From Xanthobacteraceae bacterium (GTDB lineage Bacteria > Pseudomonadota > Alphaproteobacteria > Rhizobiales > Xanthobacteraceae): 64,000 nt of DNA. Both the position numbers and the translations under genes were made by a program. The stretch is from assembly GCA_030037895.1 (NCBI GenBank), contig JASHPW010000016.1, positions 62,001 through 126,000 on the forward strand, read 5' to 3'. The notes beneath the pieces are model-generated. The model had not been told where the DNA came from, ran no database searches, and was given only the letters and a program-made list of their open reading frames with translations. Each line of letters opens with the position of its first letter. Position 1 is the stretch's first letter. Below are positions 1-64,000 of the stretch, one piece after another.

Positions 1-1194
1 GAGACGCCGGACACGGTGGTCGAGGATCGGCGCGAGATTGGCACGACCTACGCGTTCGCGCCGCCCCGGGTCTATGAGAACACGTTGACATTGACGATGG
101 TGCGGATGGCGGACGCCGGCGCGTTCAAGCGCAAGCTGTTCGATTTCTTCATCGCGGTGGCGCGGCGCTGGGGCGAGAAGATCCTCAATCGCGAGAAAGT
201 GCCGCTGGGCGCCCGGGCGCTCTACGGCATCGGCAACCTTCTGGTCTACGGGCCGCTCAAGAACCGGTTCGGGCTGTCGCGCATCCGCGTCGCCTATACC
301 GCCGGCGAGGCGATCGGCCCGGAAATCTTCCGCTTCTGGCGCGCCGTCGGCCTCAATCTGAAACAGCTCTACGGACAGACCGAGGCGTCGGTCTATGTCA
401 CCGCGCAGCCGGACGGCGAGATCGACGCCGAGACCGTCGGCAAGCCCACGCCCGAGGTCGAGGTCAAGATCGCCGAGAATGGCGAGGTTCTGTTTCGCTC
501 TCCCGGCGTGTTCGTCGGCTACTACAAGGATCCGGACAAGACGGCCGAGGTGCGCACGCCGGACGGCTGGGTGCGGACCGGAGATGCCGGATTCTTCGAT
601 TCCAAGACCGGCCACTTGAAGATCATCGATCGCGCCAAGGACGTCGGCCGGCTCAACGACGGCACGCTGTTGGCGCCGAAATATGTCGAGAACAAGCTCA
701 AGTTCTATCCGAACATCCGCGAGGCGGTGGCGATCGGCGCCGGCCGCGATTTCGTCTGTGCCATGGTCAACATCGACCTGACCGCGGTGGGCAGCTGGGC
801 CGAGCGGAACAACGTCGTCTACAGCTCGTATCAGGAGCTCGCCGGCCATCCGCGGGTCTACGACATGATCGCGCAGCACATCGACGAGGTGAATCGGTCG
901 TTGGCTGAGGAGGGGGTCATGGCCGGCGCCCAGATCCGGCGCTTCCTCGTGCTGCACAAGGAGCTTGATGCGGACGACGGCGAACTCACGCGCACGCAAA
1001 AAATAAGGCGCGGCTTCATCACCGAGCGCTACGCTCCCCTGGTCGAGGCGCTCTACGGCGGGGCGACGACGGCGGATATCTCGACGGAAGTCACCTTCGA
1101 GGACGGGCACAAGGGCGCCATCGCGGCGCGCGTGGCGATCCGCGACATGAAACCTTATGCCGCGCGCGCCGCGAAGATGGAGCGCGCGGCATGA
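1..1194 (+). CDS. AMP-dependent synthetase/ligase (long-chain acyl-CoA synthetase-like), 5' end outside window
   Basis: Translation has adenylate-forming motifs (YTAGEAIGPE, LKQLYGQTEASVY, GWVRTGDAGFFD, IDRAKDVGRLNDG); open to the window start; overlaps the next gene by 4 nt. Confidence 0.9.
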   Translation, partial: ETPDTVVEDRREIGTTYAFAPPRVYENTLTLTMVRMADAGAFKRKLFDFFIAVARRWGEKILNREKVPLGARALYGIGNLLVYGPLKNRFGLSRIRVAYTAGEAIGPEIFRFWRAVGLNLKQLYGQTEASVYVTAQPDGEIDAETVGKPTPEVEVKIAENGEVLFRSPGVFVGYYKDPDKTAEVRTPDGWVRTGDAGFFDSKTGHLKIIDRAKDVGRLNDGTLLAPKYVENKLKFYPNIREAVAIGAGRDFVCAMVNIDLTAVGSWAERNNVVYSSYQELAGHPRVYDMIAQHIDEVNRSLAEEGVMAGAQIRRFLVLHKELDADDGELTRTQKIRRGFITERYAPLVEALYGGATTADISTEVTFEDGHKGAIAARVAIRDMKPYAARAAKMERAA

Positions 1195-2003
1195 GAGCGC
1201 CCTCCTCGCGCGAGGTGAGGCTCGGCGAGGCGCTGCTCGCGGTGGAGAACGTTTCGCTCGCGTTCGGCGGCGTGCGCGCGCTGACCGACGTGTCGTTCGA
1301 CATCCGCAAGGGCGAGATCCGCGCCATCATCGGGCCGAACGGCGCCGGCAAGACCTCCATGCTCAACGTCATCAACGGCTTCTACCCGCCGAATACGGGG
1401 CGCATCACGTTCAAGGGCGAGGCGCGCACAACCATGCGGCCCTATGCCGCGGCATTGGGCGGCATCGCGCGCACGTTCCAGAATTTGGCGCTGTTTCGGG
1501 GAATGACCACGCTCGACAACATCATGGCCGGGCGCGCGCTCAAGATGCATCGCGGCTTCTTTTGGCAGCTCATCCGCCACGGTCCCGCGCTGCGCGAAGA
1601 GGTCGAGCATCGGCGCCGGGTCGAGGAGATCATCGACTTTCTCGAGATCGCGGCCATCCGCAAGGTCCAGGTCGGGCGCCTGCCCTACGGCCTGCAAAAA
1701 CGGGTGGAGCTTGGTCGCGCCCTCGCCATGGAGCCGGACCTCCTGCTGCTCGACGAGCCGATGGCCGGCATGAACCTCGAAGAGAAGGAGGACATGTCGC
1801 GGTTCATCCTCGACGTCAACCAGCAATACGGCACGACGATCGCCTTGATCGAGCACGACATGGGCGTAGTCATGGATCTGTCCGATCGCGTCGTCGTGCT
1901 CGATTACGGCCGCAAAATCGCGGACGCCACGCCCGATGAGGTCAAGTGCGACAAGAACGTGATCCGGGCCTATTTGGGCGAGCCGCACGGGATCAGCGCA
2001 TGA
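1191..2003 (+). CDS. livG: ABC transporter ATP-binding protein, LivG-like
   Basis: Walker A GPNGAGKTS, Walker B LLLLDEPMAGMN, LivG-type FQNLALFRGMTTLDNIM; ATGA overlap with upstream ligase. Confidence 0.93.
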   Translation: MRAPSSREVRLGEALLAVENVSLAFGGVRALTDVSFDIRKGEIRAIIGPNGAGKTSMLNVINGFYPPNTGRITFKGEARTTMRPYAAALGGIARTFQNLALFRGMTTLDNIMAGRALKMHRGFFWQLIRHGPALREEVEHRRRVEEIIDFLEIAAIRKVQVGRLPYGLQKRVELGRALAMEPDLLLLDEPMAGMNLEEKEDMSRFILDVNQQYGTTIALIEHDMGVVMDLSDRVVVLDYGRKIADATPDEVKCDKNVIRAYLGEPHGISA

Positions 2004-2084
2004 CCTCGCGCGTCGCCGCGGCCGCGTCTTTCCGCGCCGGCGTCGCGCCGGCGCCGCGCCCACCCGCGGCGAGGTAGCGCGCGC

Positions 2085-3041
2085 ATGGATATCCTCTACA
2101 AAATCTTCATCGATCCATTCGTGCAGATGGGCACGGCGCCGGACCTGCTGGTGCAGACGCTGTGGGACGGCCTCGTCGCCGGCGTGCTTTATGCGCTGAT
2201 CGCGCTCGGCTTCGTCCTTATTTTCAAGGCCTCCGGCGTGTTCAATTTCGCCCAAGGGATCATGGTCGTGTTCGCCGCGCTGACGCTGGTCGGCCTGCAC
2301 GAGCACGGCGTGCCCGCCTTCGTCGCGCTCGGCCTCACCGTGCTGGTCATGTTGGTGTTGGCGGTCGGGGTCGAGCGGCTGATGCTGAGGCCGCTGGTCA
2401 ACCAATCGAGCATCATCCTGTTCATGGCTACGTTCGGCCTCACCTATTTCCTCATCGGCGCCGGCCAGATCGTATTCGGCGGCAGTCCCAAGGTGATGAT
2501 CGCGAGCGACCTCTTTCTCCCGAGCGGCGCCATCGAATTCAAGGGGCTCGGCGGTTTCGTTTCGCTGCAGAAGATCGATATCGCGGCCGTGATCATCGCC
2601 TCGGTCATGGTTGGGGTGCTGGCGGTCTTCTTCCAGCGGACCCGGATCGGCCGGGCGCTGCGCGCGGTCGCCGACAGCCACCAGGCGGCGTTGTCGGTCG
2701 GCATCTCGCTCGAGCAGATCTGGGTCATCGTGTGGTTCGCCGCCGGCGTCGTCGCCATTGCCACCGGCATTTTGTGGGGAGCCCGTTCGGAAGTGTCCTT
2801 TGCGCTGCAGATCATCGCGCTCAAGGCGCTGCCGGTGCTGGTCCTCGGCGGGCTCACCTCGATCCCGGGCGCCATCGTCGGCGGGCTGATCATCGGGATC
2901 GGCGAGAAACTCGGCGAATTCTATTGGGGACCGCTGCTCGGCGGCGGGATCGAGAACTGGCTCGCCTATGTGATCGCGCTCGGCGTCCTGGTGTTCCGGC
3001 CGCAGGGCTTGTTCGGCGAAAAGATCATCGAGCGGATCTGA
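2085..3041 (+). CDS. livH: Branched-chain amino acid-type ABC transporter permease, LivH-like
   Basis: Hydrophobic protein with LivH features (GLVAGVLYALIALGFVLIFKASGVFNFAQG); operon context. Confidence 0.93.
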   Translation: MDILYKIFIDPFVQMGTAPDLLVQTLWDGLVAGVLYALIALGFVLIFKASGVFNFAQGIMVVFAALTLVGLHEHGVPAFVALGLTVLVMLVLAVGVERLMLRPLVNQSSIILFMATFGLTYFLIGAGQIVFGGSPKVMIASDLFLPSGAIEFKGLGGFVSLQKIDIAAVIIASVMVGVLAVFFQRTRIGRALRAVADSHQAALSVGISLEQIWVIVWFAAGVVAIATGILWGARSEVSFALQIIALKALPVLVLGGLTSIPGAIVGGLIIGIGEKLGEFYWGPLLGGGIENWLAYVIALGVLVFRPQGLFGEKIIERI

Positions 3042-3043
3042 CG

Positions 3044-4120
3044 ATGCTCTATCGCGAAGTCGGCCAATACAAAACCAGTTACGCCGCCGATATGGCGATA
3101 TTCCCGATCCTGCAGGACCGCATCGGTCTGGCGGCCATTCTGTTGATCGCGTTCGTCGTGATTCCGCTCGTCGGCCACGACTTCCTGCTCAACACGGTGA
3201 TGATTCCCTTCTTGATTTTCACTCTTGCTGCGATCGGGCTGAACCTGCTGACCGGGTATACCGGGCTCCTTTCCCTCGGCACCGGCGGGTTCATGGGAGT
3301 CGGCGCCTATGCCTGCCTGAAGCTGACGACGATCTTCCCGCACGTGAACATCGTCATCTGGGTTCTCGCGTCGGGACTGTTCTCCGCTGCGGTCGGCGTG
3401 CTGTTCGGCCTGCCTTCGCTGCGCATCAAGGGATTCTATCTGGCGGTGGCGACGCTGGCCGCGCAATTCTTCCTCGAATGGTGCTTCATCCGCATCCCCT
3501 GGCTCTACAATTACAGCGTTTCGGGGGCGATCGAGGTGCCGTTGCGCACGCTGATGGGTATCCCGGTCACCGGTCCAACCGCAACGTCCCTGACGCGCTA
3601 TCTGATCGTCCTGAGCATCGTTGTCGTGATGACCTGGGTTGCCTCGAACCTCGTCCACGGCCGTATCGGCCGGACGTGGATGGCGGTCCGCGACATGGAC
3701 CTCGCCGCCGAGCTGGTCGGGATCAGGCTCCTTCGCGCCAAGCTGCTCGCCTTTGCCGTCTCCTCGTTCTATTGCGGGGTCGCGGGCGCCATGATGGTGT
3801 TCCTGTGGTACGGCGGCGCCGAAGCGGAAGTCTTCGCCATAGACCAGAGCTTTCTTGTGCTGTTCATGGTGATCATCGGCGGACTCGGAACCCTGACCGG
3901 ATCGTTTTTCGGCGCCGCCCTGATCTACATTTTGCCGATAGTGCTGCGGGAAATCCCCGCGGCGCTCGGCCTGCCGGTCCATCCGTCAACGGTGGAGCAA
4001 CTGACATTCGTGATCGTCGGGGTGCTGATCATCGTATTCCTGGCGCTCGAGCCCAACGGGCTTGCGCGGCTTTGGCAGATCGGTAAACAGAAGCTGAGGG
4101 TATGGCCCTTTCCTTACTGA
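3044..4120 (+). CDS. livM: Branched-chain amino acid-type ABC transporter permease, LivM-like
   Basis: Start re-assigned to ATG 3044 inside the longer ORF 2162..4120; LivM motif AAIGLNLLTGYTGLLSLGTGGFMGVGAY. Confidence 0.92.
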   Translation: MLYREVGQYKTSYAADMAIFPILQDRIGLAAILLIAFVVIPLVGHDFLLNTVMIPFLIFTLAAIGLNLLTGYTGLLSLGTGGFMGVGAYACLKLTTIFPHVNIVIWVLASGLFSAAVGVLFGLPSLRIKGFYLAVATLAAQFFLEWCFIRIPWLYNYSVSGAIEVPLRTLMGIPVTGPTATSLTRYLIVLSIVVVMTWVASNLVHGRIGRTWMAVRDMDLAAELVGIRLLRAKLLAFAVSSFYCGVAGAMMVFLWYGGAEAEVFAIDQSFLVLFMVIIGGLGTLTGSFFGAALIYILPIVLREIPAALGLPVHPSTVEQLTFVIVGVLIIVFLALEPNGLARLWQIGKQKLRVWPFPY

Positions 4121-4252
4121 TGGTGCACACTCCCTCCAATTCCCATTCCGGCCGACCGGCCGGCTCGGGAGTCCTCGTTCCTGTTGATGAGATCGGGGAC
4201 CAACACGGACGCGCCGGTTGAGCGCCGGCGCAAAATCAAGGGAGACACGGCT

Positions 4253-5581
4253 ATGCGTCTGAAGCATCTTGCTCTCGGCTTGGCGGTCGTGACGGCGGCG
4301 CCGGCCGCGGCCGCGACGGCACAGGCGGCGGACGGCCTTTACGTTCCGCTATTCACCTATCGGACCGGCCCCTATGCCGGCTCGGGGATACCCGTCAGCA
4401 ACGGCTTGGCGGATTATCTCAACATGCTCAACGCGCGCGACGGCGGCATCGGCGGCGTTCCTATCATCGTCGATGAGTGCGAGACTGGCTATGACACCAA
4501 GAAGGGCGTCGAATGCTACGATTCCGTGAAGGGCAAAAACCCCGTCATCATCAATCCATTTTCCACCGGGATCACGCTGCAACTGATCCCCAAGGCGGCG
4601 GTCGACAAGGTTCCGATTTTGTCGATGGCCTACGGCCTTTCCGCCTCGGCCGACGGCAATCTCTTCCCCTGGATATTCAATCCGCCTGACACCTATTGGG
4701 ACGGCGCGGCGGCGTTCATAAGGCACGCGGCCGACGTCGAGGGCGGCTTTGACAAGCTCAAGGGCAAGACCATCGGCCTCGTCCATCTCGATGCACCTTA
4801 CGGCAGGGAGCCCATCCCGTTGCTCCAGGCGCTCGCCAAGGATTACGGCTTCACGCTCAAGCTCTATCCCGTGCCCGGCGCGCAGATGCAGAACCAGACC
4901 GCGCTCTGGCTCGACGTGCGGCGCGACCGCCCCGACTGGATTTATCTGCAAGGCTGGGGCGCCATGAATCCGACCGCAATCAAGGAAGCGGCCAAGATCG
5001 GCTTCCCGATGAACCGGCTGGTCGGCGTGTGGTGGTCGGGCAGCGACGACGATGCGCGTCCGGCGGGCGCGGCGGCCAAGGGCTACTCTTCGCTCGACAT
5101 CAACGCGGTCGGCTCGAACTTCCCGGCCATTCAGGACATCATCAAATACGTGGTCGACAAGGGCAAGAGCCAGGTCGCGTCGAAGGACAAGGTGGGCGAA
5201 AACTTCTACGACCGCGGCGTTATGATGGCGGTTCTCTCCGCCGAGGCGATCCGCACGGCGCAGAAGTTGACCGGCAAGAAGCAAGTCACCGGCGAAGACG
5301 TGCGCCGCGGCCTCGAGAGCCTCAACATCACCGCCGCGGGTTGGAAAGCGCTGGGCTTGGAAGGCTTCGCCGGACCGATCCATCTGAGCTGCGCCGACCA
5401 CAATGGGCACGACGCCGTCGCTCTCGTCCAATGGGATGGCACCAAGTGGGAAAAGCAGCCCGGCATGATCGAGCCGATCAAGGACAAGGTCCTGCCGTTG
5501 ATCCAAAGCGCGGCCGAGGATTACGTGAAGGCCAACGCCGGCTGGCCGAAGCGGACCGAGGCTTGCGACAAGTCGTCGTGA
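4253..5581 (+). CDS. ABC transporter substrate-binding protein (LivK-like periplasmic binding family)
   Basis: Signal peptide MRLKHLALGLAVVTAAPAAAATAQA; binding-protein fold sequence; start taken at ATG 4253; between the permeases and LivF. Confidence 0.9.
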   Translation: MRLKHLALGLAVVTAAPAAAATAQAADGLYVPLFTYRTGPYAGSGIPVSNGLADYLNMLNARDGGIGGVPIIVDECETGYDTKKGVECYDSVKGKNPVIINPFSTGITLQLIPKAAVDKVPILSMAYGLSASADGNLFPWIFNPPDTYWDGAAAFIRHAADVEGGFDKLKGKTIGLVHLDAPYGREPIPLLQALAKDYGFTLKLYPVPGAQMQNQTALWLDVRRDRPDWIYLQGWGAMNPTAIKEAAKIGFPMNRLVGVWWSGSDDDARPAGAAAKGYSSLDINAVGSNFPAIQDIIKYVVDKGKSQVASKDKVGENFYDRGVMMAVLSAEAIRTAQKLTGKKQVTGEDVRRGLESLNITAAGWKALGLEGFAGPIHLSCADHNGHDAVALVQWDGTKWEKQPGMIEPIKDKVLPLIQSAAEDYVKANAGWPKRTEACDKSS

Positions 5582-5592
5582 GCTGACGCGTC

Positions 5593-5685
5593 GTTCCGGA
5601 TCGCCACCGATCTCGGGTTGACCCGAGATCGGCACCTGAAGGTCCAAGTCGGCGACAGCCGACGTGGATGGCGGCGATCCGGAAT
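5593..5685. repeat. Composite palindromic intergenic element (outer 13-bp stem enclosing two hairpins)
   Basis: Outer arms GTTCCGGATCGCC (5593-5605)/GGCGATCCGGAAT (5673-5685); inner perfect 12-bp stem CCGATCTCGGGT-TG-ACCCGAGATCGG (5607-5632); inner GTCGGC-GACA-GCCGAC (5648-5663). Confidence 0.8.
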
Positions 5686-5837
5686 CCTTATTTGCGGACG
5701 GTGATGATGGATTCCGGGCTGCTCGCGGAGTTTATCATCGGGCCGGCCGCTTCGGGCCGGACCCATTGGCTCGGCCCCGGCATGACGCCGCAGAATCGAC
5801 GTCCCGCCGTTAGCGAGCGAGCACAGAGGGTGCGGCC

Positions 5838-6689
5838 ATGACCGCTGTCAAACCGATGACGCCCGCGCCGTCGGCCACGGCGGCTGCGGCGGCGATTCTC
5901 ACGCTCAACAATATCGAGGTGGTCTACGACCGCGTCATCCTCGTGCTCAAGGGCGTGTCGCTTTCGGTGTCCAAGGGCGGGATCGTGGCGCTGCTCGGCG
6001 CCAACGGCGCCGGCAAGACCACCACGCTCAAGGCGATTTCCAATCTCCTGCATTCCGAGCGCGGCGAAGTGACCAAAGGAGCGATTACGTTCGACGGCGC
6101 CGAAGTGCAGGCGCTGTCACCGAACGAGCTGGTGAAGCGCGGCTGCATCCAGGTGATGCAAGGCCGGTTCTGCTTCGACCATCTGACGATCGAGGAGAAT
6201 CTGCTCAGCGGGGCCTTTACCCGCCGCGACGGTAAGGCCGCGATCCGGGCCGATCTCGACAAGGTCTATAATTATTTTCCGCGCCTTGCCGAGCGGCGCC
6301 GCGCCATGGCGGGCTACACCTCGGGCGGCGAGCAGCAGATGTGCGCGATCGGGCGCGCCCTGATGTCGCGGCCGAAGATGATCCTGCTCGACGAGCCTTC
6401 CATGGGATTGGCGCCGCAAGTCGTGGACGAGATCTTCACGATCATGAAGAACCTCAACGAGAGCGAAGGCGTATCCTTCCTGCTCGCGGAGCAGAACGTC
6501 AACATGGCGCTCAAATATGCCGGCTACGGCTACATCCTGGAGAACGGACGCGTCGTGCTCGACGGGACCGCGGCCGCGCTCGGCGAGAACGAGGACGTCA
6601 AGGAGTTCTATCTCGGCGTCGCCGAAGGCAAGCGCAAATCGTTCCGCGAAGGCAAACACTACAAGCGCCGCAAACGCTGGCTGGCGTGA
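5838..6689 (+). CDS. livF: ABC transporter ATP-binding protein, LivF-like
   Basis: Walker A GANGAGKTT, signature SGGEQQM, MILLDEPSMGLAPQVVDEIF. Confidence 0.93.
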   Translation: MTAVKPMTPAPSATAAAAAILTLNNIEVVYDRVILVLKGVSLSVSKGGIVALLGANGAGKTTTLKAISNLLHSERGEVTKGAITFDGAEVQALSPNELVKRGCIQVMQGRFCFDHLTIEENLLSGAFTRRDGKAAIRADLDKVYNYFPRLAERRRAMAGYTSGGEQQMCAIGRALMSRPKMILLDEPSMGLAPQVVDEIFTIMKNLNESEGVSFLLAEQNVNMALKYAGYGYILENGRVVLDGTAAALGENEDVKEFYLGVAEGKRKSFREGKHYKRRKRWLA

Positions 6690-6824
6690 CCGCCAGCGCC
6701 GTTGCGAGCGCGGCGACGCGATAAAGCCGCCTGCGCCGGCCCGGCGCTGGGGGATTGCTTCGCCACCGCCGCGCTCCGCGCGATGGCGCCTTTGGTCCGT
6801 CGCGGTGTATAGTTATTGTTTAAT

Positions 6825-6869
6825 CGGTCATTCCGGGGTCGAGCCGATGGGTGCGGTCCGAAGTGACCG
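6825..6869. repeat. Imperfect inverted repeat related to the GTCATTCCGG palindromic family
   Basis: CGGTCATTCCGG (6825-6836)/CCGAAGTGACCG (6858-6869), 2 mismatches. Confidence 0.5.
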
Positions 6870-6992
6870 GGCCCGACGGCAGGTTCAGCAAGCCCGTCAT
6901 TCATGCCATTGTCGGTGAAAGGACCGCAGGGTGTGACTATGGATGGCGGCCCGCGCCAAGCCCGCGCCGCGAATGACGTTTTGGAGATTCGC

Positions 6993-8396
6993 ATGTCGAG
7001 ACGTCCGACCGTGCCGAAGTGGAGCCCGGATTCCTGGCGGGCGAAGCCGATCGTGCAGGTGCCGGAATATCCCGACGCCAAGGCGTTGGCCGCCGTCGAG
7101 GCGCAGCTCGCGACCTTTCCGCCGTTGGTTTTTGCCGGCGAGGCGCGCAACCTCAAGCGCGCGCTCGCCAAGGTCGCGAGCGGCGAAGCGTTTCTGCTGC
7201 AGGGCGGCGATTGCGCGGAAAGCTTTGCCGAGCACGGCGCCAACAACATCCGCGATTTCTTCCGGCTGTTTTTGCAAATGGCGGTGGTGCTGACCTATGC
7301 GGCGGCCTCTCCGGTGGTCAAGGTCGGCCGCGTCGCCGGCCAATTCGCCAAGCCGCGCACCTCGCCGACGGAGAGCCGCGCCGGCGTCGAGTTGCCGGCC
7401 TATCGCGGCGACATCATCAACGGCACCGATTTCACGCGCGCGGCGCGCACGCCCGATCCGCGCCGGCAACTGGAGGCCTATCGCCAGTCGGCGGCGACGC
7501 TCAATCTCCTGCGCGCTTTCGCCGGCGGCGGCTATGCCAACCTCTCGAACGCGCATCAATGGATGCTGTCGTTCGTCAAGGACAGCCCGCAATTCATGCG
7601 CTATCAGCAACTCGCCAACCACATCACCGAGGCGCTCGGCTTCATGCGCGCCTGCGGCGTCGATCCCGGCCTCCACACCGAGCTGCGGACGACCGATTTC
7701 TTCACCAGCCATGAGGCGCTGTTGCTCGGCTACGAGCAGGCCTTTACCCGCGTCGATTCGACGACCGGCGACTGGTACTGCACCAGCGGCCACATGCTGT
7801 GGGTCGGCGACCGCACCCGACAGGCCGACCACGCGCACGTCGAGTTCTGCCGCGGCATCAAGAATCCGCTCGGCTTGAAGACCGGTCCGACGCAAAAGCC
7901 GGATGCGCTGTTGAAGCTCATCGACATCCTCGATCCGGACAACGAGCCGGGCCGCCTGACCTTGATCTGCCGCATGGGCGCCGACAAGGCCGCCGACCTG
8001 TTGCCGCTGCTGGTGCGCGCGGTGAAGCGCGAGGGCCGCAACGTGGTGTGGTCGTGCGACCCCATGCACGGCAACACCGTCACCTCGGTGACCGGCTACA
8101 AGACGCGGCCGTTCGACCAGATTCTCGCCGAGGTGCGGGCGTTTTTTCAGGTGCATGCCGCCGAAGGCACTTACGCCGGCGGCGTCCATCTGGAAATGAC
8201 CGGCCAGAACGTCACCGAGTGCATCGGCGGCGCGCGCGCGATCAGCGAGGAGGACCTCAACGATCGCTACCACACGGTGTGCGATCCGCGGCTCAATGCC
8301 GAGCAGTCGCTGGACCTGGCGTTCCTTCTGGCCGATCTCATCAGGACGCAACGCCTGGGTAAGGAGAAGCCGACGCCGGTGGTGGCGGCATTGTAG
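6993..8396 (+). CDS. Class II 3-deoxy-7-phosphoheptulonate (DAHP) synthase
   Basis: Class II DAHPS motifs ([27 protein letters not shown]-like [46 protein letters not shown]); start at ATG 6993. Confidence 0.96.
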
Positions 8397-8401
8397 CAGA
8401 C

Positions 8402-8471
8402 GACGGACGACGGACGACAGAACAAGGCCGGCGGTCGATCTTTTATCCGTCTCAGTCGTCCGTTGTCCGTC
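8402..8471. terminator. Long imperfect stem-loop between the DAHP synthase gene and nadE
   Basis: GACGGACGACGGACGA (8402-8417) pairs with TCGTCCGTTGTCCGTC (8456-8471) with a single mismatch; loop contains a short T-rich run. Confidence 0.5.
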
Positions 8472-8497
8472 ACCCGATCCGGCGCTAGACCATCGGC

Positions 8498-10243
8498 ATG
8501 GATGAGCGTCCCGCCGACCGTCTGGCCATCACCGTGGCGCAGCTCAACCCGATTGTCGGTGATGTCTCCGGCAATCTCGACCGCGCGCGCGCGGCCCGCG
8601 CCCAAGCCGCGCGTGACGGCGCCGACGTCATCGCCTTTTCCGAACTCTTCATCGCCGGCTATCCGCCGGAGGATTTGGTGCTCAAGCCGGCCTTCCAGGC
8701 CGCCTGCCGCGGCGCCGTTGAGACCTTGGCGCGGGAGACTGGCGACGGCGGCCCCGCGGTCCTCATCGGCACGCCCTGGGTCGAGGACGGAAAACTCTAC
8801 AACGCTTATGTGCTGCTTCACGGCGGCCGCATCGAGGCCACCCGCTTCAAGGTGGACCTGCCGAATTACGGCGTGTTCGACGAGAAGCGTGTGTTTGCGC
8901 CCGGACCGATGCCGGGACCCGTCGCGGTCAAGGGCATCCGCCTCGGCATTCCCATCTGCGAGGACATTTGGGGCTCGGAAGTGGTCGAGTGCGTGGCCGA
9001 GACCGGCGGCGAGATCCTGCTGGTGCCGAACGGCTCGCCCTATTGGCGCGGCAAGTCGGACGACCGGCTCAATATCGCGGTCAATCGCGTGGTCGAGTCC
9101 GGCTTGCCGCTCGTCTACATCAACATGGTCGGCGGCCAGGACGAGCTTGTTTTCGACGGCGTATCCTTCGCGCTCAACGCCGATCGCTCGATCGCATTCC
9201 AGCTCCCGGCCTTCCACGAGGCGGTGCTGACCACGCACTGGACGCGAATCGACGGCGTCTGGCGCTGCGCGCAGGGGCCGATCGCGGCGGCGGCGGAGCC
9301 GGATCAGGCGGATTACACCGCCTGCATGATCGGACTGCGCGATTACGTCGACAAGAACCGTTTTCGCGGCGTCGTGCTCGGCCTGTCCGGCGGCGTCGAT
9401 TCGGCTCTGTGCGCGGCGCTGGCGACCGACGCCCTCGGCGCCGCGCGCGTGCGCGGCGTGATGCTGCCGTTCCGATACACCTCGCAGCAGTCGCTCGACG
9501 ACGCCGGATCGATCGCCCGCGCGCTCGGCGTGCGCTACGACACCGTCCCGATCGAGAGCGCGGTGCGCGGGCTCGAAACGGCGCTCGCCGGGGTGTTTGC
9601 CGGCGCGCCGCGGGACGTCACCGAGGAGAATTTGCAGGCGCGCGTCCGCGGCACGATCCTGATGGCGATCTCCAACAAATTCGGCCTGATGGTGGTCACG
9701 ACCGGCAACAAGTCGGAGATGTCGGTCGGCTACGCCACGCTCTACGGCGACATGAACGGCGGCTTCAATCCGATCAAGGACCTCTACAAGACCGAGGTCT
9801 ATCGGCTGGCGCGGCTGCGCAATTCCTGGAAGCCCGACGCGGCGCTCGGCCCCGATGGGCCGGTCATCCCCGAGAACGTGCTCACGCGGGCGCCGAGCGC
9901 GGAGCTGCGCGAGAACCAGACCGACCAGGACACGCTGCCGCCCTATGACGCGCTCGACCAGATTCTCGAACGCTTGGTCGAGCGCGAGGAGCCGCTCGCC
10001 GCCATTGTCGCCGCCGGGTTCGACCGCGAGACGGTGGTGAAGGTCGAGCGCATGCTCAACCTCGCCGAATACAAGCGCCGGCAAGCCGCGCCGGGCGTCA
10101 AGGTAACGCTGAAGAATTTCGGCCGCGACCGGCGCTATCCGATCACCAGCCGATTCCATGATCCGGGCACGGCGCTCCCCGAGCCCGATCGTGCGCTCAC
10201 CAAGAATTCCACGCTGGCGAAGGCGGGCGCGGCGGATTTTTGA
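8498..10243 (+). CDS. nadE: Glutamine-dependent NAD+ synthetase
   Basis: N-terminal nitrilase/amidase domain (FSELFIAGYPPEDL, PICEDIWG) plus NAD synthase P-loop LGLSGGVDSALC and TTGNKSEMSVGYATLYGDM. Confidence 0.97.
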   Translation: MDERPADRLAITVAQLNPIVGDVSGNLDRARAARAQAARDGADVIAFSELFIAGYPPEDLVLKPAFQAACRGAVETLARETGDGGPAVLIGTPWVEDGKLYNAYVLLHGGRIEATRFKVDLPNYGVFDEKRVFAPGPMPGPVAVKGIRLGIPICEDIWGSEVVECVAETGGEILLVPNGSPYWRGKSDDRLNIAVNRVVESGLPLVYINMVGGQDELVFDGVSFALNADRSIAFQLPAFHEAVLTTHWTRIDGVWRCAQGPIAAAAEPDQADYTACMIGLRDYVDKNRFRGVVLGLSGGVDSALCAALATDALGAARVRGVMLPFRYTSQQSLDDAGSIARALGVRYDTVPIESAVRGLETALAGVFAGAPRDVTEENLQARVRGTILMAISNKFGLMVVTTGNKSEMSVGYATLYGDMNGGFNPIKDLYKTEVYRLARLRNSWKPDAALGPDGPVIPENVLTRAPSAELRENQTDQDTLPPYDALDQILERLVEREEPLAAIVAAGFDRETVVKVERMLNLAEYKRRQAAPGVKVTLKNFGRDRRYPITSRFHDPGTALPEPDRALTKNSTLAKAGAADF

Positions 10244-10285
10244 TCGCGGTTTGCGCGTCGCCGGCGCCGGGCGGAGTCGAGCGGG

Positions 10286-11362
10286 TTATTGCCCGGCGAT
10301 GAATGGCGGTCCGACGGTCCGTACCGGCCCCTGGGCGGCGTCGCTGTTCGCGGCGTTTGTCGTCGCAGGCCCCGCCGGCGTCGCGTTCTGGTCGGGCTGA
10401 CGACCGGCGCGGGCTTTGGCCGGCTTGCCCGAAAGGGGCGGCTGCGGCGCCTGCGAGAGGGCTTTGGCCTTGTCGGCGGTCACGACAATGTCGCCGCTCT
10501 CGAGCGTGGTTGAGTCGTCGGCGTTCTTGAGCGCGTCGGCCCAGCTCTGACCCGGCCGGCGGCATGAGCAGCTCGGGGTGAATTCGCGCCGATAACGAAA
10601 TGCGTTCGGCAATTGCGTATAGGGTTGGCCGCTGATCGTCACCGCCTGGCCGATGTCCTCGCCCGGATTATGGTAAGTGTAGAGTACGGCTTCGGCGGCG
10701 GGACACAGGCGCTGACACGCGCGCTGGTCTTCCGCGAACCGGTCCGGCACCGTCGAGTACGAAATCGGGAAATAATAACCGTCGCAGGTGCGCACGCACA
10801 CCGTGTGATAAGTGCCGGAAGGCGCGCCCTCGCCGCCGGGAATGATCGAGCCGCCGAACAAGGCGTCGAGGAGTCCGCCCGGTCCCGCGGCGGCGGCGGC
10901 GGCGCGATATTGCGGTCCGCAATTGTTCTGCGCCAATTGTTCGATCAGCGCGCGACGCGGTCCCTCCTGATCGTTGCTGTTGCTTTTGAGGCGCTCGAGA
11001 TCGCTCATCATGCGGTCGAGGTTGGCGCGCATCTGCTGGATTTGCGAGTTGAGCGGCGCGCATTGCGGCGACTGTCCCGTGAACAACGCGAAAAATCCGC
11101 CGATTCCCTCGCAGCCGGCGCGCCGGGATTGCTCGACCGTTCGATCGAGATCGGCCTGTTGGGTGGCGACGGCGTCTTCGGCGTGCTTGATCAGATCGGC
11201 GCGCGCCGAAACCGTCACCGCGCGGTCGAATGCCGCAAGCTGGCCCTGGAGGCGCGCGCAAACGGGACTCGACGCCGACTGATCCGGAGCGGTCTGGGCG
11301 GAGGCGGAAAGCGACGCCGCGCCAAGACCGAGCAGGCAGAGTCCGCGCAAGAGCTTGATCAT
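10286..11362 (-). CDS. DUF2865-like secreted protein
   Basis: Signal peptide MIKLLRGLCLLGLGAASLSASAQ; conserved VRTCDGYYFPISYSTVPDRFAEDQRACQRLCP segment; start assigned at 11362. Confidence 0.75.
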   Translation of the reverse strand: MIKLLRGLCLLGLGAASLSASAQTAPDQSASSPVCARLQGQLAAFDRAVTVSARADLIKHAEDAVATQQADLDRTVEQSRRAGCEGIGGFFALFTGQSPQCAPLNSQIQQMRANLDRMMSDLERLKSNSNDQEGPRRALIEQLAQNNCGPQYRAAAAAAGPGGLLDALFGGSIIPGGEGAPSGTYHTVCVRTCDGYYFPISYSTVPDRFAEDQRACQRLCPAAEAVLYTYHNPGEDIGQAVTISGQPYTQLPNAFRYRREFTPSCSCRRPGQSWADALKNADDSTTLESGDIVVTADKAKALSQAPQPPLSGKPAKARAGRQPDQNATPAGPATTNAANSDAAQGPVRTVGPPFIAGQ

Positions 11363-11453
11363 CGAGTGCCGACGCCCGTTCCCAGCCGATCCATTCGAGG
11401 AAGCGACGCAATGGTGACCAAAGTGTGAAGGTGGGATAACCCGCCGCAGTCCG

Positions 11454-12089
11454 TCATTCCGCATCCGGCTGGTTTTCCGGCCGGGCGCGGTCGAAGGCGG
11501 CAAGCGCGCGGCAGGCGGCATCGATGCCGACGATCTTGGGAAATTTGTCCAGCGGCACCTTCAGCCGGCGGGCGTTGTAGACCTGCGGCACCAGGCAAAT
11601 GTCGGCGAGCGTCACCGCGCCGCCGCAGGCGTAGGGCGCGGGCCGGATGAGCGCCTCGAACGCTTCGAAGCCGGCGATGACCCAGTGATGGTACCAGGCG
11701 TCGATTGCGCTCTGCTCCTGGTGCATTTGCTGCTTCAGGTAACGCAGCGGCCCGATATTGTTGAGCGGATGGATGTCGCAGGCGATGATGTCCGCAAGCG
11801 CGCGCGCCTGCGCCCGGGCGATCGGATCCTTGGGCAGGAGCGGCGGATCGGGATGCGTCTCGTCGAGATATTCGATGATGGCGAGCGACTGGATCAGCAC
11901 CTCGCCGTTCGGCGAGACAAGAGCCGGCACGCGCATCTGCGGATTCACCGCGCGGTAGTCCGGCCGTTTGTTGTGGCCGCCGTCTCTGACCAGATGAACC
12001 GGCACCGTCTCGTAGGCGATGCCCTTGAGATTGAGCGCGATGCGCACGCGATACGCGGCAGATGAGCGGAAGAACGAATAGAGCGTCAC
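11454..12089 (-). CDS. maiA: Maleylacetoacetate isomerase (GST family)
   Basis: YSFFRSSAAYRVRIALNLKGIAYETVPVHL N-terminus and GST fold sequence; GTG start at 12089 inferred. Confidence 0.88.
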   Translation of the reverse strand: MTLYSFFRSSAAYRVRIALNLKGIAYETVPVHLVRDGGHNKRPDYRAVNPQMRVPALVSPNGEVLIQSLAIIEYLDETHPDPPLLPKDPIARAQARALADIIACDIHPLNNIGPLRYLKQQMHQEQSAIDAWYHHWVIAGFEAFEALIRPAPYACGGAVTLADICLVPQVYNARRLKVPLDKFPKIVGIDAACRALAAFDRARPENQPDAE

Positions 12090-12173
12090 GGATCGTCCTC
12101 GCGGTTGTCGTTCCGGGGCGCGGGCTCGGCCCGCGGGCCATCGGCCGGAGCCGTCGGCGCGGCCTCGCAATGA

Positions 12174-12749
12174 TTATTCGTCGTCTTCGCCGTCCTGCGC
12201 CTTGGCGACGAGTTGCGTCGATCGCGCGGTGAGCTGCCGCAAGGCGCGGTTGAAGGCGTCGCGGTCGCTTGGCGACAGGATCTCGGTCAGCCGCCGCGCG
12301 AAGTCGAGCGCGTGCGGCGCCAGTTCCTCGTACATGGCGCGCCCGGCGGCGGTGAGCGAAAGGAAGGCTTCGCGCATGTCCTCGCGGTTGGCGCGCCGCG
12401 CCAGCAGCCTGCGCGTCTCCAGGAGCGCGACCGCCCGCGAGACCTTGGTCTTGTGCATGTGGGTGTGCGCGCCGACTGCTTTTGCGGTCATCACGCCGTA
12501 TTGCCCGAGCGTGACCAACACGCGCCATTCCGGGACGCCGATTCCGTAGCGCCGCGAATAGACGCTCGACAGCGCCTGGGAGACGAGGTTCGCCACGACG
12601 TTGAGCTGGTAGGGCAGGAATTGCTCGAGCTTGAGCGGCGCCTGTTCGCTGAGCGTCGCCGCCTCTGCGGCCAAGTCGCTGCATTCGCCTTCGATCGCCC
12701 GTTGATTGCCCATGGCACTATCCGCGGCACCACTTCGGGCGCTGTTCAT
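12174..12749 (-). CDS. MarR family transcriptional regulator
   Basis: Winged-helix MarR-like sequence (VPEWRVLVTLGQYGVMTAKAVGAHTHMHKTKVSRAVALLETRRLLAR); start assigned at 12749. Confidence 0.88.
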   Translation of the reverse strand: MNSARSGAADSAMGNQRAIEGECSDLAAEAATLSEQAPLKLEQFLPYQLNVVANLVSQALSSVYSRRYGIGVPEWRVLVTLGQYGVMTAKAVGAHTHMHKTKVSRAVALLETRRLLARRANREDMREAFLSLTAAGRAMYEELAPHALDFARRLTEILSPSDRDAFNRALRQLTARSTQLVAKAQDGEDDE

Positions 12750-12937
12750 GGACGTGCCTCCAGGGCCGGGGCCCAGCGACGCTACACGCCACGGGCGAAA
12801 CATGAACGAAGTTGCAATGCCGCGCAACGCCGTAACAGGTTCACTTCCCGTTGTCCACCGCGGCTTGGGCTTGCTGGAAACGTCGCAATTCCCTAGGTGA
12901 TGGCGACGACGACAAGAGCGCGTCGGCGAGCAACCCG

Positions 12938-13888
12938 ATGAGCACGGATTTCGCCTCGACTGCGGATTTGGCCGACAAGACAATGACCTTCGATGCCGTC
13001 GGCCCCGGCCTCTACGCCTTCACCGCCGAAGGCGATCCCAATTCGGGGGTCATCGTCGGTGACGACGCGGTGATGGTCGTCGATGCCCAGGCCACGCCGG
13101 TGATGGCCCGCCACGTCATCGATCGGGTTGCGAAAATCACCGCCAAGCCGATCAAATACCTGCTGCTCACGCATTATCACGCCGTGCGCGTGCTCGGCGC
13201 TTCCGCCTATTCCGGCGCGGAAATCCTCGCGTCCGCGGCCACGCGCGCGCTGATCGTCGAGCGCGGCAAGGAGGACATGGCCTCCGAGATCGGCCGTTTC
13301 CCGCGACTGTTCCGCGCGGCCGAGAGCATTCCCGGCCTCACCTTCCCTTCGATCACCTTTCCGGACCAGATGTCGGTGTGGCTCGGCCGGCGCGAGGTGC
13401 GCATCATGCATGTCGGCCGCGGCCACACGGCGGGCGACGTGGTCGCCTTCGTGCCGGACGCCGGCGTGGTGTTTGCCGGCGATCTCGTCGAGTACCGCTC
13501 GGCCTGCTATTGCGGCGACGCGCATTTCACCGACTGGCCGGCGACGCTCGACCGGCTCGCCGAATTTTCCGCCAAGGCGCTGGTGCCGGGCCGCGGCGCG
13601 GCGCTGAGAACGCCGGCCGAGGTCGCCGACGGCATCGCGCTCACTGCGGATTTTCTCACCACGCTCTACGGTGCCGTGACGCAAAGCGTCGGCAAGGACC
13701 GCTCGCTGCGGGAGACCTACGACGAGGCGCGCCGCGTCATGGATCCGAAGTTTGCGAGCTTCGCCATCTACGAGCATTGCCTGCCGTTCAACGTCGCGCG
13801 CGCCTATGACGAGGCGAAGGGCATCGAGCATCCGGCGATCTGGACGGCGGAGCGCGATCGCGCCATGTGGGCGGCGCTCCGCGGCTGA
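12938..13888 (+). CDS. MBL-fold metallo-hydrolase
   Basis: VVDAQATPVMARHVIDRV, LLTHYHAVRVLGAS, VGRGHTAGDVVAFVPDAGVVFAGDLVEYR; start assigned at ATG 12938. Confidence 0.88.
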   Translation: MSTDFASTADLADKTMTFDAVGPGLYAFTAEGDPNSGVIVGDDAVMVVDAQATPVMARHVIDRVAKITAKPIKYLLLTHYHAVRVLGASAYSGAEILASAATRALIVERGKEDMASEIGRFPRLFRAAESIPGLTFPSITFPDQMSVWLGRREVRIMHVGRGHTAGDVVAFVPDAGVVFAGDLVEYRSACYCGDAHFTDWPATLDRLAEFSAKALVPGRGAALRTPAEVADGIALTADFLTTLYGAVTQSVGKDRSLRETYDEARRVMDPKFASFAIYEHCLPFNVARAYDEAKGIEHPAIWTAERDRAMWAALRG

Positions 13889-13893
13889 GCACG

Positions 13894-15495
13894 ATGCGCC
13901 AGGCGATCTACCGCTACGATTATCGGCGCTCGGGCGACCAGGATGCGCGCGCCGTCGTGCGCCATCCGGTGGTCGTGGTCGGAGCGGGCCCGGTCGGGCT
14001 CGCCGCCGCGATCGATCTGGCGCTGCGGCGCGTACCGGTCGTGCTGCTCGACGATGCCGACCGCATCGGGGAGGGCTCGCGCGGCATCTGCTGGTCGAAG
14101 CGCACGCTGGAGATTTTGGATCGGCTCGGCGTCGGCGAGCGCCTGCTCGCCCATGGCGTGACCTGGAAGCTTGGCAAGGTCTTTTGCGGCGACGAGCTTC
14201 TGTTCTCCTTCGACCTCCTGCCGGAGGAGGGCCATAAGATGCCCGCCTTCATCAATCTGCAGCAATTTTATCTGGAAAAGGCGCTGGTCGATCGCGCGCT
14301 GGAGATCGACGGGCTCGATCTGCGCTGGAAGAACCGCGTGGTCGGGCTCGAGTGGCGCAATGACGGCGCACGGCTGACTATCGAAACGCCGCAAGGCCGC
14401 TACCGGCTCGACGCCGACTGGCTCATTGCCGCCGACGGCGCCCGCTCGACGATCCGCGGCCTGCTCGGCCTCGATTTCGCCGGCGTGACCTTCGAGGACA
14501 AATTCCTCATCGCCGACGTGCGCATGGCGGCGGATTTCCCGACCGAACGCCGCTTCTGGTTCGCGCCGACGTTCCATTCCGGCCAATCGGCGCTGATGCA
14601 CCGCCAGCCCGACGACGTCTGGCGCATCGATCTGCAACTCGGCCCCGATGCCGACCCCGAGGCGGAGCAGGAGCCGCGGCGGGTGCGCGCGCGCCTCGAC
14701 AAAGTGCTGGCGCCGCACGCCTACGAGCTGGAATGGGTCTCGATCTATACCTTCAACTGCCGCCGCCTCGACCACTTCGTGCACGGCCGCGTGATCTTCG
14801 TCGGCGATTCCGCGCATCAGGTCTCTCCGTTCGGCGCGCGCGGAGCAAATTCCGGAATCCAGGACGCGGAGAACCTCGCCTGGAAGCTCACCGCGGTGCT
14901 CGCGGGCGACGGCGGCGCGGCGCTCATTGCGAGCTATGACCTTGAGCGCGTCCAGGCCGCGGACGAGAATATCGGCCACTCGACGCGGTCGACCGATTTC
15001 ATGTCCCCGCATTCGGGCGCCGAGCGGCGGCTGCGCGATGCGGTGCTGGCGCTGGCGCCCAAGGCCGAGTTCGCCCGCCGCATGGTGAATTCCGGGCGGT
15101 TGTCGCTGCCCACCGTCTACGATTCACCGCTGTCGACGCCCGATGAAGCGCCTTTTGCCGGCGCCGCCAAGCTCGGCGCGCCGGTGCCCGACGCGCCGCT
15201 TATGCGGCCGGACGGGACCGCGACCCATCTGTTGGAGAACCTGCGCCACGGATTCGAACTCATTCGCGTCACGGACGGCGGCAAAGGCGCCGCCCGCCCG
15301 GACGGTGTCGATGGAATGGCGCTCACCGTCATCGGCGCGGATTTTTTCGACCACAACGGCATTTTCACGCAACGCTTCGACGCGACGCCGGGGGCGACCT
15401 ATTTGGTGCGGCCCGACCAGCATTTGTGCGCGCGGTGGCGCCGCTTCGATCCCGTCGCCGCGGCCCGCGCCCACCGCCGCGCATTGCAGAGGTAG
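13894..15495 (+). CDS. FAD-dependent aromatic-ring-hydroxylating monooxygenase (MhpA/PheA-like)
   Basis: VVVVGAGPVGLAAAIDLALRRVPVVLLDD, GRVIFVGDSAHQVSPFGARGANSGIQDAENLAWKL; 5 nt after the MBL stop. Confidence 0.92.
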   Translation: MRQAIYRYDYRRSGDQDARAVVRHPVVVVGAGPVGLAAAIDLALRRVPVVLLDDADRIGEGSRGICWSKRTLEILDRLGVGERLLAHGVTWKLGKVFCGDELLFSFDLLPEEGHKMPAFINLQQFYLEKALVDRALEIDGLDLRWKNRVVGLEWRNDGARLTIETPQGRYRLDADWLIAADGARSTIRGLLGLDFAGVTFEDKFLIADVRMAADFPTERRFWFAPTFHSGQSALMHRQPDDVWRIDLQLGPDADPEAEQEPRRVRARLDKVLAPHAYELEWVSIYTFNCRRLDHFVHGRVIFVGDSAHQVSPFGARGANSGIQDAENLAWKLTAVLAGDGGAALIASYDLERVQAADENIGHSTRSTDFMSPHSGAERRLRDAVLALAPKAEFARRMVNSGRLSLPTVYDSPLSTPDEAPFAGAAKLGAPVPDAPLMRPDGTATHLLENLRHGFELIRVTDGGKGAARPDGVDGMALTVIGADFFDHNGIFTQRFDATPGATYLVRPDQHLCARWRRFDPVAAARAHRRALQR

Positions 15496-15500
15496 ATACG

Positions 15501-15704
15501 ATGCCGAAGCTCGTCACCGCCGCGCAATTCGCCGATCCCGACGCCGCCTATCGCGCGCTCGCGGACGCGCGCCGCAATCTCTCCGATGCCGCGGCGGCCG
15601 AGCTTGATGCCAGGCTCGTGCTCATCCTCGCCAACCATATCGGCGACCTCGACGTCGTGCGCGAGGCGATCGTGCTGGCAAAAGCGAGCCGAGACGGGCG
15701 CTAG
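15501..15704 (+). CDS. Small DUF2783-like protein
   Basis: 67-aa MPKLVTAAQFADPDAAYRALADARRNLSDAAAAELDARLVLILANHIGDLDVVREAIVLAK; starts 5 nt after the monooxygenase stop. Confidence 0.75.
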   Translation: MPKLVTAAQFADPDAAYRALADARRNLSDAAAAELDARLVLILANHIGDLDVVREAIVLAKASRDGR

Positions 15705-15705
15705 C

Positions 15706-16011
15706 TTAGCGCGCGCACTCGATGGCCACGAAGTTGTCGCAGTCGGCGCCATGGCAGGAGCCGGTCGAGGGAATGGCGCCGGTGATGTCGTCGCGATCGA
15801 CCTTGCGGAACGACAGCGCCTGCGCGAACGCGCGCGAGCGGCAGTAGAAGTTCGCCGCCGCTTCCCCGCAGGGCGCGCCCGTCGCGAGGCAGTGGTCGAT
15901 GCCGTAGCCGTCGGCGTTGGCGGCGATGATGAAGACGCGTTTCTCGGCCTGGGCGGCGGCGGCGCAAAACAGCACGGCGGCGAAAGCGGCGGCGGCAATC
16001 ACGGCACGCAT
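15706..16011 (-). CDS. Small secreted six-cysteine protein of unknown function
   Basis: Signal peptide MRAVIAAAAFAAVLFCAAAAQA followed by a ~80-aa domain with six Cys; start assigned at 16011. Confidence 0.65.
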   Translation of the reverse strand: MRAVIAAAAFAAVLFCAAAAQAEKRVFIIAANADGYGIDHCLATGAPCGEAAANFYCRSRAFAQALSFRKVDRDDITGAIPSTGSCHGADCDNFVAIECAR

Positions 16012-16329
16012 AAATCCCCCCATGCGGCGCTCGACCTGCCACATACCCAGGCGGCAATAAACCCACGTGGCAACAAACACCCACAATGCGACAGCAGGGT
16101 TAAGGTTCCGTTTAACGCCCGCGATCCCGGCGCGATCGGACCATGACTTGACGCGAGAGGCATCCTCGACCATTGTGCGGCCCGTGAACGGCCCCAACCA
16201 TATCTCTCGCGGCATGAGCCGGGAGATTATTCGCTAGCGACACACGCTGGCTGCGGCCGTCTTTTCTCCTCTTCGAGACCCATGGACGCCCGGCCAGCAG
16301 GTCGCAGGCGTATAATTCGATTCGAGGCG

Positions 16330-17748
16330 ATGCAACTCAAACTCTACGATACGCTGACGCGCGCGAAGCGCCCGTTCAAGCCGCTCGATCCGGCCAACGT
16401 GCGCATGTATGTGTGCGGGCCGACGGTCTACGACTTCGCCCATGTCGGCAATGCGCGGCCGGTGATCGTGTTCGACGTGTTGTTCCGCCTCTTGCGCCAC
16501 CTCTACGGCGCCGAGCACGTCACCTATGTGCGCAACATCACCGACGTCGACGACAAGATCATTTTACGCGCGGGCGAAGAGCATCCGGGCCTGCCGCTGA
16601 ACGAGGCGATCCGCAGGGTCACGGAAACGACCGACCGGCAGTTCCACGCGGACGTGGCCGCGCTCGGCTGCCTGCCGCCGACCGCCGAGCCGCGCGCGAC
16701 CGAGCACATTGCCGAGATGCGCGCCATGATCGAGCGGCTCGTCGCCGCCGGCAACGCCTATGTGGCCGAGGACAACGTGCTGTTTCGCGTCGCCTCGATG
16801 CCGGATTACGGGGCGCTGTCGCGCCGCTCGCTCGACGAGATGATCGCCGGCGCCCGCGTCGAGGTCGCGCCCTACAAGCGCGACCCGATGGATTTCGTGC
16901 TGTGGAAGCCGTCAAAGCCGGGCGAGCCGGCGTGGCCGTCGCCCTGCGGCATCGCCGCGCCGGGACGCCCCGGCTGGCACATCGAATGCTCGGCCATGGC
17001 CTGGAAATTTCTCGGCGAGACTTTCGACATTCACGGTGGCGGCATCGACCTCGTGTTTCCCCACCACGAGAACGAGATCGCGCAATCGCGCTCGGCCTTC
17101 CACACGCCGGTCATGGCGAATTTCTGGATGCACAACGGATTTCTCCAGGTCGAAGGCGAGAAGATGGCGAAATCTACGGGAAATTTCGTGACCATTCACG
17201 AGCTGCTGGGCAGCCGAAAATTCGGATCAAATCAATGGCACGGTTACGTGCTCAGGCTTGCGATGCTGATGACACATTATCGCCAGCCGATGGATTGGAC
17301 CGTCGATCGTTTAGTTGAAGCAAGGGAGAATTTGAAAGAATGGATTAACTGCTCTGTCGGTTTTGACGAAGTCGCTGTTCCCATTCCGGAAGAGTTCGTC
17401 AACGCGCTATCAGACGATCTGAACTTTCCGGCCGCATTGAGCTTTGTGCACAGCCTTCATCGAAGCGCCCGTCATCGCACGAATGTCGAAAGATCGAGGG
17501 AGATGGCGGCTATTTTGAAGTGGCTGGGCATTTGGAATGGTGAAAAATCCAACGATGTTTATGACTATGGATGCGACGTTCGACGTGGACCGGCCGAAGA
17601 AGATATTCGACCGTATATAGATGCGCGTGACACTGCGCGAAAAGCAAAGAATTTTGCCGAAGCCGATCGCATCCGCAACGAACTCGCCAAGATGGGCGTG
17701 GTGCTGCACGATACCAAGGACGGCACCACCTGGGAGATTGCGCGATGA
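16330..17748 (+). CDS. cysS: Cysteinyl-tRNA synthetase
   Basis: [50 protein letters not shown]; start at ATG 16330. Confidence 0.97.
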
Positions 17749-18275
17749 CGCCGCGCCCGCAGCCGAAGCTCGCCATGCGGCCGCTGCTGGCCGAGGACGT
17801 GCCGCTCGTGGCGGACATCTTCCGCGCCAGCATCGCCGAGCTGACCGGCGACGATTACAGCGACGCGCAGCAGGAGGCGTGGGCCTCCGCGGCCGATGAC
17901 GAAGAGGCCTTCGCGGAAAAGCTGGCGCGGGAGCTGACATTGGTCGCGACGCTCGGCGGCGCGGTCGTCGGCTTTGCCGCGCTGGCCGAGAATCAACGCC
18001 TCGACATGCTCTACGTGCATCCGGCCGCCGCCGGGCGCGGCGTCGGCGCCATGCTCTGCGACGCGCTGGAAAGACTGGCCGTCGCCCGCGGCAGCAGGGA
18101 GCTCACGGTCGAGGCGAGCGACACGGCGCGCGGCTTCTTCGAGCGGCGCGGTTTTGTCGCGCGCACGCGCAACAGCGTATTGTGCGGCGGCGAGTGGCTC
18201 GCCAACACCACCATGGTGAAGCCGCTCGCCGCCTCTCCCGCAGGCGGGGGAGGAGAAGAAAGGCGGGCGTCATGA
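17745..18275 (+). CDS. GNAT family N-acetyltransferase
   Basis: [27 protein letters not shown] acetyl-CoA binding motif; overlaps both neighbours by 4 nt. Confidence 0.9.
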
Positions 18276-19864
18276 AGGAGCGCCTTTATCTGTTCGACAC
18301 CACGTTGCGCGACGGCGCGCAGACGAACGGCGTCGATTTCACGCTCGCCGACAAGCTCGCCGTCGCGGGCATGCTCGATGAACTCGGCATCGACTACGTC
18401 GAAGCGGGCTATCCGGGCGCCAATCCGACCGACACGAATTTCTTCTCCGAGCGCCGGCCGCTGCGCGCGCGCGTGACGGCCTTCGGCATGACGCGGCGGC
18501 CGGGCCGCTCGGCGTCCAACGATCCCGGCCTCGCCGCGCTCCTTGCCGCCGAGGCCGACGCCATCTGCTTCGTCGCCAAGTCCTGGGACTATCACGTGCG
18601 CGTCGCACTGGAGACGACCGAGGAGGAGAACCTGTCCTCGATCCGCGACAGCGTGCGCGCCGCCAAGGCCAAGGGTCGTGAGGTGCTGCTCGACTGCGAG
18701 CATTTCTTCGACGGCTACAAGGCCAATCCGGACTATGCGCTCGCCTGCGTGCAGGCGGCCTACGGGGAGGGCACGCGCTGGATCGTGCTGTGCGACACCA
18801 ACGGCGGCACGCTGCCGCACGAGGTCGAGCGCATCGTCGGCGAGGTATGCAAAAAAATTCCCGGCGATCACGTCGGCATTCACGCCCACAACGACACCGG
18901 GCAGGCGGTGGCCAATACGTTCGCCGCCGTGCGCGCCGGCGCGCGCCAGATCCAGGGCACGCTCAACGGCCTCGGCGAGCGCTGCGGCAACGCCGATCTC
19001 GTCTCGATCATCCCGACGCTTAAGCTCAAGAGCGAATATGCGCAAAGGTTCGACACCGGCGTGTCGGACGAGGCGCTTGTCAACATCGCCCGCGTTTCGC
19101 ACGCGCTCGACGATCTCCTGAACCGCGCCGCCGACCGCCACGCGCCCTATGTTGGCGAGAGCGCGTTCGCCACCAAGGCCGGCATCCACGCCTCCGCCAT
19201 CATCAAGGATCCGGCGACCTACGAGCATGTCGCGCCGGAGCGCGTCGGCAACAGGCGCAAGCTCCTCGTCTCCGACCAATCCGGCCGGTCCAACCTCCTC
19301 GCCGAGCTCGGCCGCGTCGGTTTTGCCGTCGACAAGGGCGATCCGCGCCTGTCCCGCCTGCTCGACGAGGTCAAGGAACGCGAGGCGGTCGGCTACGCCT
19401 ACGAAGCGGCCGACGCCTCCTTCGAACTGCTCGCCCGGCGCTTGCTCGGCAAGGTGCCGCGCTATTTCGATGTGGAGAAATTCGACGTGAGCGTCGAGCA
19501 GCGCATCAACGCCAAGGGCGAGCGCGTCACCGTGAGCATGGCGGTGGTGAAGGTGAGGGTGGGCGACGATCTTCTCATCTCGGCGGCCGAAGGCAACGGT
19601 CCGGTCAACGCGCTCGACCTCGCGCTGCGCAAGGACCTCGGCAAATACCAGAGCTACATTACCGGCCTCAAGCTCACCGATTATCGCGTGCGCATCCTCA
19701 ACGCCGGCACGCAGGCGGTGACGCGGGTCTTGATCGAAAGCGCCGACGAGGGCGGCGAGCACTGGACGACGATCGGCGTGTCGCCGAACATCATCGACGC
19801 GTCATTCCAGGCGCTGATGGATTCGATCGTCTATAAGCTCATGAAGTCCGGCGCGCCGGCGTGA
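18272..19864 (+). CDS. cimA: Citramalate synthase
   Basis: [86 protein letters not shown]-terminal LeuA-like regulatory region. Confidence 0.95.
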
Positions 19865-19874
19865 GGGACATGGG

Positions 19875-19919
19875 TCCGTCATTCCGGCCCGCGGCTTCGG
19901 CGCACCCCGGAGCGACGGA
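19875..19919. repeat. Imperfect inverted repeat between convergent cimA and LOG genes (bidirectional terminator candidate)
   Basis: TCCGTCATTCCGG (19875-19887)/CCGGAGCGACGGA (19907-19919), 2 mismatches. Confidence 0.6.
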
Positions 19920-20525
19920 TCACATCCGCCCGGCCGGCACCGCCATCGTCGTTTCCGCCTCGGTCAGCGTCCGGGCGGCCGCGCGCAACTTGGGCAGGAT
20001 CTCCTCTACGCGGTCGGCGACCAGGAGATCGACGCCGCGCGCCGGTTCCGGCACCAGGCCGCGACTGCGCATGTGGGCGATAAGCGCCAGCAGCGGCTCC
20101 CAGAAACCGTGGATATTTGCGACCAGGATCGGCTTCTTGTGGCGGCCGAGCTGGGCCCAGGTCATCTGCTCGACCAGCTCCTCCAGCGTGCCGAGGCCGC
20201 CGGGCAAGGCAACGAAGGCGTCGGCGTGCTCGAACATCGTGCGCTTGCGCTCGTGCATGTCGCGGGTGACGATCAGCTCCTGCTTGAGCCGCCGCGGCCG
20301 CTCGTGCGCGGTCAGAAACTCCGGGATGACGCCGGTCACTTCGCCGCCGTGCGCGATCACGGCGCCGGCGAGCGTCCCCATAAGCCCGATCGAGCCGCCG
20401 CCATAGACCAGCCGGATGTCGTTTTCGGCGAGGATTTTGCCGAACGCGCGCGCCGTCTCGGCGAACGCCGGGTCGGTGCCCGGGCTCGATCCGCAATAGA
20501 CGCACAGCGCCTTGATTTTGTTCAT
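19920..20525 (-). CDS. LOG family protein (TIGR00730-type Rossmann fold, cytokinin-nucleotide phosphoribohydrolase family)
   Basis: VYCGSSPG, LVYGGGSIGLMG, PGGLGTLEELVEQMTWAQLG. Confidence 0.93.
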   Translation of the reverse strand: MNKIKALCVYCGSSPGTDPAFAETARAFGKILAENDIRLVYGGGSIGLMGTLAGAVIAHGGEVTGVIPEFLTAHERPRRLKQELIVTRDMHERKRTMFEHADAFVALPGGLGTLEELVEQMTWAQLGRHKKPILVANIHGFWEPLLALIAHMRSRGLVPEPARGVDLLVADRVEEILPKLRAAARTLTEAETTMAVPAGRM

Positions 20526-20658
20526 GGAGTCACACTGATGCGACGCTAGATGTGGCGTCGATTCGATCGAACCGCAAGCTTTTGGCGGCGGCAAGGCGCG
20601 CTGCAGGCCGGTGCGGAGGCCGGAAAAAGTCTCTATATGACGATCTCGATACGACGAT

Positions 20659-22668
20659 ATGACGCAAGAGGGGCGGCCGCCGCCGCGGTTCGTCCAAACC
20701 GGACCAGCAATGAGAGAATTCCAACGACCGGCACAGCAGTTCAGGCATGAGGTCTCGGCCAGCGGCGGAGCGCTGTTCTCGACATTGTTCCACCTGTGGC
20801 CGTACATCTGGCCGGCGGAGCGCCGCGACCTCAAGGCCCGGGTCGTATTCGCGATTTTGCTGATCTTCGCCGCCAAGCTCGCGACCATCGCGGTGCCGTT
20901 CACCTTCAAATGGGCGACCGATGCGCTCGCCGGCCGCGGCAGCGCGCCGCTTGGTCCGAACGATTGGCTCGCCTGGGCGATGGCGGCGCCGGTGGCGCTG
21001 ACGCTCGCCTATGGCGGCATGCGCATTTTGATGGGGCTGCTCACGCAATGGCGCGACGGCGTTTTTGCCAAGGTCGCGATGCACGCCGTCCGGCGCTTGG
21101 CGATCATCACCTTCGAGCACATGCACCTGCTGTCGCTGCGCTTCCATCTCGAGCGCAAGACCGGCGGGCTCACCCGCGTCCTCGAACGCGGGCGCAACGC
21201 CATCGAGACCATCGTGCGCATGCTGCTGCTGCAGCTCGTGCCGACCATCGTCGAGGTGGTTCTGATCGTCTGGGTCCTGCTGTTCCACTTCGACTGGCGC
21301 TACGTCGTCGTCGTCATGTTGACAGTTGCGCTCTACGTCGGATTCACCTTTTACGCCACGGAGTGGCGCATCGGCATCCGCCGGCGGATGAACGAGAGCG
21401 ACACCGACGCCAACGCCAAGGCGATCGACGCGTTGCTGAACTACGAGACGGTCAAATATTTCTCCGCCGAGGCGCGCGAAGCCAAGCGTTACGACCGCGC
21501 GATGGCGCGCTACGAAGACGCGAGCGTCAGGGCCTACACCTCGCTCGCCGTGCTCAACGCCGGCCAGGCCGTCGTCTTCAGCATCGGGCTTGCGGCGGCG
21601 ATGATCCTGTGCGCCTTCGGCATCGAGGCCGGCAGCAAAACGGTCGGCGATTTCGTCATGATCAACGCCATGATGATCCAGCTTTATCAGCCGCTGAACT
21701 TCATGGGCCTGGTGTACCGCGAGATCAAGCAGGCGGTGATCGACATCGAGATCATGTTCGCGATGCTCTCGCGCAAGCCGGAGATCGAGGACCGGCCGGG
21801 CGCTCGCCCCCTCAAGGTGCGCGCCGGCACCATCCGCTTCGAGGACGTGTCGTTCGCCTATGAGCCGGAGCGGCCGGTCCTCAAGGGCCTGAACTTCGAG
21901 GTGGCGGCCGGGTGCACCGTCGCCATCGTCGGGCCCACCGGCGCCGGCAAATCGACGATCGCGCGGCTTATCTTCCGCTTCTACGACGTGACCGGCGGCC
22001 GCATCCTCATCGACGGGCAGGACGTCCGCGACGTCACCCAGGACTCGCTGCGCGCCGCAATCGGCATCGTGCCGCAGGACACAGTGCTGTTCAACGACAC
22101 GATCCGCTACAACATCCGTTACGGCGAATGGGACGCGGGCGACGCCGCGGTCGAGGAGGCGGCGCGCATGGCGCGGATCGACGGCTTCATCCGCCTCGCG
22201 CCCAAGGGCTATGAGACCGAGGTCGGCGAGCGCGGCCTCAAGCTTTCCGGCGGCGAGAAGCAGCGCGTCGCTATCGCCCGCACCGTCCTCAAGGCGCCGC
22301 CGATCCTGCTGCTCGACGAGGCGACGTCCGCGCTCGACAGCCATACCGAACGCGATATTCAGGACGCGCTCGACCGGGTGTCGAAGAATCGCACCACGCT
22401 CGTCATCGCCCACCGGCTCTCGACCATTATCGGCGCCGACGAGATCCTGGTGCTCGATCGGGGCATGATCGTCGAGCGCGGCACCCATCGGCAATTGCTC
22501 GCGCAGGGCGGGTTCTATGCCGGCATGTGGAACCGCCAGCGCGAAGCCGCGCTGGCGCGCGAGATTCTCGCCGAGGCCGAAGAGGAGACGGGCGTCGGCG
22601 GCCGCAAGCCGCCGCAAGCGCCGGACATGGAAGAGGAGCTTCTGCCCGCCGTCGATGCCGCGGAGTAG
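20659..22668 (+). CDS. ATM1/HMT-type ABC transporter, fused permease and ATP-binding domains
   Basis: TM domain with ALLNYETVKYFSAEAREAKRYD, GPTGAGKSTIARLIFRFYDVTGGRILIDGQDVRDVT, LSGGEKQRVAIARTVLK. Confidence 0.93.
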   Translation: MTQEGRPPPRFVQTGPAMREFQRPAQQFRHEVSASGGALFSTLFHLWPYIWPAERRDLKARVVFAILLIFAAKLATIAVPFTFKWATDALAGRGSAPLGPNDWLAWAMAAPVALTLAYGGMRILMGLLTQWRDGVFAKVAMHAVRRLAIITFEHMHLLSLRFHLERKTGGLTRVLERGRNAIETIVRMLLLQLVPTIVEVVLIVWVLLFHFDWRYVVVVMLTVALYVGFTFYATEWRIGIRRRMNESDTDANAKAIDALLNYETVKYFSAEAREAKRYDRAMARYEDASVRAYTSLAVLNAGQAVVFSIGLAAAMILCAFGIEAGSKTVGDFVMINAMMIQLYQPLNFMGLVYREIKQAVIDIEIMFAMLSRKPEIEDRPGARPLKVRAGTIRFEDVSFAYEPERPVLKGLNFEVAAGCTVAIVGPTGAGKSTIARLIFRFYDVTGGRILIDGQDVRDVTQDSLRAAIGIVPQDTVLFNDTIRYNIRYGEWDAGDAAVEEAARMARIDGFIRLAPKGYETEVGERGLKLSGGEKQRVAIARTVLKAPPILLLDEATSALDSHTERDIQDALDRVSKNRTTLVIAHRLSTIIGADEILVLDRGMIVERGTHRQLLAQGGFYAGMWNRQREAALAREILAEAEEETGVGGRKPPQAPDMEEELLPAVDAAE

Positions 22669-22674
22669 GGCCGG

Positions 22675-23376
22675 ATGTCGGTCATCGCCTCCATCCGTTC
22701 CCAGCTCGCGCCGATCCACCCCGAAGGCTATCCGTTCATCGGCGGCTTCGCCGTGGTCAGCCTGATTCTGTTCTGGCTGTGGCCGCCGCTCGGCTGGCTC
22801 GCCACGCTCGCCACGCTGTGGTGCGCTTATTTCTTCCGCGACCCGCCGCGCGCGACGCCGCTGCGCGAGGGCATCGTGGTCGCGCCGGCGGACGGCCGCG
22901 TGAGCCGCATCATCAGTGTCGTGCCGCCCAAGGAGCTCGATCTCGGCACGCGGCCGTTGCCGCGCGTCTCCATCTTCATGAGCGTGTTCGATTGCCACGT
23001 GAATCGCAGCCCGGTCGCCGGCCGCGTCGAGCGCATGATCTACCGCCGCGGCAAGTTCATCAGCGCCGATCTCGACAAAGCGAGCGAGGACAACGAGCGC
23101 AACGCCCTGGTCATTGCGACCGGCAACGGGATCCGCATCGCGGTCATCCAGATCGCCGGGCTTATCGCGCGGCGCATCGTGCCGTTCGTGCGCGAGGGCG
23201 ACGCGATCGGCGCGGGCCAGCGCATCGGCATGATCCGCTTCGGCTCGCGCGTCGATGTCTACCTGCCCGAAGGCGCGCGGCCGCTGGTCGGCGAGGGCCA
23301 GACCGCCATTGCCGGCGAGACCGTGCTCGCCGATCTCAAGGGCGCGGAAGCGGGGCGGACGTTTCAGGTCGCGTAG
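22675..23376 (+). CDS. psd: Phosphatidylserine decarboxylase
   Basis: [47 protein letters not shown] cleavage region. Confidence 0.95.
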
Positions 23377-23424
23377 CAACGGCGACCAATGGCAGGCCGG
23401 GCCGCAAACCGCTATATTCCCGCC

Positions 23425-24327
23425 ATGGCCACGCATCAGCCGCCGTTCGGCGACCCGCGCTTGCCGCGCCCGCCGCGGCGGCGCTTCCGCCGCATTCCCG
23501 TGCGCACGCTGGCGCCGAACGTCATCACCATACTCGCGCTCTGCGCCGGGTTGACGGCAATCCGCATGGCGTTCGAGAACCACTATGTTTTTGCGCTCGC
23601 CGCCATCGTCTTCGCCGCCGCCCTCGACGGCATCGACGGCCGCCTGGCGCGGCTTCTGCGCGGAACGTCGCGTTTTGGCGCCGAACTCGACAGCCTTGCC
23701 GACTTCGTCAATTTCGGCGTGGCGCCGGCGCTGATTCTCTATTTCTGGGGCCTGCATGAGCTGAAATCGGCCGGCTGGATCGCCGCCATGGTGTTTGCCA
23801 TCTGCGCGGGTCTGCGGCTCGCCCGCTTCAACGTGATGACCGACGATCCGGATCGGCCCGCTTGGGCCGGCAATTTCTTCGTCGGCGTGCCGGCGCCGGC
23901 CGGCGCGATCACCGTGTTGTTGCCGATCTATGTGGTCTTTCTCGGTGTGCCGCGGTCGCCGTTCCTGATCTGGGTGACGCTCGTTTACACGCTCGCCGTC
24001 GCCTGGCTCATGGTCTCGCGGTTGCCGGTCTTTTCCGGCAAGCGCATCGGCACGCGCGTGCCCCCGGAAATGGTCGGACCGTCGATCATCGTCGTGGTCC
24101 TGTTCTTCGCGCTGCTCATTGCCTATCCCTGGGTCATGCTCACAACCGGGACGCTCGCCTATCTGGTGAGCCTGCCGTTCGGTTGGCTGTCCTATCGCGC
24201 CCACGAGCGACGATCGCAGGAGAGCCGGGCGGAAGCGACGCCCGCTGCCGCACCGCCGCCCGGGCCGGTCGCAGCCGGCATCGTGCGCACGCCCGAAAAC
24301 GAAGTCCGCCCGCCGCGCCTCAATTGA
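23425..24327 (+). CDS. pssA: CDP-diacylglycerol--serine O-phosphatidyltransferase
   Basis: CDP-alcohol phosphotransferase motif (DGIDGRLARLLRGTSRFGAELDSLADFVNFGVAPA); follows psd. Confidence 0.94.
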   Translation: MATHQPPFGDPRLPRPPRRRFRRIPVRTLAPNVITILALCAGLTAIRMAFENHYVFALAAIVFAAALDGIDGRLARLLRGTSRFGAELDSLADFVNFGVAPALILYFWGLHELKSAGWIAAMVFAICAGLRLARFNVMTDDPDRPAWAGNFFVGVPAPAGAITVLLPIYVVFLGVPRSPFLIWVTLVYTLAVAWLMVSRLPVFSGKRIGTRVPPEMVGPSIIVVVLFFALLIAYPWVMLTTGTLAYLVSLPFGWLSYRAHERRSQESRAEATPAAAPPPGPVAAGIVRTPENEVRPPRLN

Positions 24328-24361
24328 GCCGCATCGCCGGCGCTCCTGAGCGGCCGCGAGG

Positions 24362-25603
24362 ATGGATATGCGACTTGCGCGCCGCACCTTCCTGGGCCTG
24401 GCGACGGCGGCGGTGGCGGCTCCGGCCGTCAGCCGTTGGGCGCGCGCCGACGCTCCGCAATTGACCTTCAAGCTGCATCATTTCTTCTCCTCGGTGTCGT
24501 GCGGCCACGACCGGTTTCTCGCGCCATGGGCGCGCAAGATCGAGGCAGAGTCCGCCGGGCGCATCCGCATCGACATCTTTCCCTCGATGCAGCTCGGCGG
24601 CCGGCCGGCGCAGCTTTTTGACCAGGCGCGCGACGGGCTCGTCGATATCGCGTGGGCGGCGCCGAGCCGTACGCCCGGACGCTTCCCGCGAATCGAATTG
24701 TTCGAGCTGCCGTTCGTTCCGGCGCGCCGCGCGTTCGTCAGCTCCAAGGCCATCGAGGATTATGCCGCCGCCAATCTGAAGGATGAATTCCGCGAGGTGC
24801 ACCCGATCTGTTTCTCATGCACGGACTGCGGCGTCGTGCACGCCAATCGGCCGATCCGGATCATCGAGGAATGCAAAGGATTGCGGCTGCAAGTGCAGAC
24901 CCGTTTCGCCGGCGAGGCGGTGCGCGCGCTCGGCGCGCGCGCGGTGGCGATGCCGAGCGCGGAGCTTCCGGCGGCGATCGCCCGGCGGGTCGTCGACGGC
25001 TGCATCGACCCCTGGCACATGGCGCCGGCGCTCAAGCTTTATGATCTGCTCAGGACGCACACCGATTTCGCCGAATCGTCGTTGAGCACGATGACGTTCG
25101 TGCTGGCGATGAACAAGGCGGCCTACGATCGGTTGCCGCCCGACCTCAAGACGGTCATCGACAATAACTCGGGACAATTCGCGGCCGGCATGGCCGGCGC
25201 CATGTGGGACGCCGCCGCCGCCGCGGTCGCCGATATGGTGGTGCGCCGCGGCGACGCCATCATGACGCTCCTGCCCGAAGCCGTCGCGCACTGGCGCACG
25301 GCGACGGCACCGGTGATTGCGGCCTGGCTGAAGCAGATGACGGCGCGCAAGATCGATGGTGAAAGACTCCTGGCGAGCGCCGGCGCGCTCATGGCGAAAT
25401 ACGCAAACGAGCCCGAACCGCAACCGCTTCAGCCGCCACGGCCGGCGGTCGCCACCGACCCGCCGCCGCCACACGCCAAGGCCGAGATACCGGCAACGCC
25501 AACGCCGAATGCCGTCACTCCTTCGGTAGCGCCTCAATCGCCGGCGGCGGAGCCGGTTCCGGCGTCCGTCGCGCCGCGCCAGGAGTTGAACATTCCTCTT
25601 TGA
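24362..25603 (+). CDS. TRAP-type (DctP-like) solute-binding protein with proline-rich C-terminal tail
   Basis: Tat-like leader RRTFLGLATAAVAAPAVS; DctP family sequence (FPSMQLGGRPAQLFDQARDGLVDIAW); ~65-aa Pro/Ala-rich tail. Confidence 0.85.
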   Translation: MDMRLARRTFLGLATAAVAAPAVSRWARADAPQLTFKLHHFFSSVSCGHDRFLAPWARKIEAESAGRIRIDIFPSMQLGGRPAQLFDQARDGLVDIAWAAPSRTPGRFPRIELFELPFVPARRAFVSSKAIEDYAAANLKDEFREVHPICFSCTDCGVVHANRPIRIIEECKGLRLQVQTRFAGEAVRALGARAVAMPSAELPAAIARRVVDGCIDPWHMAPALKLYDLLRTHTDFAESSLSTMTFVLAMNKAAYDRLPPDLKTVIDNNSGQFAAGMAGAMWDAAAAAVADMVVRRGDAIMTLLPEAVAHWRTATAPVIAAWLKQMTARKIDGERLLASAGALMAKYANEPEPQPLQPPRPAVATDPPPPHAKAEIPATPTPNAVTPSVAPQSPAAEPVPASVAPRQELNIPL

Positions 25604-25647
25604 GAGAAGTCATGGAGGGGGCGGATGCGTTCGGCTTCGCATTCCTC

Positions 25648-26127
25648 CTAACGCGACAGCGTCAGTTGCGTGCCATTTGTTGCCTGGCCGTCGAAGTGGT
25701 CGCCGGCGAACGACAGATGAGCGAGCGATTCGCCCTTGTGGTTGCGGATGATCAGCGCGGCGTGCTCGAACGTCCACTTGCGGCTGGTGAAGAAATTGTC
25801 GGGACAGCCGCCCTCCGGCGCGATCGTGCCCTGGATGGCGCCCGGCGAATTGCCGAAATTCATGAAGCAGTGTTCGCCGCCCGCCGCCGACAACTTCCAG
25901 CGGCCGGCGAGATCGACCGGCGGCGGCGACGGCGGCGGTGGCGGCGGCGGAACGGCGGCGGGTTGCGGTGGGGCTTGATTGGCGGCGATAGGCTCGCTCG
26001 CGGCACACGCGGCCAGTAGCGCGAGCGCGAGCAATGCGGCGGCGGCCTTCGCCCCACGCGCTCCCCGCGACCTCAGGGCCGTCACATCCCTCATCCGCGG
26101 ATCAACAAGCATAAAAAGCCGTCGCAA
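25648..26127 (-). CDS. AprI/Inh-type metalloprotease-inhibitor-like lipoprotein
   Basis: Lipobox LLAACAAS; polyproline linker; LAGRWKLSAAGGEHCFMNF...GGCPDNFFTSRKWTFEHAALIIRN resembles the AprI/Inh beta-barrel. Confidence 0.7.
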   Translation of the reverse strand: MRRLFMLVDPRMRDVTALRSRGARGAKAAAALLALALLAACAASEPIAANQAPPQPAAVPPPPPPPSPPPVDLAGRWKLSAAGGEHCFMNFGNSPGAIQGTIAPEGGCPDNFFTSRKWTFEHAALIIRNHKGESLAHLSFAGDHFDGQATNGTQLTLSR

Positions 26128-26148
26128 AAGAAGCCCGAGGAAAACGGG

Positions 26149-27645
26149 TCACTTCATCGTCGGGATGACGAACTCGGCGCCTTCCTTGACGCCCGAGGGC
26201 CAGCGCGCGGTCACGGTCTTGGTCTTGGTATAAAAGCGGATCGCGTCCGGGCCGTGTTGGTTGAGGTCGCCGAACCCCGAGCGTTTCCAGCCGCCGAAGG
26301 TGTAATAGGCGAGCGGCACCGGAATCGCGAAGTTCACGCCGACCATCCCGACGTCGACGCGGCTGACGAAATCGCGGGCGGTATCGCCGTCGCGGGTGAA
26401 GATGGCGACGCCGTTGCCGTATTCGTGCCGCGAGGGCAGCCGCACCGCCTCCTCGTAATCCGTGGCGCGCACGACCGAGAGAACGGGGCCGAAGATCTCC
26501 TCCTTGTAGATGCGCATGTCGGGCGTCACCTCGTCGAACAGGCAGCCGCCCATGAAGTTGCCGCGTTCGTAGCCCTGCAATTTGAAGCCGCGGCCGTCGA
26601 CGACGAGCTTGGCGCCTTCCCTGACGCCGAGGTCGACGTAGCTCTTGACCTTCTCGAGGTGGGCTCTGGTGATCATGGGGCCATAATCGGCTTGCGTGTC
26701 GGTTGACGGACCGATCTTCAGACTCTCGACGCGCGGCGCGAGTTTCTCCAACAAAATGTCGGCGGTCTTCTTGCCGACCGGCACCGCGACCGACACCGCC
26801 ATGCAACGCTCGCCGGCGGAACCGTAGCCGGCGCCGATCAGCGCATCGACCGCCTGGTCCATGTCGGCGTCGGGCATCACGATCATGTGGTTCTTGGCGC
26901 CGCCGAAACATTGCGCGCGTTTGTTGTGGGCGCAGGCCGTCGTGTACACGTATTCGGCGATGGCGGAGGAGCCGACGAAGCCGACCGCCTTGATGCGCGC
27001 ATCGGTGAGGAGCGTATCGACCGCTTCCTTGTCGCCGTTGACGACGTTGAGGACGCCGGCAGGCAGTCCCGCCGCCACCAGCAATTCGGCAAGCCGCATC
27101 GGCACCGAGGGATCGCGCTCCGAGGGCTTGAGGATGAACGCATTGCCGCAGGCCAGCGCCGGGGCGAATTTCCACATCGGAATCATGGCCGGGAAATTGA
27201 ACGGCGTGATGCCGGCGACGACGCCGAGCGGCTGGCGCACGGAAAACAGATCGATGCCCGGACCAGCGCCTTCCGAATATTCGCCCTTGAGGAGATGCGG
27301 AATCCCGCAGGCGAACTCGACGACTTCGAGGCCGCGCTGGACGTCGCCTTTGGCGTCGGCAAAGGTCTTGCCGTGCTCGGAGGAAAGAAGCCGCGCCAGA
27401 CCGTCGAACTCCTTCTGCACCAGGTCGATGAACTTCATCAGCACGCGCGCGCGCCGCTGCGGATTGATCGCCGCCCAAGTCGGCTGCGCCGCCGCGGCGA
27501 CGGCGATCGCGTGCCCGACCTCGGAAGGCGTGGCGAAGGCGACCTTGGCCTGGACCTCGCCGGTATTGGGATCGAAAACGTCGCCGAAACGCCCCGATGT
27601 CCCCTTCACCACCTGGCCGCCGATGAAGTGGCCGATCTCGCGCAT
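26149..27645 (-). CDS. mmsA: CoA-acylating methylmalonate-semialdehyde dehydrogenase
   Basis: IGHFIGGQVVKGTSGRFGDVFDPNTGEVQAKV, GITPFNFPAMIPMW, GSAGERCMA; start assigned near 27645. Confidence 0.95.
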   Translation of the reverse strand: MREIGHFIGGQVVKGTSGRFGDVFDPNTGEVQAKVAFATPSEVGHAIAVAAAAQPTWAAINPQRRARVLMKFIDLVQKEFDGLARLLSSEHGKTFADAKGDVQRGLEVVEFACGIPHLLKGEYSEGAGPGIDLFSVRQPLGVVAGITPFNFPAMIPMWKFAPALACGNAFILKPSERDPSVPMRLAELLVAAGLPAGVLNVVNGDKEAVDTLLTDARIKAVGFVGSSAIAEYVYTTACAHNKRAQCFGGAKNHMIVMPDADMDQAVDALIGAGYGSAGERCMAVSVAVPVGKKTADILLEKLAPRVESLKIGPSTDTQADYGPMITRAHLEKVKSYVDLGVREGAKLVVDGRGFKLQGYERGNFMGGCLFDEVTPDMRIYKEEIFGPVLSVVRATDYEEAVRLPSRHEYGNGVAIFTRDGDTARDFVSRVDVGMVGVNFAIPVPLAYYTFGGWKRSGFGDLNQHGPDAIRFYTKTKTVTARWPSGVKEGAEFVIPTMK

Positions 27646-27904
27646 GGGCATTCTCCCCGGGAGCTTATACGCCGCCGCAGTTGTGCTGCTTTTCCCCGCC
27701 GCAGCCACGCGACGCCCGCCGCGGCGCAGTTCACGCCGCGCAGAGGACGAACGTCGGTGCGGACGAGCGTCAACAGCCGCGAGAGACCTACTCCAGGCGC
27801 CGCGAACGGGCAACCGTATACCACAGGTAACCGTCCTTTAAGCGCAAGGACGGTATCGTGCGCTGCGTCCGATGGGCGCGCCGTCGGCGCGGTTGGAGTA
27901 TTCG

Positions 27905-28684
27905 ATGGACATTGCAACGGGCCTGGGCCTCGCTGCCGGGGCCACCGTGGTCGTCACCCTGATGCTCATGGGCGGCGACCTCAGGATGTTCGTCAGCGAT
28001 CATGCCATCATCATCATTTTCGGCGGGTCGTTTGCCGCCACGTTGATCCGCTTCCCGCTGACGGCAATCATTCACGGGCTGCCGCTGGGCGCAAAATTCG
28101 CCTTCACCATGCGGCGCACGACCCAGCGCGAGCTGGTTGACGAGATCGCCGGCCTCGCCGAAATCGCGCGCAAGCAGGGGCCGATCGGGCTGGAGAAGGT
28201 CGAAATCGAAGATCCGTTCCTGGCCAAGGGAATTCGCTTCGTCGCCGACGGCTACGACGCCGCGTTCATCCGCGACAATCTCGAGCGCGACCGCGACAAT
28301 TTTCTCACCCATCTCGACGAGGGTCAAAAAATCTATCGGGCGGTCGGCGATTGCGCGCCCGCCTTCGGCATGATCGGCACCCTGGTCGGGATGGTGCAGA
28401 TGTTCGCCAACATGACCGACCCGTCCAAATTGGGGCCGTTCATGGCGACGGCCCTGCTGGCGACGCTCTATGGCGCGGTGGTGGCCAACATCGTCTGCTT
28501 GCCGCTTGCCGACAAGCTGCATCTCAAACTGGTCGACGAGGAGATCAATCGCACGCTCATCATCGACGGCATCCTGATGATCCGCGAGTCGAAGAGCCCG
28601 ACGCTCGTGCGCGAGATGCTGATCGCCTATCTGCCGGAAAAGCACCGCCAGGAAGAGCCGGAACCGGAGCCGGTGCCGGCTTGA
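27905..28684 (+). CDS. MotA/PomA-like flagellar motor stator protein
   Basis: MDIATGLGLAAGATVVVTLMLMGGDLRMFV, conserved GDCAPAFGMIGTLVGMVQMF and LLATLYGAVVANIVCLPLADKL. Confidence 0.88.
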   Translation: MDIATGLGLAAGATVVVTLMLMGGDLRMFVSDHAIIIIFGGSFAATLIRFPLTAIIHGLPLGAKFAFTMRRTTQRELVDEIAGLAEIARKQGPIGLEKVEIEDPFLAKGIRFVADGYDAAFIRDNLERDRDNFLTHLDEGQKIYRAVGDCAPAFGMIGTLVGMVQMFANMTDPSKLGPFMATALLATLYGAVVANIVCLPLADKLHLKLVDEEINRTLIIDGILMIRESKSPTLVREMLIAYLPEKHRQEEPEPEPVPA

Positions 28685-28708
28685 CCGTCGGCGCGAGGAC
28701 AGCAAACG

Positions 28709-29533
28709 ATGGCGCGGCGGACGGAAGCGAAGCACGGCGGTCACGGTTGGTTCGTCACCTTCGCCGATCTCATGGGCCTGCTGGTGAGCTTTTTCGTCAT
28801 GCTGGTCGCCTTCTCCAATCAGGACCAGAAGAAACTGCAGATCGTGGCCGGCTCGTTGCGCGACGCTTTCGGCGTGCAGACCAAGGTGCGCTATTCCGGC
28901 GTCATCGAAGTCGATGGCCTGCCCACCCGGCCGAGGCTGAAGAACGCGGCGCATATCGCGCCCGAGGAAGCCTCGGTGACGCCCTCGCCCGACGCCCATG
29001 ATCACGAGCGTCAATTTGGCGCCAAGGTCAAGAACGACCGGTCCTTCGCGCTCGCCGCCGCGTCGCTGCGCCAAGCCCTGCAAGCGATGCCGGAGCTCAC
29101 GGAAGCCTCCAAGCACATCATGATCGAGGAGACCAAGGAGGGGATGAATATCGAGATCGTCGATCAGGACGGACGCTCGATGTTCCCCGAAGGCGCCAAG
29201 GAACCCTTTGAGCGCACCCGCCGCATCATCGAGAAGCTTGCCGGGCCGCTCAAGGCCAGTCCCTACCGCATCTCCATCACCGGCCACACCGCCGCCTCGA
29301 AGACGGCGCCGTCGCCGGAATACGGGCCGTGGAACTTGTCGGCGGACCGCGCCAATGCGGTGCGCCAAATCCTGGAAGAGGAAGGCTTGCCGTCGTCCAA
29401 GTTCTACGCCGTGGCCGGCAAGGCCGATACCGATCCACTGTTCCCCGACGATCCCTTCATGGCGGCCAATCGCCGCGTGACCATCACCTTGATGCGCGAG
29501 GCGCCCGCGGTTCCGCCGGATTTGCAGCCCTAA
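28709..29533 (+). CDS. MotB/PomB-like stator protein with OmpA C-terminal domain
   Basis: WFVTFADLMGLLVSFFVMLVAFS TM segment with conserved Asp; OmpA-like ISITGHTAAS...NLSADRANAVRQIL. Confidence 0.88.
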   Translation: MARRTEAKHGGHGWFVTFADLMGLLVSFFVMLVAFSNQDQKKLQIVAGSLRDAFGVQTKVRYSGVIEVDGLPTRPRLKNAAHIAPEEASVTPSPDAHDHERQFGAKVKNDRSFALAAASLRQALQAMPELTEASKHIMIEETKEGMNIEIVDQDGRSMFPEGAKEPFERTRRIIEKLAGPLKASPYRISITGHTAASKTAPSPEYGPWNLSADRANAVRQILEEEGLPSSKFYAVAGKADTDPLFPDDPFMAANRRVTITLMREAPAVPPDLQP

Positions 29534-29586
29534 CGCGGGATGACTTATCTTCGCATCGTCATCCCGTTCTCAGCTTTTGTATGGTC

Positions 29587-29632
29587 GCGCGTCCGGACGG
29601 AAAACCGGTTTCCACTTTTCCTGGAGGCGCTC
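29587..29632. repeat. Dispersed intergenic repeat copy A (CCGGTTYCCACTTTTCC family)
   Basis: GTCCGGACGGAAAACCGGTTTCCACTTTTCCTGGAGGCGCTC; near-identical to 40891-40932 and related to 33355-33391. Confidence 0.75.
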
Positions 29633-29871
29633 CAGCCTTGCCGCCCAGGTATTTGGCGGAGCCAAAGGCCGCCATCTTGCGCTCGGCCGGCGGCGTGAAC
29701 ACCTGACGGCTGCGGCCACTCACGTCGTTCGGTCCGGCGTCCCGCTGCCATGCCGGCTTAAGCCTCCGCCCGGTCGATCATGACTCTCTCTCTTGGAGGG
29801 TGTATAGGCGCGGCCCGGTATCCTCCTTCGCTAGGGCATCAGGAGCAGGGTCAGGTCCTGTTTCACATTTC

Positions 29872-31809
29872 ATGACAGACAGCGCCGACGCTCCAGTCGG
29901 GAGCCAAATCCCGGTGAACGGCAGCGCGGACGCTCGTTCCAGCGCCGGATTATGGAGCCTTGCGCTCGGCAGCATTGGTGTCGTCTATGGCGACATCGGC
30001 ACCAGCCCGCTCTACGCCTTGCGCGAGGCGGTCGTCGCCGCTTCCGGCCCGCAACACGAACAGCTCACGCGGGCCACGGTCCTCGGCGTGCTGTCGCTGA
30101 TCCTGTGGGCGCTGATCGTCATCGTCACGTTGAAGTACGTGCTGATCCTGCTGCGCGCCGACAACAACGGAGAGGGCGGCACACTCACCTTGATGGCGCT
30201 GGCTTCGCGCGCCGTCGGCCGTCTCGGCAAGGCCGCCGGCGTCGTCGCGTTGCTCGGAATCATCAGCGCCTCCTTGTTCTACGGCGACGCCGTGATTACG
30301 CCGGCGCTCTCGGTCCTGTCCGCCGTCGAAGGTCTCGATGTCGCGACGCCGGCGTTCCACGCGTTTGTCGTGCCGCTCACCGTCCTGATCCTGCTCCTGC
30401 TGTTTGCGTTCCAGTCGCGCGGTACGGCGAAGGTGGCGGCGCTGTTCGGGCCGATCACGTCGCTGTGGTTCGTGGCGATTGCCATACCCGGCCTCCTGCG
30501 GATCGCCGCAGATCCCGGCGTGCTCTGGGCGCTCGATCCGGTCCACGGCGTTGCGTTCCTGATCCATCACGGCATGGTTGGATTCTACACCCTCGGCGCC
30601 GTCTTTCTCGCCGTCACCGGCGCCGAGGCGCTTTATGCCGACCTCGGCCATTTCGGCCGCTTGCCGATTCAGGTGGCCTGGCTCGGCTTGGTGTTGCCGG
30701 CGCTCGCGGTCAATTATTTGGGCCAGGGTGCGCTGGTCTTCGCCCACCCCGCGGCGATCGCCAATCCGTTCTTTCTGCTCTACCCCGACTGGGCGCGCAT
30801 TCCCATGGTAGTGCTGGCGACGGCGGCGACCGTGATCGCCAGCCAGGCGGTGATCACCGGCGCCTATTCGCTCACCAGCCAGGCGATTCAGCTCGGCCTG
30901 TTGCCGCGCTTCGAAATCCGCCACACCTCGGCGCAGCAGGCCGGCCAGATCTACATGCCGCGCGTCAACACGCTGCTTCTGGTCGGCGTGCTGCTCCTGG
31001 TGGCGCTGTTCCGCTCTTCGAGCGCGCTCGCTTCCGCCTACGGCATCGCCGTGTCCGGCACGATGGTGGTCACCGGACTGATGGCCTTCGTGGTCATCTG
31101 GCGGATTTGGCGCTGGTCGCCGTTTGCCGCCGCGGCGCTGATGCTGCCCTTCGTCCTCATCGACGTGACCTTCCTTTCGGCCAACCTGCTCAAGGTGGTC
31201 GAAGGCGGTTGGGTGCCTTTGGCGCTCGGCTGCGTGGTGATGCTGGTGATGTACACGTGGCGGCGCGGCAGCAAGCTCCTCTATGACAAGACGCGCCGGC
31301 TCGAAACTCCGCTCGACGATCTGGTGCGCATGTTGGAGCGAAAGCCGCCGCAGCGCGTCGCCGGGATGGCGGTGTTCCTCACCAGCGATCCGACAAGCGC
31401 GCCGACCGCGCTCCTGCACAGTCTCAAGCACTACAAGGTGCTGCACGAGCGCAACATCATCCTCAGCGTCGAGACGACGCACACGCCGCGGGTCGAGCCG
31501 AGCAGGCGCGTGCGCATCGAGCCGGTCGGCTCGACCTTCATGCGCGTGCTCGTGCGCTTCGGCTACATGGAAACCCCGAATATTCCCAGGGCGCTGGCGA
31601 TTGCGCGCAAGCTCGGCCTGCAATTCGACATCATGGCGACGTCCTTCTTTCTGTCGCGCCGCGCCTTGCGGCGGGCGCCGCGTTCGGGAATGCCGCGCTG
31701 GCAGGACCGGCTGTTCATCATGCTCGCCCGCGCGGCCAACGATGCGACGGACTATTTCCAGATTCCGACCGACCGGGTGGTCGAGGTCGGCACCCAAGTG
31801 ACCATTTGA
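29872..31809 (+). CDS. kup: Kup-family low-affinity potassium transporter
   Basis: [58 protein letters not shown]; start at ATG 29872. Confidence 0.97.
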
Positions 31810-31879
31810 GCCGCGAAAAATGCTTGATTTCGGCCGCGGCTGACGCAAGCTGGCGAACAAGTCGGCGATTTGCACGGAG

Positions 31880-32224
31880 ATGACGATGTCGGAGCAACCG
31901 AGTGGAGCGCCTGGCGTGCGCGATCTGACGCCGCAAGAGGTCGCGCGCGGGCTCGAGGAAGGCCGCGTGGTGCTGGTCGACGTGCGCGAGCCGAACGAAA
32001 CGGCGCTCGAGCGCTTTCCCGGCGCGGTTCTGGTGCCGCTGTCGTCGTTCGATCCGGCGACGATCCCGGCGCCGCCGGGAAGCGAAGTCGTGTTCGCCTG
32101 CCGTTCCGGCCGCCGCTCGGCCACCGCCGTGCGCGCGGCGCAGGAGCAAGGCTTTGCCTATGACTCGCATCTCGCCGGCGGGATTCTGGCCTGGAAGGCC
32201 GCCGGCCTGCCCACCGAGACGTGA
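31880..32224 (+). CDS. Rhodanese-like domain protein
   Basis: VVLVDVREPNETALERFPGAVLVPLS; catalytic loop VVFACRSGRRSATA. Confidence 0.93.
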   Translation: MTMSEQPSGAPGVRDLTPQEVARGLEEGRVVLVDVREPNETALERFPGAVLVPLSSFDPATIPAPPGSEVVFACRSGRRSATAVRAAQEQGFAYDSHLAGGILAWKAAGLPTET

Positions 32225-33332
32225 ACGCACGATCGGTTCAATCATAACGGCCGCGCTGGTTGGCCTCGCTGCCGCCGCGGCGCCGGGCTCGGCGCCGGCG
32301 CAGCACGAGCGCGTCGTCAATTTCTACAACTGGTCGGACTATATCGATCCGTCCGTGCTCGACGATTTCAGCAAACAGACCGGCATAAAGGTCCGCTACG
32401 ACACGTTCGACTCCAGCGACACGCTGGCGGCGAAGCTGTTGGCCGGCAAGTCCGGCTACGACGTCGTGGTGCCGACGGCCTACTTTCTCGCGCGCCAGAT
32501 CGCGGCCGGTGTTTTCCAGAAGCTCGACAAGTCGAAGCTGCCCAACCTCGTCAATGCCTGGCCGGAGATCGCCAAAGACCTCGCCGTCTACGATCCCGGC
32601 AATCTTTACGCCGTCAACTACATGTGGGGCACGACCGGCATCGGCTACAACGTGAAGGACGCCGGCGAGGTTCTGGGGCCGGACGAAGCGATCGATTCCT
32701 GGAGCGACGTGTTCGACCCGAAAAAGATCGCCAGGTTCAAGGATTGCGGCATCTACCTTCTGGATTCCTCCGACGACATCATGCCGGCCGCGCTGCACTA
32801 TCTCCATCTCGATCCGAATTCGAGTGATTCGGGCGATCTCGAACGGGCGACCGACCTCCTGCTGAAGATCAGGCCGTATGTGCGCAAATTCCATTCGTCG
32901 GAATATCTCAACGCGCTTGCGTCCGGCGAAATCTGTTTCGTCGTCGGCTTTTCCGGCGACGTCAAGCAGGCGCAAAGGCGCGCGGCGGAGGCGAAGGGCG
33001 GGATCGCGATCGGCTACGCGATCCCGAAGGAGGGCGCGCAATTGTGGTTCGACAATCTCGCCATCCCGAACGACGCGCCCGACGTCGCCGAGGCGCACGC
33101 GCTCATCAATTATCTGCTCAAGCCCGAAGCGGCCGCCAAGAACACGAATTTCATTTCCTACGCCAACGGCAACCTGGCCAGCCAGAAATTCATCGACAGA
33201 TCGATCCTCGACGACCGCACCATCTATCCGGATGCCGCCGCCATGGCGAACCTCTACACGATCGTCGCGCACGGCCAAAAAACGCAGCGGCTCATCAACC
33301 GGCTGTGGATGCGGATCAAGACGGGAAGCTGA
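32154..33332 (+). CDS. Polyamine (spermidine/putrescine)-type ABC transporter substrate-binding protein; start uncertain
   Basis: VVNFYNWSDYIDPSVLDDFSKQTGIKVRYDTFDSSDTLAAKLLAGKSGYDVVVPTAYFL; signal-peptide-like stretch just before; frame opens inside the rhodanese gene. Confidence 0.88.
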   Translation: MPMTRISPAGFWPGRPPACPPRRERTIGSIITAALVGLAAAAAPGSAPAQHERVVNFYNWSDYIDPSVLDDFSKQTGIKVRYDTFDSSDTLAAKLLAGKSGYDVVVPTAYFLARQIAAGVFQKLDKSKLPNLVNAWPEIAKDLAVYDPGNLYAVNYMWGTTGIGYNVKDAGEVLGPDEAIDSWSDVFDPKKIARFKDCGIYLLDSSDDIMPAALHYLHLDPNSSDSGDLERATDLLLKIRPYVRKFHSSEYLNALASGEICFVVGFSGDVKQAQRRAAEAKGGIAIGYAIPKEGAQLWFDNLAIPNDAPDVAEAHALINYLLKPEAAAKNTNFISYANGNLASQKFIDRSILDDRTIYPDAAAMANLYTIVAHGQKTQRLINRLWMRIKTGS

Positions 33333-33354
33333 GATGCCGGTCGAGGCCAATCCC

Positions 33355-33391
33355 GGCCTCCGTCCCGGTTCCCATTTTTCCCGGACGCGCT
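33355..33391. repeat. Dispersed intergenic repeat copy B (CCGGTTYCCACTTTTCC family)
   Basis: CGTCCCGGTTCCCATTTTTCCCGGACGCGCTT; same core as copies A and C. Confidence 0.65.
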
Positions 33392-33401
33392 TTAACGGGG
33401 C

Positions 33402-34394
33402 TCACCGCCAGCGCCGATGCAGCCAGAGCCATTGCTCGGGATGCTCGCGCACCCAGCCCTCGATCACCGAGGTGATCGCCTGCGTAGTGCCCTGAATGTC
33501 GACGCGACCGTCGGCGCCGCGCGGCGGCTCGATCGGGTCGGTTATTTCACCCCAGAAGCCATGGCCGTCGGGCAGCCGCACGACCCGCATACCGATGATC
33601 GGACATTCGACTTGGCGGGCAAGAAGCGCGAGCAGCGGATTGGCGCGGCAGCGTCGGCCGAAGAACGTCACCTCGACGCCCCTCACGTCATACTGATCGG
33701 CGAGCATCCCGACATGGATGCCGGATTGCAAAAGCCGCGCGAGCTTCACCGGCGCATCAAGGCCGCTGCGCACCAACTCTCCCATGAGCGGCGCGCGCAT
33801 CTGGGTCACGACGTCGCCGATGGCGGCGATGTTCGGCCGCCGGTAAAGCACGGCCGATTTGAAACCGAGCAATTTCACGACCAGGGCGGAGATTTCCCAG
33901 TTGGCGAGATGCGATGCGAAGGCGATGACTGGCCTGCCGCTCGCTCTGATGCGGTGGTAACGCTCTATTGTTTGCGGCGAGAGGCGGATGGTTCGCGGCA
34001 TGGACGCATGGGCGTCCTCGGCGCCCTCGACCTGGAATTCGTCGAGGTGGGCAAACTCGGCCGCCACCCGGCCGAGATTATCCCACACGCCGGCGAGGAT
34101 TTTATCGATTTCGGCGTCGGATTTTTCCGGAAAGGCGGCGCGGAGATTGTCGCGACCGATGCGGTGTTCCTTGAAAAGCGGACCCAGTTTGCGCATCAGG
34201 GCGCCGGCAAAATTCGCCGTCCGCTCGCGATCCATGCGCTTGATCGCCCGCAACAATCCGACCGCGGCGGCGCCGATCGCCGCGTCGGCCGCGGCTTTGC
34301 GATGTCGCCGCAACACCCGTCGCCAACGCCGCAGCATCAGCTGAGGCCGATGTTTGCCGGAGCCGGCGGGACCAGCCGCAATTGGAGTTGGCAT
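33402..34394 (-). CDS. lpxXL: Lipid A acyltransferase of the LpxL/LpxXL type
   Basis: HX4E motif SHLANWEISAL, MGTLF-like MLADQYDVRGVEVTFFGRRCRANP; last gene of the acpXL cluster. Confidence 0.88.
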   Translation of the reverse strand: MPTPIAAGPAGSGKHRPQLMLRRWRRVLRRHRKAAADAAIGAAAVGLLRAIKRMDRERTANFAGALMRKLGPLFKEHRIGRDNLRAAFPEKSDAEIDKILAGVWDNLGRVAAEFAHLDEFQVEGAEDAHASMPRTIRLSPQTIERYHRIRASGRPVIAFASHLANWEISALVVKLLGFKSAVLYRRPNIAAIGDVVTQMRAPLMGELVRSGLDAPVKLARLLQSGIHVGMLADQYDVRGVEVTFFGRRCRANPLLALLARQVECPIIGMRVVRLPDGHGFWGEITDPIEPPRGADGRVDIQGTTQAITSVIEGWVREHPEQWLWLHRRWR

Positions 34395-34419
34395 TGACGC
34401 TATCTTATTGCGACTCGCG

Positions 34420-35442
34420 CTAGAACATGACGACGATCTTGCCGAACACCTGCCGGCTTTCCAGCCGCGCCAGGGCGCGCTCGAAATCAGCGAGCGCGAC
34501 CTCGGTGTCGATCACCGGCAGGAGGCCGGAGGCCATCTTGGCGAGGCTCTCGCGGACGTTGCGCAGCGAGGCGCCGAACGAGCCGAAGATGCGATATTGC
34601 TGCAGATAGAGCTGGAACAGGTTGAGGGTCGTCGACTGGCCCGAGGTCGAGCCGCAGGTGACCAGTCGCCCGCCGCGCTTGAGGCACAGCAGCGAGCCGT
34701 TGAACGTGTCCGGCCCGACATGTTCGAAGGCGACATCGACGCCCTTTTTTGCCGTGAGCTTGCGCACCACGCCTTCGAAGCGCTCGGCGCGATAATTGAT
34801 GACATGATCGGCGCCGAGCGCCTTGGCTTTCGTCGCCTTTTCGTCATCGCCGACGGTGGTCATGACCGTGCAACCGATCGCCTTCGCCATCTTGATGGCG
34901 GCCGTGCCGATGCCGGAACCTCCGGCCTGCACCAGGATCGTCTCGCCCGGCGCGAGCTTGGCGTTGTCGAACAGCATGTGCTGCACCGTCGCGAAGGCGA
35001 CCGGCGCACAGGCGGCGTCGCGTAGGCTCACGCCGTCCGGGATCGGGATCACCAGCCGCGCCGGCATGTTGATGAGATCGCGAGCGAAACCGTCGACATG
35101 AAAGCCCATGATGCCGCCGACGTTCTCACAAAGGTTGTCGCGGCCCTCGCGGCAGGCCGCGCAGGTCCCGCAGGTGAGCGCGCCATAGGCGACGACGCGG
35201 TCGCCGACTTTGCACGAGTTGACGTGGGAACCGACCGCGACGACCTCGCCCGCGGCCTCGACGCCGACGACGAGCGGCAGCTTGCGCTTGGCGAAGGCCA
35301 TGCCGCGCCAGCCCCAAACGTCGATGTGGTTGAGGCCGATCGCCTTGACGCCGATCTGCACCTCGCCCGCCGCCGGGGCGGGAGGGGCCGGCACATGGCG
35401 AAGCTCGATCTTGCGGTCGGCGACGAGCGTGAGCGCGCGCAT
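34420..35442 (-). CDS. Zinc-binding alcohol dehydrogenase family protein (adhXL-type member of the acpXL cluster)
   Basis: MDR fold: NHIDVWGWRG, GVEAAGEVVAVGSHV, GTCAACREGRDNLCEN, VQAGGSGIGTAAIKMAK; start assigned at 35442. Confidence 0.9.
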   Translation of the reverse strand: MRALTLVADRKIELRHVPAPPAPAAGEVQIGVKAIGLNHIDVWGWRGMAFAKRKLPLVVGVEAAGEVVAVGSHVNSCKVGDRVVAYGALTCGTCAACREGRDNLCENVGGIMGFHVDGFARDLINMPARLVIPIPDGVSLRDAACAPVAFATVQHMLFDNAKLAPGETILVQAGGSGIGTAAIKMAKAIGCTVMTTVGDDEKATKAKALGADHVINYRAERFEGVVRKLTAKKGVDVAFEHVGPDTFNGSLLCLKRGGRLVTCGSTSGQSTTLNLFQLYLQQYRIFGSFGASLRNVRESLAKMASGLLPVIDTEVALADFERALARLESRQVFGKIVVMF

Positions 35443-35534
35443 CAAACCCGCGCCCTTTCCTTCCCCACTTGCGGGGGAAGGGGGCGAGGGTGCCGTTCGG
35501 CGTCCTTCGCCTTGCTTGGTTTCGACGCCGCCGC

Positions 35535-36851
35535 TCACGCCGGCTCCCGCGCCATGACCAGACAGACATTCTGGCCGCCGAAGCCGAACGAATTGGAGAT
35601 GGCGCGGCGGACGCGCGCGTCGCGCGCCACGTTCGGCACGACGTCCAGCGGGATCGCCGGATCCGGAACGCTGTAGTTGATGGTCGGCGGAATGCGCTGG
35701 TGCGCGAGCGTCAGCAGGGTGAACGCCGCCTCGATCGCGCCGGCCGCGGTCAAGGCATGACCGATCATCGACTTGTTGGACGAGATCGGAATGTCGCGAA
35801 TGCGCTCGCCGAATACCGCGGCGACTCCGAGGTACTCCATCTTGTCGTTCTCGGGCGTGCTGGTGCCGTGGGCGTTGATGTAGTCGACGTCTTCGGGGCT
35901 GACGCCGGCGTCGGCCAGCGCGTTGCGCATGCAGGCGATGATCGGCTTGCCGTCGGGACTCGAGCGGGTGCGGTGGAAGGAGTCGGATTTTTCACCGTGT
36001 CCTTCGAGGATGCCGAGCACGCGCGCGCCGCGCGCGCGGGCGTGGTTCAGCTCTTCGAGCACGACGGCCGCCGCGCCTTCGCCGAGCACAAAGCCGTCGC
36101 GGTTCTTGGAGAAGGGCTTGGAGGCCTGCTGCGGCGGATCATTTTGGGTGGAGAGCGCGGAGAGGAGCGAGAAGCGAATGAGCGATTCCGCGGTCAGCGA
36201 GCCGTCGGCGCCGATCGCCAATGCGGCGTCGCACTCGCCGCGCCGTATCGCCTCCATGCCCAGTTGGATGGCGCTGGCGCCGGACGCGCAGGCGGTGTTG
36301 AGCGAGATCGGAGATCCGACGGTGCCGAAGTGATCGGCGAGATTCTCGCCGATGATGCCGAACTTGAACGGCCCGTGGATTTTGGCGAAGTCGGAGGCCA
36401 CGCGCAGGAGATCGGGGTATCCGGCTTCGCCGTTGGCCGCGGCCATCGCCGCCATCTTGATGCGCTCGGGCCATTCGACTTCCAACACCGCCGGCGCAAG
36501 GCACAGCGGCCCGGGAAAGCGACCTTTCCCGCCGATGCCGGCCTCGGCGATCGCCTCTTCGCCGGCCAGGACGGCGATGCGTTCGGACCGTTGCGCCGGC
36601 GACGTGTCGTCACGGTAAACCTCGTCGACCGCACCGGCGATGGTTGTTCGCAGGCCGTCGGTCGGAAAGCGGGAAATGCGCCGGATGCCGGAAACGCCGC
36701 CGGTCAGCTTCGCCCAATTGTCGGATTTGCCGACGCCAAGCGAGGTGACGATGCCGATTCCGGTGACGGCAACGACGGGACGACCCGTCTTGTTCCGTGC
36801 CGCAGCAGCCATTGCCTCGACCGTTGGGCCTGCCATGCCCTTCTCCCTCAA
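35535..36851 (-). CDS. fabF1XL: Beta-ketoacyl-ACP synthase II, catalytically intact
   Basis: Active-site NTACASGASA, NAHGTSTPENDKME, SNKSMIGHALTAAG; ATGA overlap with upstream fabF2-like gene. Confidence 0.92.
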   Translation of the reverse strand: MREKGMAGPTVEAMAAAARNKTGRPVVAVTGIGIVTSLGVGKSDNWAKLTGGVSGIRRISRFPTDGLRTTIAGAVDEVYRDDTSPAQRSERIAVLAGEEAIAEAGIGGKGRFPGPLCLAPAVLEVEWPERIKMAAMAAANGEAGYPDLLRVASDFAKIHGPFKFGIIGENLADHFGTVGSPISLNTACASGASAIQLGMEAIRRGECDAALAIGADGSLTAESLIRFSLLSALSTQNDPPQQASKPFSKNRDGFVLGEGAAAVVLEELNHARARGARVLGILEGHGEKSDSFHRTRSSPDGKPIIACMRNALADAGVSPEDVDYINAHGTSTPENDKMEYLGVAAVFGERIRDIPISSNKSMIGHALTAAGAIEAAFTLLTLAHQRIPPTINYSVPDPAIPLDVVPNVARDARVRRAISNSFGFGGQNVCLVMAREPA

Positions 36852-38035
36852 TCGACCCGCTCGATCACCGCGAGCCCTTCACCGCGCCAATTGCCGACGC
36901 TGGTGACGACGATCTGCGAAAGTTCGGACGGATTGTCGCCGCCGTCCCCCGTCCCGGTCGGTGGAAACAGCTTGCCATGTTCGAGCACCGCGCAGGCTAT
37001 CGCCAGATTGGCGGTAAACTGAGCCTCGACGCCATGCCCGATATACGTGCCGGCATTGCGCACGGGAAGGCCAATTTGCCGGAGCACATCGCGCTCCGCC
37101 GACGTTGCGGGTTCAAGCCCGGTGGCGCCGGAAATGACGCCGGCGCGCGCGCGGTCCACCTTGGCGGCTATGGCGTCCCACTGGCGGCGAAGCGTCGTCT
37201 CGATGTCGCCCGGCCGGCGCCGGTTGCGGTCGGAACCGGTCGCCGACAACCGCGCGCGCGGCCGCGCGCCCCGTCGCTGCGCGTGGGCGTCGCTTTCGAG
37301 CACGAGAAATGCGCCCATGCTGCCGTAGGCCGTGCCGCCGTTCGGTCCGCGATCCCAGACCGGCGCAAATTTGTCCCGCAGCAGCATGCCGTCCTGCGCG
37401 AATATGAGCAGGACGTCCCAGCGCGCGGCGTTGTAAGCGCCGCCGACCAGCGTCAATTCGCTCTCACCGGCGGCTATGCGCGCCTGCGCAATACGGACCG
37501 CATCGACGCCCGCGGGTTCCTCGCCTATGAACGTGCGCGAAGACCCGACGACGCCGTGAACGAGCGAGATATTGCCGGCGAGCAGATTGGGGAGCTGCGC
37601 CAAGAACAAAGTCGGGCGCAGATCGCTCATCAGCCGCTCGTTGAGGAAGACGCCGGGCGCGGGCGCATTGCGCAGGCCGGCGAGGATTGCGGTGTCGACG
37701 TCGACGTCGCGCTCGCCGCCGCCGGCGGCGACGATCATGTCGGTCCGGTCGAGCAGTTCGGGTTTTCCGGCGATGCCGGCGTCACCGAGCGCGAGACCGG
37801 CCGCGTAGACGCCGGCAAGCTGCCAGGGCTCCATCTGCCGCTGATCGCTCCTCTTCGGGATCTGCTTGTCGAAATTGACCGGCGCGAGCGGATGCACGAT
37901 GTAAGGCGCGTAGCTTTTGTCGTCGTAGGGAGGCGGATCGCCGCGATCGAGATGGTCCCAGGCCGCCGCGAGTCCCTCGCCGAGGCACGTGAGCAGACCG
38001 ACGCCGGTGATCCACACCTCGCGGCGCTCGCTCAC
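36848..38035 (-). CDS. fabF2XL: Beta-ketoacyl synthase homologue lacking catalytic Cys (chain-length-factor-like)
   Basis: KAS fold sequence (EVWITGVGLLTCLGEGLAAAWDHL ... GTYIGHGVEAQFTANLAIACAVLEHGKLFPPT); GEEPAGVDAVRIA replaces TACASGASAIQLG. Confidence 0.88.
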   Translation of the reverse strand: MSERREVWITGVGLLTCLGEGLAAAWDHLDRGDPPPYDDKSYAPYIVHPLAPVNFDKQIPKRSDQRQMEPWQLAGVYAAGLALGDAGIAGKPELLDRTDMIVAAGGGERDVDVDTAILAGLRNAPAPGVFLNERLMSDLRPTLFLAQLPNLLAGNISLVHGVVGSSRTFIGEEPAGVDAVRIAQARIAAGESELTLVGGAYNAARWDVLLIFAQDGMLLRDKFAPVWDRGPNGGTAYGSMGAFLVLESDAHAQRRGARPRARLSATGSDRNRRRPGDIETTLRRQWDAIAAKVDRARAGVISGATGLEPATSAERDVLRQIGLPVRNAGTYIGHGVEAQFTANLAIACAVLEHGKLFPPTGTGDGGDNPSELSQIVVTSVGNWRGEGLAVIERVD

Positions 38036-38502
38036 TTAATGAACTCCTTGACCGGCAGCTCGATCCGTTCGGCCAATTCCAACATGGCGCGGCGGAATTG
38101 CGGACTCGGATAGGGCATGATGCGAAAAGTGAGTTGGCTGTCGCACGCCGCCTTCTTCTCGCGCCATCCCCTGCATTCGCCGATGGCGTAGCCGGAGCCT
38201 TCGTGCGCCACCTTGCCGACGAATTCGAGCACGTCGCCGGGGAACACGGCGGTGCGGAATTTGCCGCCCTTGACGGCGACCAATATCGGCATGGCGGTGA
38301 AGCCGCCGAGCGCGCTCACCAGCCATCCGGTCGTCTGCGCCATGCATTCGATCAGCAGCACGCCCGGCATCATGGGAAATGTCGGAAAGTGACCCTCGAA
38401 CACCGTGCTCTCCGTGGGCACGGCGCAGATCGATCGAATCAGCCGCTCGCCAAGATTGATCTCGACGACGCGGTCGATCATCTGAAAATATTCGAGACGC
38501 AT
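38032..38502 (-). CDS. fabZXL: 3-hydroxyacyl-ACP dehydratase (FabZ family)
   Basis: FEGHFPTFPMMPGVLLIECMAQTTGW catalytic His/Glu region; 4-nt overlap with the next gene. Confidence 0.92.
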   Translation of the reverse strand: MRLEYFQMIDRVVEINLGERLIRSICAVPTESTVFEGHFPTFPMMPGVLLIECMAQTTGWLVSALGGFTAMPILVAVKGGKFRTAVFPGDVLEFVGKVAHEGSGYAIGECRGWREKKAACDSQLTFRIMPYPSPQFRRAMLELAERIELPVKEFIK

Positions 38503-38512
38503 GTGCGGCGCC

Positions 38513-38794
38513 TCAGGCGCCTTTGGCCGCGATCAATTCGTCGATCCGCTCGCTCAGATTCTTGAGCACGAAGTACTGGTCCGTCGTTGCCTGGCCGTTA
38601 TTGACTTCCTGCGTCCATTGCTCGAGCGGGAGCTTGATGCCGAAAGCCTTGTCGATGGCGAAGGCAATGTCGAGGAAGTCGAGGCTGTCGATCTCGAGAT
38701 CGTTGATGGCGTGATTTTCCGGCTTGATGCTCTCACGCGGGATATCGCAGGTTTCAGCAATGATATCAGCGACTTTGTCGAACGTATCGGACAT
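38513..38794 (-). CDS. acpXL: Acyl carrier protein AcpXL
   Basis: [27 protein letters not shown] with phosphopantetheine Ser; position at the head of the VLCFA cluster. Confidence 0.93.
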
Positions 38795-39132
38795 CGGGCA
38801 TGCTCATTCGGTGGCGGCATGAAGGCTGCCGTCGCAAACAACGGCGCTTGCCCGACCGCCGCGGGCCGCTCGGGTCGTGCATGCCCCTATAGCGAAGGAC
38901 GTCGCCAAGTTCAACGGCGCGGCCATCGCGCAAACCTGCGTTGAGATGCGGGATTAAGGCCGATCCGGTCGGGCGCCGAACATCCGGTCCGGAGCTATTT
39001 TCGCCACCGGGCGTTTGCGGCCCCGCCTCGATTGCTCATGCCAAGTTTCCTAATGACGACGACCATGGCATGCTCGGCTACGGTCCGATCGCGCCGTGGC
39101 CTTGCGGCCGCGACAGTATCGCGCTTGACCAT

Positions 39133-39224
39133 GATCCGATTCAGTTGAATCGCATCGGTATCGGGAATTATGCTCGGGCATGATCTTTGCCGAAATCCGA
39201 TCTCCACATTTCGGACTCATGTTC
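39133..39224. repeat. Rhizobiales-type intergenic mosaic repeat (palindrome plus CCGAAA..CACNTTTCGG block)
   Basis: Near-perfect palindrome GATCCGATTCAGTTGAATCGCATC (39133-39156) followed by GCATGATCTTTGCCGAAATCCGATCTCCACATTTCGGACTCATGTTC. Confidence 0.7.
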
Positions 39225-39279
39225 TGGACATCGTCGCCGTGAGCATTCCGCCCCCTGCGCCATCCGGAGGAGAAATTCG

Positions 39280-39828
39280 ATGATGAACGTCGCTGGCAAA
39301 TTCATCTATCGCGGCCTCCTCGCCGCCGTCGCGCTCTCGCTAGCGCAGCTTTCGGCGCTCCCCGTTCAGGCCAAGGACTATGATGTCGGCTCGATCCACA
39401 TCGCGCAGCCCTGGGCGCGGGCGACGCCGAAGGGCGCAAGCTCGGGCGCCGGCTACATGGCGGTCACCAACAACGGCAAGGCGCCGGAGCGGCTCACCTG
39501 CGTCGCCAGTGACGCCAGCGCGCAATGCCAAATCCACTCCATGACCATGGAAGGCGGCGTGATGAGAATGCGGCCGGTGGAAGGCGGGCTGGAAATCAAG
39601 CCGGGCGAGACCGTGACGCTCAAGCCGTCCGGTCTGCACCTCATGTTCATCGACCTCAAGCATCCGCTGGAGCAGGGCAAAGTGGTCAAGGCGACGCTCA
39701 AATTCGCGCACGCCGGCACGGTCGACGTTGAATATCCGATCGCGGCCATAGGGGCCGCCGCTCCCGGCGCTGCCGCCGGCGGCGGCATGATGGAAGGTCA
39801 CGGCGGCATGATGCAAATGGGCCACTGA
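39280..39828 (+). CDS. PCu(A)C-family copper chaperone
   Basis: IAQPWARATPKGASSGAGYMAVTN, QIHSMTMEGGVMRMRPVEG, GLHLMFIDLKHPLEQG; Met/His-rich tail GGGMMEGHGGMMQMGH. Confidence 0.92.
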   Translation: MMNVAGKFIYRGLLAAVALSLAQLSALPVQAKDYDVGSIHIAQPWARATPKGASSGAGYMAVTNNGKAPERLTCVASDASAQCQIHSMTMEGGVMRMRPVEGGLEIKPGETVTLKPSGLHLMFIDLKHPLEQGKVVKATLKFAHAGTVDVEYPIAAIGAAAPGAAAGGGMMEGHGGMMQMGH

Positions 39829-39952
39829 GGCAGCGCCGGGACCAACGGCCGGCGGAACCCGCCTCGCCGGCCGCAGGTCAATCGAAATCCGCACCTTACG
39901 ATTGGTTAATACTCGCCGCCGTATACCGCTGTGACGCTGTGGCGGTTGAAGC

Positions 39953-40882
39953 ATGAGCGATTCCGATCCCAAGGACGTCCGGAATTGGTCCGGACCGATC
40001 AAGGACTTGGCCGAGGACGAGCGACAGAAACTCGTCGATTCCATGAACGCCCCAGCGCAGCCGCGGATCGCGGTGTCCGAGGCGTTGCGCAATAACTGGG
40101 TCGAGATCTGGTATCAGCCCAAGATCGATCTCAAGCGCAAATGCCTGGCCGGCGCCGAGGCGTTGGCGCGGATTCGCCACCCGCAGTTCGGCATTTTGTT
40201 GCCTCACAGTTTCCTTCGCGACATCAGCGAGGACGCCGTTGCGGAACTCGCCCAGCATGCGCTGTTGGCGACGCTCCGCGACTGGACGATGTTCGAGGAG
40301 GCGGGCTTCAATCTTCATCTTTCCATCAATCTGCCGGTCGGCGTGCTGCTCAAGCTGCCGATCCCGCGGCTCGTTGCCGAGTACCGGCCGAAATCCACGC
40401 GCTGGCCCGGCCTGATCCTCGAAGTGACGGAGGACCAGATCGTTCGCGATATTCCCTTGGCGAAAGAGATCGCCACCCAATTGCGCGTGAGCGGCCTCAC
40501 CATCGCGATCGACGATTTCGGCGCCGGCTATTCGTGCTTCTCCAGCCTGCGCGATCTGCCGTTTGCGGAGCTCAAGGTCGATCGCTCGTTCATCCTCGGC
40601 TGTTCCACCGATGCGACGAACGGCGCCATTTGCCAGACGGCCATCGACCTCGCCCACCGCTTCGGCAGCGCCGCCGTGGCCGAAGGCGTCGAGAACGCGG
40701 CCGACCTGCAGGCCCTGATTGTGATGGGCTGCGATTTCGGGCAAGGCGTTCTGATCGCCCCGCCGATGCCCAAGGAACGTTTCCTCGACCTTTTGCGCCA
40801 ACGTATGAACAAGCGGCGTCCGGTGACGTCCAAGGACGCGATCAAGCCGGTGCAGAGGCCCGCCGGCCGCGTCGTCGCCTGA
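39953..40882 (+). CDS. Stand-alone EAL-domain protein (putative c-di-GMP phosphodiesterase)
   Basis: GAEALARIRHP, INLPVG, LEVTE, IAIDDFGAGYS, KVDRSFI, AEGVEN all present. Confidence 0.92.
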   Translation: MSDSDPKDVRNWSGPIKDLAEDERQKLVDSMNAPAQPRIAVSEALRNNWVEIWYQPKIDLKRKCLAGAEALARIRHPQFGILLPHSFLRDISEDAVAELAQHALLATLRDWTMFEEAGFNLHLSINLPVGVLLKLPIPRLVAEYRPKSTRWPGLILEVTEDQIVRDIPLAKEIATQLRVSGLTIAIDDFGAGYSCFSSLRDLPFAELKVDRSFILGCSTDATNGAICQTAIDLAHRFGSAAVAEGVENAADLQALIVMGCDFGQGVLIAPPMPKERFLDLLRQRMNKRRPVTSKDAIKPVQRPAGRVVA

Positions 40883-40890
40883 TCGCTGGA

Positions 40891-40932
40891 GTCCGGACGG
40901 ACAACCGGTTCCCACTCTTCCCGGGCGCGCTC
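40891..40932. repeat. Dispersed intergenic repeat copy C (CCGGTTYCCACTTTTCC family)
   Basis: GTCCGGACGGACAACCGGTTCCCACTCTTCCCGGGCGCGCTC. Confidence 0.75.
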
Positions 40933-41546
40933 TATCGTCTCGTCGGCTCGCGGAACGGCGGCGGCGTGCCCGCGGGCGCCGGCATGCAAAAGACGTCGAG
41001 CGTCATCGACACCAGGGCGTAATAGCCGAGGATGCCGACAAGCTCGACCATGCCGGCATCGCCAATGAGCTTGTGCACGCGGGCGTAAACGGCGGCGCTC
41101 ACGCGCCGCCGCGCGTAAAGCTCCTTGACGAAGGCGTAGATCGCCATCTCGTCCGCCGGCGCCGATGTCGGGGCGCGGCCGGCCTTGAGATCGCGGATCG
41201 TCGCCGGCTTGACGCCTTGCCGTTCGGCAATCACGGCGTGCGCCGCCCATTCGTACTGCGCTTTCCAGTATTGCGCCGTGACCAGGATTGCGATCTCCGA
41301 CAGCCGCGGCGGCACGCCGGTGCCGAAGCGCAGATGCGCGCCGAGCTGCTGCGCCAACTGGCCGAAGGCGGGCGCATGCAGATAGACGGCAAACGGTCCG
41401 TCCATGGTGAAGCGCCCGCGCGGGCCCGACTTTATCGCCGCGACGAGCGCTTGCTGTTCGCGCGTAAGGCTGTCGAAGGCGAGCGCGGGCAGGCGAGGCG
41501 AGGGCGATCGAGACGACCGCGAGCGTGGCGATGGCGATGTGGACAT
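40932..41546 (-). CDS. Carboxymuconolactone decarboxylase (AhpD-like) family protein; N-terminus suspicious
   Basis: LSEIAILVTAQYWKAQYEWAAHAVIAERQGV; N-terminal SPSPRSRSSRSPSPR looks like an out-of-frame signal peptide. Confidence 0.82.
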   Translation of the reverse strand: MSTSPSPRSRSSRSPSPRLPALAFDSLTREQQALVAAIKSGPRGRFTMDGPFAVYLHAPAFGQLAQQLGAHLRFGTGVPPRLSEIAILVTAQYWKAQYEWAAHAVIAERQGVKPATIRDLKAGRAPTSAPADEMAIYAFVKELYARRRVSAAVYARVHKLIGDAGMVELVGILGYYALVSMTLDVFCMPAPAGTPPPFREPTRR

Positions 41547-41591
41547 GAATTTCCTCTCGGGTACAGGCGGATCGAGCCTTATCGAGCCGCG

Positions 41592-42209
41592 CTATTTTCT
41601 GGCGACGAGGTCGATGAGCGCGGACATGCCGACATGCGCCGTGCCCTCGTTGATGATGCTGTCGTGCTCGCGGATCTCGATCTCCTTGAGATCGCCGAAC
41701 GCCGCTTCGAGCAGGGCGCGCGTGTACATGTGCTCCGCGTCCGGCGGCCCGCCGGTGCGATAGGCGAGCTGCTCGGGCCGATAGGCCTGCATGAGCAGGA
41801 GGCCGCCGGGCTTGAGCGCCGATTTGAGGTTGGCGAACAATGCGGCGCGTTCGGCGCCGGCGAAGTGGATGAAGATCGCCGCGACCACGTCGAAGGCGTC
41901 CTTCGGCCAGCGCCAGGTGGTGAGGTCGGCGACGTCCGTGCGCAGCCGCACGCCACGTTCCCGCGCCAGCGCGCGCGCTTTGGCGAGCGCGGTGGGTGAA
42001 AAATCGACGGCGAGAACGTCGAGGCCCTGTTCGGCGAGCCATACGCCGTTGCGGCCTTCCCCGTCGGCCACCGACAGCGCCGTCTTCAGTCCGCGCAGCC
42101 GATGGGCTTGCGCCTTGAGGAACGCATTCGGTTCCGTGCCGAACAGGTAGCCGGGAGCGCCGAACCGCGTTTCCCATCGTTGCCGCTGTGACGAGTCGCT
42201 CGTCGGCAT
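41592..42209 (-). CDS. Class I SAM-dependent methyltransferase (TehB-like)
   Basis: WETRFGAPGYLFGTEPNAFL, LSVADGEGRNGVWLAEQGLDVLAVDFSPTALAKA; start assigned at 42209 within the longer ORF. Confidence 0.88.
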   Translation of the reverse strand: MPTSDSSQRQRWETRFGAPGYLFGTEPNAFLKAQAHRLRGLKTALSVADGEGRNGVWLAEQGLDVLAVDFSPTALAKARALARERGVRLRTDVADLTTWRWPKDAFDVVAAIFIHFAGAERAALFANLKSALKPGGLLLMQAYRPEQLAYRTGGPPDAEHMYTRALLEAAFGDLKEIEIREHDSIINEGTAHVGMSALIDLVARK

Positions 42210-42261
42210 TGGCCAGGACCTCGGTGCTGTTTTGCCATTCCGCGGGAGGTTGCGCCAGCCT

Positions 42262-43203
42262 TCATTCGGCGTCGACGCGGAATCCGCCGTCGGACTCGAG
42301 CGTGATGCGGCCGTCGGCGACGGCGCGCGCCCAACGGCCGGTCGCCGGCAATCCGCCGAACGAGAAGAAATGTGGAGAAACGCCGACCGGCGCCGCGTCG
42401 GCGAGCGCCCGCACCAGGTCGTCGGGGGTCGCCATGGCAAACATCTGCCGGACGAGTCCCGCGCGCCGCGTGAGCGCCTGCGCGGAGGCGCGCACGCCGC
42501 ACCGGCCGGCGTAGCGCATGAGCGAGGTGAAGCTGGTCGGACCGGCAAGGCCGACGTGCACGGGGTGATCGAAGCCGAAGGCGCGCAGCCGCGCGATGTA
42601 GTCAAGGATGGCGCGCGCGTCGAAGCAGAACTGGGTGACGATCTCGACCGTCAGTCCGCTCGCCTCGGCGGCCGCGATTTTTTCAGCCAGCGCGCGGTTA
42701 AGCTCTTCATCACCGATGCGCGGGTGGCCGTCGGGGTAGCCGGCGACGCCGATGGCGCTGATGCCGTGCCGTTGCAACGCGCCGCTGTTGATGGCGTCGA
42801 TGGCGCCCCGGAACACCCCGCATTCCGCGCGGTCGCCGGCGATGAGAAGGACGCGGCGCACGTCGGCCTCGCCGTCGAGCCGGGCGAGGAAGTCGTCGAG
42901 CGCTGCGACGGTCGCGAAATTGCGCACCGCCACGTGCGGCACCGGCGCGAAGCCGGCCGCGCGCAGCCGGACGGCGGCGGCGACGGATTCCTCCGCCGGC
43001 CTGTTGGGAACGGCGCTGATAAAGACACGTGTGCCGGGCTTGAGCACCGCGAGCGCGGCGATGTCGGATGCCGACGGCCGCGTCGCCTCGATCGAGAATC
43101 CGGCGGTGAACGCCGCGATTCGCTCAACCGGATCGAGCGGCGCGGGCTGCGGACTCGCGGGCGGGCTCATCGTGCGCAAGGCTTGATTGTCGAAATAGTT
43201 CAA
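42262..43203 (-). CDS. Methylenetetrahydrofolate reductase (MetF)-like protein
   Basis: TIM-barrel MetF-type sequence (FSIEATRP, HVAVRNF, LLIAGD, VAGYPDGHP, VTQFCFDARAILDYI, GLAGPTSFTSLMRYA). Confidence 0.83.
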   Translation of the reverse strand: MNYFDNQALRTMSPPASPQPAPLDPVERIAAFTAGFSIEATRPSASDIAALAVLKPGTRVFISAVPNRPAEESVAAAVRLRAAGFAPVPHVAVRNFATVAALDDFLARLDGEADVRRVLLIAGDRAECGVFRGAIDAINSGALQRHGISAIGVAGYPDGHPRIGDEELNRALAEKIAAAEASGLTVEIVTQFCFDARAILDYIARLRAFGFDHPVHVGLAGPTSFTSLMRYAGRCGVRASAQALTRRAGLVRQMFAMATPDDLVRALADAAPVGVSPHFFSFGGLPATGRWARAVADGRITLESDGGFRVDAE

Positions 43204-44600
43204 CTGCGTCGGCGCGAGATCACGTAAGATTCATCGAAGAACCACAAACCGCCGCGCTCGCGCAGCACCGAGCGCGTGGCGTCGATATAACGGCCGTCGG
43301 CCACCACATCGCCCAACCGGTCGTCCTCGACTTGCGCCACGTAGATCGCCGCGTTCCAGGCCGCGAACAACGTCGATGTGCCGATCGATTCGGAGATTTC
43401 CGACGGCAACGTATGCATCACGTAGCGGAACAGCGAGCGGTTGTCGGCGTAGGCGTTGAAGTTGAGGTCGCGGCCGGCCGGCCCGAGCTCGTGCTTCACC
43501 GCCTTGAGGATCTGATGGCGGTCATGGATGAACGGATGATCGTCCGGCCAGACCTTTTGGATGATTTCCATGCCGGGGTCGTGGCCGTGCGAATGGATGG
43601 CGATGAGCCGCCCGCCCGGCCCAAGCGAGCGCGCCAGCGGACCGATCACGCGCTTGGCCTTGAACTCGAGCGAGGCGCGCGCGCGATAGGGTTGCGAGGC
43701 GATGATCAGGTCATAATTGGCGATGGTGCCGCCGGGCTTGGGAATGATCGGATCGAGCAGGAACCGGTGGTCTTCGCGATAAATGACGAGCACCACCGGG
43801 CGCTCGTAGACCGGGTTGCCGGTTTGCGCGCTGACGCCGGCTTTCCAGTTGAGCGCCAGGAAGGGTTCAAGATCGATGATTTGTTGCTCGAAGCGGTGGG
43901 CGGAATTGCCGATGAGCGGCAGCTCGTGCCAGACCAGGCTCGAGGCGGCATTGAGTGACTTGACCGCAAGCCACGGCGCATCCGCATAGGCGAGGTTGGT
44001 GAGCACCAGGACCGTGGCCGGATGCTCGAAAAAGCGGTCCGCCATCCGCTGCAGCGTGAGGCGAACATCTTCGAGGCTGATCTCCTTGCCGACGATGTAG
44101 AACGGCATGTGCGTGAAGCGGTCGTGCATGGCGCGCATCACGCGCACCAGCACCGTGCCGTCGCCGACGCCGGCGTCGAAGACGCGCACCGCCGGCGGGC
44201 GTGGATGGATGTGGGCGAGCTCGTCGCCGACGCGGTTCGCCACCTCCCACTTCTCGCTGCAGGTATTGACGAAAAGGAGATACTTTTGCCGGTTGTCGAA
44301 GAAGCGGAAGTTGCGCTGCGGGTCGCCTGGCTTGGTCAAGGCTGCAACCGGGATTGGCGCCAGCGCCGCCGGCCGCGCCTCGTGCGCGCGCTCAATGACG
44401 ATGGGCCGTGGCCCTTGAGGTGGGTGGGCGGTCATGAAATTATGGATGCGATCGAGCGTGTCGGTGGTGATGCGCCCGCCATTGCGCAGGCGCGAGGTGA
44501 GTTTGCCGTCATTGACGGCGCGCCGCCCGAACGTCGATTCGGCGAGGCCCGTCTGCCGACAATAGTCCGAGATTTCCTGGATCAATTGCTGGGCGTTCAT
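43200..44600 (-). CDS. N-terminal HTH domain fused to Rossmann/SAM-methyltransferase-like domain
   Basis: N-terminus LAESTFGRRAVNDGKLTSRLRNGGRITTDTLDRIHNFM is HTH-like; VRVFDAGVGDGTVLVRVM is a SAM-binding-like motif; ATGA overlap with the MetF-like gene. Confidence 0.72.
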   Translation of the reverse strand: MNAQQLIQEISDYCRQTGLAESTFGRRAVNDGKLTSRLRNGGRITTDTLDRIHNFMTAHPPQGPRPIVIERAHEARPAALAPIPVAALTKPGDPQRNFRFFDNRQKYLLFVNTCSEKWEVANRVGDELAHIHPRPPAVRVFDAGVGDGTVLVRVMRAMHDRFTHMPFYIVGKEISLEDVRLTLQRMADRFFEHPATVLVLTNLAYADAPWLAVKSLNAASSLVWHELPLIGNSAHRFEQQIIDLEPFLALNWKAGVSAQTGNPVYERPVVLVIYREDHRFLLDPIIPKPGGTIANYDLIIASQPYRARASLEFKAKRVIGPLARSLGPGGRLIAIHSHGHDPGMEIIQKVWPDDHPFIHDRHQILKAVKHELGPAGRDLNFNAYADNRSLFRYVMHTLPSEISESIGTSTLFAAWNAAIYVAQVEDDRLGDVVADGRYIDATRSVLRERGGLWFFDESYVISRRRS

Positions 44601-44746
44601 GGCAAGACGCCGCTCCCTCGGTAGCCGCGCGACGCGGTCGTCAGCAAGGGCGGCGCGCGGTCGCTGTCAGATTCTTTTTGGCGCGTTGGCGCGGTATTTA
44701 CGGTCCCAGCGAACCAATCCGCGCGGCCAGGGTCAACCACAAAATA

Positions 44747-44765
44747 GCCCACTATTGTAGTGGGC
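44747..44765. promoter_or_regulatory. Perfect 19-bp dyad (candidate operator)
   Basis: GCCCACTA-TTG-TAGTGGGC in an AT-richer divergent intergenic region. Confidence 0.65.
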
Positions 44766-44957
44766 AATATGATGGGACATATCCCTAAATCAACGGACAC
44801 ATTTCGGTCGCGGCGCATCGGCACGTTCCCGCCGCATGGCCAAATGGCCGCGAACGAGGCGTTGCGCGCAGCGGCGAGCGCCGCCGTCCGCTCCCGGCCG
44901 GCGCGCTTCTGCGCGTTGAAACGTTGATGTATCGTCCGCTCTCGGGGACGGGATCGA

Positions 44958-45545
44958 GTGATGTGGGGCAGAAAGCGCAAGTCCGCCGTGTCGGCCGGCG
45001 CAGCCGAGGCGCGCTCGCCGTTGAAAGCGGCGGTGCACGAGGCGCGCATCGAGGCGGCCGAGCGCACCAGCGTCGTCGTCGATTTGCGCGACGCGGAAGT
45101 CGCCCGTCTCGAGCTCCTGAACGAGGCGCTGGATTCGATTTTTGCCGAGCTGCCGTCGGATGCCGGCGAGTTGTTTGACCGCGGAATAAGCCGCGGTGAC
45201 ACGCCGCGGCTGTGGATCGATGCCGTCGCGCATATCGCCATGGGGCGCGACAAGCGCATCTACCGTTTCCTGCACGATACCCGCATCGGCCGCCGCGTGC
45301 TCGCCGAGTCGCACGAGATTCCGGAAATGGTGAAGGCGATCACCGCCTATGTGGCGCGGCGCCTCGTCGAGCGCGAGCGGGCGCTTGACGACAATCCCGA
45401 TTTCATCACCCGCGTTGGCGGGCGTGCGGCCGCGCGCGCGCGCGGCCGCCGGCGCCGGCGGGCGTTTCGCACATTCCTTTTCGGCTTCATGCTGGGCCTG
45501 CTCACGCTCCTTGCCGCCGCGATATTCCTGGCGAACCGATTTTAG
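44958..45545 (+). CDS. Conserved hypothetical protein with C-terminal transmembrane anchor
   Basis: 195-aa ORF; Arg-rich stretch RGRRRRRAFRTF followed by TM LFGFMLGLLTLLAAAIFLANRF. Confidence 0.7.
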   Translation: MMWGRKRKSAVSAGAAEARSPLKAAVHEARIEAAERTSVVVDLRDAEVARLELLNEALDSIFAELPSDAGELFDRGISRGDTPRLWIDAVAHIAMGRDKRIYRFLHDTRIGRRVLAESHEIPEMVKAITAYVARRLVERERALDDNPDFITRVGGRAAARARGRRRRRAFRTFLFGFMLGLLTLLAAAIFLANRF

Positions 45546-45569
45546 CGCCGGGCTGCGCGACCACGGAAT

Positions 45570-46451
45570 TTAGCGAAGGGGTTGCCGCGCGACCTCCTGC
45601 ACGGCGCCATCGGCGCCGCGCTGGCGCGCAATCATCTCGCAGTGCCAGCTGTGTTCCTCGCCGTCGATGTGAAAGAGATTGTAACCGCCGGCATCCTCGC
45701 CGCCATGCGGCGCGCGCGCCGAAGCCGACGGCGCGCCGACGGCGGGGATCGCCTCGCCGCGCGGGCCATCGAGCCAGACGATCGAGCAGCGGTGATCGTG
45801 GCCGTGGAGCACGAGTTCGGCGCCCTTCTCGGCAAGCACGGCGCGAAATTCGGCGGCATCGGTCAATCGCCGCAACCAATGACTTACCGTGCTCACCGGC
45901 GGGTGATGGATGAGGACCACGCGGAACGATCCCCTGGTTTGATCGAGCGCCGCGGCAAAGAGAGAAAGCTGCTCGGCGCCGAGCTGGCCGGTGGCCAGCA
46001 ATGGCGCGGTCGGCAGCGCCGAACAGAGCGCGATCAGCGCGACGCCGCCGCGCCGACGCACGAAGGGAAACGGCGCGCGCGTCTCTTCGGTGTCGTCGCG
46101 CAGGTAATCGTCCCAGAATTCAAACGGCCAGCGCCGAGCTTGAGCCACGTAGATGTCGTGGTTGCCGGGAATCACGGTGACATCAGGCGGGCGCCCGAGG
46201 GTCGCGAGCCATGCGCGCGCCCGCGCGTATTCGGCCGGAAGCGACAGGTTGACCAGGTCGCCGGTCACCGCAATGTGGTCGACCGGGCACGCCTGCAGAT
46301 CGCGGGTTACCGCGTCGAGAGCATCGACGCGGTGGATGTTCTTCCGTTTGCGCTGCCAATTGATGAAGCCGAGCCCGCGCTTGCCGGCAAGCTCGAAAAG
46401 CTCCGGTCGCGACGGCAAATGCAGGTCGGAAATGTGGGCAAGCACGAACAT
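45570..46451 (-). CDS. Metallophosphoesterase (Icc/CpdA-like calcineurin superfamily)
   Basis: LAHISDLHLPS, VTGDLVNL, VIPGNHDIY, HHPPVS, LHGHDHRCS. Confidence 0.93.
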   Translation of the reverse strand: MFVLAHISDLHLPSRPELFELAGKRGLGFINWQRKRKNIHRVDALDAVTRDLQACPVDHIAVTGDLVNLSLPAEYARARAWLATLGRPPDVTVIPGNHDIYVAQARRWPFEFWDDYLRDDTEETRAPFPFVRRRGGVALIALCSALPTAPLLATGQLGAEQLSLFAAALDQTRGSFRVVLIHHPPVSTVSHWLRRLTDAAEFRAVLAEKGAELVLHGHDHRCSIVWLDGPRGEAIPAVGAPSASARAPHGGEDAGGYNLFHIDGEEHSWHCEMIARQRGADGAVQEVARQPLR

Positions 46452-46519
46452 CGCCGGATGATGATACGCGATTCATCGGCGCAACAGCGGATTGTAATGT
46501 CGCGCCGCCCCGATGGAGG

Positions 46520-47473
46520 TCATGAACTGCCGATGAGAATGCCGGCGACGAAGACGAGCACGCCGCCGACGACGACCTGGAACGCCGCGTGCAGGAAGGG
46601 CGTATCCATATAGCGCGTGCGGATCCAGGAGATGACGGCCAGTTCGACCGCGACCACGGCGAACGCGAGCGCGGTCGCAATATAGAAGTGGGGAATGAGA
46701 TAGGGCAGGGCGTGGCCGAGGCCGCCGAGCGCGGTCATGACGCCGCACACCGCGCCCCGCACCACGGGCGCGCCGCGGCCGGTGAGCGAGCCGTCGTCCG
46801 ACAAGGCTTCGGCAAAGCTCATGGAGATGCCGGCGCCGATGGCGGCGGCTAGTCCGACCAGGAAGGTCGACCAGGTATTATGCGTGGCGAAGGCGGCGGC
46901 GAAGAGGGGAGCGAGCGTCGAGACCGAGCCGTCCATGAGGCCGGCGAGCCCGGGCTGCACGTATTGCAGCATGAACACGCGCCGCGCCGTCTGATCCTCG
47001 GCTGCGCGCACTTGCGGCGTGAGCTTTGCGCCAAGCTCGTGGGCGAGCTTCCCGTGTTTGTCCTCGGCGGCGGCAAGGCGGCTCAGCAAATCCCGTATGG
47101 CCTCGTCGCGCGCCGACCGAGCCGCACGCCGGTAGAAGCGGGCGGTTTCATACTCCATTTCTTCCGCGAAATTGCGCACGGCGTCGAGCCCGAGCGGGCG
47201 GTTGAGCCAGATCGGGCGGCGCGCGACGAAGCCCTTCACGTCTTGCCGCCGGATGAGCGGGAGAAAATCGCCGAATTTCTTGCGGTAGACGTCAAGCAAC
47301 ATTTCGCGATGGCCGATCTCCTCCGCGGCCATCTCGTCGTACATCGCCGCCGTGTCCGGATAGGAGGGGCGCAGCCCGCCTGCAAACGAGCGGTAGATGC
47401 GGTTGTCCTCGTCTTCGTTGGAGATGGCGAGCGCAAGAATTTCCTGCTCGGTCAAATCGGCAAAGCGTTTCAC
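46520..47473 (-). CDS. mbfA: Membrane-bound ferritin-like/VIT1 fusion, MbfA-type iron exporter
   Basis: N-terminal ferritin-like helices (KRFADLTEQEILALAISNEDEDNRIY, MAAEEIGHREML, MEYETARFY, EDKHGKL) and C-terminal VIT1/CCC1 membrane region; GTG start at 47473 preferred over 47509. Confidence 0.9.
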   Translation of the reverse strand: MKRFADLTEQEILALAISNEDEDNRIYRSFAGGLRPSYPDTAAMYDEMAAEEIGHREMLLDVYRKKFGDFLPLIRRQDVKGFVARRPIWLNRPLGLDAVRNFAEEMEYETARFYRRAARSARDEAIRDLLSRLAAAEDKHGKLAHELGAKLTPQVRAAEDQTARRVFMLQYVQPGLAGLMDGSVSTLAPLFAAAFATHNTWSTFLVGLAAAIGAGISMSFAEALSDDGSLTGRGAPVVRGAVCGVMTALGGLGHALPYLIPHFYIATALAFAVVAVELAVISWIRTRYMDTPFLHAAFQVVVGGVLVFVAGILIGSS

Positions 47474-47512
47474 GGGCGTCGCCTCGATCGCTTGATAAGA
47501 TCCTCGCATATA

Positions 47513-47530
47513 TTTTAGAACGATTCTAGT
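47513..47530. promoter_or_regulatory. ICE/Irr-box-like dyad upstream of mbfA
   Basis: TTTTAGAA-CGA-TTCTAGT, matching the remembered rhizobial Irr motif TTTAGAA-N3-TTCTAAA, about 40 nt upstream of the revised start. Confidence 0.65.
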
Positions 47531-47726
47531 CTAGGGCAGAGCCACCCGCGCGCCAATCTGGCGGCCATTTGGCGGACTTGTCGGCGCGCGCGAACAGCGG
47601 CTTGCGTGTTTCTGTGTGATCGGTTGGCGTATCCTCGTTGCACCCGGCGGACGGAGGAATTTTATGCGGGAGGCGCTGCGGCTGTCGGCACACTCGACGC
47701 GGCGACGGCATGGGAACTCATTGCCC

Positions 47727-48209
47727 ATGGCGGTCGAAACCCTTCGCCGACCTTTCGAGCCGGCGCTGCGGCGCGTCCTGCATCTTTATTGGCGCTTCGC
47801 GCGCGGGCTCACCCTCGGCGTGCGCGCCCTTGTCATCGATGGGCAGGGCCGCGTGTTCCTGGTCAAGCACAGCTACATTGCCGGCTGGCATTTGCCGGGC
47901 GGCGGCGTCGAAGTCGGCGAAACGCTCGCCGGCGCGCTCGCGCGCGAATTGCGCGAGGAGGGCAATATCGAACTTGACGGCCCGCCGCCGCTCTTTGCGG
48001 TCTATTTCAATCGACGCGTCTCGCGGCGCGACCATGTCGCGCTCTATGTCGTGCGCGCGTTCCGCCAGAGTTCGCCGCCGCGGCCGAACCGCGAGATCGT
48101 GGCGCATGGGTTCTTCGCGCCCGACTCGCTGCCCGAGGAGACGACCCGCGCGACGCGCGCGCGCATCGCCGAGGTGCTCGCCGGGGGCGCTGCCGCCGAA
48201 CTCTGGTGA
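47727..48209 (+). CDS. NUDIX hydrolase
   Basis: Nudix box GGGVEVGETLAGALARELREEGNI; start at ATG 47727. Confidence 0.9.
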   Translation: MAVETLRRPFEPALRRVLHLYWRFARGLTLGVRALVIDGQGRVFLVKHSYIAGWHLPGGGVEVGETLAGALARELREEGNIELDGPPPLFAVYFNRRVSRRDHVALYVVRAFRQSSPPRPNREIVAHGFFAPDSLPEETTRATRARIAEVLAGGAAAELW

Positions 48210-48346
48210 TGCTCGCGCGCGCGCAACCGCCGCGCTTTCGCGGCGCGTGATCCGGTCATTTAGTTGCGGCATGGCCTGCAACCACCCTGCGGCGGCGCGC
48301 GTTGGAAGGCGTGGGCGGGCGTGGGAGTGGCAGAAGGAGAGACTCG

Positions 48347-48655
48347 ATGCGGAAGAACATCATTGCGGTCGCCGCGGCCGTCATGCTCGGCATGGCGACG
48401 ATGACCACCGGCGCAATGGCTTTAGGGCATGGCGGTGGCCACGGCGGGTTTGGCGGCCATGGCGGTCATTTTGCCGGCGGCCATTGGGGGGGCGGCGGCC
48501 ATTGGGGCGGCGGTTATGGACGCGGCGGTCGCTTTGGCAGAGGTTTTGGGCCCGGTTTCGGCGGCCTCTATCTCTATGGCGGCGGCTGGCCCTACTACTG
48601 CTCCAATGGGCCGTATTATTACCCCTACGGCAACTGCTACGGCTACGGATGGTGA
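48347..48655 (+). CDS. Secreted Gly/His/Tyr-rich protein (tandem copy 1)
   Basis: Signal peptide MRKNIIAVAAAVMLGMATMTTGAMA; HGGGHGGFGGHGGH repeats; C-terminus YYCSNGPYYYPYGNCYGYGW. Confidence 0.7.
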   Translation: MRKNIIAVAAAVMLGMATMTTGAMALGHGGGHGGFGGHGGHFAGGHWGGGGHWGGGYGRGGRFGRGFGPGFGGLYLYGGGWPYYCSNGPYYYPYGNCYGYGW

Positions 48656-48822
48656 CGCCGGCGCCGCTTCTCAAGCCACGGGAGGTTTCATTGATGCGTC
48701 GCGCTCCGCGCTATGGAGCGCGGCGCGTTCACTTTAACGCGAATTCGCTGCGGCACAGCTATGGTTTGCAACCGCCGCGGTGCTAGAAACCCGCTACGGG
48801 GCGTTGCAATGGAGAGACTTCA

Positions 48823-49188
48823 ATGCGGACGAAGATTCTTGCGCTTGCGGCCGCCCTCGCGCTCGGCGCGGCGACAATGACGACCGGCACAGTGGCGTTC
48901 GGTCGTGGTGGTGGCCACGGAGGTGGCGGCGGTGGCGGCGGCGGGTTTGGCGGCCATGGCGGCGGCTTTGGCCGCGGTGGTTTCGGAGGCGGCTACGGCC
49001 GTGGCGGCTATGGCAGAGGATACGGCAGAGGCTATGGCTGGGGTTGGGGCGGCTACGGCCTGGGCCTCGGCCTCTATGCCTGGGGCTACCCCTATGCCTA
49101 CGGCTGGTGCGGACCTTACGGTCCCTACGGTCCCTATTACGGCTACGGCTGCTCCCCCTACTACCGCTACTACGGCTACGGCTGGTAG
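48823..49188 (+). CDS. Secreted Gly/Tyr-rich protein (tandem copy 2)
   Basis: Signal peptide MRTKILALAAALALGAATMTTGTVA; Gly-rich and YGRG repeats; C-terminus ends YYRYYGYGW. Confidence 0.7.
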   Translation: MRTKILALAAALALGAATMTTGTVAFGRGGGHGGGGGGGGGFGGHGGGFGRGGFGGGYGRGGYGRGYGRGYGWGWGGYGLGLGLYAWGYPYAYGWCGPYGPYGPYYGYGCSPYYRYYGYGW

Positions 49189-49263
49189 CCGCCGGATCGA
49201 GCGGCGGCGGGTACGCCTCGCGCTCCCGCCGCCGGTCGGGTGCGGCGCGTCGTTGCCGTTCGC

Positions 49264-50238
49264 TCAGCCGAATCGGCCGCGATCGTGCGGCTGCGCGAAA
49301 TCGATCGCCGGCCCGATCGGCACGATGCCGGTCGGATTGATGCCGCGGTGGCTGCCGTAATAGTGCCGCTTGATATGATCGAGACTGACGGTCTCGGCGA
49401 CGCCGGGCACCTGATAGAGATCGCGCAGATAGTTCCAGAGATTTGGATAGTCGATGATGCGCCGCAAATTGCACTTGAAGTGGCTGTAATAAACCGCGTC
49501 GAAGCGGACGAGCGTCGTGAACAGCCGCCAGTCGGCCTCGGTGATCTGCCGCCCGGCCAGATAGCGCCGGCGCGACAGTCGCTCCTCGATCTGGTCGAGC
49601 GTGGCGAAGAGAGCGCGCGCGGCTTGTTCGTAGGCGGCCTGCGTGGTGGCGAAGCCGGCGCGATAGACGCCGTCGTTGACGTTCGGATAGACGATGTCGT
49701 TGATGCGGTCGATCTCGGCGCGCAGTTCGGCCGGATAATAGTCGGTCCGCACGTCGGTGAATGCGTCGAACGCGGAATTGAGCATGCGGATGATTTCGGA
49801 GGATTCGTTGTTGACGACGGCGCGCCGCTTCTTGTCCCACAGAACCGGCACGCTGACGCGGCCGGTATAGTGCGGATCGGCCAGGAGGTAGATGTCGGCG
49901 AGCGTCGACTTGCCGTTGACGCTGTCGAGCGTCGCGCCCGGCTCGGTGCCGAATTCCCAGCCCCTCTTGCCGAGGAGCGCGACGGTCACAGAGACGGAGA
50001 TCACGTCCTCGAGCTTCTTGAGCTTGCGGAAGATGAGCGTGCGGTGCGCCCACGGGCAGGCGAGCGAGACATAGAGGTGATAGCGGCCCGCCTCGGCGGG
50101 GAATCCGCCCTGGCCGGTCGGGCCGGGGCTGCCGTCGGCGGTGACGTAGTCGTGGTAGGCCGTGGCCTGATGTTGGAAATGACCATCCTTGGTGCGCGAA
50201 ATATCCTCTTGCCAGGCGCCGTCGACGAGCAGTCCCAT
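49264..50238 (-). CDS. Glutathionyl-hydroquinone reductase (Xi-class GST, YqjG/ECM4-like)
   Basis: YHLYVSLACPWAHRTLIFRKLKKLEDVISVSV, YPNLWNYLRDLYQVPGVAETVSLDHIKRHYYGSH; start assigned at 50238. Confidence 0.93.
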   Translation of the reverse strand: MGLLVDGAWQEDISRTKDGHFQHQATAYHDYVTADGSPGPTGQGGFPAEAGRYHLYVSLACPWAHRTLIFRKLKKLEDVISVSVTVALLGKRGWEFGTEPGATLDSVNGKSTLADIYLLADPHYTGRVSVPVLWDKKRRAVVNNESSEIIRMLNSAFDAFTDVRTDYYPAELRAEIDRINDIVYPNVNDGVYRAGFATTQAAYEQAARALFATLDQIEERLSRRRYLAGRQITEADWRLFTTLVRFDAVYYSHFKCNLRRIIDYPNLWNYLRDLYQVPGVAETVSLDHIKRHYYGSHRGINPTGIVPIGPAIDFAQPHDRGRFG

Positions 50239-50384
50239 TGTCATCTCCGCTGAAACGTCGCTCCGCAATGTAATCGTTCTCAATGTAATCATTCCCAAGG
50301 CCGGTGTTGAGGTGCGCCCGACCGCGCCTGAACGACCGGGCTTCGGCTGGACCTCGCTCGGCCCGAATGCTAGGCGGCGGCGCC

Positions 50385-50891
50385 ATGACCGATGTTGCGC
50401 CGACCATTTTGCCGGAGACGGAGGACGACGCGCCGGCGATCGAACGCCTGCATGAGCGCACCTTCGGTCCGGGCCGCTACGCCAAGACCGCCTACCGCTT
50501 GCGCGAGCGCGTGGCCCACCTCCTCGACACGTCGTTCATCGCGCGCATCGGCACGCTGCTCGTCGGCTCGGTCCGGCTGTCCCCGGTGCGCATCGGCGAG
50601 ACCAAGGCGCTGCTGCTCGGTCCGCTCACCGTGGAGCCGGCGTTCCGCGAGCGCGGCGTCGGTCAGGCCTTGATTGCGCACGCGCTCGCGGCGGCGCGCG
50701 CCAAGGGCCACCGGCTGGTGATCCTGGTCGGCGACGAGCCCTATTACGGCAAATGCGGGTTCAAGCGCATTCCGCCGGGCCGCGCGGTCATGCCGGGGCC
50801 GGTCGATCCGGCGCGGCTTTTGATCGCCGAACTGGTCGATGGCGCTTTCGACGGCGTGTGCGGACCGGTCCGGCCGGAATGGGACGTCTGA
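50385..50891 (+). CDS. GNAT family N-acetyltransferase
   Basis: LLLGPLTVEPAFRERGVGQALIAHALAAARAKGHRLVILVGDEPYYGKCGF; start at 50385. Confidence 0.92.
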   Translation: MTDVAPTILPETEDDAPAIERLHERTFGPGRYAKTAYRLRERVAHLLDTSFIARIGTLLVGSVRLSPVRIGETKALLLGPLTVEPAFRERGVGQALIAHALAAARAKGHRLVILVGDEPYYGKCGFKRIPPGRAVMPGPVDPARLLIAELVDGAFDGVCGPVRPEWDV

Positions 50892-51003
50892 TGTCGGATG
50901 TAATGCGGCCTAGATGGAGAGGAGCGAAATTCGCGATTCGCAATTCCCCTCATGTTCCGCTCGGGCTTTGCTTTGCGATGCCGCGCTCAAGACTCGGCGG
51001 CAT

Positions 51004-53070
51004 TCACCGGCCCTCGCGCGCCCAGGTGCCGGCGAGGCTGCCGAGCAGGAGCAGGAGGCCGATGAGGCCGGCGAAGAGCGGCAGCACGGCGATGCCGCGC
51101 ACGACGCTCGCCTCGCGCATCTTCAAGCCGATCCAGTCGTCGCCCTTGTAGGTGTCGCCGGAACGCACGGCGAGGATGCGCGGCACGTGAACTCCGCTGC
51201 CGTCGTCGAGCCGCCGGGAATCGCCGCCGGTCGCTGCGGTGATCGGCGCCAGCACCTCGGTCGTCGAGGTCACCGCGGCGAATTCGCGCGGATTGGCCGG
51301 GCCGATATTGACGAGCGCATTGAGCTTGCCGTCGGTCGCGCGCCACAGGCCGAGCTCGTTCGCCGTCACCTCGCCTTCCCACACGCCCGGTTCCTTCGGC
51401 GCGAGCTTGAGCGTGCGGGTCGATCCCGACGGCGACGTCAAGGTCACGTCGGCGGCGTCGTCCGCCATGGTCTGCCGGCGCACCACGAGGTTATGCCCGC
51501 TGACGATGAGCCGCAGCGCCTCCTCCTCGAGATCTGGCTCCTTCATCAGCCAATGCGAGAGCCGGCGTAACAGATCGAGATGCGGGCCGCCGCCTTCGAA
51601 ACCGCGTGCCCACAGCCAGATGTGATCGGAGAGAAGCAGCGCCACGCGTCCCTCGCCCTGGCGCGAGAGGACGAGGAGCGGCTTGTTGTCCGGCCCCTGC
51701 ATCAGCGCCGTGCCGGTGATGTTCCTGGTGTCGACCAGGCGGAACCATCTGCTCCAGTGCGGCGGATCGCTGTCGGAGCCTTCGAGATCGCGGGTCACCG
51801 GATGCCGCTTGCCCAGCTCGGTGAGGCGGGCGCGGAAGCCCTGCTCGGTGACGCTGCCGCTCGGCTCCGCCGGCAGGATGGCGTCGAGCGGCGTGCGCCA
51901 GATGCTGCTCGGGCTCGCGTAATCGGGGCCGGCGGCGACCAGCACCGCGCCACCGTCGCGCACGTAGCGGGTGATGTTGTCGAAATAGATGAACGGCAGC
52001 ACGCCTTGGCGCGCGTATCGGTCGAAGATGATGAGCTGGAACTCGCCGATCTTCTGCTGGAACAATTCGCGCGTCGGGAATGCGATCAGCGACAGCTCGT
52101 TGATCGGCGTGCCGTCCTGCTTCTCCGGCGGGCGCAAAATCGTGAAATGCACGAGATCGACCGAGGCGTCCGACTTGAGCAGGTTGCGCCAGGTGCGCTC
52201 GCCCGCATTCGGCTCGCCGGAGACCAACAGCACGCGCAGCTTGTCGCGCACGCCGTCGATCGACACCACGGCGCGGTTGTTGACCTGGGTCAGTTCGCCC
52301 GCGAGCGGTGCAGCCTCGATCTCGACGATGTTGGCGCCGCCGTGCGGGATCGGGATCTCGACGTGCTGCGGCACGCCGACCGGGACCGCGCGGGTCTCCA
52401 CCACCTCGCCGTCGCGGCGCACCGTCACCGTGGCGGTGCGCTCGTCCGCGCCCTGATCCTCGACCTTGTAGGTGATGGTCTGCGACTGGCCGACGATGCC
52501 GAAACGCGGCGCCGCGATCAGCGCGACGCGGCGGTCGCGCTCGTTCTTGCTGCCGGTGATCAGCGCATGGACGGGCGCGGCGAAGCCGAGCGCGCCGGCG
52601 TCCGCGGGCACGTCGTGGACGCGGCCGTCGGTGATCATGATGACGCCGGCGACGCGATCCGGGGGCACGTCGGCGAGGCTCGTGCCGAGGGCGGTGAACA
52701 GCCGCGTGCCGTCGGTCTCGCCGTCCGACTGGCCGGCCTCGACGACGCGCACGTCGAGCCCGGGAATGCGGCTGAGCCGGGCGACGACCGCGGCCCGCGC
52801 CTCCTCGGTCTGCCGCGCGCGGTCGCCGAAATTCTGGCTCGGGCTCTTGTCGACGACGACGACCGCGACCGAGCTGAGCGGGTCGCGGTCCTCGCGGGTG
52901 AGCGAGGGATTGGCGAGCGCGAGCACGATGAGCGCCAGCGCCAGCGCGCGCACGGCGGCGCCGCGGCTGCGCGCCACGAACAGCAGCAGCGACAGGACGC
53001 AGGCCGCGGCGATGACCGCCCACAGAACGTGGACGCCGACGAGCGGGGCGAACGCCACACCGAAGTTCAT
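51004..53070 (-). CDS. Membrane-anchored VWA/glutamine-amidotransferase-like protein of the MoxR-DUF58-DUF4159 operon
   Basis: N-terminal TMs, VAVVVVDKSPSQNFGDRARQTEEARAAV (VWA-like), VRDGGAVLVAAGPDYASP (GATase-like), C-terminal TM LPLFAGLIGLLLLLGSLAGTW. Confidence 0.8.
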   Translation of the reverse strand: MNFGVAFAPLVGVHVLWAVIAAACVLSLLLFVARSRGAAVRALALALIVLALANPSLTREDRDPLSSVAVVVVDKSPSQNFGDRARQTEEARAAVVARLSRIPGLDVRVVEAGQSDGETDGTRLFTALGTSLADVPPDRVAGVIMITDGRVHDVPADAGALGFAAPVHALITGSKNERDRRVALIAAPRFGIVGQSQTITYKVEDQGADERTATVTVRRDGEVVETRAVPVGVPQHVEIPIPHGGANIVEIEAAPLAGELTQVNNRAVVSIDGVRDKLRVLLVSGEPNAGERTWRNLLKSDASVDLVHFTILRPPEKQDGTPINELSLIAFPTRELFQQKIGEFQLIIFDRYARQGVLPFIYFDNITRYVRDGGAVLVAAGPDYASPSSIWRTPLDAILPAEPSGSVTEQGFRARLTELGKRHPVTRDLEGSDSDPPHWSRWFRLVDTRNITGTALMQGPDNKPLLVLSRQGEGRVALLLSDHIWLWARGFEGGGPHLDLLRRLSHWLMKEPDLEEEALRLIVSGHNLVVRRQTMADDAADVTLTSPSGSTRTLKLAPKEPGVWEGEVTANELGLWRATDGKLNALVNIGPANPREFAAVTSTTEVLAPITAATGGDSRRLDDGSGVHVPRILAVRSGDTYKGDDWIGLKMREASVVRGIAVLPLFAGLIGLLLLLGSLAGTWAREGR

Positions 53071-53072
53071 AG

Positions 53073-53471
53073 TCAACACACCATCGTTCGGACATAACCG
53101 GCGCGCGAATAGGCCAGAATGTCCTTATCGCGCGTCATCAGCACCATGCTGGCTTCGCGTGCCGTGGCGATGATGATGCGATCGGCCGGATCGCTCGGCG
53201 GCGAACCCGGCAATTCGCACGAGCCGGCAAGGATCTCGACCGAAAGCTCGGACATCGCCGCTTCCATCATGCGTAACGTTTGCCGAAACCATGTGACGAC
53301 CGGCATCGCCAGTACAATTCGGTTCTTGCGCACCAGGTTGGCAATCTCCCAGACGCTGATCGGCGACACATTCAGATTGCCGTCGGCGACCGCTTTGCGC
53401 GCCTCGGCGGCGAGCTCGATGCCCTCGGCCAGCCACAGAACGGCGCAGGTGTCGAGCAGAAGATCACTCAT
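53073..53471 (-). CDS. PIN-domain toxin (VapC family)
   Basis: MSDLLLDTCAVLWLAEG, ISVWEIANLVRKNRI, DPADRIIIATAREASMVLMTRDKDILAY; acidic PIN residues present. Confidence 0.92.
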   Translation of the reverse strand: MSDLLLDTCAVLWLAEGIELAAEARKAVADGNLNVSPISVWEIANLVRKNRIVLAMPVVTWFRQTLRMMEAAMSELSVEILAGSCELPGSPPSDPADRIIIATAREASMVLMTRDKDILAYSRAGYVRTMVC

Positions 53472-53892
53472 TTAGAAGCCGACCTTGTTCCGCATTCCAC
53501 GTAGCTGTGGGCGCCGTGAGGTCCGTGTCCGCCAGAATCGTGACCGTGCCGGCCATGCAGCCCCAGGGGTCGCGCTTCTTTTGCGACGATGCCGCCGGCG
53601 GAGAGGATTGAATCGAGCGCCGAAAAGTAACCTTGCGCCCAGCCAGATCGATCGTCTCGGCGCGCCAGCCGGACTTCAGCCAGGCGCGGGCATGGGAATG
53701 TCCGGCCGCGTTATTGGCCCACCAGGCTTCGTGCCGATAGGCGCTTCTCGGCAACTTGAAGCCCAAAACCCGCTCGATTTCACCAAAGCTCAGGCGCTGG
53801 ATCGCGCGTCTTTTCCGCGCCAGGAACTGCGGCAATGCTTGGTATTTACTCATGGCAATCTTCTCCGCTTCGAGGCCGAAATTACGCTTCAT
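53464..53892 (-). CDS. DUF7662-like domain with antitoxin-like C-terminal tail (putative cognate antitoxin)
   Basis: SKYQALPQFLARKRRAIQRLSFGEIERVLGFKLPRSAYRHEAWWANNAAGHSHARAWLKSGWRAETIDLAGRKVTFRR; tail DPWGCMAGTVTILADTDLTAPTATWNAEQGRLLNE resembles AbrB/Phd-type antitoxin tails; 8-nt overlap with vapC. Confidence 0.65.
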   Translation of the reverse strand: MKRNFGLEAEKIAMSKYQALPQFLARKRRAIQRLSFGEIERVLGFKLPRSAYRHEAWWANNAAGHSHARAWLKSGWRAETIDLAGRKVTFRRSIQSSPPAASSQKKRDPWGCMAGTVTILADTDLTAPTATWNAEQGRLLNE

Positions 53893-53921
53893 ATGAACTT
53901 ACTATTGTCCATAGTAAACTC

Positions 53922-56738
53922 CTACTGCCCGAGCCGTTCGAGCAGCGCCGGCACGTGCACCTGGTCGGCCTTGTAGTTGCCGGTGAGCGTGTACATGACG
54001 ATGTTGACGCCGGCGCGGAAGGCCATCTCGCGCTGGCGCGGCTCGCCTTCGACCATCGGCAGCATGGGCTGGCCGTCGGGCCGCGTCGCCCAAGCGCCGG
54101 CAAAGTCGTTCGACGTGATGAGGATCGGGGACACGCCGTCGCCGCCGCGGGCGGGACGGCGCGACGCCTCGTCCTCGCTCTCCGGCGGCAATGCCTGGAC
54201 CCAAAGCTGGCCGGAGTCGAAGCGGCCGGGGAAATCGCGCAGCAGATAGAACGTCTTGGTCAGGACATGATCGCGCGGCACCGGCTCAAGCGCGGGAATA
54301 TCGAGCGAGGAGAGGATTTTGCGCAGTTCGAGCATGCCGGGGCTGCGCGTTTCGCCGCCCAAGCCGGGCGGCGCCGCGACGGCGTCGCGGGTATCGAACA
54401 GAACGGTGCCGCCGTTTTTCATGTAGGTGTCGATGCGCTTGAGCGCTTCATCGGAAGGACGCGCGGCGCCGGGCACGATCGGCCAATAGATCAGCGGATA
54501 GAACACGAGTTCGTCGCGCGCTATGTCGAGGCCGATCGGATCACCCGGCTCGAGCGCGGTGCGCTGCGCGAGGAAGAGCGTGAGGCCGGCGAGGCCGGCT
54601 TTGCTGATCGAATCGACGTCGGCATTGCCGGTCACGACATAGGCGAGCTTGGTTTCCAATGCCCCGGGCGGCACGTCCGTGTTCGCCGCATCCTCGGCAT
54701 GGGCGCGCGGCATCGCGAGCGCAAGCGTCGCAACGACGATCGCCGCCGCGGCGGTGGCGCGCGCGGCGCGTGGACCAAGCCGCGCAATGCCGCCGCCGAG
54801 ATAGAGCACGATCAGCGTGTCGAGCGCAAAAAGGCCGAGCGCGGCGAGGAAGATCGACCCGCGCAAGTCCTGCGGCTCGCTCTTGCGGTAGATTTCGCGC
54901 GTGGCGTGGAGCGCGCCGAAATCGAGCGGTGCCAGGCGGTCGGCGGGGGCGAGGGTGTTGACGGCGAGGAAATTTTCGGCCGGGCCGTAATAGCCCGGCG
55001 GGTGGTCGGCGGTGGCGCTGCCGGTAAAATCCGTCGGCACCGGCCGCGCCGTCGCCGGCGGCGAGACGAAGCCGCCGAAGCCGTCGAGCACCCGGCTCGG
55101 CGCCACCGCGTCGTGCGCATTCCTTGTCTTGGCGTTGCCGATCGCGGCGACATGGGTGGTGCCGGCAAGCGCGACGATGCGCTTGAGCATCTCGACGAAG
55201 GCGCCCGAGAGCGGCAAATCGGACCAGCGCGTGTCGCCGGTAACGTGAAACAGCACGATCAGGCCCTTGCCGCGGCGCGCGGCGGTCACGAGCGGCGTAC
55301 CGTCGGCGAGCGTCGCCCAGGTGTTCTCGGTCAGCGCGGCATCGGGTTCCGCCAGCACCTGCCGGCTGACGGTCACGTCGTTGGGCACGCTCATGCCGTT
55401 GAACGGGCTTTCATGCGAGAACGCGGCGAGCGGCTGCGGCTTGTCCCAGCTCAGGCTGCCGCCGAGGATGCGGCCGCCGCGCCGCAGCCGCACCGGAACG
55501 AGATCGTCGTTCGACGCGGCGAGCCGCGGTCCGGCGAAACGCACCAGCACGCCGCCGTTCTCGATCCAACGGGCGAGGCGGTCATGCGCCTCGCCGGCGA
55601 CGGTGCCGACGTCGGCGAGGATCAACATGGGCAGGTTCTGATCGATGAAATGCGTCACCGCTTCGGCCGGCGACTCGCCTTGCGCGAGCCGCAGATCGGC
55701 GAAAGGCTCGAGCGCGCGCTCGATATAATAGCTCGACGACAGGAGCGGCTGCGAGGTGTCGGCGGTCGCGCCGGAGACGATGCCGATTGTGCGGCGGCTC
55801 CAGCGCTTGTCGAGCAACTGCACGGCGCCGGCCGAGCGCTCGCCGGCGATCTCGATGCGGGCAATATCGTTGCGGATCTCGACCGGCAGATCGAACGCGG
55901 CCTCGGTCTCGCTGGCGGCGGGCTTGAATGCAAACGAAGCTTCGCCGAGCGTCAGGCCCTTGAGATCGAGGGCGCGCACGGTGCCGGTCGCGGCCGTGCC
56001 CGCGGGCGCGCGCAACACCTTGACGCTCAGCGCGCCGGCCGCATTGTCGGCGGCCGTGAGCGCGCGGGTCGCCGGAATGCCACCGGCCACGACCGTGATC
56101 GGACGCTTGCCGATCGCCCGCGCCAGGCTGTTCGCAAATTCGGTGCCGCGGCCGAGATCGATCCCGTCGGAGAGCCAGATCAGCTCGACATCGCCGGCGT
56201 CGGCGAGGAAGCGCGCGATCGCCGGCAGCGCCTCGGTGCGATCGACCGTGTAGGGCTGCGGCTTGATCTGGTGCAGGCGCACGCGCGCCGACCCGGCGGT
56301 CGCGAACGAAATGTCGCGCGCGCCGTCCGACAGCGGCACCAGCGCCACGGCGCGATGATCGTCCGCTGCGCGCGCGATGATGTCGTCGGCGGTGTGCAAG
56401 CGCGCGTCCCAGGTCGCGGCGGCCGCCCAGCCGTCGTCGATCAGGATGGCGATCGGCGCACGGGTCCTCGTGGGCGCCAGCGGCGGATTCCACAACGGAC
56501 CGGCGGCGGCGATGATGACGAGCGCGGCCAGCGCCAGCCGCAGGAGCGTGAGCCACCACGGCGTGCGCGCCGGGGTCTGCTCCTTGGGCGCGATCTCGAA
56601 GAGGAGCCGGGTCGGCGGGAAATCGATGCGGCGCGGGCGCGGCGGGATCAGGCGCAAGAGCCACCACAGCACGGGCAGGGTCAGGAGCCCGATGAGGACC
56701 AGCGGTTCGGCAAAGCCGAGCGGCAGTCCGCCGATCAT
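53922..56738 (-). CDS. DUF4159-domain protein with BatA-like N-terminus
   Basis: MIGGLPLGFAEPLVLIGLLTLPVLWWLLRLIPPRPRRIDFPPTRLLFEI, long VWA-like region, C-terminal DUF4159 segment; start assigned at 56738 inside the longer ORF. Confidence 0.88.
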   Translation of the reverse strand: MIGGLPLGFAEPLVLIGLLTLPVLWWLLRLIPPRPRRIDFPPTRLLFEIAPKEQTPARTPWWLTLLRLALAALVIIAAAGPLWNPPLAPTRTRAPIAILIDDGWAAAATWDARLHTADDIIARAADDHRAVALVPLSDGARDISFATAGSARVRLHQIKPQPYTVDRTEALPAIARFLADAGDVELIWLSDGIDLGRGTEFANSLARAIGKRPITVVAGGIPATRALTAADNAAGALSVKVLRAPAGTAATGTVRALDLKGLTLGEASFAFKPAASETEAAFDLPVEIRNDIARIEIAGERSAGAVQLLDKRWSRRTIGIVSGATADTSQPLLSSSYYIERALEPFADLRLAQGESPAEAVTHFIDQNLPMLILADVGTVAGEAHDRLARWIENGGVLVRFAGPRLAASNDDLVPVRLRRGGRILGGSLSWDKPQPLAAFSHESPFNGMSVPNDVTVSRQVLAEPDAALTENTWATLADGTPLVTAARRGKGLIVLFHVTGDTRWSDLPLSGAFVEMLKRIVALAGTTHVAAIGNAKTRNAHDAVAPSRVLDGFGGFVSPPATARPVPTDFTGSATADHPPGYYGPAENFLAVNTLAPADRLAPLDFGALHATREIYRKSEPQDLRGSIFLAALGLFALDTLIVLYLGGGIARLGPRAARATAAAAIVVATLALAMPRAHAEDAANTDVPPGALETKLAYVVTGNADVDSISKAGLAGLTLFLAQRTALEPGDPIGLDIARDELVFYPLIYWPIVPGAARPSDEALKRIDTYMKNGGTVLFDTRDAVAAPPGLGGETRSPGMLELRKILSSLDIPALEPVPRDHVLTKTFYLLRDFPGRFDSGQLWVQALPPESEDEASRRPARGGDGVSPILITSNDFAGAWATRPDGQPMLPMVEGEPRQREMAFRAGVNIVMYTLTGNYKADQVHVPALLERLGQ

Positions 56739-57691
56739 GCCGGCATCCTCGGCTCGGCCAGCGCATGCCAGCTTGTGCCGCCGCCCGCCGGCGCGGCGCC
56801 GATGCGGGCGTGGAGGGCGAGCAAAAGCTCGCTCGCGGGGCGGTCGGTGCGGTGAACCGCAAAGCTCCAGCCGAGCCGGTCGGTCTCGCTGCGGATCTCG
56901 GCGCGGTGGCGCAGGACGCGCGCCGCATAGTCCGTTCGCCAGATTTCGGCGCGGCCGGCGGTCACGCGCCCGCCGCCCTCCGGCTCCACGAATTCGATGC
57001 GGCCCCAATAGGGGAAAGTCTCCTCGGCCGGATCCACGATCTGCACCACGTGGCCGCGCGCGCCGCTGCCGCAGAGCTGCGTGATAGTGCGCCGCACGTC
57101 GTCGATCTCGCTCCACAGGTCGGACAAAAGCACGACCTCGGCGAGCGGCGAGGGCGAAAAGGTCGGCGGCAGGCTCGCGCGCGCGCCGCGATCGTGTACG
57201 ATCGCCTGCGCCATGCGCTCGATGACGGCGCGGCTGCCGGTCGGGCGCATGAGGCCGGGAATTCCCACCCGCTCGCCGCCTTCGACCAGCACCTCGGCGA
57301 GCGCCAGCGCCACGACCAGCGTGCGGTAAAGCTTGGTCTCGCGCCCGAGCGCGGAGGCAAAGGCCATCGACGGCGAGCGGTCGGGCCAGATCCATACGGT
57401 GTGCGCGGCCTCCCATTCCTGCTCGCGCACGTAAAGATGATCGTCGCGCGCCGAGCGCCGCCAATCGACGCGGGAGGCCGGCTCGCCGGAGACGAAGCGG
57501 CGATATTGCCAGAAATTCTCGCCGGAACCGGCGCGGCGGCGACCGTGCAGGCCGTGGATGATGGTTGCCGCGATGCGCCGCGCTTCCAGGATCAATCGCG
57601 GCATGCTGGCGGCGAGCGTGCGGCCTTCGCCGGTCGCCCGCTGCACCGCCGGGCCGTCGTGATAGAAAATACGCCTGGGCTCGACCGCCAT
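56735..57691 (-). CDS. DUF58 domain protein
   Basis: GEPASRVDWRRSARDDHLYVREQEWEAAHTVWIWPDRSPSM; ATGA overlap with the DUF4159 gene. Confidence 0.93.
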   Translation of the reverse strand: MAVEPRRIFYHDGPAVQRATGEGRTLAASMPRLILEARRIAATIIHGLHGRRRAGSGENFWQYRRFVSGEPASRVDWRRSARDDHLYVREQEWEAAHTVWIWPDRSPSMAFASALGRETKLYRTLVVALALAEVLVEGGERVGIPGLMRPTGSRAVIERMAQAIVHDRGARASLPPTFSPSPLAEVVLLSDLWSEIDDVRRTITQLCGSGARGHVVQIVDPAEETFPYWGRIEFVEPEGGGRVTAGRAEIWRTDYAARVLRHRAEIRSETDRLGWSFAVHRTDRPASELLLALHARIGAAPAGGGTSWHALAEPRMPA

Positions 57692-57695
57692 GCGT

Positions 57696-58706
<1,011 letters not shown>

Positions 58707-58950
58707 CGGCCAACTCCTGTCTGTGCCGCCTCGCGCATCGAATCAGATTCGCGGCATCCGCACGAATGTATGCAGCCAGCTTTGCACCGCTATGGGGCAA
58801 TGCAATATATGCGCTGGCGGCGTGGAGCAGGGCATTGTGCCGATTCTTTCGTCCCCAGGGGACACGACCCGGCTCCGGCGCCGTGTGATGGCCGCGCGCG
58901 ATCACGATCCCGCGAGGTGATGCGGCCCGCGCTTACGTTCAAGGCAAACC

Positions 58951-59541
58951 ATGGCGAAGCAAGGGCAATCGGGGCTCGACGGCATCACCGGCGCGGTCAG
59001 TCGGATCGCCGCCAAAGGGCCGCCGCCGGTCGAGCGGTGGAATCCGCCGTTCTGCGGCGATCTCGACATGCGTATCGCCGCCGACGGCACCTGGTTCTAC
59101 ATGAAGACGCCGATCGGCCGGCCGGCGCTCGTCAAGTTGTTCGCCTCGGTGCTCAAGCGCGAAGGCGACAAATACTTCCTGGTCACGCCGGTGGAGAAAT
59201 GCGGCCTCCTCGTCGAGGACGTGCCGTTCCTGGCGGTCGAGCTTACGACCGAACAATCCGCCGCCGGGCGGGTGCTCAACTTCCGCACCAATGTCGACGA
59301 TTGGGTGCAATGCGGGCCGCTGCATCCGCTGCGCTTCGAGCCTGAAGCGGGCACCGGCGGCTTGCGGCCTTATCTTCACGTGCGCCGCGATCTCTGGGCC
59401 AAGGTGACGCGCGCGCTATTCTTCGATCTCGTCGAACTCGGCGAGGAGCGCGAGGTCGAGGGCAAGGCGATGTTCGGCGTGGCGTCGCTCGGCGCCTTTT
59501 TCCCCATGGCGCCGGCCGACCAGGTGAGGGATTTTGCGTGA
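58951..59541 (+). CDS. DUF1285 domain protein
   Basis: DLDMRIAADGTWFYMKTPIGRPALVKLFASVLKREGDKYFLVTPVEK. Confidence 0.88.
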   Translation: MAKQGQSGLDGITGAVSRIAAKGPPPVERWNPPFCGDLDMRIAADGTWFYMKTPIGRPALVKLFASVLKREGDKYFLVTPVEKCGLLVEDVPFLAVELTTEQSAAGRVLNFRTNVDDWVQCGPLHPLRFEPEAGTGGLRPYLHVRRDLWAKVTRALFFDLVELGEEREVEGKAMFGVASLGAFFPMAPADQVRDFA

Positions 59542-60203
59542 CCGAGCAGAGCGCGCCTTTTCGACCTGCGGCGACGGAGAGCTTCTTCGATCGCGCGCGG
59601 GCGCGGCTTCGTCTTGAAGTGCCGCCGGCGCTGACCGATCCGCTGGCGCCAGGCGCGCGCGGCGACCTCGACCTCAATCCGGCGATGTGGGAGCGCGCCG
59701 GGGTGAGCGCCACCAGGCCGGCCGCGGTGCTGGTGCCGGTCATCGACCGCCGCGAACCGACGGTGCTGCTCACGATCCGCACCAAAGATCTCACCAGCCA
59801 CGCCGGGCAGGTCGCTTTCCCTGGCGGCAAGATCGATCCCGGCGATGAAAGCCCGGTTGCGGCGGCGCTGCGCGAGGCCAAGGAGGAGATCGGGCTTCTG
59901 CCGGCGCTGGTCGAACCGCTCGGCTATCTCGATCTCTATCTCACTTTTTCCGGGTTCCGCATCCTGCCGACGGTCGCGCGCGTCAAGCCGGACTTTGCGC
60001 TCACGCTCAATCCGCCCGAGGTGACCGAGACCTTCGAGGTGCCGCTCGCCTTCCTGATGACGCCGGCCAATCACCAGCGTCACAGCCGCGATTGGCGGGG
60101 GATCGCCCGCGAATACTACGCGATGCCGTTCGAGAATCGCTACATTTGGGGCATCACCGCGGGTATCTTGAGAAACCTTTACGAGCGGGTCTATGGCCCA
60201 TGA
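59538..60203 (+). CDS. CoA pyrophosphatase (NUDIX)
   Basis: LTSHAGQVAFPGGKIDPGDESPVAAALREAKEEIGL; 4-nt overlap with the DUF1285 gene. Confidence 0.94.
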   Translation: MTEQSAPFRPAATESFFDRARARLRLEVPPALTDPLAPGARGDLDLNPAMWERAGVSATRPAAVLVPVIDRREPTVLLTIRTKDLTSHAGQVAFPGGKIDPGDESPVAAALREAKEEIGLLPALVEPLGYLDLYLTFSGFRILPTVARVKPDFALTLNPPEVTETFEVPLAFLMTPANHQRHSRDWRGIAREYYAMPFENRYIWGITAGILRNLYERVYGP

Positions 60204-60463
60204 TGCGGCCAATCTTTACCGAGATCGGGCTTTTCCTCACCCCGTTCATCCTCTATGCCGCGCTGTTGGTGGCGACGCGCGCCGGCGTGCTGCAGCCCAA
60301 GGCATGGACGCCGCGGCGCGTCGCCGCCCTCGCCGTCGCTTCGCTCGCGCTGATGGCGGGAAGCTTCCTGGTGTTGGCGCGGTTCTCGGGCGCGCCGCCG
60401 GGATCGACCTATGTGCCGGCGCATATCGAGGGCGGCAAGTTCGTGCCGGGAGCGACGCGGTGA
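60200..60463 (+). CDS. Small membrane protein (DUF6111-like)
   Basis: MMRPIFTEIGLFLTPFILYAALLVATRAG two-TM protein; start/stop overlaps on both sides. Confidence 0.72.
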   Translation: MMRPIFTEIGLFLTPFILYAALLVATRAGVLQPKAWTPRRVAALAVASLALMAGSFLVLARFSGAPPGSTYVPAHIEGGKFVPGATR

Positions 60464-61710
60464 GGCAAGGCGCGCGGCTCGGCGATGCGGCTTGGCTGCG
60501 GGACGGCGCGGTCGCGCGCCTCATGGCGTTGCTCGATTGCGACGGCGAGGAAGCGCGCGTGGTCGGCGGCGCCGTGCGCAATGCGCTGTTGCGATTGCCG
60601 GTCGGCGAGATCGACGTGGCGACGACGGCGCTGCCCGAGGAGGTGATGCGCCGCGTCGCGGCGGCCGGCGGCAAGGCGATCCCGACCGGCATAGCGCACG
60701 GCACCGTCACCGTCGTCGTCGATCATCAGCCGATCGAGGTGACGACGCTGCGCCGGGACGTGGAAACGTTCGGTCGCAGGGCCAAGGTGGCGTTCGGCCG
60801 CGACTGGAAGACGGATGCCGAGCGTCGCGATTTCACCATCAACGCGCTCTCCGCCGCGGCCGACGGCACGGTTCACGACTATGTCGGCGGTCTCGCCGAT
60901 CTCGCCGCCCGCCGCGTGCGCTTCATCGGCGAGCCGCAGCGGCGGATCGAAGAGGATTATCTGCGCATCCTGCGATTTTTCCGCTTTCACGCGCATTTCG
61001 GCGCGGGCGCGCCGGACGCCGCGGGATTGCTGGCCTGCATCAGGGCGCGGGCCGGCATCGAGACGCTGTCGCGCGAGCGCGTGCGGATGGAAATGCTGAA
61101 GCTGTTCATCGCCCCGCGCGCGACGGCGACGCTCGCGATCATGACGGAGAGCGGCCTTCTCAGCATGGTTCTCGGCGGCGTGCCGTTCCTCGCCGGTTTC
61201 GAGAACATGGCGAAGGGCGAAGCGGCGCTCGGCCTCGTGCCCGACCCGGTGCGCCGCCTCGGCGCGCTCGGCGTCATGGTCAGGGAGGACGCCGAGCGGC
61301 TCGCGCAGCGGCTGCGCCTCGCCAACGCCGAAGCCGGGCGGCTCTTGGCGCTCGAGTCGTGGTGGCGCGTGGCACCAGCGGCCGGCGAGCGCGCGGCGCA
61401 CGCGCTCCTTTACCGTCTCGGCCCGCAATCGTTCGCCGATCGGGTGTTGCTCGCCTGGGCGCGCGCGGCAGCGGGCGCGGCAGATGCCGCCTGGCGCGAT
61501 CTGGCACACCTGCCGCAACGCTGGACGGCGCCAGCTTTCCCGCTCAAGGCGGGCGACTTTACGCGCCGCGGCGTGGCGGCGGGACCGCGCCTCGGCGCCG
61601 CGTTGCGCGCCGCCGAGGAAGCCTGGATCGCGGCGGATTTTCCCGAAGACCGCGCCGCGCTCGAGGCGATCGCCGATCGCGCGGCGCAGGCCATTGCCGC
61701 ATCCGGCTGA
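60460..61710 (+). CDS. CCA tRNA nucleotidyltransferase/poly(A) polymerase family
   Basis: ARVVGGAVRNALLRLPVGEIDVATTALPEEVMRR, FTINALSAAADGTVHDYVGGLADLAARRVRFIGEPQRRIEEDYLRILRFFRFHA; GTGA overlap start at 60460. Confidence 0.94.
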   Translation: MRQGARLGDAAWLRDGAVARLMALLDCDGEEARVVGGAVRNALLRLPVGEIDVATTALPEEVMRRVAAAGGKAIPTGIAHGTVTVVVDHQPIEVTTLRRDVETFGRRAKVAFGRDWKTDAERRDFTINALSAAADGTVHDYVGGLADLAARRVRFIGEPQRRIEEDYLRILRFFRFHAHFGAGAPDAAGLLACIRARAGIETLSRERVRMEMLKLFIAPRATATLAIMTESGLLSMVLGGVPFLAGFENMAKGEAALGLVPDPVRRLGALGVMVREDAERLAQRLRLANAEAGRLLALESWWRVAPAAGERAAHALLYRLGPQSFADRVLLAWARAAAGAADAAWRDLAHLPQRWTAPAFPLKAGDFTRRGVAAGPRLGAALRAAEEAWIAADFPEDRAALEAIADRAAQAIAASG

Positions 61711-61712
61711 CA

Positions 61713-64000
61713 TTATCCCAACTCGTCGAGCAAGGTCCGGGCTTCCTTGAGGTCGAGGGTGTCGAAGCCTTCGGTGAACCAGCCATAGATCGGGGCGAGC
61801 AGATCGCGGGCTTCGTCCTGCTTGCCGTGGTCACGCCGGAGTCGCGCCAGGCTCGTCGCCGCGCGCAATTCCCAAGATTTCGCCCGCTGCTCGCGGGCAA
61901 CCGCGAGGGCGCGCGTGAAATGCGTTTGCGCGGCCGCCGCATCCGGCTGTGCGGCCATCAGCGCGATTTCACCGGCCATACGATGGACTTCGGGCTCGCA
62001 CCATTTTTCCTTGGCTGTTTCGACCGTCGCCATCGCTTCGCCGAGGCAGCGCCAGGCGTCGCCGAATTGACCGTGCTCCGCGTAGGCTCTGGTCAAATGT
62101 GAGAGGAAAAACGGCATAAACACGCTGGCGCCGGTCGAGCGAAATGCAGTCAGGCCCGAGGTGATCATGTGGGCTGCGTCCGCGGCTTGGCCGGTCAGCG
62201 CCAATACGCAGCCGCGGTTTATCGTTGCGTTCGCCTTCCAGATGATTGTGCCCTTCTCGTCCGCCAAGCGCACGGCTTCGTCGGATTGTGCGTTCGCTTC
62301 CGCGTGTCTGCCGCACAAGATCGAGGTGAAACTCGCGATACACAACGCAACCATCAGCGACGCGGCTTGGCCGATTTCGCGCGCATCCTCGATCGCGCGA
62401 TGCGCCTCCGCGAGCGCCGTCGCGGGATAGCCGAGCAGCCACAGGGCTATCGACCGGAACGACTCGATCGCCACCGCCACGTCCTGGCCGAACCGCATTG
62501 CCAGCGAACGATGCGCGGCGGGATCGTAAAGCGCGAGCGACTGATCGTAGTGCGCGCGGCCTTCGGTGATGTTTCCCGTCCACAGCAAAGAAGTGCCCAT
62601 GAGTCGATGGCCGACCATCAGCGGTACGGTCGCCGCCTGCGTCTCGGCGAGCGTCAGAAACTGCGCCGCAAGATCGCGGATGACGTCGCCGTTGAACGCC
62701 ACGAAGTTTGCGACCCAGAAGCCGTAGAGGACCGAGAACAGCAACAGCGGGTCCTCGATCGGCTCTCCGAGCGCCTGCGCTTGTTCGATCAACAGCCGCG
62801 CCCGCTCGGTAGCCGTTTTGGTTTCCGGCGCGGCATATCCTTTGAGGTGGGTGAGCGGCGTCATGAGCGCGACCTGAAGCTTGATCTCTTCGCGGCGCGT
62901 CGCCGCCGTGGCGGGCAAGGCGGCAATCTGGCTGAGCGCGCGCGTGAGCTGCTCGGCGGCTTCGACCAACGCCGAGCGCTCCAGCGACCGTTGTCCCGCT
63001 TTGCCCCAGAGCCCCGCGGCCGTCTCAATCAGCCCGGCCTCGGCGCAATGGCGCGCCAGCACCTCCGGATGGTTTTCGGCAATCTCGGCGAAGCGTCTTT
63101 CGATTGCTTCGGCGATGCGGGCATGAAGCGCGCGTCGCGGCTCGCGCAGCAACGTGCCGTAGGCCGCGTCCTGCACCAGCGCATGCTTGAACAGGTAACT
63201 CGCGTTCGGCGGCGCGCCCTGGCGGAACAGCAAGCCGGATTGCGTGAGACGGTCGAGCGCCGAATTGAGCTCCGCCTCCGGTTTGTGGGCGACTTCGGCG
63301 AGCAGCGCATGGGCGAACTCGCGGCCGATCGCCGCCCCGATCTGCGCCAGTTCCTTGGCCGGGCCGAGCCGGTCGAGCCGCGCCATCAGCGAGGCGTGCA
63401 AGCTGGCGGGGACCGCCAGAGCCGGCGAGGGAACGGCGCCGACGGCCCGCGGCGGCGGCCCGTCTTCGCTGCCCGCCTCCAGCACGGCTTTCGTCATCTC
63501 CTCGACAAACAGTGGAATGCCGTCGGTGCGCTGGATGATGTCCTGACGGACGCTGGCCGGCAGGAGCCTGTAGCCGACGACCTTGTCGATCATGGCGTCG
63601 ATGTCGCGTTGCGCCAACCGATTGATGGTGAGAGCGGTCACGTATGGGCGTCCGACCCAGGGCGCGACGAATTCCGGCCGGAACGCCACGATCAGCAATG
63701 CGCGGAGATTGCGAATGCGGTCCACGATGCGCCCGAACGTCTCCAGGCTCGTCGGGTCGGTCCAATGCGCATCCTCAAAAACCATCAGTACCGGGCACTT
63801 GCGGGTCAAGGCGTCTATTCGCGAAGCTATCGCTTCCAGCATTCTCTGCCGTCGCTGCTGCGGCGCGATATCAAGCGCGGGATAACGTCCGTCGTTCGCC
63901 AGCGACAGCATCTCGGCAAACAGCGCCGCGTCCTGCGCCGAGGTCGCGCTCGGCGCGAGCAGAGCGTCGAGCTTGTCGAGCTTCGCTTGCGCGGTGTCGT
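61713..64000 (-). CDS. Large AAA/TPR ATPase, probable C-terminal part of an adenylate/guanylate-cyclase-type protein; 5' end outside window
   Basis: VLMVFEDAHWTDPTSLETFGRIVDRI, LPASVRQDIIQRTDGIPLFVEEMTKAVLE (AAA_16-type), C-terminal TPR-like region; frame assumed open beyond the M at 63911. Confidence 0.8.
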   Translation of the reverse strand, partial: DTAQAKLDKLDALLAPSATSAQDAALFAEMLSLANDGRYPALDIAPQQRRQRMLEAIASRIDALTRKCPVLMVFEDAHWTDPTSLETFGRIVDRIRNLRALLIVAFRPEFVAPWVGRPYVTALTINRLAQRDIDAMIDKVVGYRLLPASVRQDIIQRTDGIPLFVEEMTKAVLEAGSEDGPPPRAVGAVPSPALAVPASLHASLMARLDRLGPAKELAQIGAAIGREFAHALLAEVAHKPEAELNSALDRLTQSGLLFRQGAPPNASYLFKHALVQDAAYGTLLREPRRALHARIAEAIERRFAEIAENHPEVLARHCAEAGLIETAAGLWGKAGQRSLERSALVEAAEQLTRALSQIAALPATAATRREEIKLQVALMTPLTHLKGYAAPETKTATERARLLIEQAQALGEPIEDPLLLFSVLYGFWVANFVAFNGDVIRDLAAQFLTLAETQAATVPLMVGHRLMGTSLLWTGNITEGRAHYDQSLALYDPAAHRSLAMRFGQDVAVAIESFRSIALWLLGYPATALAEAHRAIEDAREIGQAASLMVALCIASFTSILCGRHAEANAQSDEAVRLADEKGTIIWKANATINRGCVLALTGQAADAAHMITSGLTAFRSTGASVFMPFFLSHLTRAYAEHGQFGDAWRCLGEAMATVETAKEKWCEPEVHRMAGEIALMAAQPDAAAAQTHFTRALAVAREQRAKSWELRAATSLARLRRDHGKQDEARDLLAPIYGWFTEGFDTLDLKEARTLLDELG

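Follow-up and report, generated by a model that had tools for sequence, protein, structure and literature searches.

A helix-turn-helix methyltransferase linked to MetF and a candidate operator array at its own promoter in Alphaproteobacteria

The window (the whole stretch of 64,000 nucleotides analysed here) encodes on its minus strand a 466-residue protein, HTH-MT, in which an N-terminal Cro-like helix-turn-helix (HTH) is joined to a predicted class I SAM-dependent methyltransferase (MT) domain. The protein is conserved within Alphaproteobacteria, its gene is linked to genes of methyl-group metabolism, and a palindromic array upstream of the gene co-occurs with the HTH across the family. Judged from these comparisons, HTH-MT is probably an autoregulated, enzyme-like methyltransferase, and we infer that its HTH binds the O1/O2 array and controls the operon. 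The system is a candidate for a previously undescribed mode of methyl-group control in this class, in which an MT family that lacks a Pfam or NCBIfam model and is associated with MetF, MetK, MetE-like, BHMT and LigM genes gained a phage-type DNA-binding domain together with a matching operator.

Locus and domain organization

The source genome is a Xanthobacteraceae-like MAG of 3.27 Mb in 148 contigs (~90% complete). The HTH-MT coding sequence (43200..44600, minus strand; 466 aa) begins with an ATG, and both this start and the HTH reading frame are kept in the related loci L031-L110. Downstream lies a MetF-like gene (42262..43170, minus strand), assigned to the SYK-6-like subtype of the MTHFR family from its matches to PF02219 and 7xg9, whose ATG at 43170 is 29 nt past the HTH-MT stop. 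An alternative TTG start at 43203, upstream of this ATG, would give a protein of up to 313 aa. The ATG is favoured as the start because it agrees with the N-termini of homologous MetF proteins; the overlap of stop and start at 43200-43203, which the initial annotation had described, requires the TTG and is not established in the source genome. The two genes form a tight co-directional pair, and both ORFs are real and retained in frame across dozens of genomes.

The initial annotation also noted a second class I methyltransferase gene ~50 nt further on. A generic class I methyltransferase gene (Methyltransf_25 by Pfam; 41592-42209, minus strand) is indeed present 52 nt beyond the MetF stop, but a relative occurs in just 3 of the 80 related loci (L032, L036 and L045), and we rejected it as a part of the conserved unit. 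The span proposed for the module, 42262-44600, holds the first two genes, whereas this third gene lies outside it. Upstream of HTH-MT, the intergenic region that starts at 44600 is bordered by a divergent gene at 44958. Several other features of the window are recorded here in their own right. An iron exporter MbfA gene (46520-47509, minus strand; NF045676 above the cut-off) adjoins a calcineurin-like phosphoesterase gene (45570-46451, minus strand), and a block of NUDIX, MbfA, phosphoesterase and a 195-aa gene is kept upstream of HTH-MT among the closest relatives. The segment 34420-38794 (minus strand) contains acyl carrier protein-like, dehydratase-like, two ketosynthase-like and alcohol dehydrogenase-like genes (named by eye) and looks like a lipid A very-long-chain fatty acid locus. 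Two tandem small Gly/His/Tyr-rich proteins of 117 and 121 aa, predicted to be secreted, are encoded at 48302-49188 (plus strand).

The N-terminal HTH-like segment of the initial annotation is recovered by structure prediction. In the AlphaFold2 model built with 35 relatives, residues 1-60 (44421..44600, minus strand) hold a Cro-like HTH, modelled over residues 1-58 with helices at 3-17, 21-29, 34-39 and 46-58 and a pLDDT of ~90. A linker that is predicted to be disordered (residues 64-102; 44295..44411, minus strand; pLDDT <50) and that varies in length and sequence in the alignment leads to the MT domain (residues 103-466; 43203..44294, minus strand), in which the class I SAM-MT fold spans residues 103-463. 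Modelled alone with 25 relatives, the MT domain reaches a pLDDT of 92.3 and a pTM of 0.91. The stretch VFDAGVGDGTVL, initially called SAM-binding-like, corresponds to SAM motif I of this fold and is intact (FDAGVGDGT, residues 141-149; 44154..44180, minus strand); D142, A143, G144, G146 and D147 are invariant in the sets of 35 and 25 sequences, and E173, the acidic residue after strand 2, is invariant as well. The top Foldseek matches of the MT domain are all class I methyltransferases (E 1e-8, with moderate TM scores of 0.45/0.56); histamine N-methyltransferase comes first and other small-molecule methyltransferases are also among the best. By these models the MT domain has the Rossmann-like seven-strand fold of class I SAM-dependent methyltransferases, and it is probably catalytically active on a small molecule or a macromolecule. 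HTH-MT has no family match in Pfam or NCBIfam, and its relatives give only stray weak Pfam matches (e.g., Methyltransf_28, E 0.015). A PDB sequence search returned no relative among solved structures, and a literature search found no paper describing the protein.

Conserved neighbours and distribution

In 62 of the 80 related GTDB loci, the gene directly downstream of HTH-MT is a co-directional MetF gene of the SYK-6-like subtype, usually with a gap of <50 nt, so the pairing proposed from the single locus is conserved across genomes. An adjoining MetF of that family is absent from 18 of the 80, some of which lie near contig ends. The name given initially to the MetF-like gene is upheld: the protein scores 29.9 bits against PF02219 (gathering cut-off 24), aligns with the solved MTHFR 7xg9 (E 2.4e-54), which is the closest structure for the subtype, and carries GYP.GHP and TQF motifs that align with solved MTHFRs. 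On this sequence evidence, it is a member of the MTHFR family. The structure 7xg9 is presumably that of the Sphingobium SYK-6 enzyme. LigM-dependent O-demethylation in Sphingobium SYK-6 requires MetF for folate cycling (PMC12997858).

In Bradyrhizobium, the partner of HTH-MT is metK. The genes for HTH-MT, metK and MetF are consecutive in one genome (L005/L132), and a genome with two HTH-MT copies has one beside metK (L158) and one beside MetF (L157). Pseudolabrys-type loci show the order protocatechuate dioxygenase (two subunits, named by eye from sequence), HTH-MT, MetF and several MetE-like genes, and a LigM homologue (5x1i, E 3e-196) is found in 12 loci of this type. Transcription of HTH-MT in Pseudolabrys may also come from the upstream dioxygenase operon. 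Up to five tandem short MetE-like genes (Meth_synt_2, 1ypx-like) were observed downstream of MetF in L060, L068, L076, L088, L092-L096 and others; these arrays neighbour protocatechuate dioxygenase, LigM and acyl-CoA genes and possibly encode methyltransferases of methoxyaromatic catabolism.

A total of 423 related stretches were found among GTDB contigs. Within the order, 298 genomes were sampled; ~27 have MT-domain relatives, in some cases lacking the HTH, and 8 others have the HTH alone. When 399 genomes from across the phylum were sampled, every match fell inside Alphaproteobacteria, to which HTH-MT is restricted within the genomes sampled. In orders further away than the nearest ones, most MT domains lack the HTH. 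No annotated HTH-MT copy was found on plasmids, and a search of phages returned weak matches to the HTH only.

Candidate operator array and phage switch relatives

A candidate operator/promoter array, which is absent from the initial annotation, spans 44731-44786 (56 bp) upstream of HTH-MT. O2 (44747..44765) is a perfect inverted repeat, GCCCACTA-TTG-TAGTGGGC, with the core CCCA-N9-TGGG at 44748-44764. O1 (TGGGACATATCCCT; 44773..44786), 8 bp from O2, has one mismatch to TGGG-N6-CCCA; neither operator is assigned a strand. On the minus strand, a -35-like TTGACC (44731..44736) lies 11 bp from O2, and a putative -10-like TGG-TTCGCT (44708..44716), a weak hexamer with an extended TGn, lies 17 bp from the -35. 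A consensus of the promoters of 79 loci retains the sequence TTGGTTcgcT.

The O2 core occurs in 49 of 97 upstream regions and the O1 core in 43 of 97, against 0.5 and 1.0 expected from dinucleotide shuffles; because related genomes have inherited these intergenic regions from common ancestors, the counts are not independent, which thinning and the contrast with HTH-less homologues given below address in part. The arrangement is strict: O1 and O2 are 8 bp apart in 26 of 28 pairs among relatives, and the distance from O2 to TTGAC is 11 bp in all 46 of 46 loci. Promoters of the Bradyrhizobium metK type carry no clear O1/O2 sites, and the half-sites of many Pseudolabrys promoters are tandem, not palindromic. 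The window O2 is the sole site of the strict pattern GCCCAYN7RTGGGC in the genome assembly, and a regulon beyond the own operon was rejected on this ground and on the counts of relaxed sites in 19 genomes given below. The combined O1-O2 pattern with an exact O1 has zero matches in the home genome, since the window O1 contains a mismatch. A SAM/SAH riboswitch upstream was likewise considered and rejected, because no Rfam family reached its gathering threshold either in the window or in 12 related loci.

Residues 2-75 of HTH-MT match phrog_7669 (E 2.6e-7), and the HTH is 36-47% identical to phage proteins in the Cro position. These closest relatives, 70-90 aa in length (phrog_7669), are phage proteins whose genes diverge from those of S24-peptidase CI-like repressors. 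The switch regions of five prophage loci (L026-L030) carry one to three TGGG-N6-CCCA sites, and a sixth, more distant prophage locus (L160) has none. HTH-MT, by contrast, carries its HTH at the start of a 466-aa chain, and its gene has no CI-like neighbour; the domain is a relative of the Cro-type family, and the protein itself is not a Cro. That this HTH type and this operator occur together in two unrelated contexts, phage switch regions and HTH-MT promoters, is the best indication that the HTH would read the TGGG-N6-CCCA motif. The same type of Cro-like HTH was also seen fused to an AMP nucleosidase (AMNp_N, PNP_UDP_1) in another genome (G467; L152, 1299-2975, plus strand), where no TGGG/CCCA operator was seen before the fusion gene. 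This fusion suggests that phage switch domains are recurrently recruited onto metabolic enzymes.

Proposed autoregulation, alternative readings and known systems

The conserved operator array makes autoregulation likely. In the mechanism we propose, HTH-MT dimers would occupy O1 and O2, immediately before the -35 of their own promoter, and set transcription of the operon, which comprises HTH-MT and MetF, or HTH-MT and MetK in Bradyrhizobium and relatives. The fixed placement of the sites upstream of the -35, together with the weak -10, leans towards activation, although repression could also operate. Occupancy of the MT domain by SAM, SAH or substrate would alter DNA binding, and the operon would thereby track methyl-group status, because the fusion joins a DNA-binding domain to a predicted SAM-binding enzyme whose operon partners make or use methyl-THF, methionine or SAM. 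This ligand coupling, taken alone, is possible but somewhat doubtful; a putative sensing of SAM/SAH or methyl-folate by HTH-MT is plausible.

An alternative that we regard as unlikely is an ordinary methyltransferase whose autoregulation through the HTH does not respond to methyl status; the HTH would only limit the protein level, and the MetF/MetK neighbours would supply the donor. This reading accords with the confinement of the strict operator to the own gene in the home genome and with relaxed sites in 19 genomes, where further sites are few and the counts are near those of a reversed-pattern control, the HTH-MT site excepted. However, the linkage to MetF or MetK as operon partner is specific and recurrent, which argues that expression of the methyl-supply genes is controlled jointly with HTH-MT.

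A pure one-carbon sensor is in our judgement quite unlikely; here the MT domain would bind SAM/SAH (or methyl-folate) without catalysing a reaction, and HTH-MT would serve solely to regulate MetF/MetK. Such a sensor would fit the HTH fusion, the operator array and the linkage to metF and metK, and the SahR and SamR regulons of Proteobacteria include the same genes (PMC4239095). In contrast, the HTH-less homologues of ~380 aa keep the SAM motif and the core residues, with 46 alignment columns invariant over the two classes, and often neighbour MetF, which suggests a function of the MT domain apart from DNA binding. Some of them adjoin a different MetF subtype (L142-L145 and L147), which is also present elsewhere in the home genome (L208), or BHMT (L151), so the tie to methyl metabolism would belong to the MT domain and probably predates the HTH. 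HTH-less forms are basal in the MT-domain tree (midpoint rooting), on which six changes are needed to account for the presence of the HTH, such as a gain with subsequent losses. The retention of core residues by the HTH-less homologues favours an enzyme to which a regulator domain was added over a pure sensor.

It is improbable that the array is owned by another regulator, such as a CI-like repressor or another factor, with the HTH of HTH-MT serving a different role. In prophages the operators would be accessible to the CI-like repressor too, but the array tracks the presence of the HTH across the family: O1 or O2 is found for 31 of 38 non-redundant HTH-bearing versus 1 of 19 HTH-less homologues (p 2.4e-8; sequences thinned at 86% identity), and O1 matches the operator beside the closest HTH relatives. 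That a generic methyltransferase and MetF adjoin by chance, for which the outer flanking genes that differ among clades and the MetF-type neighbour in only 7 of 23 loci of HTH-less homologues might speak, is extremely unlikely and already contradicted by the neighbourhood counts, with 62 of 80 loci co-directional at mostly short gaps and two MetF subfamilies, metK, MetE-like genes and BHMT recurring beside the same MT family. An HTH fold is predicted and the neighbours are not random, contrary to the two objections that the initial annotation had anticipated.

For the autoregulated enzyme, a serious though tentative origin is the capture of a phage switch module, a Cro-type HTH with its operator array, by an alphaproteobacterial MT; the product would be a SAM/SAH-responsive autoregulated enzyme that controls methyl-THF/SAM supply, convergent with ArsR-MT/SahR. 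Phage switch parts may thus find reuse in metabolism, and the system is a candidate explanation for methyl-THF balance in O-demethylating, lignin-degrading bacteria. A sharp test is possible, with one protein and one predicted 56-bp site.

Like HTH-MT, the Cro-type proteins of temperate phages in the unannotated family phrog_7669 combine a related HTH with TGGG-N6-CCCA operators, theirs lying in a cI/cro-like intergenic region. Unlike HTH-MT, they are 70-90 aa long and lack an MT domain, and their operators overlap or flank the promoter, whereas the HTH-MT sites keep a fixed distance upstream of the -35. Trigger enzymes such as PutA, BirA and NadR also regulate their own operons; their folds are unlike HTH-MT, for which the enzyme role is putative. 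The SYK-6 ligM-metF-ligH module (PMC12997858) contains a related MetF subtype, and the Pseudolabrys HTH-MT-MetF pair shares its cluster with a LigM homologue and protocatechuate dioxygenase; however, no HTH-MT is described in the SYK-6 module, and the window has no nearby O-demethylase. SahR/SamR regulons in Proteobacteria, including Alphaproteobacteria, comprise metF, metK, metE and bhmT and show self-regulation (PMC4239095); control of such genes and self-regulation are likewise predicted for HTH-MT. Their sites are 20-24 bp palindromes of other sequence in regulons of several genes, whereas the HTH-MT sites essentially mark the own operon only.

The earlier statement that no characterised system has this layout is too strong. 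In Brevundimonas sp. M20, the regulator-methyltransferase fusion ArsR^M is encoded by the first gene of arsR^M-metF-HMT-metH, methylates arsenite, binds its own promoter and is reported to be bifunctional (PMC10190100). HTH-MT was rejected as a member of the ArsR^M/SahR group, with no match to HTH_5 or Methyltransf_11/25: ArsR^M is ~320 aa long and has an ArsR winged HTH (HTH_5) and an MT of the Methyltransf_11/25 type, and HTH-MT matches neither Pfam family. The home genome contains an ArsR-MT fusion of its own (SahR/ArsR^M-like, with an HTH_5 match; L207, contig C30, 4675-5670, minus strand), which does not lie beside metF, and HTH-MT has no significant overall alignment to it (best E 0.013 over 19 residues). 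ArsR^M and HTH-MT have in common an N-terminal DNA-binding domain, a SAM-MT domain and the position as first gene of an operon with metF. Both have a palindrome at their own promoter, which is bound in the case of ArsR^M and is a candidate operator in the case of HTH-MT, and the operators differ in sequence (TGGG/CCCA for HTH-MT versus CTTTATATAAAG for ArsR^M). The layout of a regulator-methyltransferase fusion in a metF operon therefore has a precedent in ArsR^M, built there from unrelated domains.
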